Source: Cyanobacteriota bacterium
GTDB taxonomy: Bacteria > Acidobacteriota > Vicinamibacteria > Vicinamibacterales > UBA2999
Assembly: GCA_019752015.1 (NCBI GenBank)
Contig: JAIEMQ010000051.1
Location: forward strand, 1-64,000
Direction: 5' to 3'
Length of the DNA: 64,000 bases
Shown one piece after another: positions 1 to 64,000 of the stretch. The notes below the pieces were generated by a model. That model did no database searches. It saw nothing but the letters and a program-made list of their open reading frames with translations, and was not told where the DNA came from. Position numbers and translations under genes: made by a program. The first letter of the stretch is position 1. The number at the start of each line of letters is the position of its first letter.

Positions 1-802
1 GGCCGGCGCGCCCGCGCGCGAGACCTGGTACGCGCCGCCTGCGAAGGTGTTCGACAACCTCTACTTCCTTGGACAGACCGAATACTCGGCGTGGGCGGTG
101 AAGACGCCCGGCGGCATCATCATCATCGATCCGATCTTTGAGTACTCCGTCGAAGAAGAAGTGGTCAACGGATTGAAGGCGCTTGGTTCCGATCCGAACG
201 ACATCAAGTACGTGTTGATCAGCCACGCGCATTCCGATCACGTCGGCGGCGCGTCGTACCTGCAGGATCGCTTCAACGCGAAGGTGATCATGTCCGAGGC
301 CGACTGGCAGCTGCTCGAAGGCACGAACGCATCGTGGCGCAAGCCCCGCCGCGAGCTCGTCGCCACCGACGGCCAGAAGCTCACGCTCGGCGGCACGACG
401 CTGACGCTGACGATCACGCCGGGTCACACGCTCGGCACCATCTCGACGCTGATCCCCGTTCTCGACAACGGCACGCGTCACGTGGCGGCGTACTGGGGCG
501 GCACCGCGTTCAACTGGGTCGCGAATCGCGCGGCCTACATCACGCCGGAGCGCCCGGACAGTTTCTGGTTCAATCACTACATTCAGTCGGCGCAGCGCTT
601 CAGGACGCTGGCGCGCAACGCCGGCGCGGACGTGATTCTCTCGAACCACAGCGACTTCGATGGATCGGACACCAAGCTGCCGGCACTCGCGGCGAGAAAG
701 CCAGGCGATCGACATCCGTACGTCGTCGGACCGGATTCGGTGGCGCGGTATCTGACGGTCGCGGAAGAGTGCGCGAAGGCGGGTCTACTGAGGGCGAAGT
801 AA
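1..802 (+). CDS. Metallo-beta-lactamase-fold hydrolase (5' end outside window)
   Basis: The reading frame is open back to the first base, so the N-terminus, probably including a signal peptide, lies upstream. A GTG at 47 is internal to the conserved start of the fold. Zinc ligands are visible: HAHSDH (224-241), a later TPGH, and an SNHSD histidine near the end. This arrangement resembles subclass B3 beta-lactamases and related periplasmic metallo-hydrolases. The substrate cannot be told from sequence, so beta-lactam hydrolysis is only one possibility. A (AAGCCCC)4 repeat follows the TAA stop closely. Confidence 0.85.
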   Translation, partial: AGAPARETWYAPPAKVFDNLYFLGQTEYSAWAVKTPGGIIIIDPIFEYSVEEEVVNGLKALGSDPNDIKYVLISHAHSDHVGGASYLQDRFNAKVIMSEADWQLLEGTNASWRKPRRELVATDGQKLTLGGTTLTLTITPGHTLGTISTLIPVLDNGTRHVAAYWGGTAFNWVANRAAYITPERPDSFWFNHYIQSAQRFRTLARNAGADVILSNHSDFDGSDTKLPALAARKPGDRHPYVVGPDSVARYLTVAEECAKAGLLRAK

Positions 803-811
803 TCCACATCC

Positions 812-839
812 AAGCCCCAAGCCCCAAGCCCCAAGCCCC
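812..839. repeat. Heptamer tandem repeat (AAGCCCC)x4
   Basis: Four perfect 7-bp units begin nine bases after the stop of the metallo-hydrolase gene. No inverted partner is visible. It belongs to the period-7 word repeats found at many gene junctions in this window. Confidence 0.9.
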
Positions 840-965
840 GTGTTAGGATGAGGTTGCACGGCAGGGTGCAACCCGTCCGCGGGCAGGGATGATCCCACCT
901 GTAGTTCGACTCGCTTCACTCGTCACTCTTTGCCCAGCCAGCGGACATTGGGCGTTGGAGGAGTG

Positions 966-1526
966 ATGTCTCGAAATCTCCCGTCGCGTCCGAATCTGGA
1001 ATATCTCAAGAACGAAGCGAAGGATCGCCTCGACGATCTGCGCCGCGCCGATCCGCGCGCGCAGCTGGCCGATGCGCAATTCGCGCTGGCGCAGGAGTAC
1101 GGCTTCGCGAGCTGGCCAAAGCTCAAGGAGCACGTCGACGCGCTGGCGGCGGCGTGGCAGCACCCGCTCGCCGGCGCCTGGGTTGCCAATGTGGCGCAAT
1201 CGAAGCGCCATCCGGCGAACCAGTTTCGCAGCGCGCGGATCCACTTCACCGTCCGCGGCAACACCGTGGAGATCGTCGACGAGTTCGTCGACGAATCCGG
1301 GAAGCCGGTGCGCGGCCGTCACACGCTCGAAGCCGACGGCGTCGAGCGCGCCGGCAGCAACGGCTACGCGGTGGCGGCGTCGTTCAGCGCGCGCGGCCTC
1401 GAGACCGTCGCGACCAGGGACGGCCAGGTGATCGGCCGCAGCTCCTACGCTGTGTCGGCGGACGGCCGCACCCTGACGATCGCTGACGCCAGCGGCGGCT
1501 CGTTGATTGTGCTCGATCGCGTGTAA
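966..1526 (+). CDS. Small protein with ankyrin-associated N-terminal domain
   Basis: The first 50 residues (SRNLPSRPNLEYLKNEAKD then FASWPKLKEHVDAL) match the short helical domain often found before ankyrin repeats in Acidobacteriota and Bacteroidota. No ankyrin repeats follow; the remaining ~130 residues look like a small beta-rich domain of unknown function (positions about 60-185). The ATG at 966 is chosen because GGAGGAG lies at 957-963; a TTG at 930 would add 12 residues without support. No signal peptide, so probably cytoplasmic. Confidence 0.75.
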   Translation: MSRNLPSRPNLEYLKNEAKDRLDDLRRADPRAQLADAQFALAQEYGFASWPKLKEHVDALAAAWQHPLAGAWVANVAQSKRHPANQFRSARIHFTVRGNTVEIVDEFVDESGKPVRGRHTLEADGVERAGSNGYAVAASFSARGLETVATRDGQVIGRSSYAVSADGRTLTIADASGGSLIVLDRV

Positions 1527-1543
1527 GCTGTCTGGCGATTCCA

Positions 1544-2140
1544 TTGAAAACGCTCGCCTGGATTGCGGTGGCGGCGCTTGCGGTGGTCAGCCGCGAGCGC
1601 CGTCACGCGCACGATCGCGATATGCGCGATGCGTCGCTGAAATACAACGCGCTGCCGTTCACGACACTGCTGCACGTGGTGCCCGGCGGAATTTTCCCGC
1701 TGGCGGCGCCGTTGCAGCTGAGCGGCTGGTTGCGCCGCCGGTACGCGGCCGTGCACCGATCGCTCGGATACCTGTTGTTGTTGCTCGCGATCCCGTTCGC
1801 CTTCACTGGTCTCTACATCGCCGTGCGCGATCCGTTGTTCGGGCCGATGGGCGCGGCCGCGGCGGTCCTTGCCGGCGCGCTCTTTATTCACGCCGGCGTG
1901 CGGGCCTACGTTGCGATCAAGGCGGGCGATCGCCGCCGTCATCGCGAATGGATGCTGCGCTTTCTCGCGCTGGCCTACGCGATCGCGGTGATCCGCGTGC
2001 TGTCGATGTTCGTGCTCGCGGTGATTCCGGTGGGCGCGCGCGAGCTGGGCGGACCGATGTTCTGGGTTGGCTGGATCGTCAGCGCGCTGGCCGCGGAATG
2101 GTGGATTCGCAACGGGCGGCTGAGGCCGGCGCTGTCATGA
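1544..2140 (+). CDS. DUF2306-type integral membrane protein
   Basis: About 198 residues with five or more hydrophobic segments. The motif LHVVPGGIFPLAAPLQL followed by RRRYAAVHRSLGY, then RRRHREWMLRFLALAYA, is typical of DUF2306 (COG5395) membrane proteins, whose function is unknown. The TTG at 1544 gives a complete first membrane helix; an ATG at 1622 would remove it. The stop overlaps the next start by four bases (ATGA), so the two membrane proteins are probably translationally coupled. Confidence 0.7.
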   Translation: MKTLAWIAVAALAVVSRERRHAHDRDMRDASLKYNALPFTTLLHVVPGGIFPLAAPLQLSGWLRRRYAAVHRSLGYLLLLLAIPFAFTGLYIAVRDPLFGPMGAAAAVLAGALFIHAGVRAYVAIKAGDRRRHREWMLRFLALAYAIAVIRVLSMFVLAVIPVGARELGGPMFWVGWIVSALAAEWWIRNGRLRPALS

Positions 2141-2988
2141 CCGCACCGCTGCCCGATCCGTTCATCGAATCGACCTGCCTGAACTGCGGCGTCGCACTGC
2201 ACGGCACGTTCTGCGCCGCGTGCGGACAACGCGCGGTGCCCGCGGATCCCACCGTCCATGAAGTCGTCGGCGATGCGTGGCAGGAACTGTCGGGATACGA
2301 CGGACGTGTTGCCGCGACGTTCCGTGCCCTGCCGCGGCCCGGGTTGCTGACGCTTGAATACGTACAGGGCCGCCGCAAGAAATACCTGCCGCCGATTCGT
2401 CTCTACCTGATGGTCAGCGTGATGTACTTCGTCATTGCGGCCGCAGCGCCACAAATTGCCGGTGGCTTACGGATTGGCTTCACGAATACCGAATCCGGCG
2501 GTGCGCAAGTGCTGACGTCAAGTGAGCGGGCGGAGTTGCTCCGGAGCCTCGACGAAATTCCGTGGGTCCTCCGGCCGATGGTGAAGGCCATGGCGGAAGA
2601 TCCGGACGGATTCCGGGCGCGCATCTTCGAGACGATGCCGCGCGTGTTCTTTGCGATGCTGCCCGCGTTTGCCGCCATGGTGGCGCTCTTCTACCGAAAC
2701 CGCAATTTTCCAACGGCGCTGGTCTTCGCCGCTCACGTCCACGCGTATGCGTTCGTGATGTTTTCGGTATCGGAGGCGGCGAAGTTCACGCAATCGGAAA
2801 CCGTGGCGACGGTGCTGGGCCTGATTGCCGCGATCGTGTTCACCTGGTACGTGCCGAAAGCGTTGGTCGTGGTCTACGGCGGCAGCTGGTCGGCCACGAT
2901 CTGGAAAACGACGGTGATCGGATTCATCTATTTGCTGATCTCGATTCCGGCGTTCTTCATGATCCTGATCCTGGCAACGTTGGTGTAG
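2137..2988 (+). CDS. DUF3667 membrane protein with N-terminal zinc knuckle
   Basis: Near the N-terminus are paired cysteines (CLNCG and CAACGQR, residues about 15-34) followed by WQELSGYDGRVAATF and a YVQGRRKKYLPPIRLYL motif, the DUF3667 signature. Three to four C-terminal membrane helices follow. The start overlaps the DUF2306 stop (ATGA). Function is unknown; the family is widespread in Bacteroidota, Acidobacteriota and Gammaproteobacteria. Confidence 0.8.
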   Translation: MTAPLPDPFIESTCLNCGVALHGTFCAACGQRAVPADPTVHEVVGDAWQELSGYDGRVAATFRALPRPGLLTLEYVQGRRKKYLPPIRLYLMVSVMYFVIAAAAPQIAGGLRIGFTNTESGGAQVLTSSERAELLRSLDEIPWVLRPMVKAMAEDPDGFRARIFETMPRVFFAMLPAFAAMVALFYRNRNFPTALVFAAHVHAYAFVMFSVSEAAKFTQSETVATVLGLIAAIVFTWYVPKALVVVYGGSWSATIWKTTVIGFIYLLISIPAFFMILILATLV

Positions 2989-2991
2989 CGT
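2986..2991 (+). promoter_or_regulatory. TANNNT box six bases before an ATG (weak)
   Basis: TAGCGT ends six bases before the ATG at 2998 and there is no Shine-Dalgarno sequence. It overlaps the previous gene's stop codon, so it may be coincidental. Confidence 0.3.
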
Positions 2992-2997
2992 ATCGCC

Positions 2998-3705
2998 ATG
3001 CGTCTCCGGTTTCTCGCGCTCTCGTGCGTCGCGTGTCTCGTGCTGGCGGCATCCGCCGCGCGAGCGCAAGACGAAGTCCCGTACGGCCAGTCGCGGCTCG
3101 GCCTCTCGGACGATCTGCGCGACGGCACGCTGTATGTTCCCAAGTCGTACAAACCGGGTACGCCGATGCCGCTGCTCATCATGCTGCACGGCTTTTCGGG
3201 ATGGGGCGACAACCAGCGCTCGATCTTCGCGCTCGCCGAGGAGCTCGGCTTCATCGTCGTGCTGCCTGAATCACGCGACATCACCTGGGGCAAGGAAGCG
3301 CCCGGCTTCGATCAGGACGTGCGCTACATCGGCGCTGCGTTCCGCCACGTCGGCAGCCTCGTCAACATCGATTTCGATCACGTCGCGCTCGGCGGGCAGT
3401 CCGACGGCGCCGGCTATGCGCTCACCATGGGGCTGGCCTACGGCGACACGTTCAATCATCTGATCGTGCTGGCCGGCGGCGGGATGATCGAGCCGATTCG
3501 CCGCCAGGGCAAGCCGAAGATCTTCATCGCGCACGGCGTCAAGGACGCCACGATGCCGATCGACGTCAGCGGGCGCAAGAACGTCGCGCAGCTGAAGCAG
3601 GAAGGGTACGACGTCACGTATCACGAGCACGAAGGCGGCCATGGCACGCCGCGCGAGATCGTACGCGAATCGATGGAGTGGTTTCTCCCCAAGCCCAAGG
3701 GCTGA
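2998..3705 (+). CDS. Secreted alpha/beta hydrolase (PHB depolymerase/esterase-like)
   Basis: A signal peptide (residues 1-24, ending SAARAQ) precedes an alpha/beta-hydrolase fold. Visible elements are the LIMLHGFSGWGDN oxyanion region, the nucleophile elbow GQSDGAG, an acidic residue in AHGVKDATMP and the catalytic histidine in EGGHGTP. At 235 residues it fits the phospholipase/carboxylesterase or PHB-depolymerase-like group. The gene starts 10 bases after the DUF3667 gene and is probably cotranscribed with it. Substrate unknown. Confidence 0.8.
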   Translation: MRLRFLALSCVACLVLAASAARAQDEVPYGQSRLGLSDDLRDGTLYVPKSYKPGTPMPLLIMLHGFSGWGDNQRSIFALAEELGFIVVLPESRDITWGKEAPGFDQDVRYIGAAFRHVGSLVNIDFDHVALGGQSDGAGYALTMGLAYGDTFNHLIVLAGGGMIEPIRRQGKPKIFIAHGVKDATMPIDVSGRKNVAQLKQEGYDVTYHEHEGGHGTPREIVRESMEWFLPKPKG

Positions 3706-3708
3706 CAC

Positions 3709-4086
3709 ATGGGCCGGCGTCTTTCGCGTCCTGTCGTCGCGGCGATCGACGCCGCGGAGATCCTCGGCATCCGGGCCGGCGCCAGGTCGGCCCACAGGTT
3801 CATCGGCGTCTGGCCGATCGTCGTCGACGGCCGCGTGTTCGCGCGATCGTGGACGCTGACGAAGGGCGGCTGGTATCGCACCTTCCTCGACGATCCGCTT
3901 GGCGTGCTGCAGGTAGGCGATCGCGAGGTCAAGGTCCGCGCCGCGCGCGTCAAGAGCGAGCGGCTTCGCGACAGGATCGAGGACGCTTACGGCGAGAAGT
4001 ACGACACCAAAGCATCACAGAAATATGTGAAGGGATTCCGCACCGCGCGGCGGCGGGAGACGACCACCGAGTTCGTGCCGAGGTGA
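3709..4086 (+). CDS. DUF2255 family protein
   Basis: A 125-residue cytoplasmic protein that starts three bases after the hydrolase stop, so it is probably the last gene of the same operon. The pattern VDGRVFARSW, GGWYRTFLDDP then KYVKGFRTARRRETTTEF resembles DUF2255, a family distantly similar to nitroreductase-associated F420-type proteins. No catalytic role can be assigned. Confidence 0.7.
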   Translation: MGRRLSRPVVAAIDAAEILGIRAGARSAHRFIGVWPIVVDGRVFARSWTLTKGGWYRTFLDDPLGVLQVGDREVKVRAARVKSERLRDRIEDAYGEKYDTKASQKYVKGFRTARRRETTTEFVPR

Positions 4087-4094
4087 AGACGGAA

Positions 4095-4282
4095 AAGGGG
4101 CCGGGGATCTTTTCTTCAGTCCGCTAAAGGTCGTTCAAATCAGCCCGCGGCCACGGGCAGACGTCTTCCTACCCACGATTCGGGGAGCTTGCGCAAGAAA
4201 AGCCCGCGCGCTGGCACGTTTCGTCAACCGACCTATCTTCAACGCGGAGAATATGATTGGTCGAAATTATCCCCGGCCCCTT
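4095..4282. mobile_element. MITE-like element with ~20-bp terminal inverted repeats
   Basis: The arms at 4095-4114 (AAGGGGCCGGGGATCTTTTC) and 4263-4282 are inverted repeats matching at 18 of 20 positions. The 148 bp between them hold no convincing gene. The A-rich plus GGGG-CCGGGG end style recalls elements mobilised by REP-associated (IS200-like) tyrosine transposases; that link is inferred. The right end lies one base from the AGGAGG of the downstream hydrolase, so the element occupies that gene's promoter and leader. Confidence 0.5.
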
Positions 4283-4294
4283 CAGGAGGATACA

Positions 4295-5440
4295 ATGCGC
4301 GGCATGAAACTGCTGTCCGCCTTCACGATTGCCGTCTCGCTTGCGGTGGGACTGTCCGCGCAGACCGTCTCCGACGCGCGAAAGATCCTGTCCGTCGATC
4401 ACAAGGTCACGGTCAAATCGACTGTCCCCGCCATTGCCGGGCAGAACGCGCAGATTTACGTGCGCGAGCGGGTCGCGGATGGGATGAAGAATCCCGGCGC
4501 CGATCGCGTCGTGCTGTTCGTGCACGGCGCCGGCACGCCGGCCGAAGTGGCCTTCGACGTGCCGACCGGCGACTACAGCTGGATGGCGTATCTCGCCAAG
4601 GCCGGCTTCGACGTGTTCTCGATGGACACCACCGGCTACGGCCGATCGACGCGGCCCGCGCCGATGAACGATCCATGCAACCTGTCGGACGAACAGCAGA
4701 AGCAGTTCGTGCCGTCGTTGATCCCGGCGCCTTGCAAGGCCACCTATCCCGGGCAGCTGACGACGATCGCCTCCGATTGGAACGACATCGACGCCGTCGT
4801 CGATCACATCCGCAAGCTCGGCAACGTGCAGAAGGTCAGCCTGGTGGCGTGGTCGCTCGGCGGACCGCGCGCGGGTGGCTATGCCGCGCAGCACCCGGAC
4901 AAGGTGAACAGGCTCGTGCTGCTGGCCCCTGCCTACAACCGCGAAAGCCCGGCGGAGGCGCCGGCGCTGCCGCGTCCGGGCGTCGTATTCAACACGCAGT
5001 CACGCACCGAGTTCGACGCGAACTGGGATCGTCAGATCGGTTGCGAGAGCCAGGTCGATCCGAAAGTTCGCGAGGTGGTGTGGGCCGAGATGATCGCGTC
5101 CGACGCGACCGGCGCGAAGTGGGGCAGCGGCGTTCGCCGCGCGCCGTCGACCACGACCTGGGGATTCAACAAGGCGATGATTAGCAGCATGAAGACGCCG
5201 ACGCTGATGATCGCCGGCGCGCACGACAAGCAGGTCACGCCCGACCGTGTTCGGACGGCATACGACGATCTCGGATCGGCGGATAAGGTTCTGATCGATT
5301 TGGGCTGCGCGTCACACAACGCGATGTGGGAAGCGAATCACCTCACGCTGTTCAGCGCGTCGCTCGAATTCCTGAAGGAGGGCACCGTCAGCGGCATGCG
5401 TAACGGCGTCCTCCGCCTGGGCTTTCCGCCCCTCGACTAG
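4295..5440 (+). CDS. Secreted alpha/beta hydrolase
   Basis: The start is the ATG at 4295, preceded by AGGAGG and an 8-base spacer; an upstream ATG at 4257 lies in the inserted repeat element and lacks a site. A signal peptide (residues 1-22, ending LSAQ) is followed by VVLFVHGAG (oxyanion), the nucleophile in AWSLGGPRA, an acid in AGAHDKQVTP and the histidine in GCASHNAMWE. About 381 residues. The broad lid region, residues about 125-155, contains two cysteines that could form a disulfide in the periplasm. Substrate unknown. Confidence 0.8.
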   Translation: MRGMKLLSAFTIAVSLAVGLSAQTVSDARKILSVDHKVTVKSTVPAIAGQNAQIYVRERVADGMKNPGADRVVLFVHGAGTPAEVAFDVPTGDYSWMAYLAKAGFDVFSMDTTGYGRSTRPAPMNDPCNLSDEQQKQFVPSLIPAPCKATYPGQLTTIASDWNDIDAVVDHIRKLGNVQKVSLVAWSLGGPRAGGYAAQHPDKVNRLVLLAPAYNRESPAEAPALPRPGVVFNTQSRTEFDANWDRQIGCESQVDPKVREVVWAEMIASDATGAKWGSGVRRAPSTTTWGFNKAMISSMKTPTLMIAGAHDKQVTPDRVRTAYDDLGSADKVLIDLGCASHNAMWEANHLTLFSASLEFLKEGTVSGMRNGVLRLGFPPLD

Positions 5441-5450
5441 CGCTCGGGGC

Positions 5451-5472
5451 GCCCTGAGCTTGTCGAAGGGCG
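5451..5472. repeat. Dispersed palindromic word GCCCTGAGCTTGTCGAAGGGCG
   Basis: A short imperfect palindrome immediately downstream of the hydrolase stop. A sister variant with GAA in place of TT occurs on the opposite strand inside the coding region at 60658-60680. The CCCTGAGC-GTCGAAGGG core is a common intergenic REP-type word in many bacterial genomes. Confidence 0.6.
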
Positions 5473-5496
5473 AAAACCCATCCGTAATCGGGATCG

Positions 5497-5781
5497 TCAG
5501 CTCTGCGGCTCTTTGCCGTCGGCGCCGGCCACCTTGTGTGAAGACGGGTGGCTGCGATCGGCGTACTTCGAGCCGGCTTCCTTCTGCGCGATCGATCGGC
5601 TGCCTGCCTTATGTGAGGTTTGGCGGCCTTCGTTCGCTTCCGGATGTTTCTCGCCTTCGCGGCCCGCGGCGTCCTGCTCGACGGGTGGCGCATCCGGCAA
5701 CACCGGAGGAAACTCCGCTCGCTCCTGCTGTTCCTCGAGCGACGTCTCGCGATTGCTGATGCCCTGCTGATCCTGTCGCAT
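5497..5781 (-). CDS. Small hydrophilic protein of unknown function
   Basis: A 94-residue protein with no hydrophobic core, rich in Glu, Gln, Ser, His and Lys, probably disordered. I do not recognise a family. It is accepted as real because GGAGG stands 7 bases before the ATG (minus strand, start 5781) and because nothing else accounts for the stretch. It is convergent with the upstream hydrolase. The C-terminal part (KYADRSHPSSHK) is charged and could bind metal, but nothing supports a specific role. Confidence 0.5.
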   Translation of the reverse strand: MRQDQQGISNRETSLEEQQERAEFPPVLPDAPPVEQDAAGREGEKHPEANEGRQTSHKAGSRSIAQKEAGSKYADRSHPSSHKVAGADGKEPQS

Positions 5782-5956
5782 GATGCCTCCAGTGGTGATC
5801 TAGCAGGAATCTTGCCATCCGATCTTCACTGACATACGTTCCCCAGCAGCGAAGGATTGGTCGGGTGCGCACCGGCGCAGTATCTCGTCCCGGATGGGCT
5901 TGCGATCCACAGAGACATCCGGTTCGAACGGCCGGACCGCGACGTCTGCCAGTAGG

Positions 5957-6952
5957 TTAGAAACGTGCCTTGAGCTCGGCGGGAGTGACGGTCGCCGCGC
6001 CGAACTTGCCGACGACAATGCCGGCTGCTTCGTTCGCAAGGCGCGCCGCTTCCGGCATCGTCGCGCCCGCGGCAATCGCGAGTGCGAGGGTGGCGATCAC
6101 GGTGTCGCCCGCGCCGGTGACGTCGGCCACTTCTCGAGCGGACGCCGGCAGGAATCCGTTGTCGCCGCCGTGATCGAGCCACATGCCGTGCTCGCCGCGC
6201 GTGATCAGCACGCTCTCGACCTTGATCCGTTGCCTCAGCTCCGCTGAAGCGCGTTGCGCATCTTCGTGCGAAGAGATGCGGCTGTTGGTCGCGCTCTCCG
6301 CTTCGATGTGATTCGGCGTCACCAGCGCCGCGCCGGCGTAGTAATCGATGTGCGGCACTTTTGGATCGACGATCACCGGCAGCCCGCTCGACTGCGCGAA
6401 TGACAGCAAGTGTGCCATCGAGCGCCGCGTGACGACGCCCTTCTGATAATCCGAAACCAGCACGACCTGCGCCGATCGCGCGCGCATTTCGACCTGCGAC
6501 GCAATCGCGGCTTCGATCGCCGCGCCGACCTCGTGGTCGGATTCGAAATCAATGCGCGACACCTGCTGATTACGCGTCGTCACCACGCGCATCTTGGTCG
6601 TGGTCTTGCGCTCCTGGTCGGTGATCAGGCCCGTCGAATGAATCCCCTTGGCGGCGAGCTCGCGGCGCAGCTGCGCGCCGGACTCGTCACTGCCGATGAC
6701 GCCGATCAGGTCGACGCCGCCGCCGAGCTCGCGGAGGTTGTTCGCCACGTTCGCCGCGCCGCCGAGACGGAACTCGTCGGAGTCGTAGACCACCACCGGC
6801 ACGGGCGCTTCCGGCGACATGCGGCTGACGCGGCCGATCAGAAAACGATCCAGCATCACGTCGCCAACGACCGTGATGCGCCGCGACGAGAACTTGTCGA
6901 TTAATTCGTGCGCGCGGGCCTGGGAGATGTCGGGAAGCTCGACCACGCTCAC
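5957..6952 (-). CDS. rfaE1: D-glycero-heptose-7-phosphate kinase (RfaE domain I, PfkB fold)
   Basis: A PfkB/ribokinase-fold kinase that phosphorylates heptose 7-phosphate at C1 for ADP-heptose synthesis (LPS core). Visible are VGDVMLDRFLIGRVSRMSPE, the LGGAANVANNL substrate loop, DPKVPHIDYY and the catalytic GAGDT motif. It has 331 residues, the length of the kinase half alone: the cytidylyltransferase domain of bifunctional HldE is absent. The GTG start at 6952 overlaps the O-antigen ligase stop by four bases (GTGA), so it ends a four-gene LPS-type operon. Confidence 0.9.
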   Translation of the reverse strand: MSVVELPDISQARAHELIDKFSSRRITVVGDVMLDRFLIGRVSRMSPEAPVPVVVYDSDEFRLGGAANVANNLRELGGGVDLIGVIGSDESGAQLRRELAAKGIHSTGLITDQERKTTTKMRVVTTRNQQVSRIDFESDHEVGAAIEAAIASQVEMRARSAQVVLVSDYQKGVVTRRSMAHLLSFAQSSGLPVIVDPKVPHIDYYAGAALVTPNHIEAESATNSRISSHEDAQRASAELRQRIKVESVLITRGEHGMWLDHGGDNGFLPASAREVADVTGAGDTVIATLALAIAAGATMPEAARLANEAAGIVVGKFGAATVTPAELKARF

Positions 6953-8127
6953 GACGGCAGGCCTCCGTCGCGATTCGCGGCGAACGGCAGCGTGATGATC
7001 ACCAGCAGCAGCATCAGGAATTCGGAGTCGCCGAAATTGTATTCGGTCAGGCCGGCGGCGAGCATCGCCGCCATCCCGCCAAGCGCCGCGGCCGCCAGGC
7101 TCTTGTTGCGCGCCTTCCTCACGAGCGCGAAGAGGCCCGCGAACACCGACACCACGAACCAGATCCACGCGGCCAGCGCCAGTAGGCCGCGCTCGGCGGC
7201 GATCTGCATTGGCACGTTGTGGAGATGCGGGTTGGTCGGCTTGACCGCGTCCGGCACGCGATAGCGCGGGTAGACACGCTCGATCTGATCGGGACCGACG
7301 CCCATCCACGGATAGTCCTTGACGATCGCGACACCCGCTTCGAGCATCGCAATGCGATCGCGGCCGGTCAGGTCTTTCGGATCGAGCATCGACCAGAAGC
7401 GGTCCTTGATCGTGTCGGGCGCGAGCAGCAACGACGCGACGATGACGATGGGCACCAGCGCGAGCAGCCGGAAGTCCTTGCTGAGGAGCAGCAGCGCGAC
7501 GCCGACCGCGACGCCGACCCAGGCGCCGCGCGTCAGCGTGAGGCTCAGCGCGACCAGCAGCGCCGGCATGATGAACGCCGCCCACAGCCGTCCGGAAGTG
7601 CCGTACAGCAACCGCGCCGTCGCTGCGCATATCACGAGCATCAGGGTGCCCGAGTAGGTCATCCAGTGAGAGAGCGTGCCCGATGGACGGCGGCCGAGGC
7701 CGTCGAAGTTGAGCACCGCGTACTGGACGATGCCGTAGAAGGCGCTGGCCGCGCCGATTGTGAGGGCGATGCTCAACACCGAATTCGCGCGGCCGCCGCG
7801 CGCGAGATCGTAGGTAATGGGCACGAGCATCAGCAGCACGAGCTGCTTGCAGTCGGTGAAGCTGACTTCGGGATCGATCGAGAAGCCCGCCGACGCGAGC
7901 GTCAGCGCCGCGTAGACGATCAGCGGCCAGAAAAATTGCGGCGCCTCGAGCCGCTCGCCGCGGGTGATGTGGGAGATCAGCCAGACGAGCGACGCCACCG
8001 CGAGCAGGATCTGCGCCGCCGCGATGGACAACTGCATCGCCGCGACGATCCCGACGAGCGACCACAGGCCGATCTGCTCGAGCCGGTCGCGCGGCGGCAC
8101 GCCCGCCGTGACGAGGAGCGTCGTCAT
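6949..8127 (-). CDS. O-antigen ligase / Wzy-type polymerase membrane protein
   Basis: About 392 residues with ten or more membrane helices. The LTLTRGAWVGVAVGV segment and the large periplasmic loop with GVGPDQIERVYPRYR and PHLHNVPMQIAAERG match the Wzy_C domain, with the conserved Arg and His expected for lipid-linked glycan transfer. Function: joining or polymerising surface glycan at the periplasmic face of the inner membrane. The ATG at 8127 overlaps the glycosyltransferase stop (ATGA); a longer in-frame start would read through a heptamer repeat and is rejected. Confidence 0.85.
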   Translation of the reverse strand: MTTLLVTAGVPPRDRLEQIGLWSLVGIVAAMQLSIAAAQILLAVASLVWLISHITRGERLEAPQFFWPLIVYAALTLASAGFSIDPEVSFTDCKQLVLLMLVPITYDLARGGRANSVLSIALTIGAASAFYGIVQYAVLNFDGLGRRPSGTLSHWMTYSGTLMLVICAATARLLYGTSGRLWAAFIMPALLVALSLTLTRGAWVGVAVGVALLLLSKDFRLLALVPIVIVASLLLAPDTIKDRFWSMLDPKDLTGRDRIAMLEAGVAIVKDYPWMGVGPDQIERVYPRYRVPDAVKPTNPHLHNVPMQIAAERGLLALAAWIWFVVSVFAGLFALVRKARNKSLAAAALGGMAAMLAAGLTEYNFGDSEFLMLLLVIITLPFAANRDGGLPS

Positions 8128-9218
8128 TCCGACTTCTGTTCCTTCCCTTCTGCCTTTTGCCTTTTGCCTTCTGCCTTCAACAGTGTTTGAGCAGCAGCCA
8201 CCACCATCGTAGGCGAAATCGCCGTCAGGCAGCGAAAGTCGCCGGGCACGCAGTGGCGCTGGTGGCACGGACGGCACGGCAGGGCGCCCGCATCGACCGC
8301 GATCGCGCCGATCGCCGGATCCCGCCACGGCATCGATCGATCGGGCAGCGTCGGTCCGAACAGCGCCACGATCGGCGCGCGCGTGGTTGCCGCGATGTGG
8401 AGCGGGCCGCTGTCGCCGCCGATGTAGAGCGCGGCGCGATCGACCAGCGCGCCGAGCTCGGCCAGATCGAACTCACCGGTGCGCACGATGCGCGATGCGG
8501 AGCTGCCGGCCAGGCGCCGCGCCTCTTCGGCAACCGCTTCGGCCGCGGCGCTCTCGGATGGACCGGACGTGATCACGATCCGCCGGGCCGGGTCTTCCGC
8601 GGCCAGTGTGGCGGCCGCGCTCGCGAACGCCGCGGCGGGCCAGCGCCTGAACGGATTGCCGGCGCTGACGTGCATCACGATGACGCGAGCGGAGCGATCG
8701 ATGCCGGCCTTCGCCAGCCGTTCGTCGACGCGCTGCACGGCTTCCGGATCGAGCGGCATCGTCACCGCATCGCGCGCGCGATCGGCTGCCTCGATGCCGA
8801 GCGGCTCGAGCAGCGCCCACTGATTGAGCACCGAGTGCCGCGGCGGCACGAGCGATCGCGTCCACGGGACTCGAGTCGTGTACGACCAGCGGCGGCCAGG
8901 GAGATCGTAGCCAACGCGTTGCGGTGCGCGCGTTGCCCAGGCGAGCAACCCGCTGCGCGGCCCGCCGTGGAAATCAATCACCACATCGAAATGCCGCGCG
9001 CGCAACTGCCGCGCCAGCGCAATGTCGTACTGAATGCGCGCCAGACCCCGCGGCCGTTCGACGACGATGACTTCATCGATGGATGGATGATGACGCACGA
9101 CCGGCTCAGCCGGCGCCTCGACTAAATAAGTAATTTGCGAGTCTGGAAATTTGCGTCTAAGCGCACTGATCGCCGGAGTGGTGAACACCACGTCACCGAT
9201 CAAGCGCAACCGGATCAA
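8124..9218 (-). CDS. Glycosyltransferase family 9 (ADP-heptose:LPS heptosyltransferase type)
   Basis: GT-B fold: RLRLIGDVVFTTPAISAL at the N-terminus, DVVIDFHGGPRSG, and the C-terminal nucleotide-sugar site GGDSGPLHIAATTRAPIVALFG. It probably adds heptose to the LPS core and sits beside a heptose kinase and an O-antigen ligase. The annotated TTG at 9218 loses half the first beta strand; a CTG at 9230 would give KILLIRLRLIGDVV and fits the family better. The last ~17 residues (KAEGKRQKAEGKEQKSE) are translated from a CTGCCTT/TTGCCTT heptamer repeat. Confidence 0.85.
   Translation of the reverse strand: MIRLRLIGDVVFTTPAISALRRKFPDSQITYLVEAPAEPVVRHHPSIDEVIVVERPRGLARIQYDIALARQLRARHFDVVIDFHGGPRSGLLAWATRAPQRVGYDLPGRRWSYTTRVPWTRSLVPPRHSVLNQWALLEPLGIEAADRARDAVTMPLDPEAVQRVDERLAKAGIDRSARVIVMHVSAGNPFRRWPAAAFASAAATLAAEDPARRIVITSGPSESAAAEAVAEEARRLAGSSASRIVRTGEFDLAELGALVDRAALYIGGDSGPLHIAATTRAPIVALFGPTLPDRSMPWRDPAIGAIAVDAGALPCRPCHQRHCVPGDFRCLTAISPTMVVAAAQTLLKAEGKRQKAEGKEQKSE
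8150..8177. repeat. Heptamer repeat CTGCCTT-TTGCCTT-TTGCCTT-CTGCCTT inside a gene end
   Basis: Four 7-bp units lie in the last codons of the glycosyltransferase gene, about 20 bases before the ATGA overlap with the O-antigen ligase. The same words recur at 63686-63720, again at a gene 3' end. Three units are 21 bp, so they translate with a 7-residue period. Confidence 0.9.
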
Positions 9219-9266
9219 CAGGATTTTCAGAACCGCACCCGGAAGCCGGAACGTGTAACCGGTAAC

Positions 9267-9437
9267 CTATTTTTCGATCGTCGCCTCGTCGATCAACATC
9301 ACCGGGATGTCGTCCTTGATCGGATACACGCGGTGACAGGAGCCGCACTTCAGCGCCGTCCCGTCCTTGACCAGCGTGACCGGCGTCTTGCAGGCCGGGC
9401 AGGCGAGGATTTCGAGCAATTCAGCATCAACGGGCAT
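9267..9437 (-). CDS. Trm112/YcaR family small zinc-binding-type protein
   Basis: A 56-residue protein read from ATG 9437 to TAG 9267: LLEILACPACKTPVTL, then LKCGSCHRVYPIKDDIP and VMLIDEATI. CPAC and CGSC make the four-cysteine Trm112 zinc site. Bacterial members (YcaR/UPF0434) are often encoded next to lipid A or LPS genes, as here. It heads the minus-strand operon and is divergent from the TPR gene; only 27 bases separate the two start codons. Confidence 0.85.
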   Translation of the reverse strand: MPVDAELLEILACPACKTPVTLVKDGTALKCGSCHRVYPIKDDIPVMLIDEATIEK

Positions 9438-9452
9438 TCGTGAATCTTAGCT

Positions 9453-9458
9453 TATGAT
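9453..9458 (+). promoter_or_regulatory. -10 box TATGAT placed for leaderless transcription
   Basis: TATGAT ends six bases before the ATG at 9465, the spacing expected between a -10 box and the transcription start. There is no clear -35 box. Confidence 0.5.
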
Positions 9459-9464
9459 CCAGGC

Positions 9465-11444
9465 ATGATCTTCGCCCGCGGCGCTCTGGTTCTGATGGTC
9501 ACGGCCGGCTCTATCGCGTTAGCTGCCTCCGGCAGCGAGGGCGCGCAGACCGTGGCGTCCGCCCCGCAGGATCCGAAGGCGCAGGCGCAGTTCGAGTTCA
9601 TGATGGCGCGGCGCATGGAGTCGACGGGTGACACGGCGGGCGCGCTCGCCTCGCTCGAGCGCGCGCGAAAGCTCGATCCCCAGGCCGCGGAAATTCCGGC
9701 TGAGATTGCCGGCTACTACTATCGTCAGAACCGCCCCGCCGACGCGATCACCGCCGCGGAGCAGGCGCTCAAGATCGACAAGGACAACGTCGAAGCGCAC
9801 AGCGTGCTCGCCAACGTATTTTCCGCGTGGGCCGACGGCGGCGCGCCGCCGCCCGCCGGGCGGACGCAGGCGTCGACGCGCGATGCGGCGATCGAGCACC
9901 TCACCGCGATCCAGAACACGCCGCTGATGGCGACCAATCCCAACCTGCAGATGACGCTCGGCCGGCTGCAGTTGCGCGCCGGCAAGGCCGATCTCGCCGT
10001 GCCGATTCTCGAGAAGGTCGCGGCGCAGGCGCCGTGGTCGCCGCAGCCGCTGCTGTTGCTCTATGAAGCGCAGATCTCGCAGGGCAATCTCGACGGCGCG
10101 GAGCAGTCGCTGGTGCAGGCCGCGGAGATCGAGCCGCGATACCTCGCCCAGCTCGGACAGTTCTACGAGCGCCAGGGCAAGTGGGCGGATTCGGCGGCGG
10201 CCTATGAAGAGGCGATCGCCAGTTCGCGTCAGCCGAGCCGCGATCTGCAGATTCGCTATGCCGCGGCGCTGATCAACATGGACGGCGGCGCGGTGAAGGC
10301 GCGGCCGATCCTGAACGATTTGCTGAAGACGAGCCCGAACGACACGCGGGTGCTCTATATGTTGTCGACCGCCGAGCGGTCGGCCGGCGATGAGAAAGCC
10401 GCGGAAGCGGCCGCGCGCCGGATCATGTCGATCGATCCGACCAACGTTGCCGGGCTGCGCGCGCTCGTCGCCGTGCTGTTCGAGCGGTTTGACTACAAGC
10501 AGATCGTCGATGTGGTGTCCCCGCTCCTCAAGGATCCCTCGCGCGCCAAGGGCCGCGAGTTCGAAGGCGCCGCCGTGCTCGTGCAGCTTGGTATCGCGCA
10601 GCAGCAGCTGGCGAACTGGGATGGCTCGATCGCCGCGTTCACCGCCGCGAAGTCGCTGACGCCTGAAGACCAGGAGGTCGACGCGTATCTGGTGCAGGCG
10701 CATTTGACCGCGCGGCGATTCGATCGCGCCGAGGCGATTGCGCGCGACGCGCTCGCGCGCGATCCGGATCAGCCCCGCATGGTGCGTCTGCGCGCGCAGG
10801 CGCTGCTCAAAGCGGGCAAGGGCGCCGAAGCGGCCAAGCTCCTCGAGGACGGCGTCGCCAAGAATCCCGAGAGCCGCGAGTTCGTCGTCGGCCTCGCCGA
10901 TCTCTATGCCGATCAGAAGCGCACCGATGACGCGCTGCGGCTGCTCGAGCGCGCGCGCAAGACGTTCGGCGACGACCAGACGCTGACGATGCGCGTGGCG
11001 ACTGTGTATGAAGGCGGCGGCCGCCTCGCCGAGGCGGAGAAGGAGCTGCGCCGGCTGATGGCCGACGATCCGCTCAACGCGGATGCGATGAACTCGCTCA
11101 GCTACATGCTCGCGGAACACAACGAGCGGTTGCCGGAAGCCGTCGATCTCGCGCAGCGCGCGCTGAAGGTCGAGCCGGGCAACCCCGCGTATCTCGATAC
11201 GCTCGGCTGGGCGCTGTTCAAGCAGGGCAAGGTCGAAGAAGCCGCCGATCCGCTCGGCAAAGCCGCCGCAATCCTCGCCGGCAACTCGGTGATCCAGGAT
11301 CATCACGGCGACGTGCTCGCGAAACGCGGCCGCACCGCCGAGGCGATCGCCGCCTGGCAGCGCGCCCTCGCCGGCGACGGCGAGACGATCGATCGCGCGG
11401 CCATTCAGAAGAAGATCGCGGCGGCTAAGGCGAAGAGCAAATAA
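9465..11444 (+). CDS. Exported TPR-repeat protein
   Basis: A signal peptide (residues 1-27, ending SEGAQ) precedes about 630 residues made almost wholly of tetratricopeptide repeats, with recurrent patterns such as A-x-ALE-x-A-x-K-x-x-P and a final YLDTLGWALFKQGK. It is likely a periplasmic or outer-membrane-facing scaffold. Its position immediately before the lolB-like gene and ispE matches Pseudomonas, where a large TPR protein precedes lolB; a role in envelope biogenesis is inferred. A TATGAT box lies six bases before the ATG and no Shine-Dalgarno is visible. Confidence 0.85.
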   Translation: MIFARGALVLMVTAGSIALAASGSEGAQTVASAPQDPKAQAQFEFMMARRMESTGDTAGALASLERARKLDPQAAEIPAEIAGYYYRQNRPADAITAAEQALKIDKDNVEAHSVLANVFSAWADGGAPPPAGRTQASTRDAAIEHLTAIQNTPLMATNPNLQMTLGRLQLRAGKADLAVPILEKVAAQAPWSPQPLLLLYEAQISQGNLDGAEQSLVQAAEIEPRYLAQLGQFYERQGKWADSAAAYEEAIASSRQPSRDLQIRYAAALINMDGGAVKARPILNDLLKTSPNDTRVLYMLSTAERSAGDEKAAEAAARRIMSIDPTNVAGLRALVAVLFERFDYKQIVDVVSPLLKDPSRAKGREFEGAAVLVQLGIAQQQLANWDGSIAAFTAAKSLTPEDQEVDAYLVQAHLTARRFDRAEAIARDALARDPDQPRMVRLRAQALLKAGKGAEAAKLLEDGVAKNPESREFVVGLADLYADQKRTDDALRLLERARKTFGDDQTLTMRVATVYEGGGRLAEAEKELRRLMADDPLNADAMNSLSYMLAEHNERLPEAVDLAQRALKVEPGNPAYLDTLGWALFKQGKVEEAADPLGKAAAILAGNSVIQDHHGDVLAKRGRTAEAIAAWQRALAGDGETIDRAAIQKKIAAAKAKSK

Positions 11445-11510
11445 CAAAGAACGAAAAACAAAACGTGACTCGACTTTTCGTTCTTTGTTTTTTGTTCTTT
11501 GTTCTTTCCG
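11443..11510. repeat. Period-7 A/T inverted repeat between the TPR gene and lolB
   Basis: The left arm at 11443-11457 (AACAAAGAACGAAAA) and the right arm at 11475-11489 are perfect 15-bp inverted repeats with a 17-base loop. The right side continues as TTTTTTG/TTCTTTG heptamers to about 11505. The left arm includes the TPR stop codon and the right arm lies inside the next coding region. As RNA it would form a hairpin followed by a U-rich tract, so it may attenuate transcription. Confidence 0.85.
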
Positions 11511-12280
11511 CGTGTGCCGCGAAAACTCCAGCGAGACCTGTTGGCGCGCCGACACCTGATCCAACCGCCGCTGATGCATTCGCAACCGCGACCGCATCCT
11601 GCAAGGGCTTTCGATCGATCGAAGGTGAGCTGGCGCTCTCCGGGCGCGCCGGCGGCGAGCGCGTGCGCGGGCGCATCATCACGGCACTCGAATCAGGCGG
11701 CCTCGTGCGCCTCGAAGCGGTCGCGCCGTTCGGCGCGCCGTTCTTCGTCCTCGCCGGGCGCAACGAGCGCGCCACGCTGGTGTTGCCGCGCGAGCATCGC
11801 GTCCTGAAAGACACCGGCGTGCGCGACGTGCTCGAGCGCATCACCGGGCTCGCGCTCGGCGCCGATGATCTGCGGCTGATCCTGTCGGGATGCCTGATCG
11901 ACAAGGCCACGCCTTCCGACGGACGACAGTGGGGCAGCAGTTGGAAAGCGGTGACGATCGGACCCGATCGCGTCGCGTATCTACGCGTGCAGAACGGTCA
12001 GCCGGTGCTCACCGCCGCCGGCTATGGACGATGGCACGTGGATTACTCGGCGCACGCCGGCGGCTTCCCGCGCGTCGTGCGCGTCCGCAGCAGCCTTGTC
12101 CCCCGTAGCCTGGGCGACGGGGGAGGCGACGCCGCCATCGACATCACCGCGCGCATCGAGCAGATCCAGGTGAACACCCAGATCAATCCGCGCGCGTGGG
12201 ATGTTGAGATACCATCTGACGCCGAGCCGATGACGTTGGACGAACTGCGCTCGATTGCTCCTCTGGCAGAGAAGAAGTGA
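11465..12280 (+). CDS. lolB: LolB-like outer-membrane lipoprotein
   Basis: Signal peptide MTRLFVLCFLFFVLSAC with lipobox LSAC (Cys17). The mature part has a LolB/DUF4292-like start (CKGFRSIEGELALSG, RGRIITALESGG, VRLEAVAPFGAPFF), a half-barrel expected to receive lipoproteins from LolA. The name leans on synteny: TPR-lolB-ispE-tRNA-prs-rplY-pth is the Proteobacterial order. Sequence similarity is weak, so 'outer-membrane lipoprotein-sorting type' is the safe claim. The GTG start and the hydrophobic signal core lie inside a T-rich heptamer repeat. Confidence 0.65.
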   Translation: MTRLFVLCFLFFVLSACAAKTPARPVGAPTPDPTAADAFATATASCKGFRSIEGELALSGRAGGERVRGRIITALESGGLVRLEAVAPFGAPFFVLAGRNERATLVLPREHRVLKDTGVRDVLERITGLALGADDLRLILSGCLIDKATPSDGRQWGSSWKAVTIGPDRVAYLRVQNGQPVLTAAGYGRWHVDYSAHAGGFPRVVRVRSSLVPRSLGDGGGDAAIDITARIEQIQVNTQINPRAWDVEIPSDAEPMTLDELRSIAPLAEKK

Positions 12281-13170
12281 GATCGGTCAGCCTTCCATCG
12301 TTCGCAAAGATCAACCTCGATCTGCGCGTTCTCGGCACGCGAGCCGATGGATACCACGACCTCAAGACGGTCTTTCAGTCGCTGGCGCTGTTTGACAACG
12401 TGACCGTGACCGCGCGCCGCGGACCGCTCACGGTCACGTGCGACGAGCCGGACATTCCGACCGATCAACGCAACCTGGTCTGGAAAGCCGCGTCGCTGCT
12501 GCATCGCGTCGCCACCGGCAGGCCATCGGCGCCGCGCGACATCGCGATCGATCTGCGCAAGCGCGTGCCGTCGGAAGCCGGACTCGGCGGCGGCAGCTCC
12601 AACGCCGCCATGACGCTGCTTGCGCTCAACAAGTTGTGGAAGCTCGATCTCGATCCCGGATCGCTGACGCGCATCGGCGCGCGTCTCGGCGCCGACGTGC
12701 CGTATTTCCTCGTCGGCGGCACCGCGCTCGGACTCGGACGCGGTGACGACATCTATCCGCTCGCCGACATGCCGCCCGTGCACGTCGTGATCCTGCGGCC
12801 GGGTTTCGGCGTGGCGAGCAGCGACGCCTACAAGTGGTTCGACGAGGAATCGCGGCGCTCCATCAAGGAGCCGGCGCCCCGCGTCGTGCCTCCCGGATGG
12901 CCGGCCTGGTCCGCGACGCTGCGGAACGATCTCGAAATTCCCGTCGTCCGCCACCATCCCGCGATTGGCAGGATCCGGCAGTCACTCGTCGATGCGGGAG
13001 CGACGTTCGCGGCCATGTCGGGGTCCGGATCCGCGGTATTTGGCCTGTTCGAGCGTGCTGACGCCGCGAGAAGAACTGCGAACGACCTCGCACGCCCGGG
13101 CTGGCTGTCGCTTCACACTCGCACTTTAGACCGCCGGGAATACGGCCGCAGGGTTGCGGCCGGCCTGTAA
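12277..13170 (+). CDS. ispE: 4-diphosphocytidyl-2-C-methyl-D-erythritol kinase
   Basis: GHMP kinase of the MEP isoprenoid pathway; it phosphorylates CDP-ME at the 2-hydroxyl. FAKINLDLRVLGTRADGYHDL (residues 9-29) carries the substrate Lys/Asn, GLGGGSSNA (102-110) the ATP loop, and MSGSGSAVFG the C-terminal motif. 297 residues, normal length. The GTG start overlaps the lolB stop (GTGA). IspD and IspF of the same pathway are fused in a gene at 35.8 kb. Confidence 0.95.
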   Translation: MRSVSLPSFAKINLDLRVLGTRADGYHDLKTVFQSLALFDNVTVTARRGPLTVTCDEPDIPTDQRNLVWKAASLLHRVATGRPSAPRDIAIDLRKRVPSEAGLGGGSSNAAMTLLALNKLWKLDLDPGSLTRIGARLGADVPYFLVGGTALGLGRGDDIYPLADMPPVHVVILRPGFGVASSDAYKWFDEESRRSIKEPAPRVVPPGWPAWSATLRNDLEIPVVRHHPAIGRIRQSLVDAGATFAAMSGSGSAVFGLFERADAARRTANDLARPGWLSLHTRTLDRREYGRRVAAGL

Positions 13171-13203
13171 AATCAACTACGATAAGTGTTTGCCACGCAG
13201 CGT

Positions 13204-13278
13204 TGGGGCGTGGCCAAGCGGTAAGGCGCCGGCCTTTGGAGCCGGTATTCGAAGGTTCGAATCCTTCCGCCCCAACCA
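13204..13278 (+). tRNA. tRNA-Gln (UUG), CCA encoded
   Basis: The acceptor arm TGGGGCG pairs with CGCCCCA; the anticodon loop CTTTGGA gives anticodon TTG. A T-arm with GTTCGAATC is present and the 3' CCA (13276-13278) is encoded. It lies between ispE and prs, the same place as tRNA-Gln in many Proteobacteria. Confidence 0.97.
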
Positions 13279-13289
13279 GTACTTGCGAA

Positions 13290-13363
13290 GTGAAAAGTAA
13301 AAACGAAGAAGGAAAAACAGGAACGGGACTTTTTCGCTTTTCCTTTTAACTTTTTCCTTTTTT
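13290..13363. repeat. Period-7 A-rich/T-rich inverted repeat abutting prs
   Basis: The stretch splits into heptamers: AAGTGAA, AAGTAAA, AACGAAG, AAGGAAA, then a turn, then TTTTTCG, CTTTTCC, TTTTAAC, TTTTTCC, ending directly at the prs ATG. The arms are imperfectly complementary. It may terminate tRNA-Gln transcription; it also replaces any Shine-Dalgarno in front of prs. Three of its words recur at 36998-37018. Confidence 0.8.
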
Positions 13364-14317
13364 ATGCGACCAACCGGTTTCGGAGAACTGAAAGTCTTTT
13401 CAGGCAGCGCTCATCCGCAGCTCGCGGCTGAGATTGCCGAGTTCCTGGGCGTGGAGCCCGGCCAGGCCCGCCTGCGCCGTTTTCCCGACACCGAGGTCTC
13501 GTTCCAGATCGACGAAAACATCCGCGGCACCGACGTCTTCATCGTCCAGCCGACGTGCGCGCCGGTCGATCCGCACCTGATGGAGCTGATGATCATGACG
13601 GACGCGTTCCGTCGATCGTCCGCGGCTCGCATCACCGCGGTGATTCCGTACTACGGCTACGCGCGCCAGGATCGCAAGGACAAGCCGCGCGTGCCGATCT
13701 CCGCGAAGCTCGTCGCCAACGTCCTCGTCGCGGCCGGCGTCAATCGCGTCTTGACGATGGATCTCCACAAGGCGCAGATCCAGGGCTTCTTCGATCTGCC
13801 GGTGGATCACTTGTTCGCCGCGCCGGTCGTCATCGATTACCTGTCGCGGCAGTCGTACGAGAAGTTGACGATCGTCGCGCCGGATGCCGGCGGCGCCGAG
13901 CGCGCCCGCGCCTATGCCAAGCGCCTCGATGCGGAACTCGCCGTCATCGACAAACGCCGTAGCGAAGACGGCACCGCCGAAGTCATGAACGTGATCGGTG
14001 AAGTCGCCGGCCGCACCTGCGTAATCGCCGACGACATCATCGACACCGCCGGCACCATTCAGAAGGCGGCGCAGGCGTTGAAGGACAACGGCGCCGAGCG
14101 GGTGCTGGCCTGCGCCATTCACGGCGTGCTGTCGGGCCCGGCGATCGATCGCATCGAGAAGTCGCCGATCGACAAGTTGATCATCACCAACACGATTCCG
14201 CTGACCGCGGAGCGTGCGAAGTGCCAGAAGATTGTTGTGTTGTCGGTCGCCCGCCTGTTGGGCCAGGCCATCCGCAGCATCCACGAGGAAACCTCGGTTT
14301 CGTCATTGTTCGTTTAA
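13364..14317 (+). CDS. prs: Ribose-phosphate pyrophosphokinase
   Basis: Makes PRPP from ribose 5-phosphate and ATP. The protein begins GELKVFSGSAHPQLAAEIA and carries the flexible-loop region around YARQDRKDKPRVPISAK, the metal-binding DLHKAQIQGFFD segment and the PRPP loop VIADDIIDTAGTI. 317 residues, standard class I length. The ATG at 13364 fits the family but has no Shine-Dalgarno: a T-rich heptamer repeat ends immediately before it. Confidence 0.97.
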   Translation: MRPTGFGELKVFSGSAHPQLAAEIAEFLGVEPGQARLRRFPDTEVSFQIDENIRGTDVFIVQPTCAPVDPHLMELMIMTDAFRRSSAARITAVIPYYGYARQDRKDKPRVPISAKLVANVLVAAGVNRVLTMDLHKAQIQGFFDLPVDHLFAAPVVIDYLSRQSYEKLTIVAPDAGGAERARAYAKRLDAELAVIDKRRSEDGTAEVMNVIGEVAGRTCVIADDIIDTAGTIQKAAQALKDNGAERVLACAIHGVLSGPAIDRIEKSPIDKLIITNTIPLTAERAKCQKIVVLSVARLLGQAIRSIHEETSVSSLFV

Positions 14318-14367
14318 TTCGGCAAAGGGTGTAGGGAGTCCGAAGCCCGAGAAAGGTCAGTGAAGTC

Positions 14368-15105
14368 ATGGACGCCACTCTCGACGCAGTCAAGCGCAGC
14401 ACCAGGGGAAAAAACGAAGCCCGTCGCCTGCGCGCGGCCGGAAAAATTCCGGCGACGTTGTACGGCGCGCAGAAGGCCGGCGATCAGCCCGCGCCTGAAT
14501 CGGTGTCGATCGATCCGAAGCCGTTCATGCGCATCCTGCACTCGAAGTCAGGATTGAACACCCTGATCACCCTGAAGCTGCAGGGCACCGGTGATTCGCG
14601 CGTGCTCGTGAAGAACGTGCAGCTCGATCCGATCACGCATCATCCGCTGCACGCGGACCTCTATCGCGTCAACATGGACCGCAAGATCACGGTCACCGTG
14701 CCGATCCTCCTCAAGGGCGACTCGCGCGGCGTCAAGCAGGACGGCGGCGTGCTCGACTTCGTGCATCGCGAGATCGAGGTCGAAGTGCTGCCGGCGAACA
14801 TTCCGGACTCGATCGAAGTCGACGTCACGGATCTCGGCATCGGCGACTCGGTGCACGTGCGCGACCTCGCCGCCGACGCGGCGTGGACGCCGATCAGCGA
14901 TCCGGACATGATGATCGTCCACGTCGTCATCATCAAGGTCGTCGAAGAAGTGGCCCCGGCGGCGGCGGCTGGCGCCGAAGGCGCGGCAGCGGCCCCGGCG
15001 GCCGGTGCGGCGGCGGCGGGTGGTGCGACCGCGGCCGAGCCCGAAGTCATCAAGAAGGGCAAGACCGACAAGGAAGAAGGCGCGAAGGACGACAAGAAGA
15101 AATAA
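14368..15105 (+). CDS. rplY: 50S ribosomal protein L25 / general stress protein Ctc
   Basis: The N-terminal L25 domain binds 5S rRNA (RGKNEARRLRAAGKIPATLYG, then PFMRILHSKSG) and is followed by the TL5-type C-terminal beta domain (ITHHPLHADLYRVNMDRK, DSIEVDVTDLGIGDSVHV). A long Ala/Gly-rich then Lys/Glu-rich tail (about residues 190-245) is added. GAAAGG precedes the ATG. Position between prs and pth is the usual one. Confidence 0.95.
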   Translation: MDATLDAVKRSTRGKNEARRLRAAGKIPATLYGAQKAGDQPAPESVSIDPKPFMRILHSKSGLNTLITLKLQGTGDSRVLVKNVQLDPITHHPLHADLYRVNMDRKITVTVPILLKGDSRGVKQDGGVLDFVHREIEVEVLPANIPDSIEVDVTDLGIGDSVHVRDLAADAAWTPISDPDMMIVHVVIIKVVEEVAPAAAAGAEGAAAAPAAGAAAAGGATAAEPEVIKKGKTDKEEGAKDDKKK

Positions 15106-15106
15106 C

Positions 15107-15134
15107 GGGAGCCGGGAGCCGGGAGCCGGGAGCC
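15107..15134 (+). repeat. Heptamer repeat (GGGAGCC)x4 forming the pth ribosome-binding site
   Basis: Four perfect 7-bp units fill the gap between the rplY stop and the pth ATG and end exactly at the ATG. The last unit supplies GGGAG as a Shine-Dalgarno-like sequence. The reverse complement word GGCTCCC recurs at 63833-63860. Confidence 0.9.
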
Positions 15135-15731
15135 ATGAAACTGATTGTGGGTCTCGGCAATCCCGGGGCCGAGTATCGCGACACCAGGCACAACGTCGGC
15201 TTCATGGTCGCCGATGCGCTGGTGGAGCGATGGCGGGTCGGCGATCAGTGGCGCGAAAAGTTCAGCGCGCTGCAGATCAAGACAGTGGTTGGGGACGAGC
15301 AGGTCATCGTCACGAAGCCGCTGACGTTCATGAATCTCAGCGGGCAGGCGGTGACGCAGCTCGCCGGGTTCTACAAGATCGAACCGGCGGACATCTTCGT
15401 CGTGACCGACGATGTGGCGTTGCCGCTGGGACGATTACGGGCGCGGCGCGAAGGCGGCGCCGGCGGGCATAACGGACTGAAGTCGATCATTCAGTCCCTC
15501 GCGACGCAGGCGTTTCCGCGCATGCGCGTGGGTGTGGGTCGCGGCGACAGCCAGCGCGATCTCGCGGATCACGTGCTCGGGCGCTTCGGCGCCGACGAGC
15601 GCGACACGGTGTGGGCGGCGGTGCTGCGTGCCGCCGATGCCACGGAGATGTTTCTCTCCGATGGCATCGAGCGCGTGATGAACGCGTTCAACGCAGCAGA
15701 GAAAGACGAGAAAGAAGACTCCGCGGAATAG
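15135..15731 (+). CDS. pth: Peptidyl-tRNA hydrolase
   Basis: Releases peptides from peptidyl-tRNA that has dropped off the ribosome. KLIVGLGNPGAEYRDTRHNV carries Asn9 and the catalytic His19; KPLTFMNLSGQAV, TDDVALPLGRLR and GGAGGHNGLKSI follow. 198 residues, normal. The ATG directly follows four GGGAGCC units. Confidence 0.97.
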   Translation: MKLIVGLGNPGAEYRDTRHNVGFMVADALVERWRVGDQWREKFSALQIKTVVGDEQVIVTKPLTFMNLSGQAVTQLAGFYKIEPADIFVVTDDVALPLGRLRARREGGAGGHNGLKSIIQSLATQAFPRMRVGVGRGDSQRDLADHVLGRFGADERDTVWAAVLRAADATEMFLSDGIERVMNAFNAAEKDEKEDSAE

Positions 15732-15747
15732 GCTGCGGATCTCCTTG

Positions 15748-15808
15748 CCACTGGCCACGCCAGTGGCCACCCCGAGCGAGAAATTCACGACCGCAGGCCG
15801 TGAATTTC
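15748..15808 (+). promoter_or_regulatory. Two hairpins in the rpsF leader
   Basis: Hairpin 1: CCACTGGC (15748-15755) pairs with GCCAGTGG (15759-15766). Hairpin 2: GAAATTCACG (15780-15789) pairs with CGTGAATTTC (15799-15808), loop ACCGCAGGC. rpsF mRNA leaders often carry an S6:S18-binding structure with a CCG element. Hairpin 2 is a candidate; hairpin 1 may terminate the pth transcript. Confidence 0.4.
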
Positions 15809-15836
15809 GAGTCGAAGGGCGTCCAGAGGGAGTGCT

Positions 15837-16304
15837 ATGAGCAAGCGTACGTACGAGCTGATTTACGTCCTGAAGCCGGACGCCCCCGAGAGCGAGGTCG
15901 CCGATCTGCACAAGCAGGTCGCCGAAATCGTCGAACGCATGGGCGGCACCATCGAGAAAACCGAGAACGGCATGCCGTGGGGCCGGCGCAAGCTGGCTTA
16001 CGAGATCGGCCATCACAAAGAGGGCTTCTACGTCCTCGAAGTGATCACCGGCAGCGGCGAGCTGATGAAGGAAATCGATCGCCGGCTGAAGGTGACCGAA
16101 GGATTGCTGCGCCACCTGATCGTCCGCGTCGACGAGTCGACGATCAAGGCGGATCGCGCCCGCACCAAGCGCACCGAAGAATCGCGGCGCCGCCGCGTGG
16201 CGCGCGGCCTGCCGCCCGATCGGCAGCCGGGTGAGGGTCCGCAGGGCGAAAACGAAGACGATTCAGGCGACATGATGTTCGATGGCGCCGACATGGAGGC
16301 GTAA
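15837..16304 (+). CDS. rpsF: 30S ribosomal protein S6
   Basis: [16 protein letters not shown] and [16 protein letters not shown] are the S6 ferredoxin-like fold; it binds S18 on the 30S platform. 155 residues, longer than the ~100-130 usual, because of an acidic and basic tail ([15 protein letters not shown], then [13 protein letters not shown]). AGAGGGAG precedes the ATG. First gene of rpsF-rpsR-rplI. Confidence 0.95.
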
Positions 16305-16309
16305 GCATC

Positions 16310-16618
16310 ATGCCATTTGGTGGACCCAGGAAGAGCGGCCCCGGCGGCCGCGGCAAGGCCGGCGACAAAGACGCCAAGGGCGGCGACAAGCGTCGTGGCG
16401 GCGGATTTTTCCGCCGCCGGAAAGTCTGCAAGTTCTGCGCGGACAAGATCGACGACATCAACTACAAGGACGTCAAGCTGCTGAGCGGCTTCGTCCCCGA
16501 GCGCGGCAAGGTGTTGCCGCGCCGGATTTCCGGCACGTGCGCGAAGCATCAGCGCGTGCTGCGAGTCGCGATCGTGCGGGCGCGCCAGCTGGCGCTGCTC
16601 CCGTACGCCGCCGATTAA
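16310..16618 (+). CDS. rpsR: 30S ribosomal protein S18
   Basis: Core [21 protein letters not shown] through [12 protein letters not shown], with CKFC plus CAKH suggesting the zinc-containing paralogue type. Partner of S6. A 30-residue Gly/Lys-rich N-terminal extension (residues 1-32) is unusual. 102 residues; starts five bases after rpsF. Confidence 0.95.
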
Positions 16619-16630
16619 GGAGCCACGACG

Positions 16631-17074
16631 ATGGAAGTGATTCTGAGAGACCACGTCGACAACCTCGGCAAGCGCGGCGAAGTCGTCAAGGTCGCCGACG
16701 GCTACGCCCGCAACTACCTGCTGCCGAGGAAGCTGGCGCTGCCGGCGACCGAAGCGAACAAGCAGTGGATCTCGCGAGAGCGCAAGATCGCGGAACAGCG
16801 CGAAGGCGAGGAGCGCGTCGCCGCCGAAGCGCTGGCCGATCGCCTGGTGGCGCTCGACCTGCAGATCTCGCGCAAGGTCGGCGACAACGACACCATGTAT
16901 GGGTCGGTGACCAACAACGACATCGCGGATCTGCTGAAGCAGAAGGGCTTCGATATCGATCGCCGCAAGATCATGCTGCCGGATGCGATTCGCTCGATTG
17001 GCGAGACGCACGTGCCGGTCAAGCTGCACCGCGACGTGACGGCGCAGCTGAAGCTCACGGTCGTCAAGGAATAA
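16631..17074 (+). CDS. rplI: 50S ribosomal protein L9
   Basis: MEVILRDHVDNLGKRGEVVK and GYARNYLLPRKLA are the L9 N-terminal domain; a connecting helix (about residues 45-75) and a C-terminal domain follow (NDTMYGSVTNNDIADLL). 147 residues, normal. AAGGAG precedes the ATG. Last gene of the operon, followed by a heptamer repeat and a terminator. Confidence 0.97.
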   Translation: MEVILRDHVDNLGKRGEVVKVADGYARNYLLPRKLALPATEANKQWISRERKIAEQREGEERVAAEALADRLVALDLQISRKVGDNDTMYGSVTNNDIADLLKQKGFDIDRRKIMLPDAIRSIGETHVPVKLHRDVTAQLKLTVVKE

Positions 17075-17085
17075 CTAGGGCGAAT

Positions 17086-17120
17086 AACGAAGAACGAAAA
17101 ACGAAGAACGAAAAACGAAA
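17086..17120. repeat. Heptamer repeat AACGAA(G/A) x5
   Basis: Five 7-bp units, alternating AACGAAG and AACGAAA, stand 11 bases after the rplI stop and before the terminator hairpin. They share words with the repeats at 11443 and 36971. Confidence 0.9.
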
Positions 17121-17140
17121 ACGACGGAAAAAAAATTCGG

Positions 17141-17175
17141 GGCCGGACTCAACATAGTGGGTCCGGCCTTTTTCT
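17141..17175 (+). terminator. Rho-independent terminator of rpsF-rpsR-rplI
   Basis: GGCCGGACTC (17141-17150) pairs with GGGTCCGGCC (17159-17168) with one G-U pair and an 8-base loop, followed by TTTTT. Confidence 0.85.
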
Positions 17176-17203
17176 TTGCCCAAGACCCTGTCTTTTTGGA
17201 ATC

Positions 17204-17209
17204 TATAAT
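17204..17209 (+). promoter_or_regulatory. Consensus -10 box TATAAT before dnaB
   Basis: A perfect TATAAT lies 11 bases before the dnaB ATG, just after the terminator of the preceding operon. A -35 box at normal spacing is not obvious. The predicted leader would be only about 4-5 bases. Confidence 0.5.
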
Positions 17210-17220
17210 TGCGTCTCCGA

Positions 17221-18591
17221 ATGGCTCCTGAAACCGCCACTGCGACCGCGCAGCAGCGCACCCTTCCGCACAATCTCGAAGCGGAACGGTCGGTGCTCGG
17301 CGCGATCCTGATCGACAACGACACCTTCAATATCGCCGCGGCGGTGATCGACGCGCGCGCGTTCTTCCGCGATGCGCATCGCCGCATCTTCGAGCGGATG
17401 ATGGACCTGTCGGAGCGCAGCCAGCCGATCGATCTGGTGACGCTGAAAGAGGAGCTCGAGCGTGCCGGTGATCTCGAAGAGGTCGGCGGTCCGGCCTACA
17501 TCGCGTCGCTCGTCGACGGCGTGCCGCGCTCGACCAACGTCGAGTACTACGCGCAGATCGTCAAGGAGAAGGCGACGCTCCGCAACCTGATCTTCTCCGC
17601 GAACAAGATCCTCGGCACCGCCTACGAAGCGGACCAGGAAGCGGACCTGATCCTCGACGAAGCGGAGAGCGCGATCTTTGCGGTGGCGGAAGACCGCATC
17701 AAGGCCGGCTTCGTGTCGATGAGCACGCTGGTCCGCGAGAGCTTCCCGAAGATCGAGCGGCTGTTCGAGCACAAGACCTTCATCACCGGCGTGCCGACCG
17801 GCTTCGACGACATCGATCGCAAGACGCGCGGCCTGCAGCCCGGCGACCTCGTCATCGTCGCGGCCCGGCCGTCGATGGGCAAGACCTCGCTGGTGTTGAA
17901 CCTCTGCCAGCACGTCGCCACGCACGGCGGCGTGGCCGGGTTCTTCTCGCTCGAAATGTCGAAAGAGTCGCTGTTCATGCGCATGCTCGCATCGGAAGCG
18001 AAGATCGACATGTACCGCCTGATGAGCGGACAGATCGGCCAGAAGGAGTACGGCCAGATCACGCACGCCATGGAAACGCTGAGCGAGGCGCGGCTGTTCG
18101 TGGACGACACGGCCGGCATCGGCGCGCTCGAGATGCGCGCGAAGGCGCGGCGGCTGAAGGCCGAGCACGGCTTGAGCGTGCTGGCGATCGACTATATCCA
18201 GTTGATGACCGGCCGCGGCCGCTTCGAGAACCGCACGCTCGAGCTCGCGTCGATCTCGCGGTCGCTGAAGGGCCTCGCGAAAGAGCTGAACGTGCCGATC
18301 GTCGTGCTGTCGCAGTTGTCGCGCGCGCCCGAAGCGCGCTCCGACAAGCGCCCGATGCTGTCGGACCTCCGCGAGTCCGGCGCCCTCGAACAGGACGCCG
18401 ACGTCGTGATGCTGATCTTCCGCGAGGAGATGTACAAGGTCGACGATCAGCCGTCGGATTCCGACGGCGTCGCCGAAATCATCATCGCCAAGCAGCGCAA
18501 CGGCCCGACCGGCACGGTCAAGCTCGCCTTCATCCGCGAGCAGACGCGATTCGGCAATCTCGCTGTGGGCGGCTACACACCGGGCGAGTGA
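17221..18591 (+). CDS. dnaB: Replicative DNA helicase
   Basis: Hexameric 5'-3' helicase. The N-terminal domain includes LPHNLEAERSVLGAILID and the primase-interacting helices; the RecA-like domain has Walker A ARPSMGKTSL, Walker B LAIDYIQLM and the C-terminal QRNGPTGTVKLAF. 456 residues, standard. The ATG at 17221 is used; a TTG twelve bases earlier is not supported. Location after rplI is common in bacteria. Confidence 0.97.
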   Translation: MAPETATATAQQRTLPHNLEAERSVLGAILIDNDTFNIAAAVIDARAFFRDAHRRIFERMMDLSERSQPIDLVTLKEELERAGDLEEVGGPAYIASLVDGVPRSTNVEYYAQIVKEKATLRNLIFSANKILGTAYEADQEADLILDEAESAIFAVAEDRIKAGFVSMSTLVRESFPKIERLFEHKTFITGVPTGFDDIDRKTRGLQPGDLVIVAARPSMGKTSLVLNLCQHVATHGGVAGFFSLEMSKESLFMRMLASEAKIDMYRLMSGQIGQKEYGQITHAMETLSEARLFVDDTAGIGALEMRAKARRLKAEHGLSVLAIDYIQLMTGRGRFENRTLELASISRSLKGLAKELNVPIVVLSQLSRAPEARSDKRPMLSDLRESGALEQDADVVMLIFREEMYKVDDQPSDSDGVAEIIIAKQRNGPTGTVKLAFIREQTRFGNLAVGGYTPGE

Positions 18592-18597
18592 GCGTAG

Positions 18598-18619
18598 AGG
18601 CGGGACTTTAGTCCCGCCT
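18598..18619. repeat. 22-bp palindrome AGGCGGGACT-TT-AGTCCCGCCT
   Basis: A perfect 10-bp stem with a two-base centre between dnaB and alr. No U-tract follows, so terminator activity is uncertain. Related palindromes with the same ends but a covarying middle occur at 36459-36480 and 47090-47109. Confidence 0.85.
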
Positions 18620-18623
18620 GCGA

Positions 18624-18629
18624 TAAGCT
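18624..18629 (+). promoter_or_regulatory. TANNNT box (TAAGCT) six bases before alr GTG
   Basis: TAAGCT ends six bases before the GTG at 18636 and no Shine-Dalgarno is present, suggesting a leaderless alr transcript. No -35 box is seen. Confidence 0.45.
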
Positions 18630-18635
18630 GACGCA

Positions 18636-19787
18636 GTGATCCGTTGCACAACCGCGCGCGTCGATCTCAAGGCGCTCGAATCCAACTTCAACGCGATCAG
18701 CTCGTATCTCCATAAGGAGACGAGCTTCAACCGCGAGGCCGGCCGCGGTCCGGCGCTGGCGCCCGGGATCATTGCCGTCGTCAAAGCCAACGCTTACGGC
18801 CACGGCGCGAGAAGAGTCGCGGCGGCGCTGCAGTCCGCCGGCGCGATCATGCTCGCCGTCGCGGACATCGAAGAGGGCGTCGATCTTCGCAAGTCCGGCA
18901 TCCACGCGCCGATCCTGATCTTCGGCGCGCTCAGCGTCAGCGATCTCGACGGCGTCTTCGATTTCGATCTGACGCCGACGATCTCGAGCCCCACTGCCGG
19001 CCAGGCGCTGCAGGCCGGCGCTGAGAAGCGCGGTGCGACGCTCCGCTATCACCTCAAGATCGATACCGGGATGAATCGTCTCGGTTTCCGCCACGACAAT
19101 CTCCGCCGCACGCTGCCCGAGCTGTTGAAGAGCAAGAACCTTGTCCTCGATGCGGTGCACACGCATTTCGGAACGGCCGATGAGCCGGGACACAAGTTGT
19201 TCGAGACGCAGCGGACGCGATTCGAAACCGCGACCCGCACGCTCGACGAGATCGGTGCCGGACCGCGATTGCGGCATGCGGCGAACTCCGCTGCGTTGCT
19301 GCGTGACTCGCGCGTGTGGTTCGACTTCGTCAGGCCCGGCCTGTTGCTTTATGGCCTGGTCCCGCCGCCGCTCGGATCGACGATCGATTTGAAGCCGGTG
19401 ATGTCGCTCACCAGCCGCGTCGTGGCGGTGAAGGGCGTGCGAGTGGGGGAGACCGTTGGATACGGGGGGCGATTCACCGCCGATCGCCCCGTGACCTTGG
19501 CTGTCATTCCCGCGGGATACGCTGATGGTCTGGACAGGCGACTCGAAGACCACGGCCACGTCCTGATCCGCGGCAAGCGCGCGAAGATCGTCGGAGCGGT
19601 GAGCATGGACATGCTGACCGCGGACGTCACCGATATCAATGGCGTCGGCACCGGCGATGAAGTCGTCTTCCTCGGATCGCAAGGCGACGAACGCATCGAC
19701 GCGCGAGAAATGGCGGACTGGATCGGCACGATCCCATACGAGATTCTTTGCAGGATGGGATCAAGAGTCGAACGCAGGTACGAGTGA
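18636..19787 (+). CDS. alr: Alanine racemase
   Basis: PLP enzyme making D-alanine for peptidoglycan. The PLP lysine is Lys50 in VVKANAYGHGA; HLKIDTGMNRLGF, the active-site tyrosine in GETVGYGGRFTA and AVSMDMLTADVTD follow. 383 residues, normal. The GTG start follows a TAAGCT box at six bases. Confidence 0.95.
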   Translation: MIRCTTARVDLKALESNFNAISSYLHKETSFNREAGRGPALAPGIIAVVKANAYGHGARRVAAALQSAGAIMLAVADIEEGVDLRKSGIHAPILIFGALSVSDLDGVFDFDLTPTISSPTAGQALQAGAEKRGATLRYHLKIDTGMNRLGFRHDNLRRTLPELLKSKNLVLDAVHTHFGTADEPGHKLFETQRTRFETATRTLDEIGAGPRLRHAANSAALLRDSRVWFDFVRPGLLLYGLVPPPLGSTIDLKPVMSLTSRVVAVKGVRVGETVGYGGRFTADRPVTLAVIPAGYADGLDRRLEDHGHVLIRGKRAKIVGAVSMDMLTADVTDINGVGTGDEVVFLGSQGDERIDAREMADWIGTIPYEILCRMGSRVERRYE

Positions 19788-19795
19788 ACAAACAT

Positions 19796-19890
19796 ACACA
19801 GAAGCACGGAATCACTGAACCACAGAACACTGTTCTTAAGGACGATGAGAAAATAGGTGTCTGTGTTTCTGTGCTTCGGTGATTCTGTGT
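19796..19890. repeat. Period-8 inverted repeat between alr and radA
   Basis: The left arm (19796-19830) is built of octamers such as CAGAAGCA, CGGAATCA, CTGAACCA; the right arm (19857-19890) is their imperfect reverse complement. The spacer is 26 bases. In RNA the arms could pair over about 34 bases. It follows the alr stop by nine bases. Confidence 0.85.
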
Positions 19891-19905
19891 GACGATTTTG
19901 TTGGA

Positions 19906-21285
19906 ATGAAGCAAGCAAAGCCTGTTTTCGTCTGCCAGGAATGTGGCGTCCAGCGCCCGAAGTGGCAGGGCAAGTGCGACGACTGCGGCGCGTGGTCGTC
20001 GTTTGTCGAGGAGCGTCCATTCGACGGCGTGATGGGCGGGCCGACGACGCATCGCTACGCGATGCCAGGGACTGCGGCACCGGGCGCGAAGAAGTACGCG
20101 GAAATTGAAACATCCAAGGCCGATCGCATCACGACCGGCATCAACGAATTCGATCGCGTGCTTGGCGGCGGCATCGTCCCGGGATCGTTGATCCTGCTCG
20201 GCGGCGAGCCGGGCATTGGCAAGTCCACCTTGTTACTACAGGCTGCCGCGAACTTCGCGCACGCGATCGGGCCCGTGCTCTACGCATCCGGCGAAGAATC
20301 GGAACACCAGATCAAGGCGCGCGGCGATCGTCTCGGTGTCGGCGATGCGCCGCTGTACTTGTTGTCCGAAACCTGCATCGAGCGCATCCTCGAGGAAGTC
20401 GGCCGCATCAAGCCCGCGCTGATCGTCGTCGACTCGGTGCAGACCGTGTTCTCACTCAAGTTTCAGTCGGCGCCCGGCAGCATCGGCCAGGTGCGCGAAG
20501 CGGCAACGCAGTTTCTCTTTACCGCCAAGGGCCACAACATCCCGACGTTCCTCGTCGGTCACGTTACGAAGGACGGCAACATTGCCGGCCCGAAGGCGCT
20601 CGAGCACGTTGTCGACACCGTGCTGTATTTCGAGGGCGAGCGGCATCACTCGCATCGCGTGGTCCGCGCGGTGAAGAATCGCTTCGGCGCGGTCAGCGAG
20701 TTGGGCGTCTTCGAGATGACCGGCTCCGGATTGCGTCCGGTGCCGAACCCGTCGGCGTTGTTTCTTGCGGAGCGTCCCACCGCATCGCCTGGATCCGCGG
20801 TGTTGTGTTGTCTCGAAGGCACGCGGCCCCTGCTGGTTGAAGTGCAGGCGCTCGTCAGCACGTCCAGTTACGGGATGGCGCGCCGCATGGCGGTCGGGAT
20901 CGATCAGAATCGACTGTCATTACTCCTCGCGGTGCTCGAGAAACGCGCCGGCCTGCATCTTGTCTCCGACGATGTGTTCGTGAACATTGCCGGCGGCATG
21001 AGCATCGACGAGCCCGCCGTCGATCTCGGCATTGTCGCGGCCGTGGCATCGAGCCTTCGCAACCGCCCGATCTCGCAAGGCACCGCCGTGTTCGGCGAAG
21101 TCGGCCTCGGCGGGGAAGTGCGCGGTGTCGCGCAAGCCACCCTCCGCATCCGCGAGGCAGAGCAGATGGGATTCACGCGTATTGTCCTGCCGGCGTCGAA
21201 CATGGATGCGAGTGAAGAACCGGGCAAAGCCACGCTGGTTGGTGTTCGATCGGTTGGCGAAGCGCTTGACCAACTGCTGGTCTGA
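19906..21285 (+). CDS. radA: DNA repair protein RadA
   Basis: Recombination intermediate-processing ATPase. Zinc finger CQECGVQRPKWQGKCDDCG (residues 10-28), Walker A GGEPGIGKST, the RadA-specific VKNRFGAVSELG motif and a Lon-like C-terminal domain (PAVDLGIVAAVASS). The ATG at 19906 gives the usual N-terminus; GTG at 19879 lies in the repeat arm. 459 residues. Confidence 0.96.
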   Translation: MKQAKPVFVCQECGVQRPKWQGKCDDCGAWSSFVEERPFDGVMGGPTTHRYAMPGTAAPGAKKYAEIETSKADRITTGINEFDRVLGGGIVPGSLILLGGEPGIGKSTLLLQAAANFAHAIGPVLYASGEESEHQIKARGDRLGVGDAPLYLLSETCIERILEEVGRIKPALIVVDSVQTVFSLKFQSAPGSIGQVREAATQFLFTAKGHNIPTFLVGHVTKDGNIAGPKALEHVVDTVLYFEGERHHSHRVVRAVKNRFGAVSELGVFEMTGSGLRPVPNPSALFLAERPTASPGSAVLCCLEGTRPLLVEVQALVSTSSYGMARRMAVGIDQNRLSLLLAVLEKRAGLHLVSDDVFVNIAGGMSIDEPAVDLGIVAAVASSLRNRPISQGTAVFGEVGLGGEVRGVAQATLRIREAEQMGFTRIVLPASNMDASEEPGKATLVGVRSVGEALDQLLV

Positions 21286-21329
21286 GCCGTAAGGTTGGCC
21301 TTTACTAAGCCGGTCGGGTTTTCATAACC

Positions 21330-21344
21330 CCGGGCGGAGCCCGG
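21330..21344. repeat. Palindrome CCGGGC-GGA-GCCCGG upstream of the PIN/TRAM gene
   Basis: A 6-bp stem with a GGA centre nine bases before the ATG at 21354. The same word with longer arms is at 25987-26007; a TTCG-centred variant is at 28287-28311. Confidence 0.7.
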
Positions 21345-21353
21345 TAAAGCTAA

Positions 21354-22436
<1,083 letters not shown>

Positions 22437-22437
22437 G

Positions 22438-23175
22438 TTGTCTTTTCACTGGTTCAGGACAGTCTTCTTCCTCATTCCGGCGATCGCCGTTTACACGATC
22501 GTGCTCGGCATTGCGTCGATCACGTCGAGCTTCTTCGATCGCCGCGGCTACTTCGCGCACGGCTGCGCGCGCGCGTGGTCGTGGCTGATCCTGGCGACGA
22601 CCGGCGCCGAGGTGACGGTCGAGGGACTCGAGCGCGTCACGCCGGGCAAGACCTACGTCTTCGTCGCGAATCATCAAAGCATCTACGACATTCCTTGCCT
22701 GTTCTGGAACATCCCGTTCCAGCTGCGCATCATCGCGAAGGAATCGCTCGGCAGTTTCCCGATGCTGGGCCCGCATCTCAAGCGCACCGGCCACCTGCTT
22801 GTCGATCGCAAGCACCCCGATCGCGCCGGCATCGTCGGATGGGCGAGCCGCCTGACGTCGAACGGGCTGTCGCTGATCATCTTCCCCGAGGGCACGCGCA
22901 GCCGCACCGGCCATCTTGGCAAGTTCAAGGGCGGCAGCATCATGCTCGCGATGCAGGCTGGCCTGCCGCTCGTACCGATTTCGGTGATCGGCAGCCGGCA
23001 CGTGATGAAAAAGGGCGAGCTGACGACGCGGCCGGGCCGGGTGCATTTGATCGTGCACGAGCCGATTCCGACCATGGCGACGGACCATCCCTCGACGCAC
23101 GACGTCAGGGCGCTGGCCGATCAAGTCAGGGAAATCATTCGCCCGCCGGTCGAAGCCGAAGCTGCGGCGGTGTAA
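22438..23175 (+). CDS. plsC: 1-acyl-sn-glycerol-3-phosphate acyltransferase
   Basis: Converts lysophosphatidic acid to phosphatidic acid at the inner membrane. NHQSIYD (catalytic His/Asp), IIAKESLGSFPMLG, FPEGTRSR and GLPLVPISVIG are the four acyltransferase blocks; two N-terminal hydrophobic segments anchor it. The TTG at 22438, one base after the previous stop, gives the complete first helix; no better start is seen. 245 residues. Confidence 0.92.
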   Translation: MSFHWFRTVFFLIPAIAVYTIVLGIASITSSFFDRRGYFAHGCARAWSWLILATTGAEVTVEGLERVTPGKTYVFVANHQSIYDIPCLFWNIPFQLRIIAKESLGSFPMLGPHLKRTGHLLVDRKHPDRAGIVGWASRLTSNGLSLIIFPEGTRSRTGHLGKFKGGSIMLAMQAGLPLVPISVIGSRHVMKKGELTTRPGRVHLIVHEPIPTMATDHPSTHDVRALADQVREIIRPPVEAEAAAV

Positions 23176-23220
23176 ACTCGCGGCCCCGGCGCATCAAGCG
23201 CAGGAACGGAGAGTCGTCCG

Positions 23221-24792
23221 ATGAGATTTCGTCACGCCCTGGTTGCGCTCGTGTGGTCGGCATCAGCTGCTGCCTCAGGTCAGCAGCCGGCCGAGCGGTG
23301 GTGGTCGCACGTCACGTTCCTCGCGAACGATTCGATGAAGGGCCGCGATACCGGCAGTCCCGAGCATCGCAAGGCCGCCGAATACATTGCCGATCACTTC
23401 AAGCGCGCCGGCCTGCAGCCCGGCGGCACCAGGGGCTACTTCCAGCCGGTGCCGTTCCGCAGCCGGCGGATCAACGAGCCGCAATCGAGCTTCGCGCTCG
23501 TGCGCAACGGCCAGGCCGAGCCGGTGGTGCTCGGCGACGAGGCGACCTTCTCGATGCGCATTGAACCGGCGGCGGCTGTCGAAGCGCCGCTCGTCTTCGC
23601 CGGTTACGGTCTGCAGGTGCCGGAGTCGAAGCACGACGACCTCGCCGGCCTCGATCTGAAAGGGAAGATCGTCGTGCTGCTGACCGGCGCGCCGTCAGGG
23701 ATTCCCGGTCCGCTGCTCGCGCATTACCAGAACACGCGCTGGGAATATTTGAGGAAGACCGGCGCGCTTGGGACTATCTCGATCCAGAACCCGAAGGGCC
23801 AGGACATCCCGTGGGATCGATCGAAGCTGTCGCGCTTCATGCCGTCGGTGGCGATTGCCGATCCGGCGCTCGATGAAACGCTCGGCCAGCAGGTGGCGAT
23901 CACGTTCAACGCCGATCGCGCCGAAAAACTATTCACCGGCTCCGGCCACGCCTTCAAGGAGATCCTCGCGCTGTCGAATGGCGGCAAGGTCCTGCCGCGA
24001 TTCCCGCTGCCCGCATCGGCGCGAATCAAGGTCGCGATCAACGCGACTAAGCTCGAGTCCGACAACGTCATTGGCATCCTGCCCGGAACGGATCCGGTGC
24101 TGAAGAATGAATACGTCGCGATCTCCGCGCACATCGATCATGTCGGCGTCGGCGAGCCGATCAACGGCGACCCGATCTACAACGGCGCCATGGACAACGC
24201 GTCTGGTATCGCCACGCTGCTGGAGACCGCCGCCGCCGCGGCGGCTGCCGGCGGCTACAAGCGCAGCGTCGTCTTCGTCGCGGTGACGGCGGAGGAGAAG
24301 GGGCTGCTCGGCTCGCGCTACTTTGCGAATCGCATTCCGATCTCCGGCGGCCGGATCGTGGCGAATCTCAACACCGACATGTTCCTGCCGCTGTTCCCGC
24401 TCAAGAGCCTCGTGGTGCAGGGCCTCGAAGAGTCGGATCTCGCCAACGATCTGAAGCGCGTGGCGCGGCCGCTGGCGATCGAAGTGCTGTCGGATCCCGA
24501 ACCGGAGCGAAACGCGTTCGTGCGCAGCGATCAATACAGCTTCATCAAGACGGGCGTGCCGGCGCTGTCGCTGAAGGTCGGATTCACCAAGGACTCTCCG
24601 GAACATCAGATCGTGAAGCGGTGGCGCACCGAGCGCTATCATGCGCCAAGCGACGATTTGAATCAGCCCGTCGATCGCAAGGCCGCCCAGGATTTCGGAA
24701 AAGTGTATCTGGCGGTCGTCGCCGAAGTGGCCAACCGCCCAACGCGGCCGCAGTGGAACGGCGACAGCTTCTTCAAGCGATTCGCGAAGTGA
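23221..24792 (+). CDS. Secreted M28-family aminopeptidase-like metallopeptidase
   Basis: A signal peptide (residues 1-20) is followed by a PA-like insert (VEAPLVFAGYGLQVPE, positions ~120-220) and an M28 domain with AHIDHVG, NGAMDNASG, and the catalytic VTAEEKGLLGSRYF. A late histidine region (SPEHQIVKRWRTERYH) completes two-zinc binding. 523 residues. Likely periplasmic or secreted peptide degradation. GGAG stands 11 bases before the ATG. Confidence 0.88.
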   Translation: MRFRHALVALVWSASAAASGQQPAERWWSHVTFLANDSMKGRDTGSPEHRKAAEYIADHFKRAGLQPGGTRGYFQPVPFRSRRINEPQSSFALVRNGQAEPVVLGDEATFSMRIEPAAAVEAPLVFAGYGLQVPESKHDDLAGLDLKGKIVVLLTGAPSGIPGPLLAHYQNTRWEYLRKTGALGTISIQNPKGQDIPWDRSKLSRFMPSVAIADPALDETLGQQVAITFNADRAEKLFTGSGHAFKEILALSNGGKVLPRFPLPASARIKVAINATKLESDNVIGILPGTDPVLKNEYVAISAHIDHVGVGEPINGDPIYNGAMDNASGIATLLETAAAAAAAGGYKRSVVFVAVTAEEKGLLGSRYFANRIPISGGRIVANLNTDMFLPLFPLKSLVVQGLEESDLANDLKRVARPLAIEVLSDPEPERNAFVRSDQYSFIKTGVPALSLKVGFTKDSPEHQIVKRWRTERYHAPSDDLNQPVDRKAAQDFGKVYLAVVAEVANRPTRPQWNGDSFFKRFAK

Positions 24793-25412
24793 GCACTTTC
24801 TCGATCGCGCCCGAACTCGCGTCGATCGTCCGGCCCGGCGTGATCTGGTGGAGCGGCGCGACCGTTGTCCTCCACGAGCATCGGCTCGATCCGCTGCTTG
24901 CCGAGGCCGAAGCCAGAGTGCGCATCTCGCCGCCGGCTGAATCGGCGGCGGTGCGCACGATGTACAAGAAGGTCGGCATCGACCCGACCAAGACGCGGCC
25001 CTCGAACGAGGCGCTGCTGCGGCGCGTCCGCAAGGGCGACACGATTCCGCGCATCAACTCCGCCGTCGACGTCGTCAACTGGTGTTCGCTCGAATTCCAG
25101 TTGCCGTACGGGTTGTACGATTCGTCGAAGATCTCAGGCAACGTGACGATGCGGCTCGGCGTGGAAGGCGAGAAGTACGCCGGCATCCGGAAGGATGAAG
25201 TCAACGTCGGCGGCAGGATCACGGTAGCCGACGACGCCGGACCGTTCGGGAATCCAACCTCGGATTCAGCGCGAACGATGGTGACGCCATCGGCGACCGG
25301 ACTGCTTGTCATCATCTACGCGCCGATCGAGATTCCGCAATCGCAGCTCGATCGCGTCCGCAGCAAGACCGCGGAACGCTTCGCCGAAATCGTCGCGGGC
25401 GCGCAGCTCTAG
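24789..25412 (+). CDS. B3/B4 tRNA-editing-domain protein
   Basis: A 207-residue stand-alone version of the B3/B4 domain of phenylalanyl-tRNA synthetase beta (VRTMYKKVGIDPTKTRPSNE, INSAVDVVNWCSLEFQLPYG, DEVNVGGRI). Free-standing members may hydrolyse mis-acylated tRNAs; this is family-level inference. The GTG start overlaps the peptidase stop (GTGA). Convergent with the next gene, whose stop codon is immediately adjacent. Confidence 0.85.
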   Translation: MSTFSIAPELASIVRPGVIWWSGATVVLHEHRLDPLLAEAEARVRISPPAESAAVRTMYKKVGIDPTKTRPSNEALLRRVRKGDTIPRINSAVDVVNWCSLEFQLPYGLYDSSKISGNVTMRLGVEGEKYAGIRKDEVNVGGRITVADDAGPFGNPTSDSARTMVTPSATGLLVIIYAPIEIPQSQLDRVRSKTAERFAEIVAGAQL

Positions 25413-25883
25413 CTACTGCTTGTCGTAAAAGATGAAGTTGTTGACGGCCTTGCCTTGGGCGTCGGTGCCAGTCTGCGTGCTGGTTCTCGACTTGCCATCG
25501 GCAGCGAGCTCGATCTTCGTGGTCAGCGTCACTTTCCCCGCCTTTTTCGCCGTGATGGTGTAGTGGCGATCGTCGACGCGGGTGTACGCCTGCGTGTCGG
25601 CATTCACATTGCCGGTGATCTTGTTGTCCTTGCCGTCAAGTTTGAACGTGACATCCGTTTTTGTGGCCGCGCCGGTGGCCGGAACGGTCTCATTGACTGA
25701 TCTGAAGCCTCCGCCGGCAACCGCGGTGGTGGTGACGGTGGAACTTTTTGGTGCGGGTCCCGGACTGTACTTCGATTTCGCCGGGTTCATCTTCCAAACA
25801 CCGACGGGATTCTGAGCGTACGCGGGTGACGCGAATGCAACGACGACGGCGACGACGACAACGGCGAGGGTACGAGCACGCAT
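25413..25883 (-). CDS. Small secreted protein of unknown function
   Basis: A signal peptide (residues 1-23, ending PAYAQ) is followed by WKMNPAKSKYSPGP, a motif seen in small secreted Acidobacteriota proteins, and a Thr/Lys-rich beta-strand region with regular alternation (lipocalin-like or beta-sandwich guess). 156 residues, no cysteines. AGGAGG stands seven bases before the ATG. Function unknown. Confidence 0.75.
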   Translation of the reverse strand: MRARTLAVVVVAVVVAFASPAYAQNPVGVWKMNPAKSKYSPGPAPKSSTVTTTAVAGGGFRSVNETVPATGAATKTDVTFKLDGKDNKITGNVNADTQAYTRVDDRHYTITAKKAGKVTLTTKIELAADGKSRTSTQTGTDAQGKAVNNFIFYDKQ

Positions 25884-25945
25884 CGACGGCCTCCTGGGGT
25901 TGAACGGATGAGGCCGCGAGTATACACCTCGCGAGCGCAGTCCTG

Positions 25946-26076
25946 ACGGTCCACAGATTTCACCGATTACACAGATGTCCGTTCTTGCGCCGGGCGGAGC
26001 CCGGCGCCGGCGGACGGCGTCTTGCGCCGCTCGCGCGACCGCGAATCTGTGGAATCTGCGTAATCTGTGGATGACT
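25946..26076. repeat. Period-9 inverted repeat with inner palindrome
   Basis: The left arm (from about 25946: CCACAGATT, TCACCGATT, ACACAGATG) and right arm (to about 26076: GAATCTGTG, GAATCTGCG, TAATCTGTG) are built from 9-bp words in opposite orientation. Between them lies GCGCCGGGC-GGA-GCCCGGCGC (25987-26007). The element fills the gap between two minus-strand genes and abuts the 3' end of the S9 peptidase gene. Confidence 0.85.
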
Positions 26077-26078
26077 TC

Positions 26079-28199
26079 TCAGTGTCTCTGCGTTTCTGTG
26101 GCTGCCTTGTTCTTCAATCGGCGATTGAAGAAGTCCGCTGTCGCCTTGAAGCCGCGCACCCAGTTCTGGTGCCGCAGGAAGTCGTGCACTTCATCGGGGA
26201 ACACCAGTTGCTCGACTTCGACGTTCCGCTTGCGCAGCGCGGTGATCAGGTTGATCGATTCGATGAACGACACGTTGCGGTCGTCATCGCCGTGGATCAA
26301 CAACACCGGCGATTTCCAGGTATCGACGCTGGCCATCGGTGACGAGGCGAACGCGCGCCGTGAGAAATCGGGATCATCCAGCACGTTGTAGTCGGGCACG
26401 AACGTCCTGATGCCCTGGTTCCAGTCGTGCACGCCGTGGAAGTCGACGCCGGCAGCGAACAGGTCCGATGCGCGTGACAGTCCCATCGCGGTCAGGTAAC
26501 CGCCATACGATCCGCCCCACAAGCCGATCCGCGCCGGATCGACGCCGGCGCGATTCTTCAGATAAAGCCCGGCGCCCATCACGTCGTTGAACTCCGCGCC
26601 GCCCGATGCGCCGTAATTGAGCGCCTCGCGGAACTCCATGCCGTAGCCGATGCCGCTGCGATAGTTCACCGACAGCACGATGTAGCCCTGGCTCGCCAGC
26701 CACTGATTCATCGCGTACGAATTCCGGTAGTAATACATGTAGTGCCAGTTGAGCAGCATCTGGCGGCGTGATCCGCCATGGAAGAACAGCAGCGCCGGCC
26801 GCTTCTCGCCGGGCTTCACATCCTTCGGCATGAAGAGCTGCGCGTGGATCGGCATGCCGTCGGTCGCGCTCAGGATCACCTGCTGCGGAGTGACCAGCGC
26901 CGTGGGAGTGAATCCGGGCGGCAGCGTGTTCTCGAGCAGCGAGTGGCCAACGCCGTTGGCGCCGATCACCAGCACGTGCGGCGGCGTGTTCGCATCGGCG
27001 TGCAGCATTACCGTGGCGCCGTCGCTCGTCATTGACGGCTGCCATTCGCTGCCCTTCGACATGTTCAGCGCCGCAGGCTTCGCCGATCCGTCGACCGGCA
27101 CCGTCCAGACATGACGGCGATCGATGTCGTCCTGGTTCGAGTTGTAAATCATCTTCGCGCCGTTCGACGCGATGTTCACGTATTCGACTTCGAAGTTGCC
27201 CGGCGTCAGCAGCGTTGCCTTCCCGCCGCCGGCGGGAATCGAATAGAGATGTAGCCAGCCGTCTTGCTCCCAGGGAAAGACGAGCCGATCGCCCGCGCCC
27301 CAATGCAGCTGGCTGTCGGCAACGACCGCCTGGAAAGCGCTGCCGGATCCGGCATCGGCCTTCCACACTTCTTTCGCTGTACCGGTCTTCACGTCGGCGA
27401 CCCTGATCGCCCACGGCTCGTCGGCTTCACGGCGCGGTGAAAACATCCGCGCCCGCGGCGCGGCGAACTGCCGGATCCACGCGATGCGCGATCCGTCCGG
27501 CGACCACGTCACGTTGCCGTCGCGATCGAGCGACGGATCGATGTAGCGCAGCTCTTTCGACGCCAGCGTGAACACGCCGATGTAACTGTGTGTGCCACGG
27601 CCGCTCGTGAAGGCGAGCAGCGATCCATCCGGCGACCACGACAATCCCGAGGCGCCGCCGCGCGCGTTGACGAGTCGCGCCGCCGCGTCGTCACTGGCGA
27701 GATCAACGCTCCAGATCTGTCCGCGCGACACCCACGCCACTCGCTGGCCGCGTGGGGAGGCCACGACGCCGCTGCCGGCACCAAGACGCTTCGGAGCGCC
27801 GCCGGCGACGGGCACGGCGAACACCGCTTGATCGGTGCCGTCCTGCAATTGTGCTGGATTCGGCGACTCGCCCTGCCGATTCGCCCCATCGCCGCGCACA
27901 TAAACGATCGTCTTGCCGTCGCTCGTGAATCCCGGCTCGGTGATCCACAGGCCATCGTCACCCGTGTACGCCGTGACCGCCCGCCACTGGTAATCGGGGC
28001 CTTGTGCCGTGAGGATGTTGTGCACGCCGGAGTTGCTCGACACCCACGCAATCGCGCCACCCGTAGGCGCGGCCACGAGATCGGTCGGGAATGGCGTCGC
28101 CATCAGCGTATCGATCGACAACGCCTGGCGCGCCTCCGGCATCGCGGTGATGACGGCGACGACGGCGATGCTGAGAACGAGGCGGGTAATAGTCTTCAT
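26079..28199 (-). CDS. Secreted prolyl oligopeptidase-family (S9) peptidase
   Basis: A signal peptide (residues 1-24), an N-terminal TolB-like beta-propeller (WSPDGSLLAFTSGRG and similar blades, residues ~40-400), and a C-terminal alpha/beta hydrolase with GGSYGGYLTAMG (Ser), HGDDDRNVSF (Asp) and DEVHDFLRHQN (His). Dipeptidyl-peptidase/acylaminoacyl-peptidase type; periplasmic peptide degradation. 706 residues. The last residues (ATETQRH) come from the adjoining CACAGAAAC-word repeat. Confidence 0.92.
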   Translation of the reverse strand: MKTITRLVLSIAVVAVITAMPEARQALSIDTLMATPFPTDLVAAPTGGAIAWVSSNSGVHNILTAQGPDYQWRAVTAYTGDDGLWITEPGFTSDGKTIVYVRGDGANRQGESPNPAQLQDGTDQAVFAVPVAGGAPKRLGAGSGVVASPRGQRVAWVSRGQIWSVDLASDDAAARLVNARGGASGLSWSPDGSLLAFTSGRGTHSYIGVFTLASKELRYIDPSLDRDGNVTWSPDGSRIAWIRQFAAPRARMFSPRREADEPWAIRVADVKTGTAKEVWKADAGSGSAFQAVVADSQLHWGAGDRLVFPWEQDGWLHLYSIPAGGGKATLLTPGNFEVEYVNIASNGAKMIYNSNQDDIDRRHVWTVPVDGSAKPAALNMSKGSEWQPSMTSDGATVMLHADANTPPHVLVIGANGVGHSLLENTLPPGFTPTALVTPQQVILSATDGMPIHAQLFMPKDVKPGEKRPALLFFHGGSRRQMLLNWHYMYYYRNSYAMNQWLASQGYIVLSVNYRSGIGYGMEFREALNYGASGGAEFNDVMGAGLYLKNRAGVDPARIGLWGGSYGGYLTAMGLSRASDLFAAGVDFHGVHDWNQGIRTFVPDYNVLDDPDFSRRAFASSPMASVDTWKSPVLLIHGDDDRNVSFIESINLITALRKRNVEVEQLVFPDEVHDFLRHQNWVRGFKATADFFNRRLKNKAATETQRH

Positions 28200-28248
28200 A
28201 GTGGCCGCATGTTAACCCACCCGCCCGCCCCGCGAGCGCTTCTTGGGG

Positions 28249-28469
28249 ATCCACCGATTAACACAGATTCACACCGATACGAGTTCGCCGGGCGCCGGGC
28301 TTCGCCCGGCGCGACGAGCGATGGATCACGACGTGAAAATGAGTCCGCGAACGTCAAGAAAGACTCATTTTCGCGTCGTGATCCATCGCTCTGAGGCGCG
28401 TAGCGCCGCCGGCGAACTGCGTTTTGTTCACGCGCGCGCATCTGTGTAATCTGTGAAATCTGTGGATAG
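28249..28469. repeat. 220-bp nested inverted-repeat element
   Basis: This fills the 321-base gap between the divergent S9 peptidase and amidase genes. Outer arms are 9-bp words (ATCCACCGATTAACACAGAT... against ...ATCTGTGTAATCTGTGAAAT). Middle arms are CGCCGG-type palindromes. The core is a 29-bp inverted repeat (28317-28345 and 28362-28390) with one mismatch and a 16-base loop. No gene is seen inside it. Confidence 0.85.
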
Positions 28470-28520
28470 TCTTCTCCGCGTCTCAGCGTCTCTGCGGCGG
28501 ATGCGATAGAGTTCAGCTCC

Positions 28521-30119
28521 ATGAACCCAGTAGCTCGACGCGCGACTCTGGCCGTGGCTGTTGTTCTCAGCGTCTCGACTCTTTTCGCGCAGAAGACCAT
28601 CGACCTCGACGCCGCGACGATCGCGGACGTCAATGCCGCGTACGCAAAAGGCACGCTGACGTCTGAGCGGCTGACGCAGCTCTTCCTCTCGCGCATCGAT
28701 GCCTACGATCGCAGGGGACCGATGCTGCGCGCGGTCATCACGGTGAATCCGAAGGCGCTCGAAACGGCGCGCGCGATGGATGCCGAACGTAAGACCAAGG
28801 GCCCGCGCTCGCCGCTGCACGGCATTCCGATCGTCCTCAAGGACAACATCGACACTGCTGATCTGCCCACCACCGGCGGTTCGGTGATGCTCGAAGGCTC
28901 GATCCCGCCCGACGATGCGTTCGTGGTGAAGAAGTTGAGAGAGGCCGGCGCGGTGATTGTTGCGAAGGTCAACCTCTCGGAGTTTGCCTCCGGTGCCGCG
29001 CACAGCTCGCTCGGCGGGCAGATTCTCAACCCGCACGACTTGACGCGATCGCCGGCTGGATCGTCCGGCGGCACCGGTGCATCAATCGCCGCCGCGTTTG
29101 CGATGGCGGGGCTCGGCACCGATACCGGCGGATCGGTGCGTGGCCCGTCGACGGCGAACGGCATTGCCGGCCTGAAGACGACAATGGGACTCGTCAGCCG
29201 TGACGGCGTGATTCCGCTCGCGCTCAGCTTCGACACCGTCGGTCCGATGGCGAGGAGCGTCTATGATGTCGCCGCCATGCTGAGCGTGATTGCCGGCGTC
29301 GATCCCGCGGATGCCGCCACGAAAGCGGGCCAGGGGCGGAGTGTCGCCGACTACACGCAGTCGCTCAAGACCGACGCGCTCAAGGGCGCGCGCATCGGCA
29401 TGGCCCGCGACTTCCTCGGCCAGGACGGCGACGTCGACTGGATCATGGAGGCGTCGCTCGAGGCAATGCGCAAGCAGGGCGCGACGATCGTCGACGTGCG
29501 CCTGCCGAAGTGGCTGATCGATGCGAAGGGCGAGTACTACAACGCGATTCGCTATCCCGAGTTCGTGGTGCAGATCGCCGACTACCTGAAGACGCTCGGG
29601 CCGACGTATCCGAAGACCATCACTGAGCTGATCGATCGCGCGCGCCAGGTGAATGCGCCGTCGCCCACCGGCGGCAGCCCGAATCCGGTGCGCTGGTCGT
29701 TGATGGTCCGCGAAGCCGCCAGCGGGACGCTCAACGATTATCAGTACACGTCGGTGCGCGATCACGGATTGCCGCTCGTGCGAGCCGTTCTCGAAGGCAT
29801 CCTCAAAGCCAGCAACATCGACGCGATTGCGTATCCGACGGCATCGCGCCGGCCGCAGCGCAACGACGCACCCGCGGAGCCGCCCGGCGGCGCGTCAACG
29901 AGCGGCAGCAATCTCGCCAACCTCTCGGGATTTCCGGAGATGATCGTGCCCGCCGGTTTCAGCACCGAAGATCTGCCGATCGGCATTTCGTTCCTGGGCC
30001 CGGCGTTCAGCGAACCACGACTGCTCGCGATCGGCTACGCGTTCGAGCAGGCGACGAAAGCGCGGCGGCTGCCGGTGCACACGCCGCTGCGCGCTGGAGA
30101 ATCGATCGCGGTGCCGTAG
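28521..30119 (+). CDS. Secreted amidase (amidase signature family)
   Basis: A signal peptide (residues 1-24, ending LFAQ) precedes the amidase-signature fold: LKDNIDTADLPTTGGS (catalytic Lys), then the Gly/Ser-rich AGSSGGTGASIAAAFAM and GTDTGGSVRGPSTANG holding the Ser-cisSer pair. 532 residues, usual length. Substrate unknown. A TAGAGT box lies eight bases before the ATG. The kinase-like gene that follows starts at the next base after the stop, so the two are cotranscribed. Confidence 0.92.
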   Translation: MNPVARRATLAVAVVLSVSTLFAQKTIDLDAATIADVNAAYAKGTLTSERLTQLFLSRIDAYDRRGPMLRAVITVNPKALETARAMDAERKTKGPRSPLHGIPIVLKDNIDTADLPTTGGSVMLEGSIPPDDAFVVKKLREAGAVIVAKVNLSEFASGAAHSSLGGQILNPHDLTRSPAGSSGGTGASIAAAFAMAGLGTDTGGSVRGPSTANGIAGLKTTMGLVSRDGVIPLALSFDTVGPMARSVYDVAAMLSVIAGVDPADAATKAGQGRSVADYTQSLKTDALKGARIGMARDFLGQDGDVDWIMEASLEAMRKQGATIVDVRLPKWLIDAKGEYYNAIRYPEFVVQIADYLKTLGPTYPKTITELIDRARQVNAPSPTGGSPNPVRWSLMVREAASGTLNDYQYTSVRDHGLPLVRAVLEGILKASNIDAIAYPTASRRPQRNDAPAEPPGGASTSGSNLANLSGFPEMIVPAGFSTEDLPIGISFLGPAFSEPRLLAIGYAFEQATKARRLPVHTPLRAGESIAVP

Positions 30120-31196
30120 ATGAGCAACGCGGCTCTCGGCCAGACCACCGGCGTCCGCGCCGGGCATGAGATCGACGTCGCTAGGCTCGAGCGATACCTG
30201 GCTGCGCATCTTCCCGGCTTCAACCTGTCTCGCCGAAGCCCGCACGGCGAAGGCGGAATTCGTCAGTTCGAGGGCGGCCAGTCGAACCCGACCTACGTTC
30301 TCGAAACCGCGGATCGCCGCTACGTCCTGCGCAAGAAGCCGCCAGGCAAGCTGCTGCCGTCCGCGCACGCCGTCGATCGTGAGTATCGAGTGATGAAAGC
30401 GCTGGCCGGCACCACGGTGCCGGTGCCGCCCGCGCTGCTGATGTGTGATGACGCGAGCGTGATCGGCACGCCGTTCTTCATCATGGGCTGTGTCGATGGA
30501 CGCGTCTTTCGCCAGCCGCATCTGCCCGGCGTTTCCGCCGCCGATCGCGCCGCGATGTATGCCGACATGGCCGACGTGCTGGCGCGGCTGCACGGTGTCG
30601 ACGTCGCGGCGATCGGCCTCGCTGACTACGGCAAGCCCGGCAACTACTACGCCCGGCAGATCGGCAGGTGGAGCCAGCAGTACGTCGCCGCCAGGACCGA
30701 TGAGATTGTGTCGATGGATCGATTGATGGAGTGGCTGCCCGCGCACGTTCCGCCGGGGGATGACACGGCGATCGTTCACGGCGACTATCGCATCGAGAAC
30801 CTGATCTTTCATCCCACCGAGCCCCGCGTTGTGGCGATCGTCGACTGGGAGCTCGCCACGCTCGGCCATCCGCTCGCCGATCTCGCGTACAACTGTTTGA
30901 CGTACCACTTGCCGGCCGAAGCGCTGGGGCTGGTTGAGGCGACGGATGACGATCGATCCGGAATGCCGGACGAAGCCGCATATGTTGCGATCTACTGCGA
31001 GCGTTCGGGGCGATCGAGCATCCCGCACTGGAATTTCTATCTCGCTTTTTCGATGTTCAGGCTCGCGAGCATTCTACAAGGCGTGTATGCGCGCGGCCTT
31101 CAAGGCAATGCGGCGTCGAGTTTCGCATTGCAGCGCGGCGCCGCCGCGCGCCTGATTGCCGATCGCGCCTGGCAGCTCGTCAACGATCCCAGTTGA
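30120..31196 (+). CDS. APH-family kinase (ACAD10/11 N-terminal-like)
   Basis: Aminoglycoside-phosphotransferase-fold kinase: SNPTYVLETADRRYVLRKKP near the ATP site, IVHGDYRIENLIFHP (catalytic Asp and Asn) and AIVDWELATLGHPLADLAYN (metal Asp). It is the subgroup related to the kinase half of human ACAD10/11 and to LvaA of Pseudomonas, which phosphorylate 4-hydroxyacyl-CoA. 358 residues. Its likely partner dehydrogenase lies 1.1 kb downstream on the other strand, beyond a toxin-antitoxin pair. Its 3' end overlaps the toxin 3' end by 17 bases. Confidence 0.85.
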   Translation: MSNAALGQTTGVRAGHEIDVARLERYLAAHLPGFNLSRRSPHGEGGIRQFEGGQSNPTYVLETADRRYVLRKKPPGKLLPSAHAVDREYRVMKALAGTTVPVPPALLMCDDASVIGTPFFIMGCVDGRVFRQPHLPGVSAADRAAMYADMADVLARLHGVDVAAIGLADYGKPGNYYARQIGRWSQQYVAARTDEIVSMDRLMEWLPAHVPPGDDTAIVHGDYRIENLIFHPTEPRVVAIVDWELATLGHPLADLAYNCLTYHLPAEALGLVEATDDDRSGMPDEAAYVAIYCERSGRSSIPHWNFYLAFSMFRLASILQGVYARGLQGNAASSFALQRGAAARLIADRAWQLVNDPS

Positions 31197-31935
31197 GCGC
31201 GGCGATCCGTGGATCGCGCGAGAAGGCATTGCGATCGAAGGCGAGCCGCTGTTCCGGCAAATCGCCAATCGCGCGCACGCCCATGCTTCCCAGGTGCACG
31301 CGCCACACGTGCCGTTCCAGCGGAGCGGCCGACGCAAACGCCGCACAGGACAGCAGCGCGATGTTCAGCCCGTCGACGCGCGCTGATTGATAGCGCAGCA
31401 CTTGCGCCTCCGCGGCACGTGCCGCATCCGCAAGATCGTGGCAGTGCGAGTAGTCAATTGGATCAAGCCACTTCTTCTCGCCGCGATCGAGAGGCGGCCG
31501 CGTCAGATCGAGACCCTTGCGCGTCGCATACGCGACGACGAACGACGTGTATTCGGCGGCGTTGGCCGGCCACGGCGTGGCGGGCGACTCGGAGAAAAAC
31601 AACAAGCGTCGAAAGGCGAGCTCGGCCACGGCGGTCGCCTGCTCCTGCGATCCGTAGAAGACGCCGGCGCTCAGGCAGGGCCGGCGAAATCGTGATCCGG
31701 CAGGGTACAGCGCGCCGTATCGGAATGGCGTGAACAACAGGTAATGCAGGTGACGGCACTCGGCAGGAATCGACGGCTTGCTCTCGTCGAGGATGTGTTC
31801 GAGCAGCGCCTGTTCTTCGAGCGTGTCCACGAGCGCCATGGTCGACACCACGTGCTGCGCTTCGACCACGCGCCAGCACCGGCCCGACAGGCGCCGGGTG
31901 TTAGCCGAGAGCGCGGCGGGCGTCCAGGTAGGCAA
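31180..31935 (-). CDS. RES-domain toxin (NAD-degrading type)
   Basis: RES family: AECRHLHYLLFTPFRYG, SRFRRPCLSAGVFYGSQEQATAVAELAFRRLLFF, and LDLTRPPLDRGEKKWLDPIDYSHCHDLAD. Relatives such as MbcT degrade NAD+. The Arg, Tyr and Glu/Ser positions of the RES motif look intact. It starts (TTG 31935) inside the antitoxin 3' end, overlapping by 35 bases, the usual order for Xre-RES modules. 251 residues. Confidence 0.88.
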   Translation of the reverse strand: MPTWTPAALSANTRRLSGRCWRVVEAQHVVSTMALVDTLEEQALLEHILDESKPSIPAECRHLHYLLFTPFRYGALYPAGSRFRRPCLSAGVFYGSQEQATAVAELAFRRLLFFSESPATPWPANAAEYTSFVVAYATRKGLDLTRPPLDRGEKKWLDPIDYSHCHDLADAARAAEAQVLRYQSARVDGLNIALLSCAAFASAAPLERHVWRVHLGSMGVRAIGDLPEQRLAFDRNAFSRDPRIAALNWDR

Positions 31936-32302
31936 CGACGTTCACCAGGCCGGCTACCGATTCGATCATCGCAATCGGCTTCGCCCCGAGGGCGGTGTTG
32001 TCGTTCCTCAGCCACGATCGCGCGACCGTGGTGTCGCCGCCGGCAATGCCGTCGAGCGATCGAAAGAGGCGCAGGAACAGGACCGCCAACTCGAACGGTT
32101 TCGATCCGGCATCGAGCTGATACGAACCCGCCCCCATGCGCGACACGGTGGCTTCTGAAAGTCCGAGCACGCCGGCCAGCACGCGATTCGAGAGCTCGAG
32201 CCGTTCAGCGGCCCGCTTGACGGCCTTGGTCACCGTGTTGGGTGCGAGGGCGGGCGCTGGCTGGGCGGTTTCCGCCGGCTGGCGCGGCTCGCGGGGCATC
32301 AT
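31901..32302 (-). CDS. Xre/MbcA/ParS-like antitoxin for the RES toxin
   Basis: About 133 residues. An N-terminal Xre-type helix-turn-helix (KRAAERLELSNRVLAGVLGLSEATVSRMGAG, residues ~25-55) and the C-terminal DUF2384 toxin-binding region (RLFRSLDGIAGGD, SWLRNDNTALGAKPIAMI, NVVAYLDARRA). The start is the ATGATG at 32302/32299, after a good promoter at 32341-32313. Probably binds its own promoter together with the toxin. Confidence 0.88.
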   Translation of the reverse strand: MMPREPRQPAETAQPAPALAPNTVTKAVKRAAERLELSNRVLAGVLGLSEATVSRMGAGSYQLDAGSKPFELAVLFLRLFRSLDGIAGGDTTVARSWLRNDNTALGAKPIAMIESVAGLVNVVAYLDARRALG

Positions 32303-32312
32303 TTCACCAGAA

Positions 32313-32341
32313 AGTTTATCATTATCTTCGTTCCCTGGCAA
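32313..32341 (-). promoter_or_regulatory. Promoter of the Xre-RES module
   Basis: On the minus strand TTGCCA (32341-32336), a 17-base spacer and TAAACT (32318-32313) precede the antitoxin ATG by ten bases. It lies partly within the last codons of the acyl-CoA dehydrogenase gene. Confidence 0.6.
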
Positions 32342-33566
32342 GACCGCCTGGGGCGCCCAGCTCCAGTTTGGCGATCGCCTCCAGGTGCACTTCGTCCGGC
32401 CCGTCGGCGAGACGCAGCGTCCGTGATGCCGCCCACGCATACGCGAGGAACGTGTCCTGGCTGACGCCCGCCGCGCCGTGCGCCTGGATCGCGCGATCGA
32501 CGACGCGCAGCGCCACGTTTGGCGCCACCACCTTGATCATCGCGATCGCCGAGCGGGCAGCCTTGTTGCCGACAGTGTCCATCAGGTGCGCCGCATGCAT
32601 CGTCAACAGCCGCGCCTGGTCGATCTCGATGCGCGACTCGGCGATGTCGCGGCGGATCGTGCCCTGCTCCGCGAGCGTCTTGCCGAATGCCACGCGCTCG
32701 CCGACGCGCTTCTTCATCATTTCGAGCGCGCGCTCGGCGACGCCGATCAGGCGCATGCAATGGTGGATGCGGCCGGGACCGAGGCGGCCTTGCGCGATCT
32801 CGAAGCCGCGGCCTTCGCCGAGCAGCATGTTGTCGGCCGGCACGCGAACGTCGTTGAAGGTGATCTCGGCATGGCCATGCGGCGAGTCGTCGTAGCCGAA
32901 CACCTGCATCATGCGCTTGATCTCGACGCCCTTCGTCTGCATCGGCACCAGGATCATCGACTGGCGCTTGTGAGGTTCCGCGTCAGGATTGCTGAGGCCC
33001 ATGAATATCGAAATCTCACATCGCGGATCACCGGCGCCGGAGATCCACCACTTGCGGCCGTTCAGCACGTAGTCGTTGCCATCGCGGACGATCGTCGATC
33101 GGATGTTGGTCGCGTCGGATGACGCAACTTCGGGCTCGGTCATCGCGAAGCACGATCGGATCCTGCCGTCGAGCAGCGGAGTGAGCCAGCGATCCTGCTG
33201 CGCCTTCGTGCCATAGCGCGACAACACTTCCATGTTGCCGGTGTCCGGCGCGGAGCAGTTGAACACCTCCGGCGCCCACGGCACTCGACCCATCACTTCG
33301 CACAGCGGCGCATATTCGAGGTTCGTGAGCCCGGCGCCGCGCTCGCTCTCCGGCAGGAACAGATTCCACAGTTTTTCCGCGCGTGCTTTCGCCTTCAGCT
33401 CGTCGAGAATCGCCGGCACTTGCCAGCGTGATTCCTCCCACGCCTGCCGGTACTTCGCTTCGTTCGGATAGATGTGGCTGTCGAAAAACGCGGCCAGCTG
33501 CTCGCGCAGTTGCTGCGATCGTGCTGATGGCTCGAGCAGGCTAGGATGCAATCGTCCGTCCACCAT
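32322..33566 (-). CDS. Acyl-CoA dehydrogenase, ACAD11-like
   Basis: FAD-dependent dehydrogenase fold: [35 protein letters not shown] (FAD/substrate), [14 protein letters not shown], and the C-terminal [19 protein letters not shown]. The [10 protein letters not shown] and DAHG-like [12 protein letters not shown] regions match the ACAD10/11 branch that acts on phosphorylated 4-hydroxyacyl-CoA. The start is uncertain because the frame begins inside the SDR gene; ATG at 33566 overlaps that gene by 26 bases. About 414 residues. Confidence 0.88.
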
Positions 33567-34317
33567 CGACAACGATCGTTTGACCGGTGATGTAGCTGGC
33601 CGCATCGGACGCCAGAAATACGGCGACGCCCTTCAACTCACCGGCTTCACCAACGCGCGGGATCGGGCTCGTCGCCTTGATCTGCGGCTCCGCTTTTTCG
33701 ATTGCGGGATCGGCGAGCCGCGAGTGGAAATATCCCGGCGCGATCGCGTTGACGCGAATGCCGTTCCGCGCCCACGTGGCCGCCAGCTCGCGCGTCAGTC
33801 CAACGATGCCCGCTTTGCTTGCAGCGTAGCCTGCCCAATGCGAAGTGCTGACCGAACCGACCATGCCCGCGATCGATGCAATGTTGATGATGCATCCCGA
33901 TCCGGCCTTCAGCATTTCCTTGCCCGCCGACTGTGAAAAGAGAAACGTTCCCGTCAGATTGACGTCGAGGACCTTCTGCCACTTGTCGAGCGGCATCTTC
34001 TCTGGCTCCGCGGCCCACGCAATGCCGGCGTTGTTAATCAGGATGTCGATCTTCCCGTACGTCTCCATTGTCGAGTCGACGACGTCCTGGACTTCGCGGG
34101 GTTCGGACACATCGCAGATCATCCCCGCGACCTTGAAGGCCCGGGCGCGGAAGTTCTCCATCGTCGGTCCGAGCCACTCCTGCCGCCGCGCGCAGATCAT
34201 CAGCTTGCAGCCGGCCTCAGCCAGCCCTTCCGCCATCTCCTCGCCGAGTCCGCGCGATCCGCCGGTGACGATCGCCACGCGATCCGTCAGGTCGTAAAGC
34301 TCTCTCAGTGTGCGCAT
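33541..34317 (-). CDS. Short-chain dehydrogenase/reductase
   Basis: Classical [19 protein letters not shown] (NAD(P) loop), [12 protein letters not shown], catalytic Ser in [24 protein letters not shown] (Tyr-x-x-x-Lys) and the C-terminal [20 protein letters not shown]. 258 residues from ATG 34317; a GTG at 34374 would add 19 residues directly after the upstream stop. Cotranscribed with the acyl-CoA dehydrogenase, so it may be the hydroxyacyl-CoA oxidoreductase of the same pathway. Confidence 0.9.
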
Positions 34318-34374
34318 TCGATTTGTAACCGGGACTGACACCTTAACATGGGTTTTTGTTGCAATTTCTGCCAC

Positions 34375-35769
34375 TCACCGAGGCAGCGCGGTGAGCACGC
34401 GGCTGACGATCTCGCTGAAGTAACCGTCAGAGCCGCGCGGACTCGGGCCGAGACGGACGACAACCGCATCGCGCGACGGAATCACCATGGTGTATTGGCC
34501 CATGTGACCTGATGCGCGGATTGCGTCTTCCGGCACGCCCTTCCACTGCCCGCCGCGATTCAGCCACCACAAGCCGCCGTAGCCTTTGTTCGTGTCCGCG
34601 GGCGCCGGCGTCGAGATGAACTCGAGCCAGTCATCGGGAAGAATGCGCTGCCCCTGCCACAGCCCATCCTGCAGATGCAGCATGCCGAAGCGCGCCCAGT
34701 CGCGCGCCGCGCCGTAGTCGAATCCCGTCATGATGAAGTTGCCCCACGCGTCCGTCTCGAGGACGAAGTTGCGCGCGCCAATCTTGTCGAACAACGCGCG
34801 CTGCGGGAACAAGAGGTAGTTCTCGCCCCTGGCTTCGACGGCTTCCTTGACGATGCGGCCGAGCGTGAGTGGATCGCTGTTGCGATACCGGTATCGCGTG
34901 TTCGGCGCGATCTCCTGCGGCTGATTGACGGCGTGTTCGAACACGTTGAGGCCGTCGAAATAGATCCGCATGTGCTTGTTGTCTTTCGTGAACGAGTCGG
35001 GTCCATTCAGTCCGAGATTCGCGAAGTCGAGACCGCTGCTCATGCGGAGCAGATCGCGCACGCGGATCTGACCGCGCGGATCCTCCTTGCTCTGATGCCA
35101 TTCCTTGATCGGCGCGTAATCGTCCACCTTCACCTGGCCGCGCTGCACGATGATGCCGACCAGCGCCGCGGTGATGCTCTTGCCCGCGGACCAGCTGATT
35201 TGCGGCGTGTCCTTCGTCCAGCCCGGCGCGTAGCGCTCGCCGGCGATCTTGCCGTGATGCACGACGACAATGGCGCGGGTGTTGTGTTCCTTCTGCGCGA
35301 AGCCCCAGTCGAGCGCGGCCTCGACGCCGGCGTTTGGTGGCGCGGTCGCGTTCATGTCGCCCATCGGCCACGCCGTCGTCGCCGCGTCGGGAAGATTGCG
35401 TGATACCGCGATCGGCTGGTAGTGAAGCTCGGTTTTGCCGCGCGGCATGATCGTGCAGCCTTGATCGCCGTTAAATCGCGCCATCCGTGCGGGGATGCCG
35501 GGGCCTCGCACCGTCACCGTTTTCTTCGCATCGTCCACGGTGTAGGCGAAGCTCTTGTCCCAGCTGAAATCCCGGAACGGCGCAATGTCCTGCGCGATGA
35601 TTTCGTCGGCGGTGCGCCTGGTCACGCGTCCGACCACCCATAGGCCCGAGCAAATGTGATGCGCGCCGATCGCCGCGCGTGATTCCAGGCCGTAGTTCGC
35701 GTCTTGCGCGGCCGCGGGCGCCGGGGCCAGCGCTCCAACGAGCGCCAGCGTGGTCAGCAATGTCTTCAT
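34375..35769 (-). CDS. Secreted serine hydrolase (beta-lactamase class C-like)
   Basis: A signal peptide (residues 1-22, ending APAAAQ) precedes a penicillin-binding/class C beta-lactamase-like domain: ISWSAGKSITAALVG carries the SxxK motif and YRYRNSDPLTLGRIV the YxN motif. 464 residues. Likely an esterase or D-aminopeptidase acting in the periplasm. GGAGG stands six bases before the ATG at 35769. It is divergent from ispDF with 33 bases between the starts. Confidence 0.85.
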   Translation of the reverse strand: MKTLLTTLALVGALAPAPAAAQDANYGLESRAAIGAHHICSGLWVVGRVTRRTADEIIAQDIAPFRDFSWDKSFAYTVDDAKKTVTVRGPGIPARMARFNGDQGCTIMPRGKTELHYQPIAVSRNLPDAATTAWPMGDMNATAPPNAGVEAALDWGFAQKEHNTRAIVVVHHGKIAGERYAPGWTKDTPQISWSAGKSITAALVGIIVQRGQVKVDDYAPIKEWHQSKEDPRGQIRVRDLLRMSSGLDFANLGLNGPDSFTKDNKHMRIYFDGLNVFEHAVNQPQEIAPNTRYRYRNSDPLTLGRIVKEAVEARGENYLLFPQRALFDKIGARNFVLETDAWGNFIMTGFDYGAARDWARFGMLHLQDGLWQGQRILPDDWLEFISTPAPADTNKGYGGLWWLNRGGQWKGVPEDAIRASGHMGQYTMVIPSRDAVVVRLGPSPRGSDGYFSEIVSRVLTALPR

Positions 35770-35783
35770 AACCGCCCTCCGAG

Positions 35784-35789
35784 TACAAT
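35784..35789 (+). promoter_or_regulatory. -10 box TACAAT before ispDF
   Basis: TACAAT ends 13 bases before the ATG at 35803 and would give a leader of about six bases. It lies in the short divergent gap with the serine hydrolase gene. Confidence 0.4.
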
Positions 35790-35802
35790 CCTCGCTTCGG
35801 AC

Positions 35803-36966
35803 ATGAACGTCGCCGCCATTATCGCCGCAGGCGGCCGCGGCGCGCGCCTCGGCGCCGATCGGCCCAAACAATTCCTCGAGATCGGCGGCCGCTCGATTCT
35901 GGAGCTGAGTGTCGCCGCACTGGCGGCCAGCGATCGTATCAAGGACATCGTCGTCGCCCTGCCCCAGGAGCACGTGGATGCAGGCGGCAAAGCGCTGCGC
36001 GCGGCGATTGGCAGGCCGATCGTGGTAGTGGCGGGCGGCGACCGGCGGCAGGACTCGGTTGCGAATGCCTTTGCCAAAACGGCGAAGGGCTCCGACATCA
36101 TCCTGATTCACGACGCGGCGCGGCCTTTCGTCACACGTGAAGTCATCGACCGCGCGATCGACGGCGCGAAGCAGCACGGTGCGGCGATTGCCGCCGTCGG
36201 TGTGCGCGATACCGTGAAACAAACCGGCGATGCGTCCGCGGGCGGCTCACGCCTGATCCGTGGGACCATTCCGCGCGATTCGGTGTTCCTCGCTCAGACG
36301 CCGCAAGCCTTTCGCCGCGACGTCCTCGCGCGCGCGCTCGATGAGGGCAAGGACATCGATGCCACCGATGAGGCCATGCTCGTCGAGCGTCTCGGCCTGC
36401 CGGTCCGGGTGGTCGAAGGCGATGCAAGAAATATCAAGATCACGACGGCTGATGATTTGGCGGCGGCTAAAGCCGCCGCCCTCCGAACGTCAATGATCCG
36501 AATTGGAAACGGCTACGACCTTCATCGACTCGTGGCGGGCCGCCCGCTGATTCTTGCCGGCGTCACGATTCCGTTCGAGCTCGGCCTCGACGGACATTCC
36601 GATGCCGACATCGTCTGTCACGCGGTGACCGATGCGATTCTTGGCGCGGCCGGCGCCGGCGACATCGGACGCATGTTTCCCGACACCGATCCGAAGTGGA
36701 AAGGCGCGAACAGCATCGAGCTGTTGAAGGGCGCGGTCGAAAGGATCCGCGAGGGTGGCTACGCGGTGTCGAACGTGGACGTGACGGTGATTGCGCAGAA
36801 GCCGAAGCTGCTGCCGTATCTCGATCAGATGCGCGGGAATCTCGCCGCGGCGTTAGGCGTGGACGTGGCCGCGGTCAGCGTGAAGGGCAAAACCAACGAA
36901 GGCGTGGAAAGCATGGGTCGTAGTGAATCCATGGCTTGCCACGCCGTCGCCCTGATCGGAAGTTAA
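35803..36966 (+). CDS. ispDF: Bifunctional IspD-IspF (MEP cytidylyltransferase / MECDP synthase)
   Basis: Residues 1-~222 are IspD (AAIIAAGGRGARLGADRPKQF, HDAARPFV, DEAMLVERLG); residues ~232-387 are IspF (IGNGYDLHRL with metal Asp/His, DGHSDADIVCHAVTDAI, FPDTDPKWKGA, KTNEGVESMGR). They catalyse the third and fifth steps of the MEP pathway on either side of IspE (12.3 kb). The linker LAAAKAAALRTSM is encoded by a 22-bp palindrome of the same family as intergenic hairpins elsewhere in the window. Confidence 0.96.
   Translation: MNVAAIIAAGGRGARLGADRPKQFLEIGGRSILELSVAALAASDRIKDIVVALPQEHVDAGGKALRAAIGRPIVVVAGGDRRQDSVANAFAKTAKGSDIILIHDAARPFVTREVIDRAIDGAKQHGAAIAAVGVRDTVKQTGDASAGGSRLIRGTIPRDSVFLAQTPQAFRRDVLARALDEGKDIDATDEAMLVERLGLPVRVVEGDARNIKITTADDLAAAKAAALRTSMIRIGNGYDLHRLVAGRPLILAGVTIPFELGLDGHSDADIVCHAVTDAILGAAGAGDIGRMFPDTDPKWKGANSIELLKGAVERIREGGYAVSNVDVTVIAQKPKLLPYLDQMRGNLAAALGVDVAAVSVKGKTNEGVESMGRSESMACHAVALIGS
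36459..36480. repeat. 22-bp palindrome at the IspD/IspF fusion joint
   Basis: GGCGGCGGCT-AA-AGCCGCCGCC, a perfect 10-bp stem with a two-base centre. It belongs with 18598-18619 and 47090-47109, which are intergenic. Here it is read as the linker between two enzyme domains. Confidence 0.85.
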
Positions 36967-36970
36967 AGGT

Positions 36971-37030
36971 GAAAAGGAAAAACGAAAAACGAAAACAGTT
37001 TTTCCTTTTTCGTTTTAACTTTCTACTTTA
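36971..37030. terminator. Period-7 inverted repeat, candidate bidirectional terminator
   Basis: Heptamers GAAAAGG, AAAAACG, AAAAACG, AAAACAG then TTTTTCC, TTTTTCG, TTTTAAC, TTTCTAC lie between convergent ispDF and the next gene. The arms pair over roughly 25 bases with mismatches and both ends give a U-rich transcript. Confidence 0.65.
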
Positions 37031-37579
37031 AGAGCCGGGAGTCATGATGTGGGCGCCGAGCGTGCCCGCGCCCATGATCCAAGCGCCGCCCATCTTGTTG
37101 TTGTCCGGAAGACCGAGTGACGCCGCCGTAGCGCCCGGCACCGCGATCGTGATGTGCGTGCGCACCGTGCTCGCGTCCTTGCCCGATCGCGTGTAGAACA
37201 CCGAGCCGAATTCCGGCTTGACGCGCTGCCCGTTCTTCTCGAGCTCGGCCAGGGCCGCCTCACGCGCCGCGCGATCCGCAATCTTCGCTTCGTAAATCTT
37301 GTTCTGCTTGACGCGTTCGAGATTGCCGACGCTGGTGCACTGCGACGAGATCGGCGCTTCGCCGGCATCGCCGGCCTGGTCGTAACACATCAACCGGTTG
37401 GTGCCGGGGCGGAGCGTGTCGTACGACCCATCCGCCTTCCACTTGATGACCATCGCGCCGTCTTTCATGTTCGCGGGCGCCGCGGCCAGCGCCGCGTCGA
37501 AGTTGCCCGCCGGGGCCTGCGCGTACACGCCGGCCGCGAATGCCAGCACGCCAATACCTACAAGGATTGCTCGTTTCAT
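37028..37579 (-). CDS. Secreted protein of unknown function
   Basis: A signal peptide (residues 1-20, ending VYAQ) is followed by about 160 residues with no family I recognise. MVIKWKADGSYDTLRPGTN and MCYDQAGDAG, plus a closing GGAWIMGAGTLGAHI, suggest a compact globular domain. Two cysteines (in MCYD and SQCT) could form a disulfide. GGAGGG stands eight bases before the ATG. Convergent with ispDF. Confidence 0.75.
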   Translation of the reverse strand: MKRAILVGIGVLAFAAGVYAQAPAGNFDAALAAAPANMKDGAMVIKWKADGSYDTLRPGTNRLMCYDQAGDAGEAPISSQCTSVGNLERVKQNKIYEAKIADRAAREAALAELEKNGQRVKPEFGSVFYTRSGKDASTVRTHITIAVPGATAASLGLPDNNKMGGAWIMGAGTLGAHIMTPGS

Positions 37580-37637
37580 TGATTGACCCTCCAGGTCAGG
37601 GGGAAGCATATCAAGCTGGTAAGATCAGATGCCACTC

Positions 37638-39089
37638 ATGAGAGTTCGTTTCGCGCCTTCTCCCACAGGTCATTTGCACGTCGGTAACGCAAGAACGGCG
37701 CTATTCAACTGGCTGCTGGCGCGCGGCCAGAACGGCACGTTCATCCTCCGGATTGAAGACACCGATCTCGAGCGCTCGACGCGGGCCTCCGAGCAGGCGA
37801 TTCTCGACGATTTGCGCTGGATGGGACTGCAGTGGGACGAAGGCGTGGACGCCGGCGGTTCGTATGGGCCGTATCGGCAGACCGAGCGGATGCAGTCGTA
37901 CGTCGATCACACCAATCGATTGCTCGCCGAAGGCAAGGGCTACTACTGCTTTTGCTCCGCGGAAACGCTCGAAGCGCACCGCAAGTCGCAGCTCGCCGCG
38001 GGACTGCCGCCGAAATATGCCGGCACGTGCAGGAACATCCCCGCTGAGGAAGCGAAGCGCCGCAAGGACAGGGGTGAAGCGGCGGTCGTGCGGCTGCGCG
38101 TGCCCGGAGGCCGCAACGTCACCTTCAACGACGTCGTGCGCGGTGAAGTCACGTTTCATACCGATGTGATCGGTGATCCGGTGCTGGTGCGATCCGACGG
38201 CATTCCCGCCTACAACTTCGCCGTCGTGATTGACGATGCGTTGATGAAGGTGACGCATGTGATCCGCGGCGAGGATCACATTTCGAATACGCCGCGACAG
38301 CTTCTTCTTTACGAGGCGTACGGGTACCAGCAGCCAACTTTCGCGCATCTGTCGTTGGTGATGGGACCCGATCACGCGCCGCTGTCGAAGCGTCATGGCG
38401 CGACATCGGTGAAGGAATTCCGCGAGAAGGGATATCTGCCCGAAGCGCTCGTGAACTATCTCGCGTTGATCGGATGGTCGCCGGGACAGAACGAAGAGTT
38501 ATTGCCGGCCGATGAGCTCGCGCGCCGATTCCGTCTCGAGAACGTTGCGCACAGCGCCGGCGTGTTCGACGAAGACAAGCTGGCGTGGGTCAATCGACAC
38601 TACCTGAAGATTATCGAACCGCATCGCCTCGCGGATCTCGCAGAGCCGCACTTGCGTCAGCGCGGACAGATCGCCGGCGAGCTCTCGGCCGACGCGCGCG
38701 CGTGGCTCGTCAGCGTGCTGCCCGGCATGGCGGCGTCCGTCGATCGACTGCCGCAGCTCGCGGATCGCCTCGACGCGGTCTTCAACTTCACTGCGCCCAC
38801 GGAATCGCTCGATCCGACGCTCGTGAAAGCCTTGGCCGGGGAGCTCGCCGCGTCGCCGCGATTGACGGACAAGGACACGTTCCGCGCGGTCGCGAATCGC
38901 GTCAAGGATAAGACCGGCCTCAAGGGCAAGAATCTGTTCCATCCGATCCGAGTCATCCTTACCGGATCGCACGAGGGTCCGGAGCTCGATCTGATCGTGC
39001 CTGCGATCGATCGCGCGGTCGGTCTTGGCGGTCTTGCCAACGTAATTTCTTGTAAAGACCGGGCCGCAGCCGTCGCCAACCTCTTGTAA
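37638..39089 (+). CDS. gltX: Glutamyl-tRNA synthetase
   Basis: Class I synthetase: RFAPSPTGHLHVGNARTALF (HIGH-type motif), EDTDLERSTRASEQ, and the KMSKS-equivalent PLSKRHGATSV. The zinc-like cysteine segment is reduced. 483 residues from ATG 37638; an in-frame ATG nine bases earlier is also possible. A TAAGAT box precedes both. Charges tRNA-Glu; a non-discriminating role with tRNA-Gln cannot be judged here. Confidence 0.96.
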   Translation: MRVRFAPSPTGHLHVGNARTALFNWLLARGQNGTFILRIEDTDLERSTRASEQAILDDLRWMGLQWDEGVDAGGSYGPYRQTERMQSYVDHTNRLLAEGKGYYCFCSAETLEAHRKSQLAAGLPPKYAGTCRNIPAEEAKRRKDRGEAAVVRLRVPGGRNVTFNDVVRGEVTFHTDVIGDPVLVRSDGIPAYNFAVVIDDALMKVTHVIRGEDHISNTPRQLLLYEAYGYQQPTFAHLSLVMGPDHAPLSKRHGATSVKEFREKGYLPEALVNYLALIGWSPGQNEELLPADELARRFRLENVAHSAGVFDEDKLAWVNRHYLKIIEPHRLADLAEPHLRQRGQIAGELSADARAWLVSVLPGMAASVDRLPQLADRLDAVFNFTAPTESLDPTLVKALAGELAASPRLTDKDTFRAVANRVKDKTGLKGKNLFHPIRVILTGSHEGPELDLIVPAIDRAVGLGGLANVISCKDRAAAVANLL

Positions 39090-39092
39090 GAT
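39087..39092 (+). promoter_or_regulatory. TANNNT box (TAAGAT) seven bases before an ATG
   Basis: TAAGAT overlaps the gltX stop and ends seven bases before the ATG at 39100; there is no Shine-Dalgarno sequence. Confidence 0.4.
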
Positions 39093-39099
39093 TCGCGGC

Positions 39100-42096
39100 A
39101 TGAAGACGCCGTTTCTGCTGATCGCTATGGCCGCCACCGTCACGGTGGTGACCGCGCAACAAGGTTCGCAGCCGCGCCCGGCGCCTGCGCGGCGTCCCGC
39201 CGCTTCCGCACCAACGGCGACCGTGGACGTGACCGTCCGCGAAGGCACATCGATGTCGGTCGCGATGTCGCCCGACGGCCGCACCATCGCCACCGACATG
39301 CAGGGCAGCATCTGGACGATGCCGGCCGCAGGCGGCGCGATGAAGCGCATCACCGACGTCTTCAACGACGCGCGCCAGCCGATGTGGGCGCCCGATGGCC
39401 GCACCATCGTCTTCTTCGCCTACCGCGACGGCGGCTACGACATCTGGGCGATCAATCCCGACGGATCGAATCAGCGCAAGCTGACGTGGGGCGCGTTCGA
39501 CGATCGCGAGCCGATTTTCTCGCACGACGGCACGCGCATCGCCTTCTCGTCCGATCGCGGCAACCCGATGGGCAGCGACTACAACATCTGGACGCTCGAG
39601 CTGAAGACCGGCGAGCTGAAGCAGATCACCAGGGGCGACAGCGAGGACTTCATGCCGACGTGGTCGCCCGACGACAGCGAGATCGCATACGCCTCGTCCC
39701 GCGACAACTACGAATCGATCTGGGCGATGAACGTCCGCTCGATGGGCGATCGGCGCGTTCGCAGCGTCAAGGGCGCGCGCCTCGATGCGCCGTCGTGGGG
39801 GCCCGGCGGCCAGCTGCTGTATCACGCCACCGCCAACAATCAGACCCGATACGAAATCGAAGGCAAGCCCGTGACCGGCACCGAGAACGTGTTCGCGTTC
39901 CGTGCCTCGTGGGCCTCGAGCTCCGAATACCTCTACGTCTCGGACGGCAAGATTCGCCGCCGCTCGATCTCCGGACTGCCGATGCAGACGCTGGAGTTCA
40001 CGGCCACGATGCCGGTGATTCATCCGGAGTACACGCATCGCGTCCGTGACTTCACGTCGGCGACGCCGCGCAAGACGCTTGGCATTGTCCGGCCGGTGAT
40101 CTCGCCGGATGGCACGCAGATCGCCTTCGCGGCGGTTGGGGACATCTACGTCATGCCGGTGAACGGCGGAGCGCCGGTCAACGTCACCAAGGACGTTGCG
40201 CTCGACACCGATCCATCGTGGTCGCCCGACGGCTCGTCGCTCGTTTATTCGTCGGATAAAGACAGCCCGCATCTGCAGCTCTGGGTGCGCGACATGAAGA
40301 GCGGCGTCAGCCGCAAGGTCACCAACATCACGACGCAGCCGCAGGGCGCGTCGTTCTCGCCCGACGGCCGGCGGATTGTCTTTTACAACGTCGACGGCAT
40401 GTGGCGTGTCGCCGAAATGTCGATCCTCGATCTCGAGTCCGGCCGCGTCACCAGGATTCACGAATCGCTGCCGCAGCCGGGCACGCCGACGTGGGCGCCG
40501 GACGGCCGCCGCATTGCGCTGGCCGGCATTGCGCCGATGACGGTGCGCTTCCGCGAAGGCACCAACCAGGTGCAGACGATCTCCGCGAGCGGCGGCGACG
40601 TGAAGTGGTACGCGCCGATTCCGCTGCTGTCGATCGATTCGCGCGGCGGCGGCGGGCCGGTCTGGTCGCCCGACGGATCGAAGATGGCGGCGATCTACGA
40701 AGGCGTATTGTCGGTGTGGCCGGTCGCGGCGACCGGCGAGCCGCAAGGGCCGCCGCGGCGCATCACGTCCGAGAGCGCGCACTCGCCAAGCTGGCAGGGC
40801 GACTCGCGCCACATCCTGTATCAGTCGCTCGATCAGCTGCGCATCATCGACGTCGAGACCGGCGAAACGAAGACGGTGCCGTTCAACATGACGTGGACGC
40901 CGGCGATCCCGAAGACACGCGTGGTCGTGCACGCCGGCAAACTGCTCGACATGAAATCGCCGACGCTGCGATCGAACGTCGACGTGATCGTCACCGGCAA
41001 CAAGATCACGTCCGTCGTGCCGCACGCCGCCGCGAATCATCTCAAGGCCGAAGTCGTCGACGCGTCGAACCTGACGGTGATGCCCGGCCTCACCGAGTTC
41101 CATTCGCATCTGCAGAAGGATTACGGCGCCGCGCAGGGCCGCGCCTGGTTGTCATTCGGCATCACCACCGTGCGCAGCCCGGGCAACACGCCGTACGAAG
41201 CCGTCGAAGATCGCGAAGCGAACGAAGCAGGCGTTCGTCCGGGTCCGCGCGTCTACGGCACCGGCTACCTGATGGAGTGGCAGCGCGTGTACTACAAGAT
41301 GGGCATCGCCATCTCGAACCCGGCCCAGTTCGAAATGGAGCTGCAGCGCGCGAAAGTGCTCGAGCACGATCTGATCAAGAGCTACGTCCGCCTGCCCGAT
41401 CTGCAGCAGCGGCGCATGGTGGAATTCGCGCACAGCATCGGCGTGCCGGTCGCGACGCACGAGATCTTCCCGGCGGCCATGGCCGGCGTGGACAACACCG
41501 AACACACCGCGGCGACCAGCCGCCGCGGCTACTCGCCGAAGCAGGCGACATTGCAGACGGCGTATGAAGACGTTGTCCAGTTGTTCGGCAAGAGCCAGCG
41601 CATTTTCTGCCCGATGATCTCGGGCGGCGGTTCGCGCGAGCTGTTTGCCAACGACCCGGCGCTGAAACAGGATCCGCGATTCCAGCTGTATCCGCAGTGG
41701 ATCCAGCGCCAGGTGGCGGCGCAGCCCGTGGCATCGCAGGCGGGCGGCGGCGGCGATCCGCGCGGCGGCAGCGGCAAGATGGTCATCGAGATCATGAAAG
41801 CGGGCGGCCTGGTCGTCACCGGCACCGACACGCCGAATGCGATCAATCTCCACGGCGAGCTGATGGCCTACACGATGGCGGGCATGTCGACCTTCGACGC
41901 GCTCAAGGCGGCGACGGTGAATCCCGCGAAGGCGCTGGGCTATGACGGCGGTACCATCGAGCCGGGCAAGCTCGCGGATCTGATCGCCATCGATGGCGAT
42001 CCGATCGCCAACATCTCGAGCACCTACAAGGTGAAGAAGGTCGTCGCGAACGGACGCGCTTACGACGTCGCGGAATTGATCGCGCGCAAGCAGTAA
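39100..42096 (+). CDS. Secreted TolB-like propeller + amidohydrolase protein
   Basis: A signal peptide (residues 1-20) is followed by about 600 residues of WD40/TolB-like blades (repeats of WSPDGSKMA and WAPDGRTIVFF type), then an amidohydrolase domain from ~residue 620: GLTEFHSHLQKDYG (metal His pair), PVATHEIFPA, TEHTAATSRRG and GTDTPNAINLHGEL. 998 residues. The family is common in Acidobacteriota and acts on unknown substrates. A TAAGAT box lies seven bases before the ATG. Confidence 0.9.
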   Translation: MKTPFLLIAMAATVTVVTAQQGSQPRPAPARRPAASAPTATVDVTVREGTSMSVAMSPDGRTIATDMQGSIWTMPAAGGAMKRITDVFNDARQPMWAPDGRTIVFFAYRDGGYDIWAINPDGSNQRKLTWGAFDDREPIFSHDGTRIAFSSDRGNPMGSDYNIWTLELKTGELKQITRGDSEDFMPTWSPDDSEIAYASSRDNYESIWAMNVRSMGDRRVRSVKGARLDAPSWGPGGQLLYHATANNQTRYEIEGKPVTGTENVFAFRASWASSSEYLYVSDGKIRRRSISGLPMQTLEFTATMPVIHPEYTHRVRDFTSATPRKTLGIVRPVISPDGTQIAFAAVGDIYVMPVNGGAPVNVTKDVALDTDPSWSPDGSSLVYSSDKDSPHLQLWVRDMKSGVSRKVTNITTQPQGASFSPDGRRIVFYNVDGMWRVAEMSILDLESGRVTRIHESLPQPGTPTWAPDGRRIALAGIAPMTVRFREGTNQVQTISASGGDVKWYAPIPLLSIDSRGGGGPVWSPDGSKMAAIYEGVLSVWPVAATGEPQGPPRRITSESAHSPSWQGDSRHILYQSLDQLRIIDVETGETKTVPFNMTWTPAIPKTRVVVHAGKLLDMKSPTLRSNVDVIVTGNKITSVVPHAAANHLKAEVVDASNLTVMPGLTEFHSHLQKDYGAAQGRAWLSFGITTVRSPGNTPYEAVEDREANEAGVRPGPRVYGTGYLMEWQRVYYKMGIAISNPAQFEMELQRAKVLEHDLIKSYVRLPDLQQRRMVEFAHSIGVPVATHEIFPAAMAGVDNTEHTAATSRRGYSPKQATLQTAYEDVVQLFGKSQRIFCPMISGGGSRELFANDPALKQDPRFQLYPQWIQRQVAAQPVASQAGGGGDPRGGSGKMVIEIMKAGGLVVTGTDTPNAINLHGELMAYTMAGMSTFDALKAATVNPAKALGYDGGTIEPGKLADLIAIDGDPIANISSTYKVKKVVANGRAYDVAELIARKQ

Positions 42097-42103
42097 CCGC
42101 AGG

Positions 42104-42109
42104 TACAGT
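42104..42109 (+). promoter_or_regulatory. TANNNT box (TACAGT) six bases before a GTG
   Basis: TACAGT ends six bases before the GTG at 42116; no Shine-Dalgarno sequence, so a leaderless transcript is possible. Confidence 0.4.
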
Positions 42110-42115
42110 GGGAGA

Positions 42116-43240
42116 GTGGCGGCGGCGAGCGCGTTTGAATTCGGTCTCGATACTTTCGGCGACGTAACCCGGGACGCGTCCGGCGCGCCGAAGCCGCAGG
42201 CGCAAGTCCTGCGCGACGTGGTGGACGAGGCGGTGCTGGCCGAGCAGGTGGGCCTCGACTGCTTCGGTGTCGGCGAGCACCACCGCCCCGACTTCGCAAT
42301 TTCGGCGCCCGAGGTGATGCTCGCGGCGATCGCCTCTCGCACGTCACGCATGTGGCTCGGCTCGGCGGTGACCGTGCTCAGCACCGACGATCCGGTCCGC
42401 GTCTTCCAGCGCTTTTCCACGCTCAACGCGATTTCGAACGGCCGTGCCGAAGTGATTCTCGGCCGCGGCTCGTTCACCGAGTCGTACCCGCTGTTTGGAT
42501 ACGACATGGCGAACTACGAGCGGCTGTTCGAAGAGAAGCTCGAGATGTTCGCCGGCCTGCTGAAAGGTGAGCCGCTCACGTGGAACGGATCGACGCGCTC
42601 GGCGGTGAAGAATCAACTGGTGTATCCGCCGATCGAGCAGGGCACGCTGCGCACGTGGGTCGGCGTCGGCGGCAGTCCCGAATCAGTAATCCGCGCGGCG
42701 CGCTACGGCCTGCCGCTCACGCTCGCGATCATCGGCGGCAACCCGGTCCGATTCCGGCCCTACGTCGATCTGTATAACGAGGCGCTCGGCAAATCCGGTT
42801 TCGAGGCGCGCCCCATCGCGGTGCATTCGCCGGGCCACGTCGCGCCGACGGATCAACAAGCGAAGGACGATCTCTGGCCGCACTACGAAAAGATGATGAA
42901 CCGCATCGGCGGCGAGCGCGGCTGGCCGCCGGCGTCGCGCGATCACTTCGAGCACGAGGCCGGCCCGAACGGCGCGTTGTGCGTCGGCTCGCCGGCGACC
43001 GTCGCCGCCAAGATCATCAAGACCGTGCGCACGCTTGGCTTGTCGCGCTTCGATTTGAAATACAGTAGCGGCACACTCGGACACGACAAGATGATGGCCA
43101 GCATCGCGCTGATCGGCAGAGAAGTCGCCCCCGCGGTCCGTGAGTCTGTGGCACCCAGGCACCCAGGCACTCAGGCACCCAGGCACCCAGGCACTCAGGC
43201 ACCCAGGCACCCAGGCACCCAGGCACCCAGGCACCCGTGA
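42116..43240 (+). CDS. LLM-class flavin-dependent oxidoreductase with repeat tail
   Basis: Luciferase-like monooxygenase fold: FGVGEHHRPDFAISAPEVML, RTSRMWLGSAVTVLSTDDPVR, GRAEVILGRGSFTESYPLFG. It uses FMN or F420; substrate unknown. Residues ~346-374 (unit APRHPGTQ) are translated from eleven 8-bp GCACCCAG units, unlike any conserved LLM C-terminus. The GTG start follows a TACAGT box at six bases. The stop overlaps the next start (GTGA). Confidence 0.88.
   Translation: MAAASAFEFGLDTFGDVTRDASGAPKPQAQVLRDVVDEAVLAEQVGLDCFGVGEHHRPDFAISAPEVMLAAIASRTSRMWLGSAVTVLSTDDPVRVFQRFSTLNAISNGRAEVILGRGSFTESYPLFGYDMANYERLFEEKLEMFAGLLKGEPLTWNGSTRSAVKNQLVYPPIEQGTLRTWVGVGGSPESVIRAARYGLPLTLAIIGGNPVRFRPYVDLYNEALGKSGFEARPIAVHSPGHVAPTDQQAKDDLWPHYEKMMNRIGGERGWPPASRDHFEHEAGPNGALCVGSPATVAAKIIKTVRTLGLSRFDLKYSSGTLGHDKMMASIALIGREVAPAVRESVAPRHPGTQAPRHPGTQAPRHPGTQAPRHP
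43151..43237. repeat. Octamer tandem repeat GCACCCAG x11 inside a gene end
   Basis: Eleven 8-bp units; two of the first six are GCACTCAG, making a 24-bp higher-order period equal to eight codons. It ends exactly at the GTG of rlmB. Confidence 0.92.
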
Positions 43241-43974
43241 TCATCTACGGCATCAATCCGGTGCTCGAGGCGATCAAGGCCGGGCGCGTCAGGGAGATCC
43301 GCGTCGCCCAGCGCGCCGACGATCGCCTGCAGAAGCTGCTCGAGGAAGCCGCGAAGCACACCGTGCGCGTGCGATTCGTGACGCGCGACGAGCTCGATCA
43401 CGATTCGAAACGCGGCGTGCACCAGGGCGTCGTCGCCGAAGTCGAGCGCCGCACCGAGGCGACGCTCGAAGACCTCGCGCGATCCGGCAACGGCCCGCCC
43501 CTGATCGTCGTCCTCGACGAGGTCGAAGATCCCCAGAACGTCGGCGCCATCCTGCGGAGCGTTGATGCCTGCGGCGGATCCGGTGTCGTCCGGCAGACGC
43601 GCCGGGCCGCCCCTCTTGATGGCGCCGCCGCCAAGGCGTCGGCCGGGGCGGTCAATTACGTGGCGGTCGCCGACGTGGTCAACATTGCCCGGTCCCTCGA
43701 CGAGTTGAAGAAGGCCGGCGTCTGGACGGTGGGCCTCGACGCGGGCGCCAAAATGGCCTACTATGAATGGGATCTCACCCTTCCAACAGCCATCGTTGTA
43801 GGAGCTGAAGGTCACGGGCTGCGCAGGCTCGTGCGGGAACGGTGCGACCAGGTGGTCGGTATTCCAATGCTTGGCCACGTGGGAAGCCTCAATGTTTCGG
43901 TCGCGACCGCCGTCGTCTTGTATGAGGCGATAAGGCAACGCGGGGGCCGAAGCCGTGGGAGAAAGCCGGAATAA
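43237..43974 (+). CDS. rlmB: 23S rRNA 2'-O-methyltransferase, SpoU/TrmH family
   Basis: IIYGINPVLEAIKAGRVREI is the substrate-binding N-domain; the knotted SPOUT domain has [34 protein letters not shown] and IPMLGHVGSLNVSVATAV (the three family motifs). 245 residues. RlmB of E. coli methylates G2251; the exact target here is inferred. The GTG start overlaps the previous stop and abuts the octamer repeat. Confidence 0.92.
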   Translation: MIIYGINPVLEAIKAGRVREIRVAQRADDRLQKLLEEAAKHTVRVRFVTRDELDHDSKRGVHQGVVAEVERRTEATLEDLARSGNGPPLIVVLDEVEDPQNVGAILRSVDACGGSGVVRQTRRAAPLDGAAAKASAGAVNYVAVADVVNIARSLDELKKAGVWTVGLDAGAKMAYYEWDLTLPTAIVVGAEGHGLRRLVRERCDQVVGIPMLGHVGSLNVSVATAVVLYEAIRQRGGRSRGRKPE

Positions 43975-44024
43975 GCCGGATTTCGCTAATACCACGGAAG
44001 AGATAGGAGTTGTGTCCCTGCTGT

Positions 44025-44054
44025 TTGTATTTCTGGCACGGTAAGTGCTAGAAT
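44025..44054 (+). promoter_or_regulatory. Promoter of the tRNA-tuf cluster
   Basis: TTGTAT (44025-44030), an 18-base spacer and TAGAAT (44049-44054) lie just upstream of the first tRNA. Confidence 0.55.
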
Positions 44055-44069
44055 TCTCGTTTTGCTTAG

Positions 44070-44146
44070 GCTGGCGTAGCTCAGCCCGGTAGAGCAGCTG
44101 ATTTGTAATCAGCCGGTCGGGGGTTCAAATCCCTTCGCCAGCTCCA
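44070..44146 (+). tRNA. tRNA-Thr (UGU), CCA encoded
   Basis: Acceptor GCTGGCG/CGCCAGC, anticodon loop TTTGTAA, anticodon TGT, T-arm GTTCAAATC, encoded CCA. First of four tRNAs ahead of tuf. Confidence 0.97.
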
Positions 44147-44214
44147 ATTCCTGGGCCGATGACCGCGCCGCGAAGCAAAGCAGCGGGGAAGCACAAGGTA
44201 TCCATAAACAATTC

Positions 44215-44301
44215 GGGGAGGTGGCGGAGCGGTCAATCGCAACAGACTGTAAATCTGTCGCCCCAGTGGCTACCAAGGTTCGAATCCTTGCCTCCCCACC
44301 A
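44215..44301 (+). tRNA. tRNA-Tyr (GUA), long variable arm, CCA encoded
   Basis: Acceptor GGGGAGG/CCTCCCC, anticodon loop CTGTAAA, anticodon GTA, class II variable arm (CGCCCCAGTGGCTACC), encoded CCA. Confidence 0.97.
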
Positions 44302-44444
44302 GCCTTCGCCGCCTTCGGCGGCTACGGCTAGGCAGGCTCGGAAGCCTGCCACGACGAAGCAACGAAGTTGCGAAGTCGGGCGAAGGCGGACCGAAGTCGA
44401 GACGGTTTTGCGGAGCGAGATAGGCGAAGTTAGCGAGGCCGGAG
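44302..44444. other. tRNA spacer with small hairpins
   Basis: The spacer holds GCCGCC-TTC-GGCGGC, GGCAGGCT-CGGA-AGCCTGCC and similar CGAAG/CTACG-containing palindromes. They probably mark processing sites between tRNA-Tyr and tRNA-Gly. Confidence 0.5.
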
Positions 44445-44519
44445 GCGGGAGTAACTCAGTGGTAGAGTCACAGCCTTCCAAGCTGTTGGTCGCGGGTTCG
44501 ATCCCCGTCTCCCGCTCCA
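44445..44519 (+). tRNA. tRNA-Gly (UCC), CCA encoded
   Basis: Acceptor GCGGGAG/CTCCCGC, anticodon loop CTTCCAA, anticodon TCC, T-arm GTTCGATCC, encoded CCA. Confidence 0.97.
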
Positions 44520-44561
44520 CGTTCAGCCTGCCTCGCCGAAGCTCCGAAGGAGCGTAGGCGG

Positions 44562-44637
<76 letters not shown>

Positions 44638-44717
44638 GTTTTGAGTAAGGCGAAGTCAACAACAACCGACGTCGGCAAGGGGCCGATTGTCGTTTTCGAA
44701 GTGAGCGAAGGCGAGTC

Positions 44718-45917
<1,200 letters not shown>

Positions 45918-45922
45918 GCGCC

Positions 45923-46072
45923 ATGAGAGACATCATCCAGCTGGCGTGCGGCGAATGTAAGCGCCGCAACTACAGCACGACGAAGAACAAGAAGAAGACG
46001 ACGGAACGGATCGAGATGAAGAAATTCTGTCCGTTCTGCCGGAAGCACCAGCCGCACAAGGAGCAGAAGTAG
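45923..46072 (+). CDS. rpmG: 50S ribosomal protein L33
   Basis: A 49-residue protein from ATG 45923: [20 protein letters not shown], then [19 protein letters not shown] and CPFC form the zinc-ribbon version of L33. It lies five bases after the tuf stop. Confidence 0.93.
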
Positions 46073-46106
46073 CCCGCGCGGATGCGCGGCCGGCAATGGA
46101 GCGCGT

Positions 46107-46182
46107 AGGCCAGTAGCTCAATTGGCAGAGCACCGGTCTCCAAAACCGGGGGTTGGGGGTTCGATTCCCTCCTGGCCTGCCA
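46107..46182 (+). tRNA. tRNA-Trp (CCA), CCA end encoded
   Basis: Acceptor AGGCCAG/CTGGCCT, anticodon loop CTCCAAA, anticodon CCA, encoded 3' CCA. Position between rpmG and secE is conserved in many bacteria. Confidence 0.97.
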
Positions 46183-46289
46183 CCCTTCGCTCGACGAAAG
46201 CGAAGCGAGCTACGGGTGGCGAGCCAATTTGTGCGAAGGGTGGCCCACCGTAGCGCGAAGCGCGAAGGTGGGCTGATGAAAGATTTGAG
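46183..46289. other. tRNA-Trp/secE spacer with palindromes
   Basis: Holds CCACCCTTCGCT...AGCGAAGCGAGCTACGGGTGG and GCCCACCGTAGC-GCGAA-GCGCGAAGGTGGGC type hairpins. Likely processing structure between tRNA-Trp and the secE message; no gene. Confidence 0.5.
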
Positions 46290-46544
46290 ATGAGCACCGA
46301 AACGATCGAACAATCCGGCGAGCGGGCGCGCGGGCCGCTGGGCTGGTGGCAGCGCACGGGCGAATTCCTGACGGAAGTTCGCAACGAGATGAAGCGCGTC
46401 ACCTGGCCCTCGCAGCGCGAGGTCTATGCGACCACCATCGTGGTGATTCTCACCTCGGTGTTCTTCGGCCTGTACCTCTTCGCCGTGGACCTGGCGCTGA
46501 ACAACGCCGTGCAGTGGGTGCTGACTCGCCTGGGAGCGGCGTAA
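46290..46544 (+). CDS. secE: Preprotein translocase subunit SecE
   Basis: An 84-residue protein with [20 protein letters not shown] and one membrane helix ([20 protein letters not shown]), the single-span SecE form. Stabilises SecY. Overlaps nusG by one base (TAATG). Confidence 0.94.
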
Positions 46545-47086
46545 TGACAGACGTCGCCACCAAGAACTGGTACATCGTCCACACCTATTCCGGCTTCGAG
46601 AAGAAGGTGGCGGAGTCGCTCGCGGAGCGCAAGACCGCGTATGGCCTGGCCGACGAGATCGGCGAGATTCTGATTCCGACCGAGGACGTGGTCGAGATGC
46701 GCGGCGGCCGCAAGGTCGTGTCGTCGAAGCGCTTCTTCCCGGGCTACATCCTCGTCGAGATGAACATGACCGACAACGCGTGGCACGTCGTCAAGAACAC
46801 GCCGAAGGTCACGGGCTTCGTCGGCGCCGGCGCCAAGCCGACGCCGCTCAGCAAGGAAGAAGTCGAGCAGATTCTCGAGCAGGTCAAGACCGCCGCCGAG
46901 AAGCCGAAGCCGAAGTACACGTTCGACAAGGGCGACACGGTGCGCATCAACGAAGGACCGTTCACCGGCTTCAACGGCACCGTTGACGAAGTGAACATGG
47001 AAAAGAACACCTTGAAGGTGATGGTGACGATCTTCGGCCGCGCCACACCGGTGGAACTGGATTTCCTGCAGGTAGAGAAGCAGTAG
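46544..47086 (+). CDS. nusG: Transcription antitermination factor NusG
   Basis: NGN domain ([30 protein letters not shown]) and KOW domain ([20 protein letters not shown]). Couples RNA polymerase to ribosomes or Rho. 180 residues. Overlaps the secE stop by one base. Confidence 0.96.
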
Positions 47087-47089
47087 GAG

Positions 47090-47109
47090 GGCGGTGCTTT
47101 AGCGCCGCC
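47090..47109. repeat. 20-bp palindrome between nusG and rplK
   Basis: GGCGGTGCT-TT-AGCGCCGCC, with one G-T wobble in a 9-bp stem. Same ends and centre as the 18598 palindrome, with a different middle. Confidence 0.8.
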
Positions 47110-47117
47110 AATTAAGA

Positions 47118-47543
47118 ATGGCTAAAAAAGTTCAGGCAATGGTGAAGCTCCAGATTCCCGCCGGCAAGGCCACGCCGGCGCCGCCGGTCGGCACCGCGCT
47201 CGGTCCGCACGGCGTCAACATCATGGACTTCGTCAAGGCCTTCAACGCCAAGACGGCGAAAGACGACGGCCTGATCATCCCGGCGGTCGTGACGATTTAT
47301 TCGGATCGGTCCTACACCTTCATCACCAAGACGCCGCCCGCGTCGGTGCTGCTGAAGAAGGCCGCCAACATCGCGGTCGGGTCGGCCGTGCCGAACAAAA
47401 ACAAGGTCGGCTCGGTGACGAAGAAGCAGGTCGAGGAGATCGCCAGGGCGAAGATGCCGGATCTGAATTGCGATTCGCTCGAGTCCGCGGTCAGGACCGT
47501 GGCAGGAACGGCCCGCTCAATGGGCCTTGATGTGGTTGGTTAA
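47118..47543 (+). CDS. rplK: 50S ribosomal protein L11
   Basis: [20 protein letters not shown] and [18 protein letters not shown] mark the N-terminal domain; [21 protein letters not shown]-like end is normal. 141 residues. Binds the GTPase-associated centre of 23S rRNA. Confidence 0.96.
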
Positions 47544-47547
47544 GGCC

Positions 47548-48258
47548 ATGAGAACACACGGGAAAAAATATACGGCGGCGAAGACACAGGTCGAGAACAA
47601 GCCTTATGCGCTCGCCGACGCGCTGCCGCTGGTGCAGAAGATCAAGTTCGCGAAGTTCGACGAGACCGTCGCCCTGTCGATTCGCCTCGGCGTCGATCCC
47701 AAGCACGCCGACCAGATGGTCCGCGGCACCGTCGTCCTCCCGCACGGCCTCGGCAAGTCGAAGAAGGTGCTGGTGATTGCCGGCCCCGACAAGCAGAAGG
47801 AAGCGGAAGAGGCCGGCGCCGATCACGTCGGCGGCGAGGAGCTGGTCGAGAAGATCAACGGCGGCTGGCAGGACTTCGATGCCGTCGTCGCGACCCCGGA
47901 CATGATGCGCGCCGTCGGCAAGCTCGGTAAGGTGCTCGGCCCGCGCGGCCTGATGCCGAATCCGAAGACCGGCACGGTGACGCCGAACGTCAAGCAGGCG
48001 GTCACGGAAATCAAGGCCGGCAAGGTGGAGTTCCGCGTCGACAAGACCGGCATCGTGCACGCGCCGGTCGGCAAGACGTCGTTCCCGCAGCAGAACCTGA
48101 TCGACAACGCCGCGGCGCTGATCGACAGCATCGTGCGCGCCAAGCCGGCGGCGGCGAAGGGCAAGTATTTGAAGAGCATCACGGTCTCGTCGACGATGGG
48201 GCCCGGCGTGAAGATCGATGAGACCCACGTCGAAGCGGCGCACGCGAAGGCGAAATAA
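47548..48258 (+). CDS. rplA: 50S ribosomal protein L1
   Basis: L1 stalk protein and, in many bacteria, autogenous repressor of rplK-rpl[32 protein letters not shown] and [13 protein letters not shown] are present. 236 residues from ATG 47548; an in-frame upstream TTG at 47527 is inside rplK. Confidence 0.96.
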
Positions 48259-48260
48259 TT

Positions 48261-48782
48261 ATGGCTGTTACCAGAGCGGAAAAAACCACCGAGCTCGAAT
48301 CGCTCGAAGGCGCCTTCAAGGGCCACGACGTTGCGATTCTGATCGATTACAAGGGCATCAACGTGCCGCAGGTGACGCAGCTCCGCACCGAGCTGCGCAA
48401 GGCCAAGGCGAGCTACAAGGTCGTCAAGAATTCGCTGGCCAGGCGCGCGCTGAAGGGCACGCAGTTCGAGTCGCTGTCCGCGCACTTCGAAGGGATGACC
48501 GCGGTCGCCTACACCAAGGAAGACCCGGTCCAGCTCGCGAAGACGCTGACCGCGTTCATGAAGAATGCGCCGACGCTGCAGATCAAGGCGGCGGTCGTGC
48601 AGGGCCAGGCCATCAAGGGCGCCGAAGTCGCGGCGCTGGCGACGATGCCGGGCAAGCCGGAGCTTTACGCGAAGCTGCTCTTCCTCCTCCAGGCGCCGAT
48701 GGTCAACCTGGTGACGGTGCTGAACGCGCTGCCGCGGGACCTGATGAGCGTCCTGGTGCAGGCGGAAAAGAAGCGCGCGTAA
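48261..48782 (+). CDS. rplJ: 50S ribosomal protein L10
   Basis: [40 protein letters not shown] and KNSLARRAL form the rRNA-binding domain; the C-terminal helix binds L12 dimers. 173 residues. Starts two bases after rplA, so any L10 leader must lie within rplA. Confidence 0.95.
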
Positions 48783-48826
48783 CACGAATTGATTACGACA
48801 GGGTTTTTTACTAAGGGAGCGATGAA

Positions 48827-49222
48827 ATGGCCGAAGTGAATCAGCAGCAGGTGATCGATTACATCAAGGGCATCAGCGTGATGGAACTGTCCGCGCTCGT
48901 CAAGGCCCTCGAGTCCGAGCTCGGCGTGTCCGCCGCGGCCGCGATGCCGATGGCGATGCCGATGGGCGGCGGAGCGGCGGCTGGCGGCGCCGCAGCGCCG
49001 GCGGAAGAGCAGACCGAATTCACCGTGACCCTCACCGACGTCGGCGGCAACAAGATCAACGTGATCAAGGTCGTCCGCGAAGTCACCAGCCTCGGCCTCA
49101 AGGAAGCCAAGGATCTCGTCGAAGGCGCGCCCAAGCCGATCAAGGAAGGCGTCACCAAGGACGAGGCCGCGAGCATCAAGAAGAAGTTCGAGGACGCCGG
49201 CGCGAAGGTCGAAGTCAAGTAA
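48827..49222 (+). CDS. rplL: 50S ribosomal protein L7/L12
   Basis: N-terminal dimer domain ([20 protein letters not shown]), an Ala/Gly/Met hinge (residues ~38-58), and the factor-binding C-terminal domain ([40 protein letters not shown]). 131 residues. GGGAG precedes the ATG. Confidence 0.96.
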
Positions 49223-49255
49223 GCCACAGATTAGACACAGATTAGGCACAGATTG
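49223..49255. repeat. 11-bp word repeat (CACAGATTAGA)x3
   Basis: Three near-identical 11-bp units carrying the CACAGATT word of the period-9 elements follow the rplL stop. No inverted partner is visible. Confidence 0.8.
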
Positions 49256-49286
49256 AACGTCTGCGCCTGGTCCGATCCGTGGTTGC

Positions 49287-49339
49287 CCGCGCACTGGGGA
49301 CGAATCTCCAGTGCGCGGAGCATTTGTTTTCCTTTTTGT
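49287..49339 (+). terminator. rplL-rpoB attenuator hairpin
   Basis: CCGCGCACTGG (49287-49297) pairs perfectly with CCAGTGCGCGG (49308-49318), ten-base loop, then a T-rich tract (TTTTCCTTTTTG). It stands in the 132-base gap before rpoB. A partial terminator here is known from E. coli and would set the ratio of L12 to RNA polymerase. Confidence 0.8.
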
Positions 49340-49354
49340 CCGGACCTCGAAAGC

Positions 49355-57891
<8,537 letters not shown>

Positions 57892-57924
57892 ACTTCGCTC
57901 TCGAGGACACGGAAAAGTACGGAG

Positions 57925-57960
57925 GGCACGGAGGCCGATTGGCTTCCGTGCCTTTCTTAT
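57925..57960. terminator. rpoC terminator (copy A)
   Basis: GGCACGGAGGCC pairs with GGCTTCCGTGCC (one G-U pair) around loop GATT, followed by TTTCTTATTT. It also overlaps the 3' end of the convergent gene. Homologous hairpins are at 59730-59763 and 60528-60567. Confidence 0.88.
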
Positions 57961-59717
57961 TTGACCGGCCCGAGATACTTGTCCAGCCAGTCGAGTGTTT
58001 CGCGCACTTCATCCGAGCGCGGCAACGCCCCGTGGCCGGCGTCATAAATGACATGCTTCCGATTATTCTCGGGCGTTCCAAGGCGCCGGAAAATTGGCAG
58101 CTGCGCGGTCTCGACTGGAAACAGCGAATCATACCGGCCGTTCAACATCAGCACCGGCAGCGTGATCCTCGTGACGAAGTTGGTGGGATCGGCCTCTGGA
58201 AGCGGGCGCTCGAACCACTGGCCGCCAGACGACAGGATCGCCGTCTTGAATCGGGGTTCGAGGGCGAGCGTCGGCCTAGAAATGGCGCCGCCAAGGCTAT
58301 AACCAAAGTACGCGGCCTTGTCGCTGTCGAGGTCTTGCCGCGTCTTCACGTAGTCAAGCGTCCGGCTCACGTCTTTCGACCACATGATCACGTGATCGCG
58401 CCATAAGGCCGGCGGATTGCCAACCGGGCCGCCGGGTTTCACACCATCGCGGCGCTCCCAGGTCCCCTTGATCACCGGCACTATGACGGCGCGGCCGCTC
58501 TTGAGCAGGAACTCGCCGATTTCGCCGATCCGTCGATCCAGCCAGGACTCGGCGTCGAATCGCTCCCGCAGTAACGCATTCGCGCTCGGCACATAGACGA
58601 CGGTCTGCAACGGGGGCGCCATCTGCTTCGGCACAAAAAGATAGGCCGTTACTCGCTCGTCGCCATAGGCCGCATCGAAGCTGACCTTCTGCATTGTGAT
58701 GTCGCCGATGGTTCTTGTTTCGTCGATACGTTCGTGTAGTTCGGAGCGGTCGTAGTCGTACAGCCGCTTGAATGCCGCGAAGACTTCATCCGACACGATG
58801 TCGTCTTTCCACACGTCGCGCACGGCGAATTCCAGCTTCGCTGTAGCGGCACTGCTCGCTGGCGAGGCCAGCTTCACACAACGGAACCCGATATTCAGTT
58901 GCCGCTCCCAAGGCGAGAGCGCATCGATCATGTTGAACATGTACACGGGCTCGCCGAACCCGCCGCCAGCTATCAATCGTTTGCCCGCGAGGCTCTCGTT
59001 GATCGACCATTCCTTGACGTTCCCAGCCATGTCCGCCGTGCCGAAGCCGCTGAGCGCGTCGGCTCCGCCAACGGCCTGCGGCGCCGAGCCCAGGAAATTA
59101 CTACCAGGCGCAATCACTGGCGCGAAGTTGGTCTGTGCGGCGCGGGTCCAGTGATAGATGGTCGGCAGCGTCTTCCCGATGAACCGCGCGTAGGCCGCCG
59201 CTTCGTACCAGCTCACTCCGGCGACCGGGTGCTGTTCTTTTCCCTGAGGATAGCTGCCGACCTCCCAACTCGCCGGGCCACGACGGCCGGTGGCATCGCG
59301 GAAACCGTCGATCGCCTGCTGCCATGGAATCGTTCGCCCGTCCCTGACAAATGGTTCCGTCCAGAACTCAGGGTTGTCATAGCCACCGGCGTCGACAAAC
59401 TTCTTGTATTCCGCGTTGGTCACCTCGTGACGGTCGACCAGGAAATCATCGACTCGAAGTTGCGCCGCCAGACCAAATGGCCAACCGAGCGTCACTGAGT
59501 TTCCTCTGACCGGCATCATTCCGTTCGGAACGGCTGTTTGCGGCATCATCGTGAACGCCACCGACGTCGACGACCCTGGCGCAAGAAGGATGTTGTAGTC
59601 GGCAAATCCAGGCTTCGCGATCCGAAAGATGTACTCATCTCTCGGGATGCGCACGTCTTTCAGCGGCGTGGCTCCAAGACGATGCCAGGCGTTGGACCTG
59701 TCTCGATACGCACGGTA
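57957..59717 (-). pseudogene. 5'-truncated SUMF1-domain/hydrolase gene
   Basis: The frame from ~59717 reads PEGA-like residues (ATPLKDVRIPRDEYIFRIAK), a SUMF1/formylglycine-type domain (VDRHEVTNAEYKKFVDAGG, GVSWYEAAAYARFIGKTLP, GTADMAGNVKEWS) and a C-terminal alpha/beta hydrolase (FGYSLGGAI, DAGHGALP). Full-length relatives in Acidobacteriota carry an N-terminal Ser/Thr kinase and a membrane helix, absent here. Upstream of ~59717 the frame runs into a copy of the rpoC terminator, so the gene is cut. An in-frame ATG at 59804 exists, so a shortened protein is possible. Confidence 0.65.
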
Positions 59718-59763
59718 GGACACGCGGAGGGCACGGAGACTGATATGGTTTCCGTGCCTTTTT
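59716..59763. repeat. Copy B of the rpoC terminator
   Basis: AGGACACG-CGGAGGGCACGGAGAC ... GTTTCCGTGCC TTTTT. Its flank matches the sequence before copy A (AGGACACG...CGGAGGGCACGGAG) with an eight-base gap. Hairpin 59730-59740 pairs with 59748-59758. It marks the broken 5' end of the truncated gene. Confidence 0.75.
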
Positions 59764-59840
59764 CGTTCACGGGCGAACGAGTATTCTGTTCGACCGGACA
59801 TCAAGCTTCGGGACTACTGGACTGTAGCACTCGACGACCG

Positions 59841-59846
59841 TACAAT
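59841..59846 (+). promoter_or_regulatory. -10 box TACAAT seven bases before an antitoxin ATG
   Basis: TACAAT ends seven bases before ATG 59854; leaderless initiation is likely. Confidence 0.5.
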
Positions 59847-59853
59847 CGCCGGT

Positions 59854-60051
59854 ATGAGCTCAGGTTCAGCGACGCCAAAGGATTTGCTTCGCAAGACCAT
59901 CGACGACCAACCCGACGACAGCTCTTATGAGGAGATCATCCGAGAGTTGGCGTTCGCGGCGATGGTGGAGCGAGGGCTCGCCGACTCCCACGCAGGGCGA
60001 ACCATCACCCATGAGGAGATGCGCAAAGCCATTGAGTCGTGGCGCAAGTAG
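59854..60051 (+). CDS. Antitoxin of a RelE/ParE-type module
   Basis: A 65-residue protein: SYEEIIRELAFAAMVERGLADSHAGRTITHEEMRKAIESWRK matches the C-terminal pattern of small antitoxins paired with RelE/ParE toxins (ERGLAD-x-x-x-GR-x-x-x-HEE). The N-terminus is polar. It overlaps the toxin start by 13 bases. The toxin is frameshifted, so the antitoxin is now an orphan. Confidence 0.8.
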   Translation: MSSGSATPKDLLRKTIDDQPDDSSYEEIIRELAFAAMVERGLADSHAGRTITHEEMRKAIESWRK

Positions 60052-60337
60052 TCTGGACGGATAAGCGCGACGCTGGCTGCAAGAGATCTACGACTACATC
60101 GCCGAGAACAACGAGCAGGCCGCCTACCGAACGGTTCTGGCCATCCACGAGCGCGCAGAGATTCTCCTGAGTTTCCCCGAGATCGGTTACCGTTTCCGAG
60201 AGCGTCCCGATGTCAGGGTTCTGCTCTACGGCCATTATCGAATCGCCTACCTCAGCTCGACCGATGGCGGCATCGAGGTTCTGGGTGTGTTCCATGGCGC
60301 GCTGGACCTTGCGCGCTACCTCCCCCGTCGAGAATAG
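60039..60337 (+). pseudogene. RelE/ParE-family toxin, frameshifted
   Basis: GTG 60039 gives VAQVVWTDKR; from 60068 a second frame gives RRWLQEIYDYIAENNEQAAY, FPEIGYRFRERPDVRVLLYG, YRIAYLSSTDGGIEVLGVFH up to TAG 60337, a complete RelE/ParE fold. One base is missing near 60065-60068 (AAGCGCGACGC where AAGGCGCGACGC would restore the frame). A sequencing error is possible. Confidence 0.8.
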
Positions 60338-60343
60338 TTCCCA

Positions 60344-60567
60344 GTCCGAGAACACCTACGACGTCGGTTACCCAGAGTGTCCACGTCGACGAGTAGGTCG
60401 ACTCTTCGACGCGGACGTTGTCGCGCCGGCAAGGCGTCGCTGTCGACCGAACTGGATCGGGAGATGGAGTACTTGGCGGAACCTGAAAAGGCTGAAGTCA
60501 GATGTATCAACCGAGGTCGAGTAGCGACACGTTCAGAGGCCAATCGCTTTCGTGCCCTTTTTCTTTT
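60344..60567 (+). pseudogene. Decayed duplicate of the rpoC 3' end and terminator (copy C)
   Basis: The segment reads GDVG...-type remnants, then KASLSTE joined to [17 protein letters not shown] and, in another frame, STEVE-stop; intact RpoC has [24 protein letters not shown] and ITEVE-stop. It is followed by GGCCAATCGCTTTCGTGCC-TTTTT, matching the rpoC terminator GGCCGATTGGCTTCCGTGCC. Internal deletions and frameshifts show it is not functional. Confidence 0.8.
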
Positions 60568-60590
60568 AGCATGCTGGTCGAGGTGATGCC

Positions 60591-61976
60591 ATGACGAGAA
60601 CCCTCACGGCGTTGGTGGCGGCGTTTCTCTTCGTCGGCCTGACCGGGTCCGCGCGGCCGTTCGACTTCGCTCAGGGCGAGCAGGCGCCCCCGCTGGATTT
60701 CAGCCCGCTCGACAAGGTCGTCGCGGACGAATTGCAAAGCACCGGGACGCCCGGCGGCGTGATTGCCGTCGTCCTGGGCGATCGCGTGATCTACACGAAG
60801 GCGTTTGGCATCGCCAACATCGAAACCAACGAGCCGGTCCGGCCGGAAATGTTGTTCCGCCTCGGCTCGACCACGAAGATGTTCACCGCTGCCGCACTGG
60901 TGACGCTTGCCGAGCGCGGCGCGATCGATCTGAACGCGCCCGTCGGCTCCTACGTGACCGGCCTCAATGCGAAGGTGGCGCGAGTCACCGCCGATCAATT
61001 GCTGTCACACCAGTCCGGGTTCTTCGACGAGGCGCCGATGATCGGCAGCAACGACGAGACGGCGCTCGAGAACGAAGTCCGCTCGTGGACGGATGCGCGA
61101 TTCTTCACCGAACCCGGGAAAATCTTTTCGTATTCGAACCCCGGGTACTGGTTCGCGGGTTTTCTCATCCAGCACGCGAGCCATCGCAACTACGCCGATC
61201 AGCTCGACGAGAGCATCTTCAAGCCGCTCGGCATGAACAGCACGACGCTCCGTCCCCTGGTGGCGATGACGTATCCACTGGCGCAGGGGCACGACGAAAC
61301 ACCTCAAGGGCCTCAACTGCTCCGGCCCCAGGCCAACAACGCCGCGTCATGGCCGGCGGGATCGATCTATTCGAACGTCAACGATCTCTCGCGCTTCGTG
61401 ATTGCCTTCATGAACGATGGACGGATCGACGGCAAGCAGGGGCTGTTACCGGCGGTCATCCGCCGCATGAGCACGCCGCGCGTCAAGATTCCCGGCGCGA
61501 ACGCCTCGTACGGCTATGGGCTGCAGATGTCGAACGAGCGGGGCCTCGACGTCGTCAGTCACGGCGGCTCGAGGGCCGGTTACGGATCGTCGATCCGGAT
61601 GGTGCCTTCGAAGAGATTCGGCGTGATTGCCGTGGCGAACCGGACCGGCATCGGGCTGAACGCGACTGCTGACAAGGCAATGCAGATTGCCCTGTCTCTT
61701 CCACCGTCCACCAATTCGACGACGACGGCGCCAGCGCGCGCTGCGACGGATCTGCACGCGTACGCCGGCACCTACTCACAAGGCCCAAGGACCATCGAGC
61801 TACTGATGCGAGACGGCAAGCTGATATTCAAACAGAACGACCGCGAGCAGCCCGTCGTCATCGCCGGGGATGATCTGCGGGTCGAACGCGGCGGGCGATG
61901 GGTGACCGTCCGCGATGCGAGCGGTGCGATCGAGTACCTGCACGCCGGCTCGCGATCGTGGCGCAAAGTGAAGTAA
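60591..61976 (+). CDS. Secreted serine hydrolase (class C beta-lactamase-like)
   Basis: A signal peptide (residues 1-21) precedes MLFRLGSTTKMFTAAAL (SxxK), FSYSNPGYWFAG (YxN) and VSHGGSRAGYGSS (HxG), all three motifs of the penicillin-binding-like family. A C-terminal lipocalin-like domain (YAGTYSQGPRTIELLMRDGK) follows. 461 residues. Residues 22-28 (RPFDFAQ) are encoded by the dispersed TTCGACTTCGCTCAGGG word. GAGGTG stands five bases before the ATG. Confidence 0.88.
   Translation: MTRTLTALVAAFLFVGLTGSARPFDFAQGEQAPPLDFSPLDKVVADELQSTGTPGGVIAVVLGDRVIYTKAFGIANIETNEPVRPEMLFRLGSTTKMFTAAALVTLAERGAIDLNAPVGSYVTGLNAKVARVTADQLLSHQSGFFDEAPMIGSNDETALENEVRSWTDARFFTEPGKIFSYSNPGYWFAGFLIQHASHRNYADQLDESIFKPLGMNSTTLRPLVAMTYPLAQGHDETPQGPQLLRPQANNAASWPAGSIYSNVNDLSRFVIAFMNDGRIDGKQGLLPAVIRRMSTPRVKIPGANASYGYGLQMSNERGLDVVSHGGSRAGYGSSIRMVPSKRFGVIAVANRTGIGLNATADKAMQIALSLPPSTNSTTTAPARAATDLHAYAGTYSQGPRTIELLMRDGKLIFKQNDREQPVVIAGDDLRVERGGRWVTVRDASGAIEYLHAGSRSWRKVK
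60658..60680. repeat. Dispersed word CGTTCGACTTCGCTCAGGGCGAG inside a gene
   Basis: The reverse complement GCCCTGAGCGAAGTCGAA is a variant of the intergenic palindrome at 5451-5472 (GAA for TT in the middle). It codes for FDFAQGE just after the signal peptide of the serine hydrolase. Confidence 0.7.
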
Positions 61977-62019
61977 GCACCCCTTTCTGGGCCGTGACAA
62001 TCGACGCGTCGGTGGGGAC

Positions 62020-62025
62020 TAGACT
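62020..62025 (+). promoter_or_regulatory. TANNNT box (TAGACT) six bases before an ATG
   Basis: TAGACT ends six bases before ATG 62032; no Shine-Dalgarno sequence. Confidence 0.45.
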
Positions 62026-62031
62026 TTGCGG

Positions 62032-62247
62032 ATGACGAACCCCGCATTCAAGCCGCCACCGGTCAACAACAACGTCGAAATCCAGTTCGAGGGTAAAACC
62101 TACAAGGGCCAGTATCACCTCGAGCACGACAACGTCGTCGTGTCGTACCAGGGCGCCAGCAAGATGGTGCCGACGAGTGATGACAACGACACCCTGAGCC
62201 GCACGATCCTCACGGAGATCGTCGCCGCAAAACACGGCCGGCACTAG
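62032..62247 (+). CDS. Small conserved-looking protein of unknown function
   Basis: A 71-residue cytoplasmic protein without a family I recognise. VEIQFEGKTYKGQYHLEHDNVVVSYQG looks like a short beta-barrel or SH3-like sheet, followed by a helix (SRTILTEIVAAKHG). The TAGACT box six bases before the ATG argues for this start over a TTG six bases earlier. Confidence 0.6.
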   Translation: MTNPAFKPPPVNNNVEIQFEGKTYKGQYHLEHDNVVVSYQGASKMVPTSDDNDTLSRTILTEIVAAKHGRH

Positions 62248-62346
62248 CCGGCGCATCGTCCCGCATTCTCGCGACCGAAGTATTCGGTGTCACGCCGACG
62301 AGCGTGTCATCGCGACGCAGTCCTGCCCGGCGCACCGTACCTGTGC

Positions 62347-62352
62347 TACAAC
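62347..62352 (+). promoter_or_regulatory. TANNNT-like box (TACAAC) six bases before an ATG
   Basis: TACAAC ends six bases before ATG 62359. A weaker fit (last base C), listed for the repeated spacing. Confidence 0.35.
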
Positions 62353-62358
62353 GCACCC

Positions 62359-62859
62359 ATGCATCATTCCGATCAGCGCGCACTGCGCCAACTGGCGGCG
62401 ACGCTCGCGTATCGTGCCGCGAAAGTCCTTCGCGACGTGCCGCCGTCCTTCGCCCATTACAGCGCCGGTGAGTCGACGCGCACACCGCTCCGCATCGTCG
62501 CTCATCTCGCCGACTTGATGGCGTGGGGCACCTCGATCGCGAGGGGCGGCTACGAGTGGCAGGCAGGCGGCGGCGACGACTGGACCAGCGAAGTCGAGCG
62601 CTTTTTCTCCGGCCTGGCCGCGCTCGACGCGGCGCTCGCTGCGGAAGACTTCACCGGCTCCGCCGACAAACTCATCCAAGGGCCGCTCGCTGATGCGCTG
62701 ACACATGTCGGCCAGCTGGCGATGCTGCGAGGCATGGCCGGTGTCCCGGTGCGTCCGGAGAGTTATGCGAAGGCCGCCATTACCATTGGCCGCGTTGGAC
62801 GCGAGCAGGCCGCCGCGGCGCGAGAGTTCGACGGCGACGCTTCAGTGGCCAGAAAGTAG
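62359..62859 (+). CDS. DinB-like four-helix protein
   Basis: A 166-residue protein from ATG 62359. FAHYSAGESTRTPLRIVAHLADLMAWG and LTHVGQLAMLRGMAGVPV carry the spaced histidines of the DinB/YfiT-type metal-binding helical bundle. Enzyme role unknown (thiol or metal-dependent transferases are known in the family). A TTG at 62287 would add 24 residues without support. Confidence 0.7.
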   Translation: MHHSDQRALRQLAATLAYRAAKVLRDVPPSFAHYSAGESTRTPLRIVAHLADLMAWGTSIARGGYEWQAGGGDDWTSEVERFFSGLAALDAALAAEDFTGSADKLIQGPLADALTHVGQLAMLRGMAGVPVRPESYAKAAITIGRVGREQAAAAREFDGDASVARK

Positions 62860-62893
62860 TCTGGCGAACGCCGCAACTGACGGGCCAAGCCCG

Positions 62894-62922
62894 TTGACAC
62901 ATGATAAGTGCGCACGTATTAT
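62894..62922 (+). promoter_or_regulatory. Consensus promoter of vapBC, leaderless
   Basis: TTGACA (62894-62899), exactly 17 bases, TATTAT (62917-62922), then six bases to the GTG of vapB. Near-consensus sigma-70 promoter with transcription expected to start at the start codon. Confidence 0.8.
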
Positions 62923-62928
62923 GTGTGA

Positions 62929-63156
62929 GTGAACATCACGCTCTCCATTGACGACGCGGTAATTGAAAAAGCGCGGAAGCTGGCGCATGCGCGGGGCACG
63001 AGCGTCAACCAGATGGTCCGCGATTATCTCGAATCGCTCGTCAGGCCCGCCGAGCGCGGTCGCTTTGGCACGGAGCTGCGGACGCTGACCGCGGCCGGGA
63101 AGGGGCGCTCGAAAGGGTGGCGCTTCAGTCGCGAGTCGCTGCATGAGCGCCGCTAG
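62929..63156 (+). CDS. vapB: Ribbon-helix-helix antitoxin (VapB-like)
   Basis: A 75-residue protein: MNITLSIDDAVIEKARKLAH and TSVNQMVRDYLESLV give a ribbon-helix-helix DNA-binding fold; the C-terminal FGTELRTLTAAGKGRSKGWR would bind the toxin. GTG start directly after a consensus promoter. It overlaps the toxin by 14 bases. Confidence 0.85.
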   Translation: MNITLSIDDAVIEKARKLAHARGTSVNQMVRDYLESLVRPAERGRFGTELRTLTAAGKGRSKGWRFSRESLHERR

Positions 63157-63556
63157 TTTTCTCGATGCGAATGTCCTTGTCTACACCGACGATCACGGTG
63201 CGCCGAAGAAGCAGGCGATCGCCCTGCGGTTGGTCGAGGCCGGCCATGCCGACGGCACCGCGCACGTCTCGACACAGGTGCTCGAGGAATACTACGTCGC
63301 CGCAACGCGGAAGCTGCGCGTCGGCGCGGCGGTCGCGCGCGCGAAGGTCGAGCTGTTCGCGCGACTACACGTGGTCCGGATCGACGTCGAGGACATCCTC
63401 GCGGCTATCGACCTCCAGCGCCTCTACCAGCTGTCGTTTTGGGACAGCCTGCTGATTCAGTGTGCACGACGCGCAGGCTGTGCCACGCTGATCACCGAAG
63501 ACCTCCAGGATGGCCGGCGTTTCGACCAACTCGAGATTCGGAATCCGTTCAAATAG
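63143..63556 (+). CDS. vapC: PIN-domain ribonuclease toxin (VapC)
   Basis: FLDANVLVYTDD (first acidic residue), VSTQVLEEYYVAATRKL (second), LSFWDSLLIQCARRAG (third) and LITEDLQDGRRFDQL (fourth) make a complete PIN active site. 137 residues, intact. VapC toxins cleave tRNA or rRNA; the target is not inferable. Starts inside vapB. Confidence 0.9.
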   Translation: MSAASFLDANVLVYTDDHGAPKKQAIALRLVEAGHADGTAHVSTQVLEEYYVAATRKLRVGAAVARAKVELFARLHVVRIDVEDILAAIDLQRLYQLSFWDSLLIQCARRAGCATLITEDLQDGRRFDQLEIRNPFK

Positions 63557-63661
63557 GCCGGTGCGCGCCGCGACGGCGCTGACGCACTCGCGCTCACGCA
63601 TTGACCGCGCGGTGTCAGTTGCGCAGCGGCAGATCCGACGATGCCGATGCCGGTTTCGTTC

Positions 63662-64000
63662 TTACTTTTTCCTTTTTGCGGCCCTCTGCCTTTTGCCTTT
63701 TGCCTTCTGCCTTCTGCCTTTCAATTTCATCTTCGGCTTGATCTTGTTTTTCTTCGCGGCGGTCTTCTTCTTCGCCGCTTTCTTAGCCGGCTTGGTTTTC
63801 TTCGCTGGGGCCGCTTTCTTCGTGGCCTTCCCGGCTCCCTGCTCCCGGCTCCCGGCTCCCGGTTTGAGCGAATGCACGCAGAACATCGCGCCCTGTGGAT
63901 CGATGCCCTGCGCGATCCAGTCGCCGCCGGGCACTTCCATCGGACCGTTGACGATCTTGCCGCCGTTGGCCGTCGCTGCCGCTGCCGCGGCCTTCGCGTC
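63662..64000 (-). CDS. VOC-family protein C-terminus with Lys-rich tail (5' end outside window)
   Basis: The frame is open to the window edge. NGGKIVNGPMEVPGGDWIA and IDPQGAMFCVH are the end of a vicinal-oxygen-chelate (glyoxalase-like) domain. After SLK come GAGSREQGAGK (from GGCTCCC heptamers) and a ~55-residue Lys/Ala tail resembling histone H1 tails (KKAAPAKKTKPAKKAAKK), ending in residues encoded by CTGCCTT heptamers. The tail could bind nucleic acid; that is inference. Confidence 0.75.
   Translation of the reverse strand, partial: DAKAAAAAATANGGKIVNGPMEVPGGDWIAQGIDPQGAMFCVHSLKPGAGSREQGAGKATKKAAPAKKTKPAKKAAKKKTAAKKNKIKPKMKLKGRRQKAKGKRQRAAKRKK
63686..63720. repeat. Heptamer repeat CTGCCTT/TTGCCTT x5 inside a gene end
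   Basis: Five 7-bp units with the same words as 8150-8177, again in the last codons of a minus-strand gene, giving residues of the GRRQKAKGKRQ type. Confidence 0.9.
63833..63860. repeat. Heptamer repeat GGCTCCC x4 inside a gene
   Basis: GGCTCCC, TGCTCCC, GGCTCCC, GGCTCCC: the reverse complement of the pth-leader word. It encodes the GAGSREQGAGK joint between the VOC domain and its lysine-rich tail. Confidence 0.9.

Follow-up and report, generated by a model that had tools for sequence, protein, structure and literature searches.

Heptamer repeats of a gene-junction hairpin are read as the probable hydrophobic core of a lipoprotein signal in a LolB-like gene

The junction between a gene for a TPR-repeat protein and a gene for a LolB-like protein raises the question of how a repeat hairpin and a protein export signal come to be written in the same DNA. 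It lies in a window of 64,000 nucleotides, i.e., the whole stretch of DNA that was analysed, from a soil-type, Acidobacteriota-like genome. A preliminary description had proposed that an intergenic repeat became an essential export signal at this place. The features of the junction, together with two further hairpins of the window, are as follows.

9465-11444, + strand: gene for a TPR-repeat protein of 659 aa (ORF list; Pfam TPR families)
11433-11457, + strand: left, purine-rich hairpin arm (perfect portion 11443-11457)
11458-11474, + strand: hairpin loop, with the GTG start (11465-11467) and the n-region MTR inside
11465-12280, + strand: gene for a LolB-like putative outer-membrane lipoprotein of 271 aa (homology, fold match)
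11465-11512, + strand: predicted lipoprotein signal peptide MTRLFVLCFLFFVLSA, followed by the lipobox Cys codon (11513-11515)
11475-11507, + strand: right, pyrimidine-rich arm of tandem TTCTTTG/TTTTTTG, translated as FVLCFLFFVL (perfect portion 11475-11489)
13288-13352, + strand: second heptamer-type hairpin, untranslated; its T-rich arm (13331-13365) ends right at the ATG of prs, the product of which is cytosolic
36960-37028, + strand: third double-armed hairpin, of the same polarity

Results

The perfect 15-bp inverted repeat noted earlier at the end of the TPR gene was confirmed (11443-11457 AACAAAGAACGAAAA and 11475-11489 TTTTCGTTCTTTGTT, with a 17-nt spacer), and arms extended to 25 nt (11433-11457 and 11475-11499) are complementary at 92%. 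Inside the right arm, a 14-nt direct repeat is present (TTTTCGTTCTTTGT at 11475, TTTTTGTTCTTTGT at 11489). RNA folding of positions 11425-11530 yielded -37.3 kcal/mol (z -4.92 vs dinucleotide shuffles), a value reached by 0 of 200 dinucleotide-shuffled sequences. The TPR stop codon (TAA, 11442-11444) is located inside the left arm; the repeat includes the gap between the genes but also covers both gene ends, and is therefore not purely intergenic. The right arm lies in frame within the ORF 11465-12280, and the hydrophobic core of MTRLFVLCFLFFVLSAC is indeed read from the T-rich heptamers. The idea that this DNA acts both as hairpin and as coding sequence thus stands for its coding side, whereas the hairpin function is a folding prediction.

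The AlphaFold2 model of the LolB-like protein (mean pLDDT 86.8) has the LolB structures 9tpm (E 2e-8) and 1iwm (E 5e-8) as its top Foldseek matches, with LolA chains next, and the predicted fold is the LolB/LolA beta-barrel. The label 'LolB-like' is justified, since LolB structures are the best matches of this fold, and the name was taken no further because no curated family model matches the protein (none in Pfam at E 0.001, none in NCBIfam at E 1). A homologue is encoded in 145 of the 162 genomes of the order. The predicted signal peptide ends in the lipobox LSAC, with Cys17 invariant in 30 homologues, and the protein is probably exported and lipidated. That its export signal is essential may be assumed by analogy with LolB of other bacteria.

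The GTG at 11465, 16 residues before the lipobox Cys, is the sole usable start of the gene; our own simple gene caller placed it too far downstream. A conserved downstream start with its own signal peptide was looked for, and the only in-frame candidate, a TTG seven residues before the Cys, is too short. It could still be argued that the signal is untranslated or the repeat misassembled, as the GTG has no clear Shine-Dalgarno sequence and the assembly is a draft; however, the lipobox Cys is invariant, there is a single usable start and hairpin-coded signals recur in independent genomes (see below), which makes a wrong start or an assembly error very unlikely.

Eight further genomes of the genus were compared, and the lolB locus is present in seven of them. 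All seven carry an ordinary lipoprotein signal, mostly MSRLFAALATALALTAC-like, without the heptamer repeat and with a core written in GC-rich codons; their TPR and lolB genes overlap or abut, and the hairpin is absent. The repeat is thus specific to the studied lineage, and the core peptide it encodes is not conserved in the repeat-free relatives. The signal starts 16 residues before the same Cys in G003 and G005, 15 in G006 and G008 and 17 in G001, in ordinary codons and with no repeat, and is longer in two of the seven sisters (G002 and G004). The distance from the TPR stop to the Cys is 71 nt in the studied genome vs 47 nt in G003, G005, G006 and G008. Comparison of the stop-Cys and start-Cys distances indicates that ~24 nt were added as the left arm and that the right arm took the place of the core with no net length change. 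As the seven repeat-free sisters already possess an ordinary signal, similar in length, with a like n-region and the same lipobox, the arm would not have created a signal but overwritten the core of one already there, and the earlier notion that the repeat became the export signal has to be corrected accordingly. The exact ancestor of the locus is uncertain, because in the closest sister, G004, the n-region is longer and holds other palindromes. These are short and GC-rich (GTCCGCCTCCAGGCGGAC, CCCACCGCGTGGTGG), are situated in the elongated n-region at the lolB 5' end and are perhaps another kind of repeat intrusion.

Copies of the repeat family are scattered through the genome: the 73-bp element from the lolB junction matches tens of genomic sites, many of them full-length. 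In 1.237 Mb, corresponding to 21% of the studied genome (a draft assembly of 82 contigs), we identified 141 period-7 arrays vs two after 5-mer block shuffling. The commonest heptamer families are AGCCGGG (21), AAGCCCC (15), AAGGCAG (14) and AAAGAAC (12), beside others. Stop codons are touched by 83 of the 141 arrays, at an expectation of 7.3 for random placement. Clear inverted repeats number 28; the purine arm comes first in 27 of them, whichever strand is read. As with the hairpin before prs in the window, the T-rich arm C11:19896-19946 ends at the ATG of a gene, in this case a putative fabZ.

Several other repeat features were observed. Positions 17075-17128 of the window hold an A-rich heptamer array immediately 5' of a GC-rich terminator-like hairpin, past a stop codon near 17075. 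Period-8 arrays form a second class (e.g., CTGTTGAT/ATCAACAG and AAGACCTC; C2:121101-121177 and C2:142172-142282; loci L068-L087 across the sampled contigs); those that do not overlap a period-7 array amount to 67 in 1.24 Mb, 35 of which touch a stop codon. Arrays of CCCCAAG are translated into proline-rich linkers that directly follow signal peptides, APKPQVPSPKPQAPSPKP being one example (C2:170632-170708, C11:14194-14265, C9:121799-121848 and C9:87943-87982). The genome has about 12 Y1_Tnp (REP-associated tyrosine transposase) genes. Mobilisation of the REP/RAYT type was considered and rejected, as only two of the 10 inspected Y1_Tnp neighbourhoods contained a heptamer array, a single one in both cases, which does not exceed the chance level.

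The seven residues that a heptamer array encodes do not depend on the reading frame; for the AAAGAAC family they are KEQRTKN in the left arm and VLCSLFF in the right one. When the 28 hairpins were read on both strands, 66 of the 168 frames gave a basic stretch with a hydrophobic core behind it, compared with 2/84 reversed, 3/84 shuffled and 1/84 random control frames. Read-through of such a hairpin tends towards this arrangement because the polarity runs from purine to pyrimidine and the heptamers are frame-independent. Given the frame pattern, purine-to-pyrimidine hairpins would be pre-adapted as signal peptides.

Translated arms also account for signals in other genes of the same genome, namely those of a DUF4159 protein (C2:152366-153196; MKRLLSLFVLCSLFFSVAEAQ, vs MTRVATALVLAILLAASLAEAQ in the G001 orthologue), a beta-lactamase-family protein (C16:55412-56335), an M14 peptidase (C16:52773-55415), a lipoprotein with metallo-beta-lactamase fold (L044) and others; an unknown secreted protein (C9:81583-82569) has a repeat-coded core. 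Orthologues from the genus were read for the DUF4159, the beta-lactamase-family and the unknown secreted protein. Start and cleavage region agree with those of the orthologues, lengths are mostly a few residues apart and the sister cores are ordinary; the three genes show the same in-place replacement of the core as lolB. Genome-wide, a crude signal predictor placed eight signal-like h-regions on arrays, vs 2.4 expected under random shift (8 reached in 5/1000 shifts) and 4.0 when the offset to gene starts was kept (44/1000). As the excess is only modest, tolerance of the arrays is favoured over an active role.

This modest enrichment, and the T at the second position of hydrophobic codons, would also suit a convergence by composition, in which T-rich codons yield hydrophobic residues and the likeness to a repeat is chance. 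However, the inverted repeat is perfect over 15 bp, the 7-nt periodicity stands in a genome of 64% GC, the 73-bp element recurs at tens of other sites, sisters use GC-rich codons at the same place and replacements recur in other genes. We therefore hold this convergence to be extremely improbable.

Across the order (~115 lolB loci), largely the same loci rank highest for period 7 and for inverted repeats. The studied genome, G018, G033, G022 and G067 head both lists, and G021 and G016 stand high on period 7. The repeat unit varies: G018/G033 and G022 have GTTGGGA, G021/G016 a TTGGGAT-like heptamer and G067 GCCTTTT. Translation runs through both arms in G018, G033 and G067, where the core follows a polar or basic n-region (e.g., MKAGGTRQKATASGWLAAFCLFPFAFCLFAC), and in G022 the ATG is in the hairpin loop. 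On the tree, hairpin-coded lolB signals fall at about five positions separated by repeat-free sisters, and they appear to have arisen independently in as many lineages, the heptamers being different. Two further loci, L140 (G088) and L099 (G079), read by eye, have hairpins of other periods (CACAAAGG/CCTTTGTG-like) whose right arm likewise forms the lolB signal; in G079 an ATG is in the loop. The view of lolB as a special hotspot was dismissed, since hairpin-coded signals in ~7-9 of 115 lolB loci, vs about 8 of 339 signal-like genes in the sampled part of the studied genome, are at most a mild excess.

Discussion

In our best explanation, which we consider quite probable, a member of the dispersed heptamer inverted repeats overwrote the core of an existing LolB signal, was tolerated and now serves as its h-region. 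Once this lineage had separated from its sister species, ~24 nt of left arm would have grown between the TPR stop and the lolB start, while the complementary right arm would have overwritten the hydrophobic core at unchanged usual length and may now act as the h-region of the lipoprotein signal. The arms may have arisen by copying one from the other, e.g., by template switching, which would account for the replacement in place. The h-region of a signal accepts almost any hydrophobic sequence. Overwriting would have been tolerated because this region is permissive and the heptamer reads VLCSLFF in three frames, and it was presumably neutral or nearly so. Tolerated overwriting of a permissive segment is hence the most likely course.

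A dual use, in which the hairpin is kept for the regulation of lolB, has to be weighed against this. It could terminate or attenuate transcription behind the TPR gene, or form a start-holding loop opened by ribosomes that leave the TPR stop. The predicted RNA stem is strong with the start codon in the loop, where it apparently also lies in G022 and G079; the frequent contact of arrays with stop codons (83/141 vs 7.3 at random) points the same way, and a bidirectional terminator would have the same purine-to-pyrimidine polarity. However, the seven sister loci, with genes overlapping or abutting, do without a hairpin, the stem is mainly A-U, and the loop position is not kept, as the start precedes the left arm in G018, G033 and G067. 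Judged from the folding model, the hairpin may have a regulatory role; as the reason for its retention, we regard dual use as unlikely.

The tolerated overwriting can be compared with known systems. Dispersed tandem heptamers, mostly intergenic, are known from Xanthomonas (GGGAATC) and Nostoc (GGGGA(C/T)T) and occur close behind the upstream gene, at 28 nt on average; in Xanthomonas there are about 70 inverted pairs, and 7-11% of the repeats partly overlap ORFs (Rehm et al. 2015, PMC4692102). The likeness, as far as the sections of that paper considered here extend, lies in numerous dispersed tandem arrays mostly at or between gene ends (141, with 83 at stops, in our sample). Those sections deal with a single heptamer family in each genome, examined for G-quadruplexes, and describe no translated arm or signal peptide (PMC4692102), whereas here many families with fixed arm polarity are present and signals are read from an arm. 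A single G-rich consensus (GGGAATC / GGGGAYT) was not found, several families being present. The enterobacterial RU/ERIC are small mobile sequences in ORFs, MITE-like units of 103-168 bp (Delihas 2007, PMC2759123); these are fused to an ORF, while the 7-nt-repeat arms replace only the h-region, and do so in several genes and lineages. Borg elements contain tandem repeats making protein regions, mostly disordered, in extracellular and membrane proteins (PMC9879509). They resemble the present case in that noncoding-type tandem repeats also occur in ORFs and recur independently, but yield disordered regions instead of hydrophobic signal cores. In Rickettsia, palindromic elements are inserted in protein genes (Ogata et al. 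2000, as cited in PMC2759123). To the extent covered by that secondary account, they are likewise palindromic repeats translated within genes, but are Rickettsia-specific. We know of no heptamer arrays among them and no tie to signal peptides. Our search of open-licence papers revealed no report of recurrent in-place replacement of signal cores by heptamer arms, nor of the frame and polarity rule; both halves are known separately, and their combination was not found in this literature.

The missed start at GTG 11465 is a warning for simple gene callers. In the comparable cases, one genome against seven sisters, noncoding repeat DNA would have displaced a functional part of a protein in place. 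Frame-independent heptamers and fixed polarity offer a simple rule for why signal peptides are taken over, and with these cases the origin and turnover of export signals become testable. We suggest, tentatively and with more doubt than confidence, that purine-to-pyrimidine heptamer hairpins are latent signal peptides and a general source by which export signals at gene starts are replaced or renewed in the order, the hairpin keeping a role in expression.
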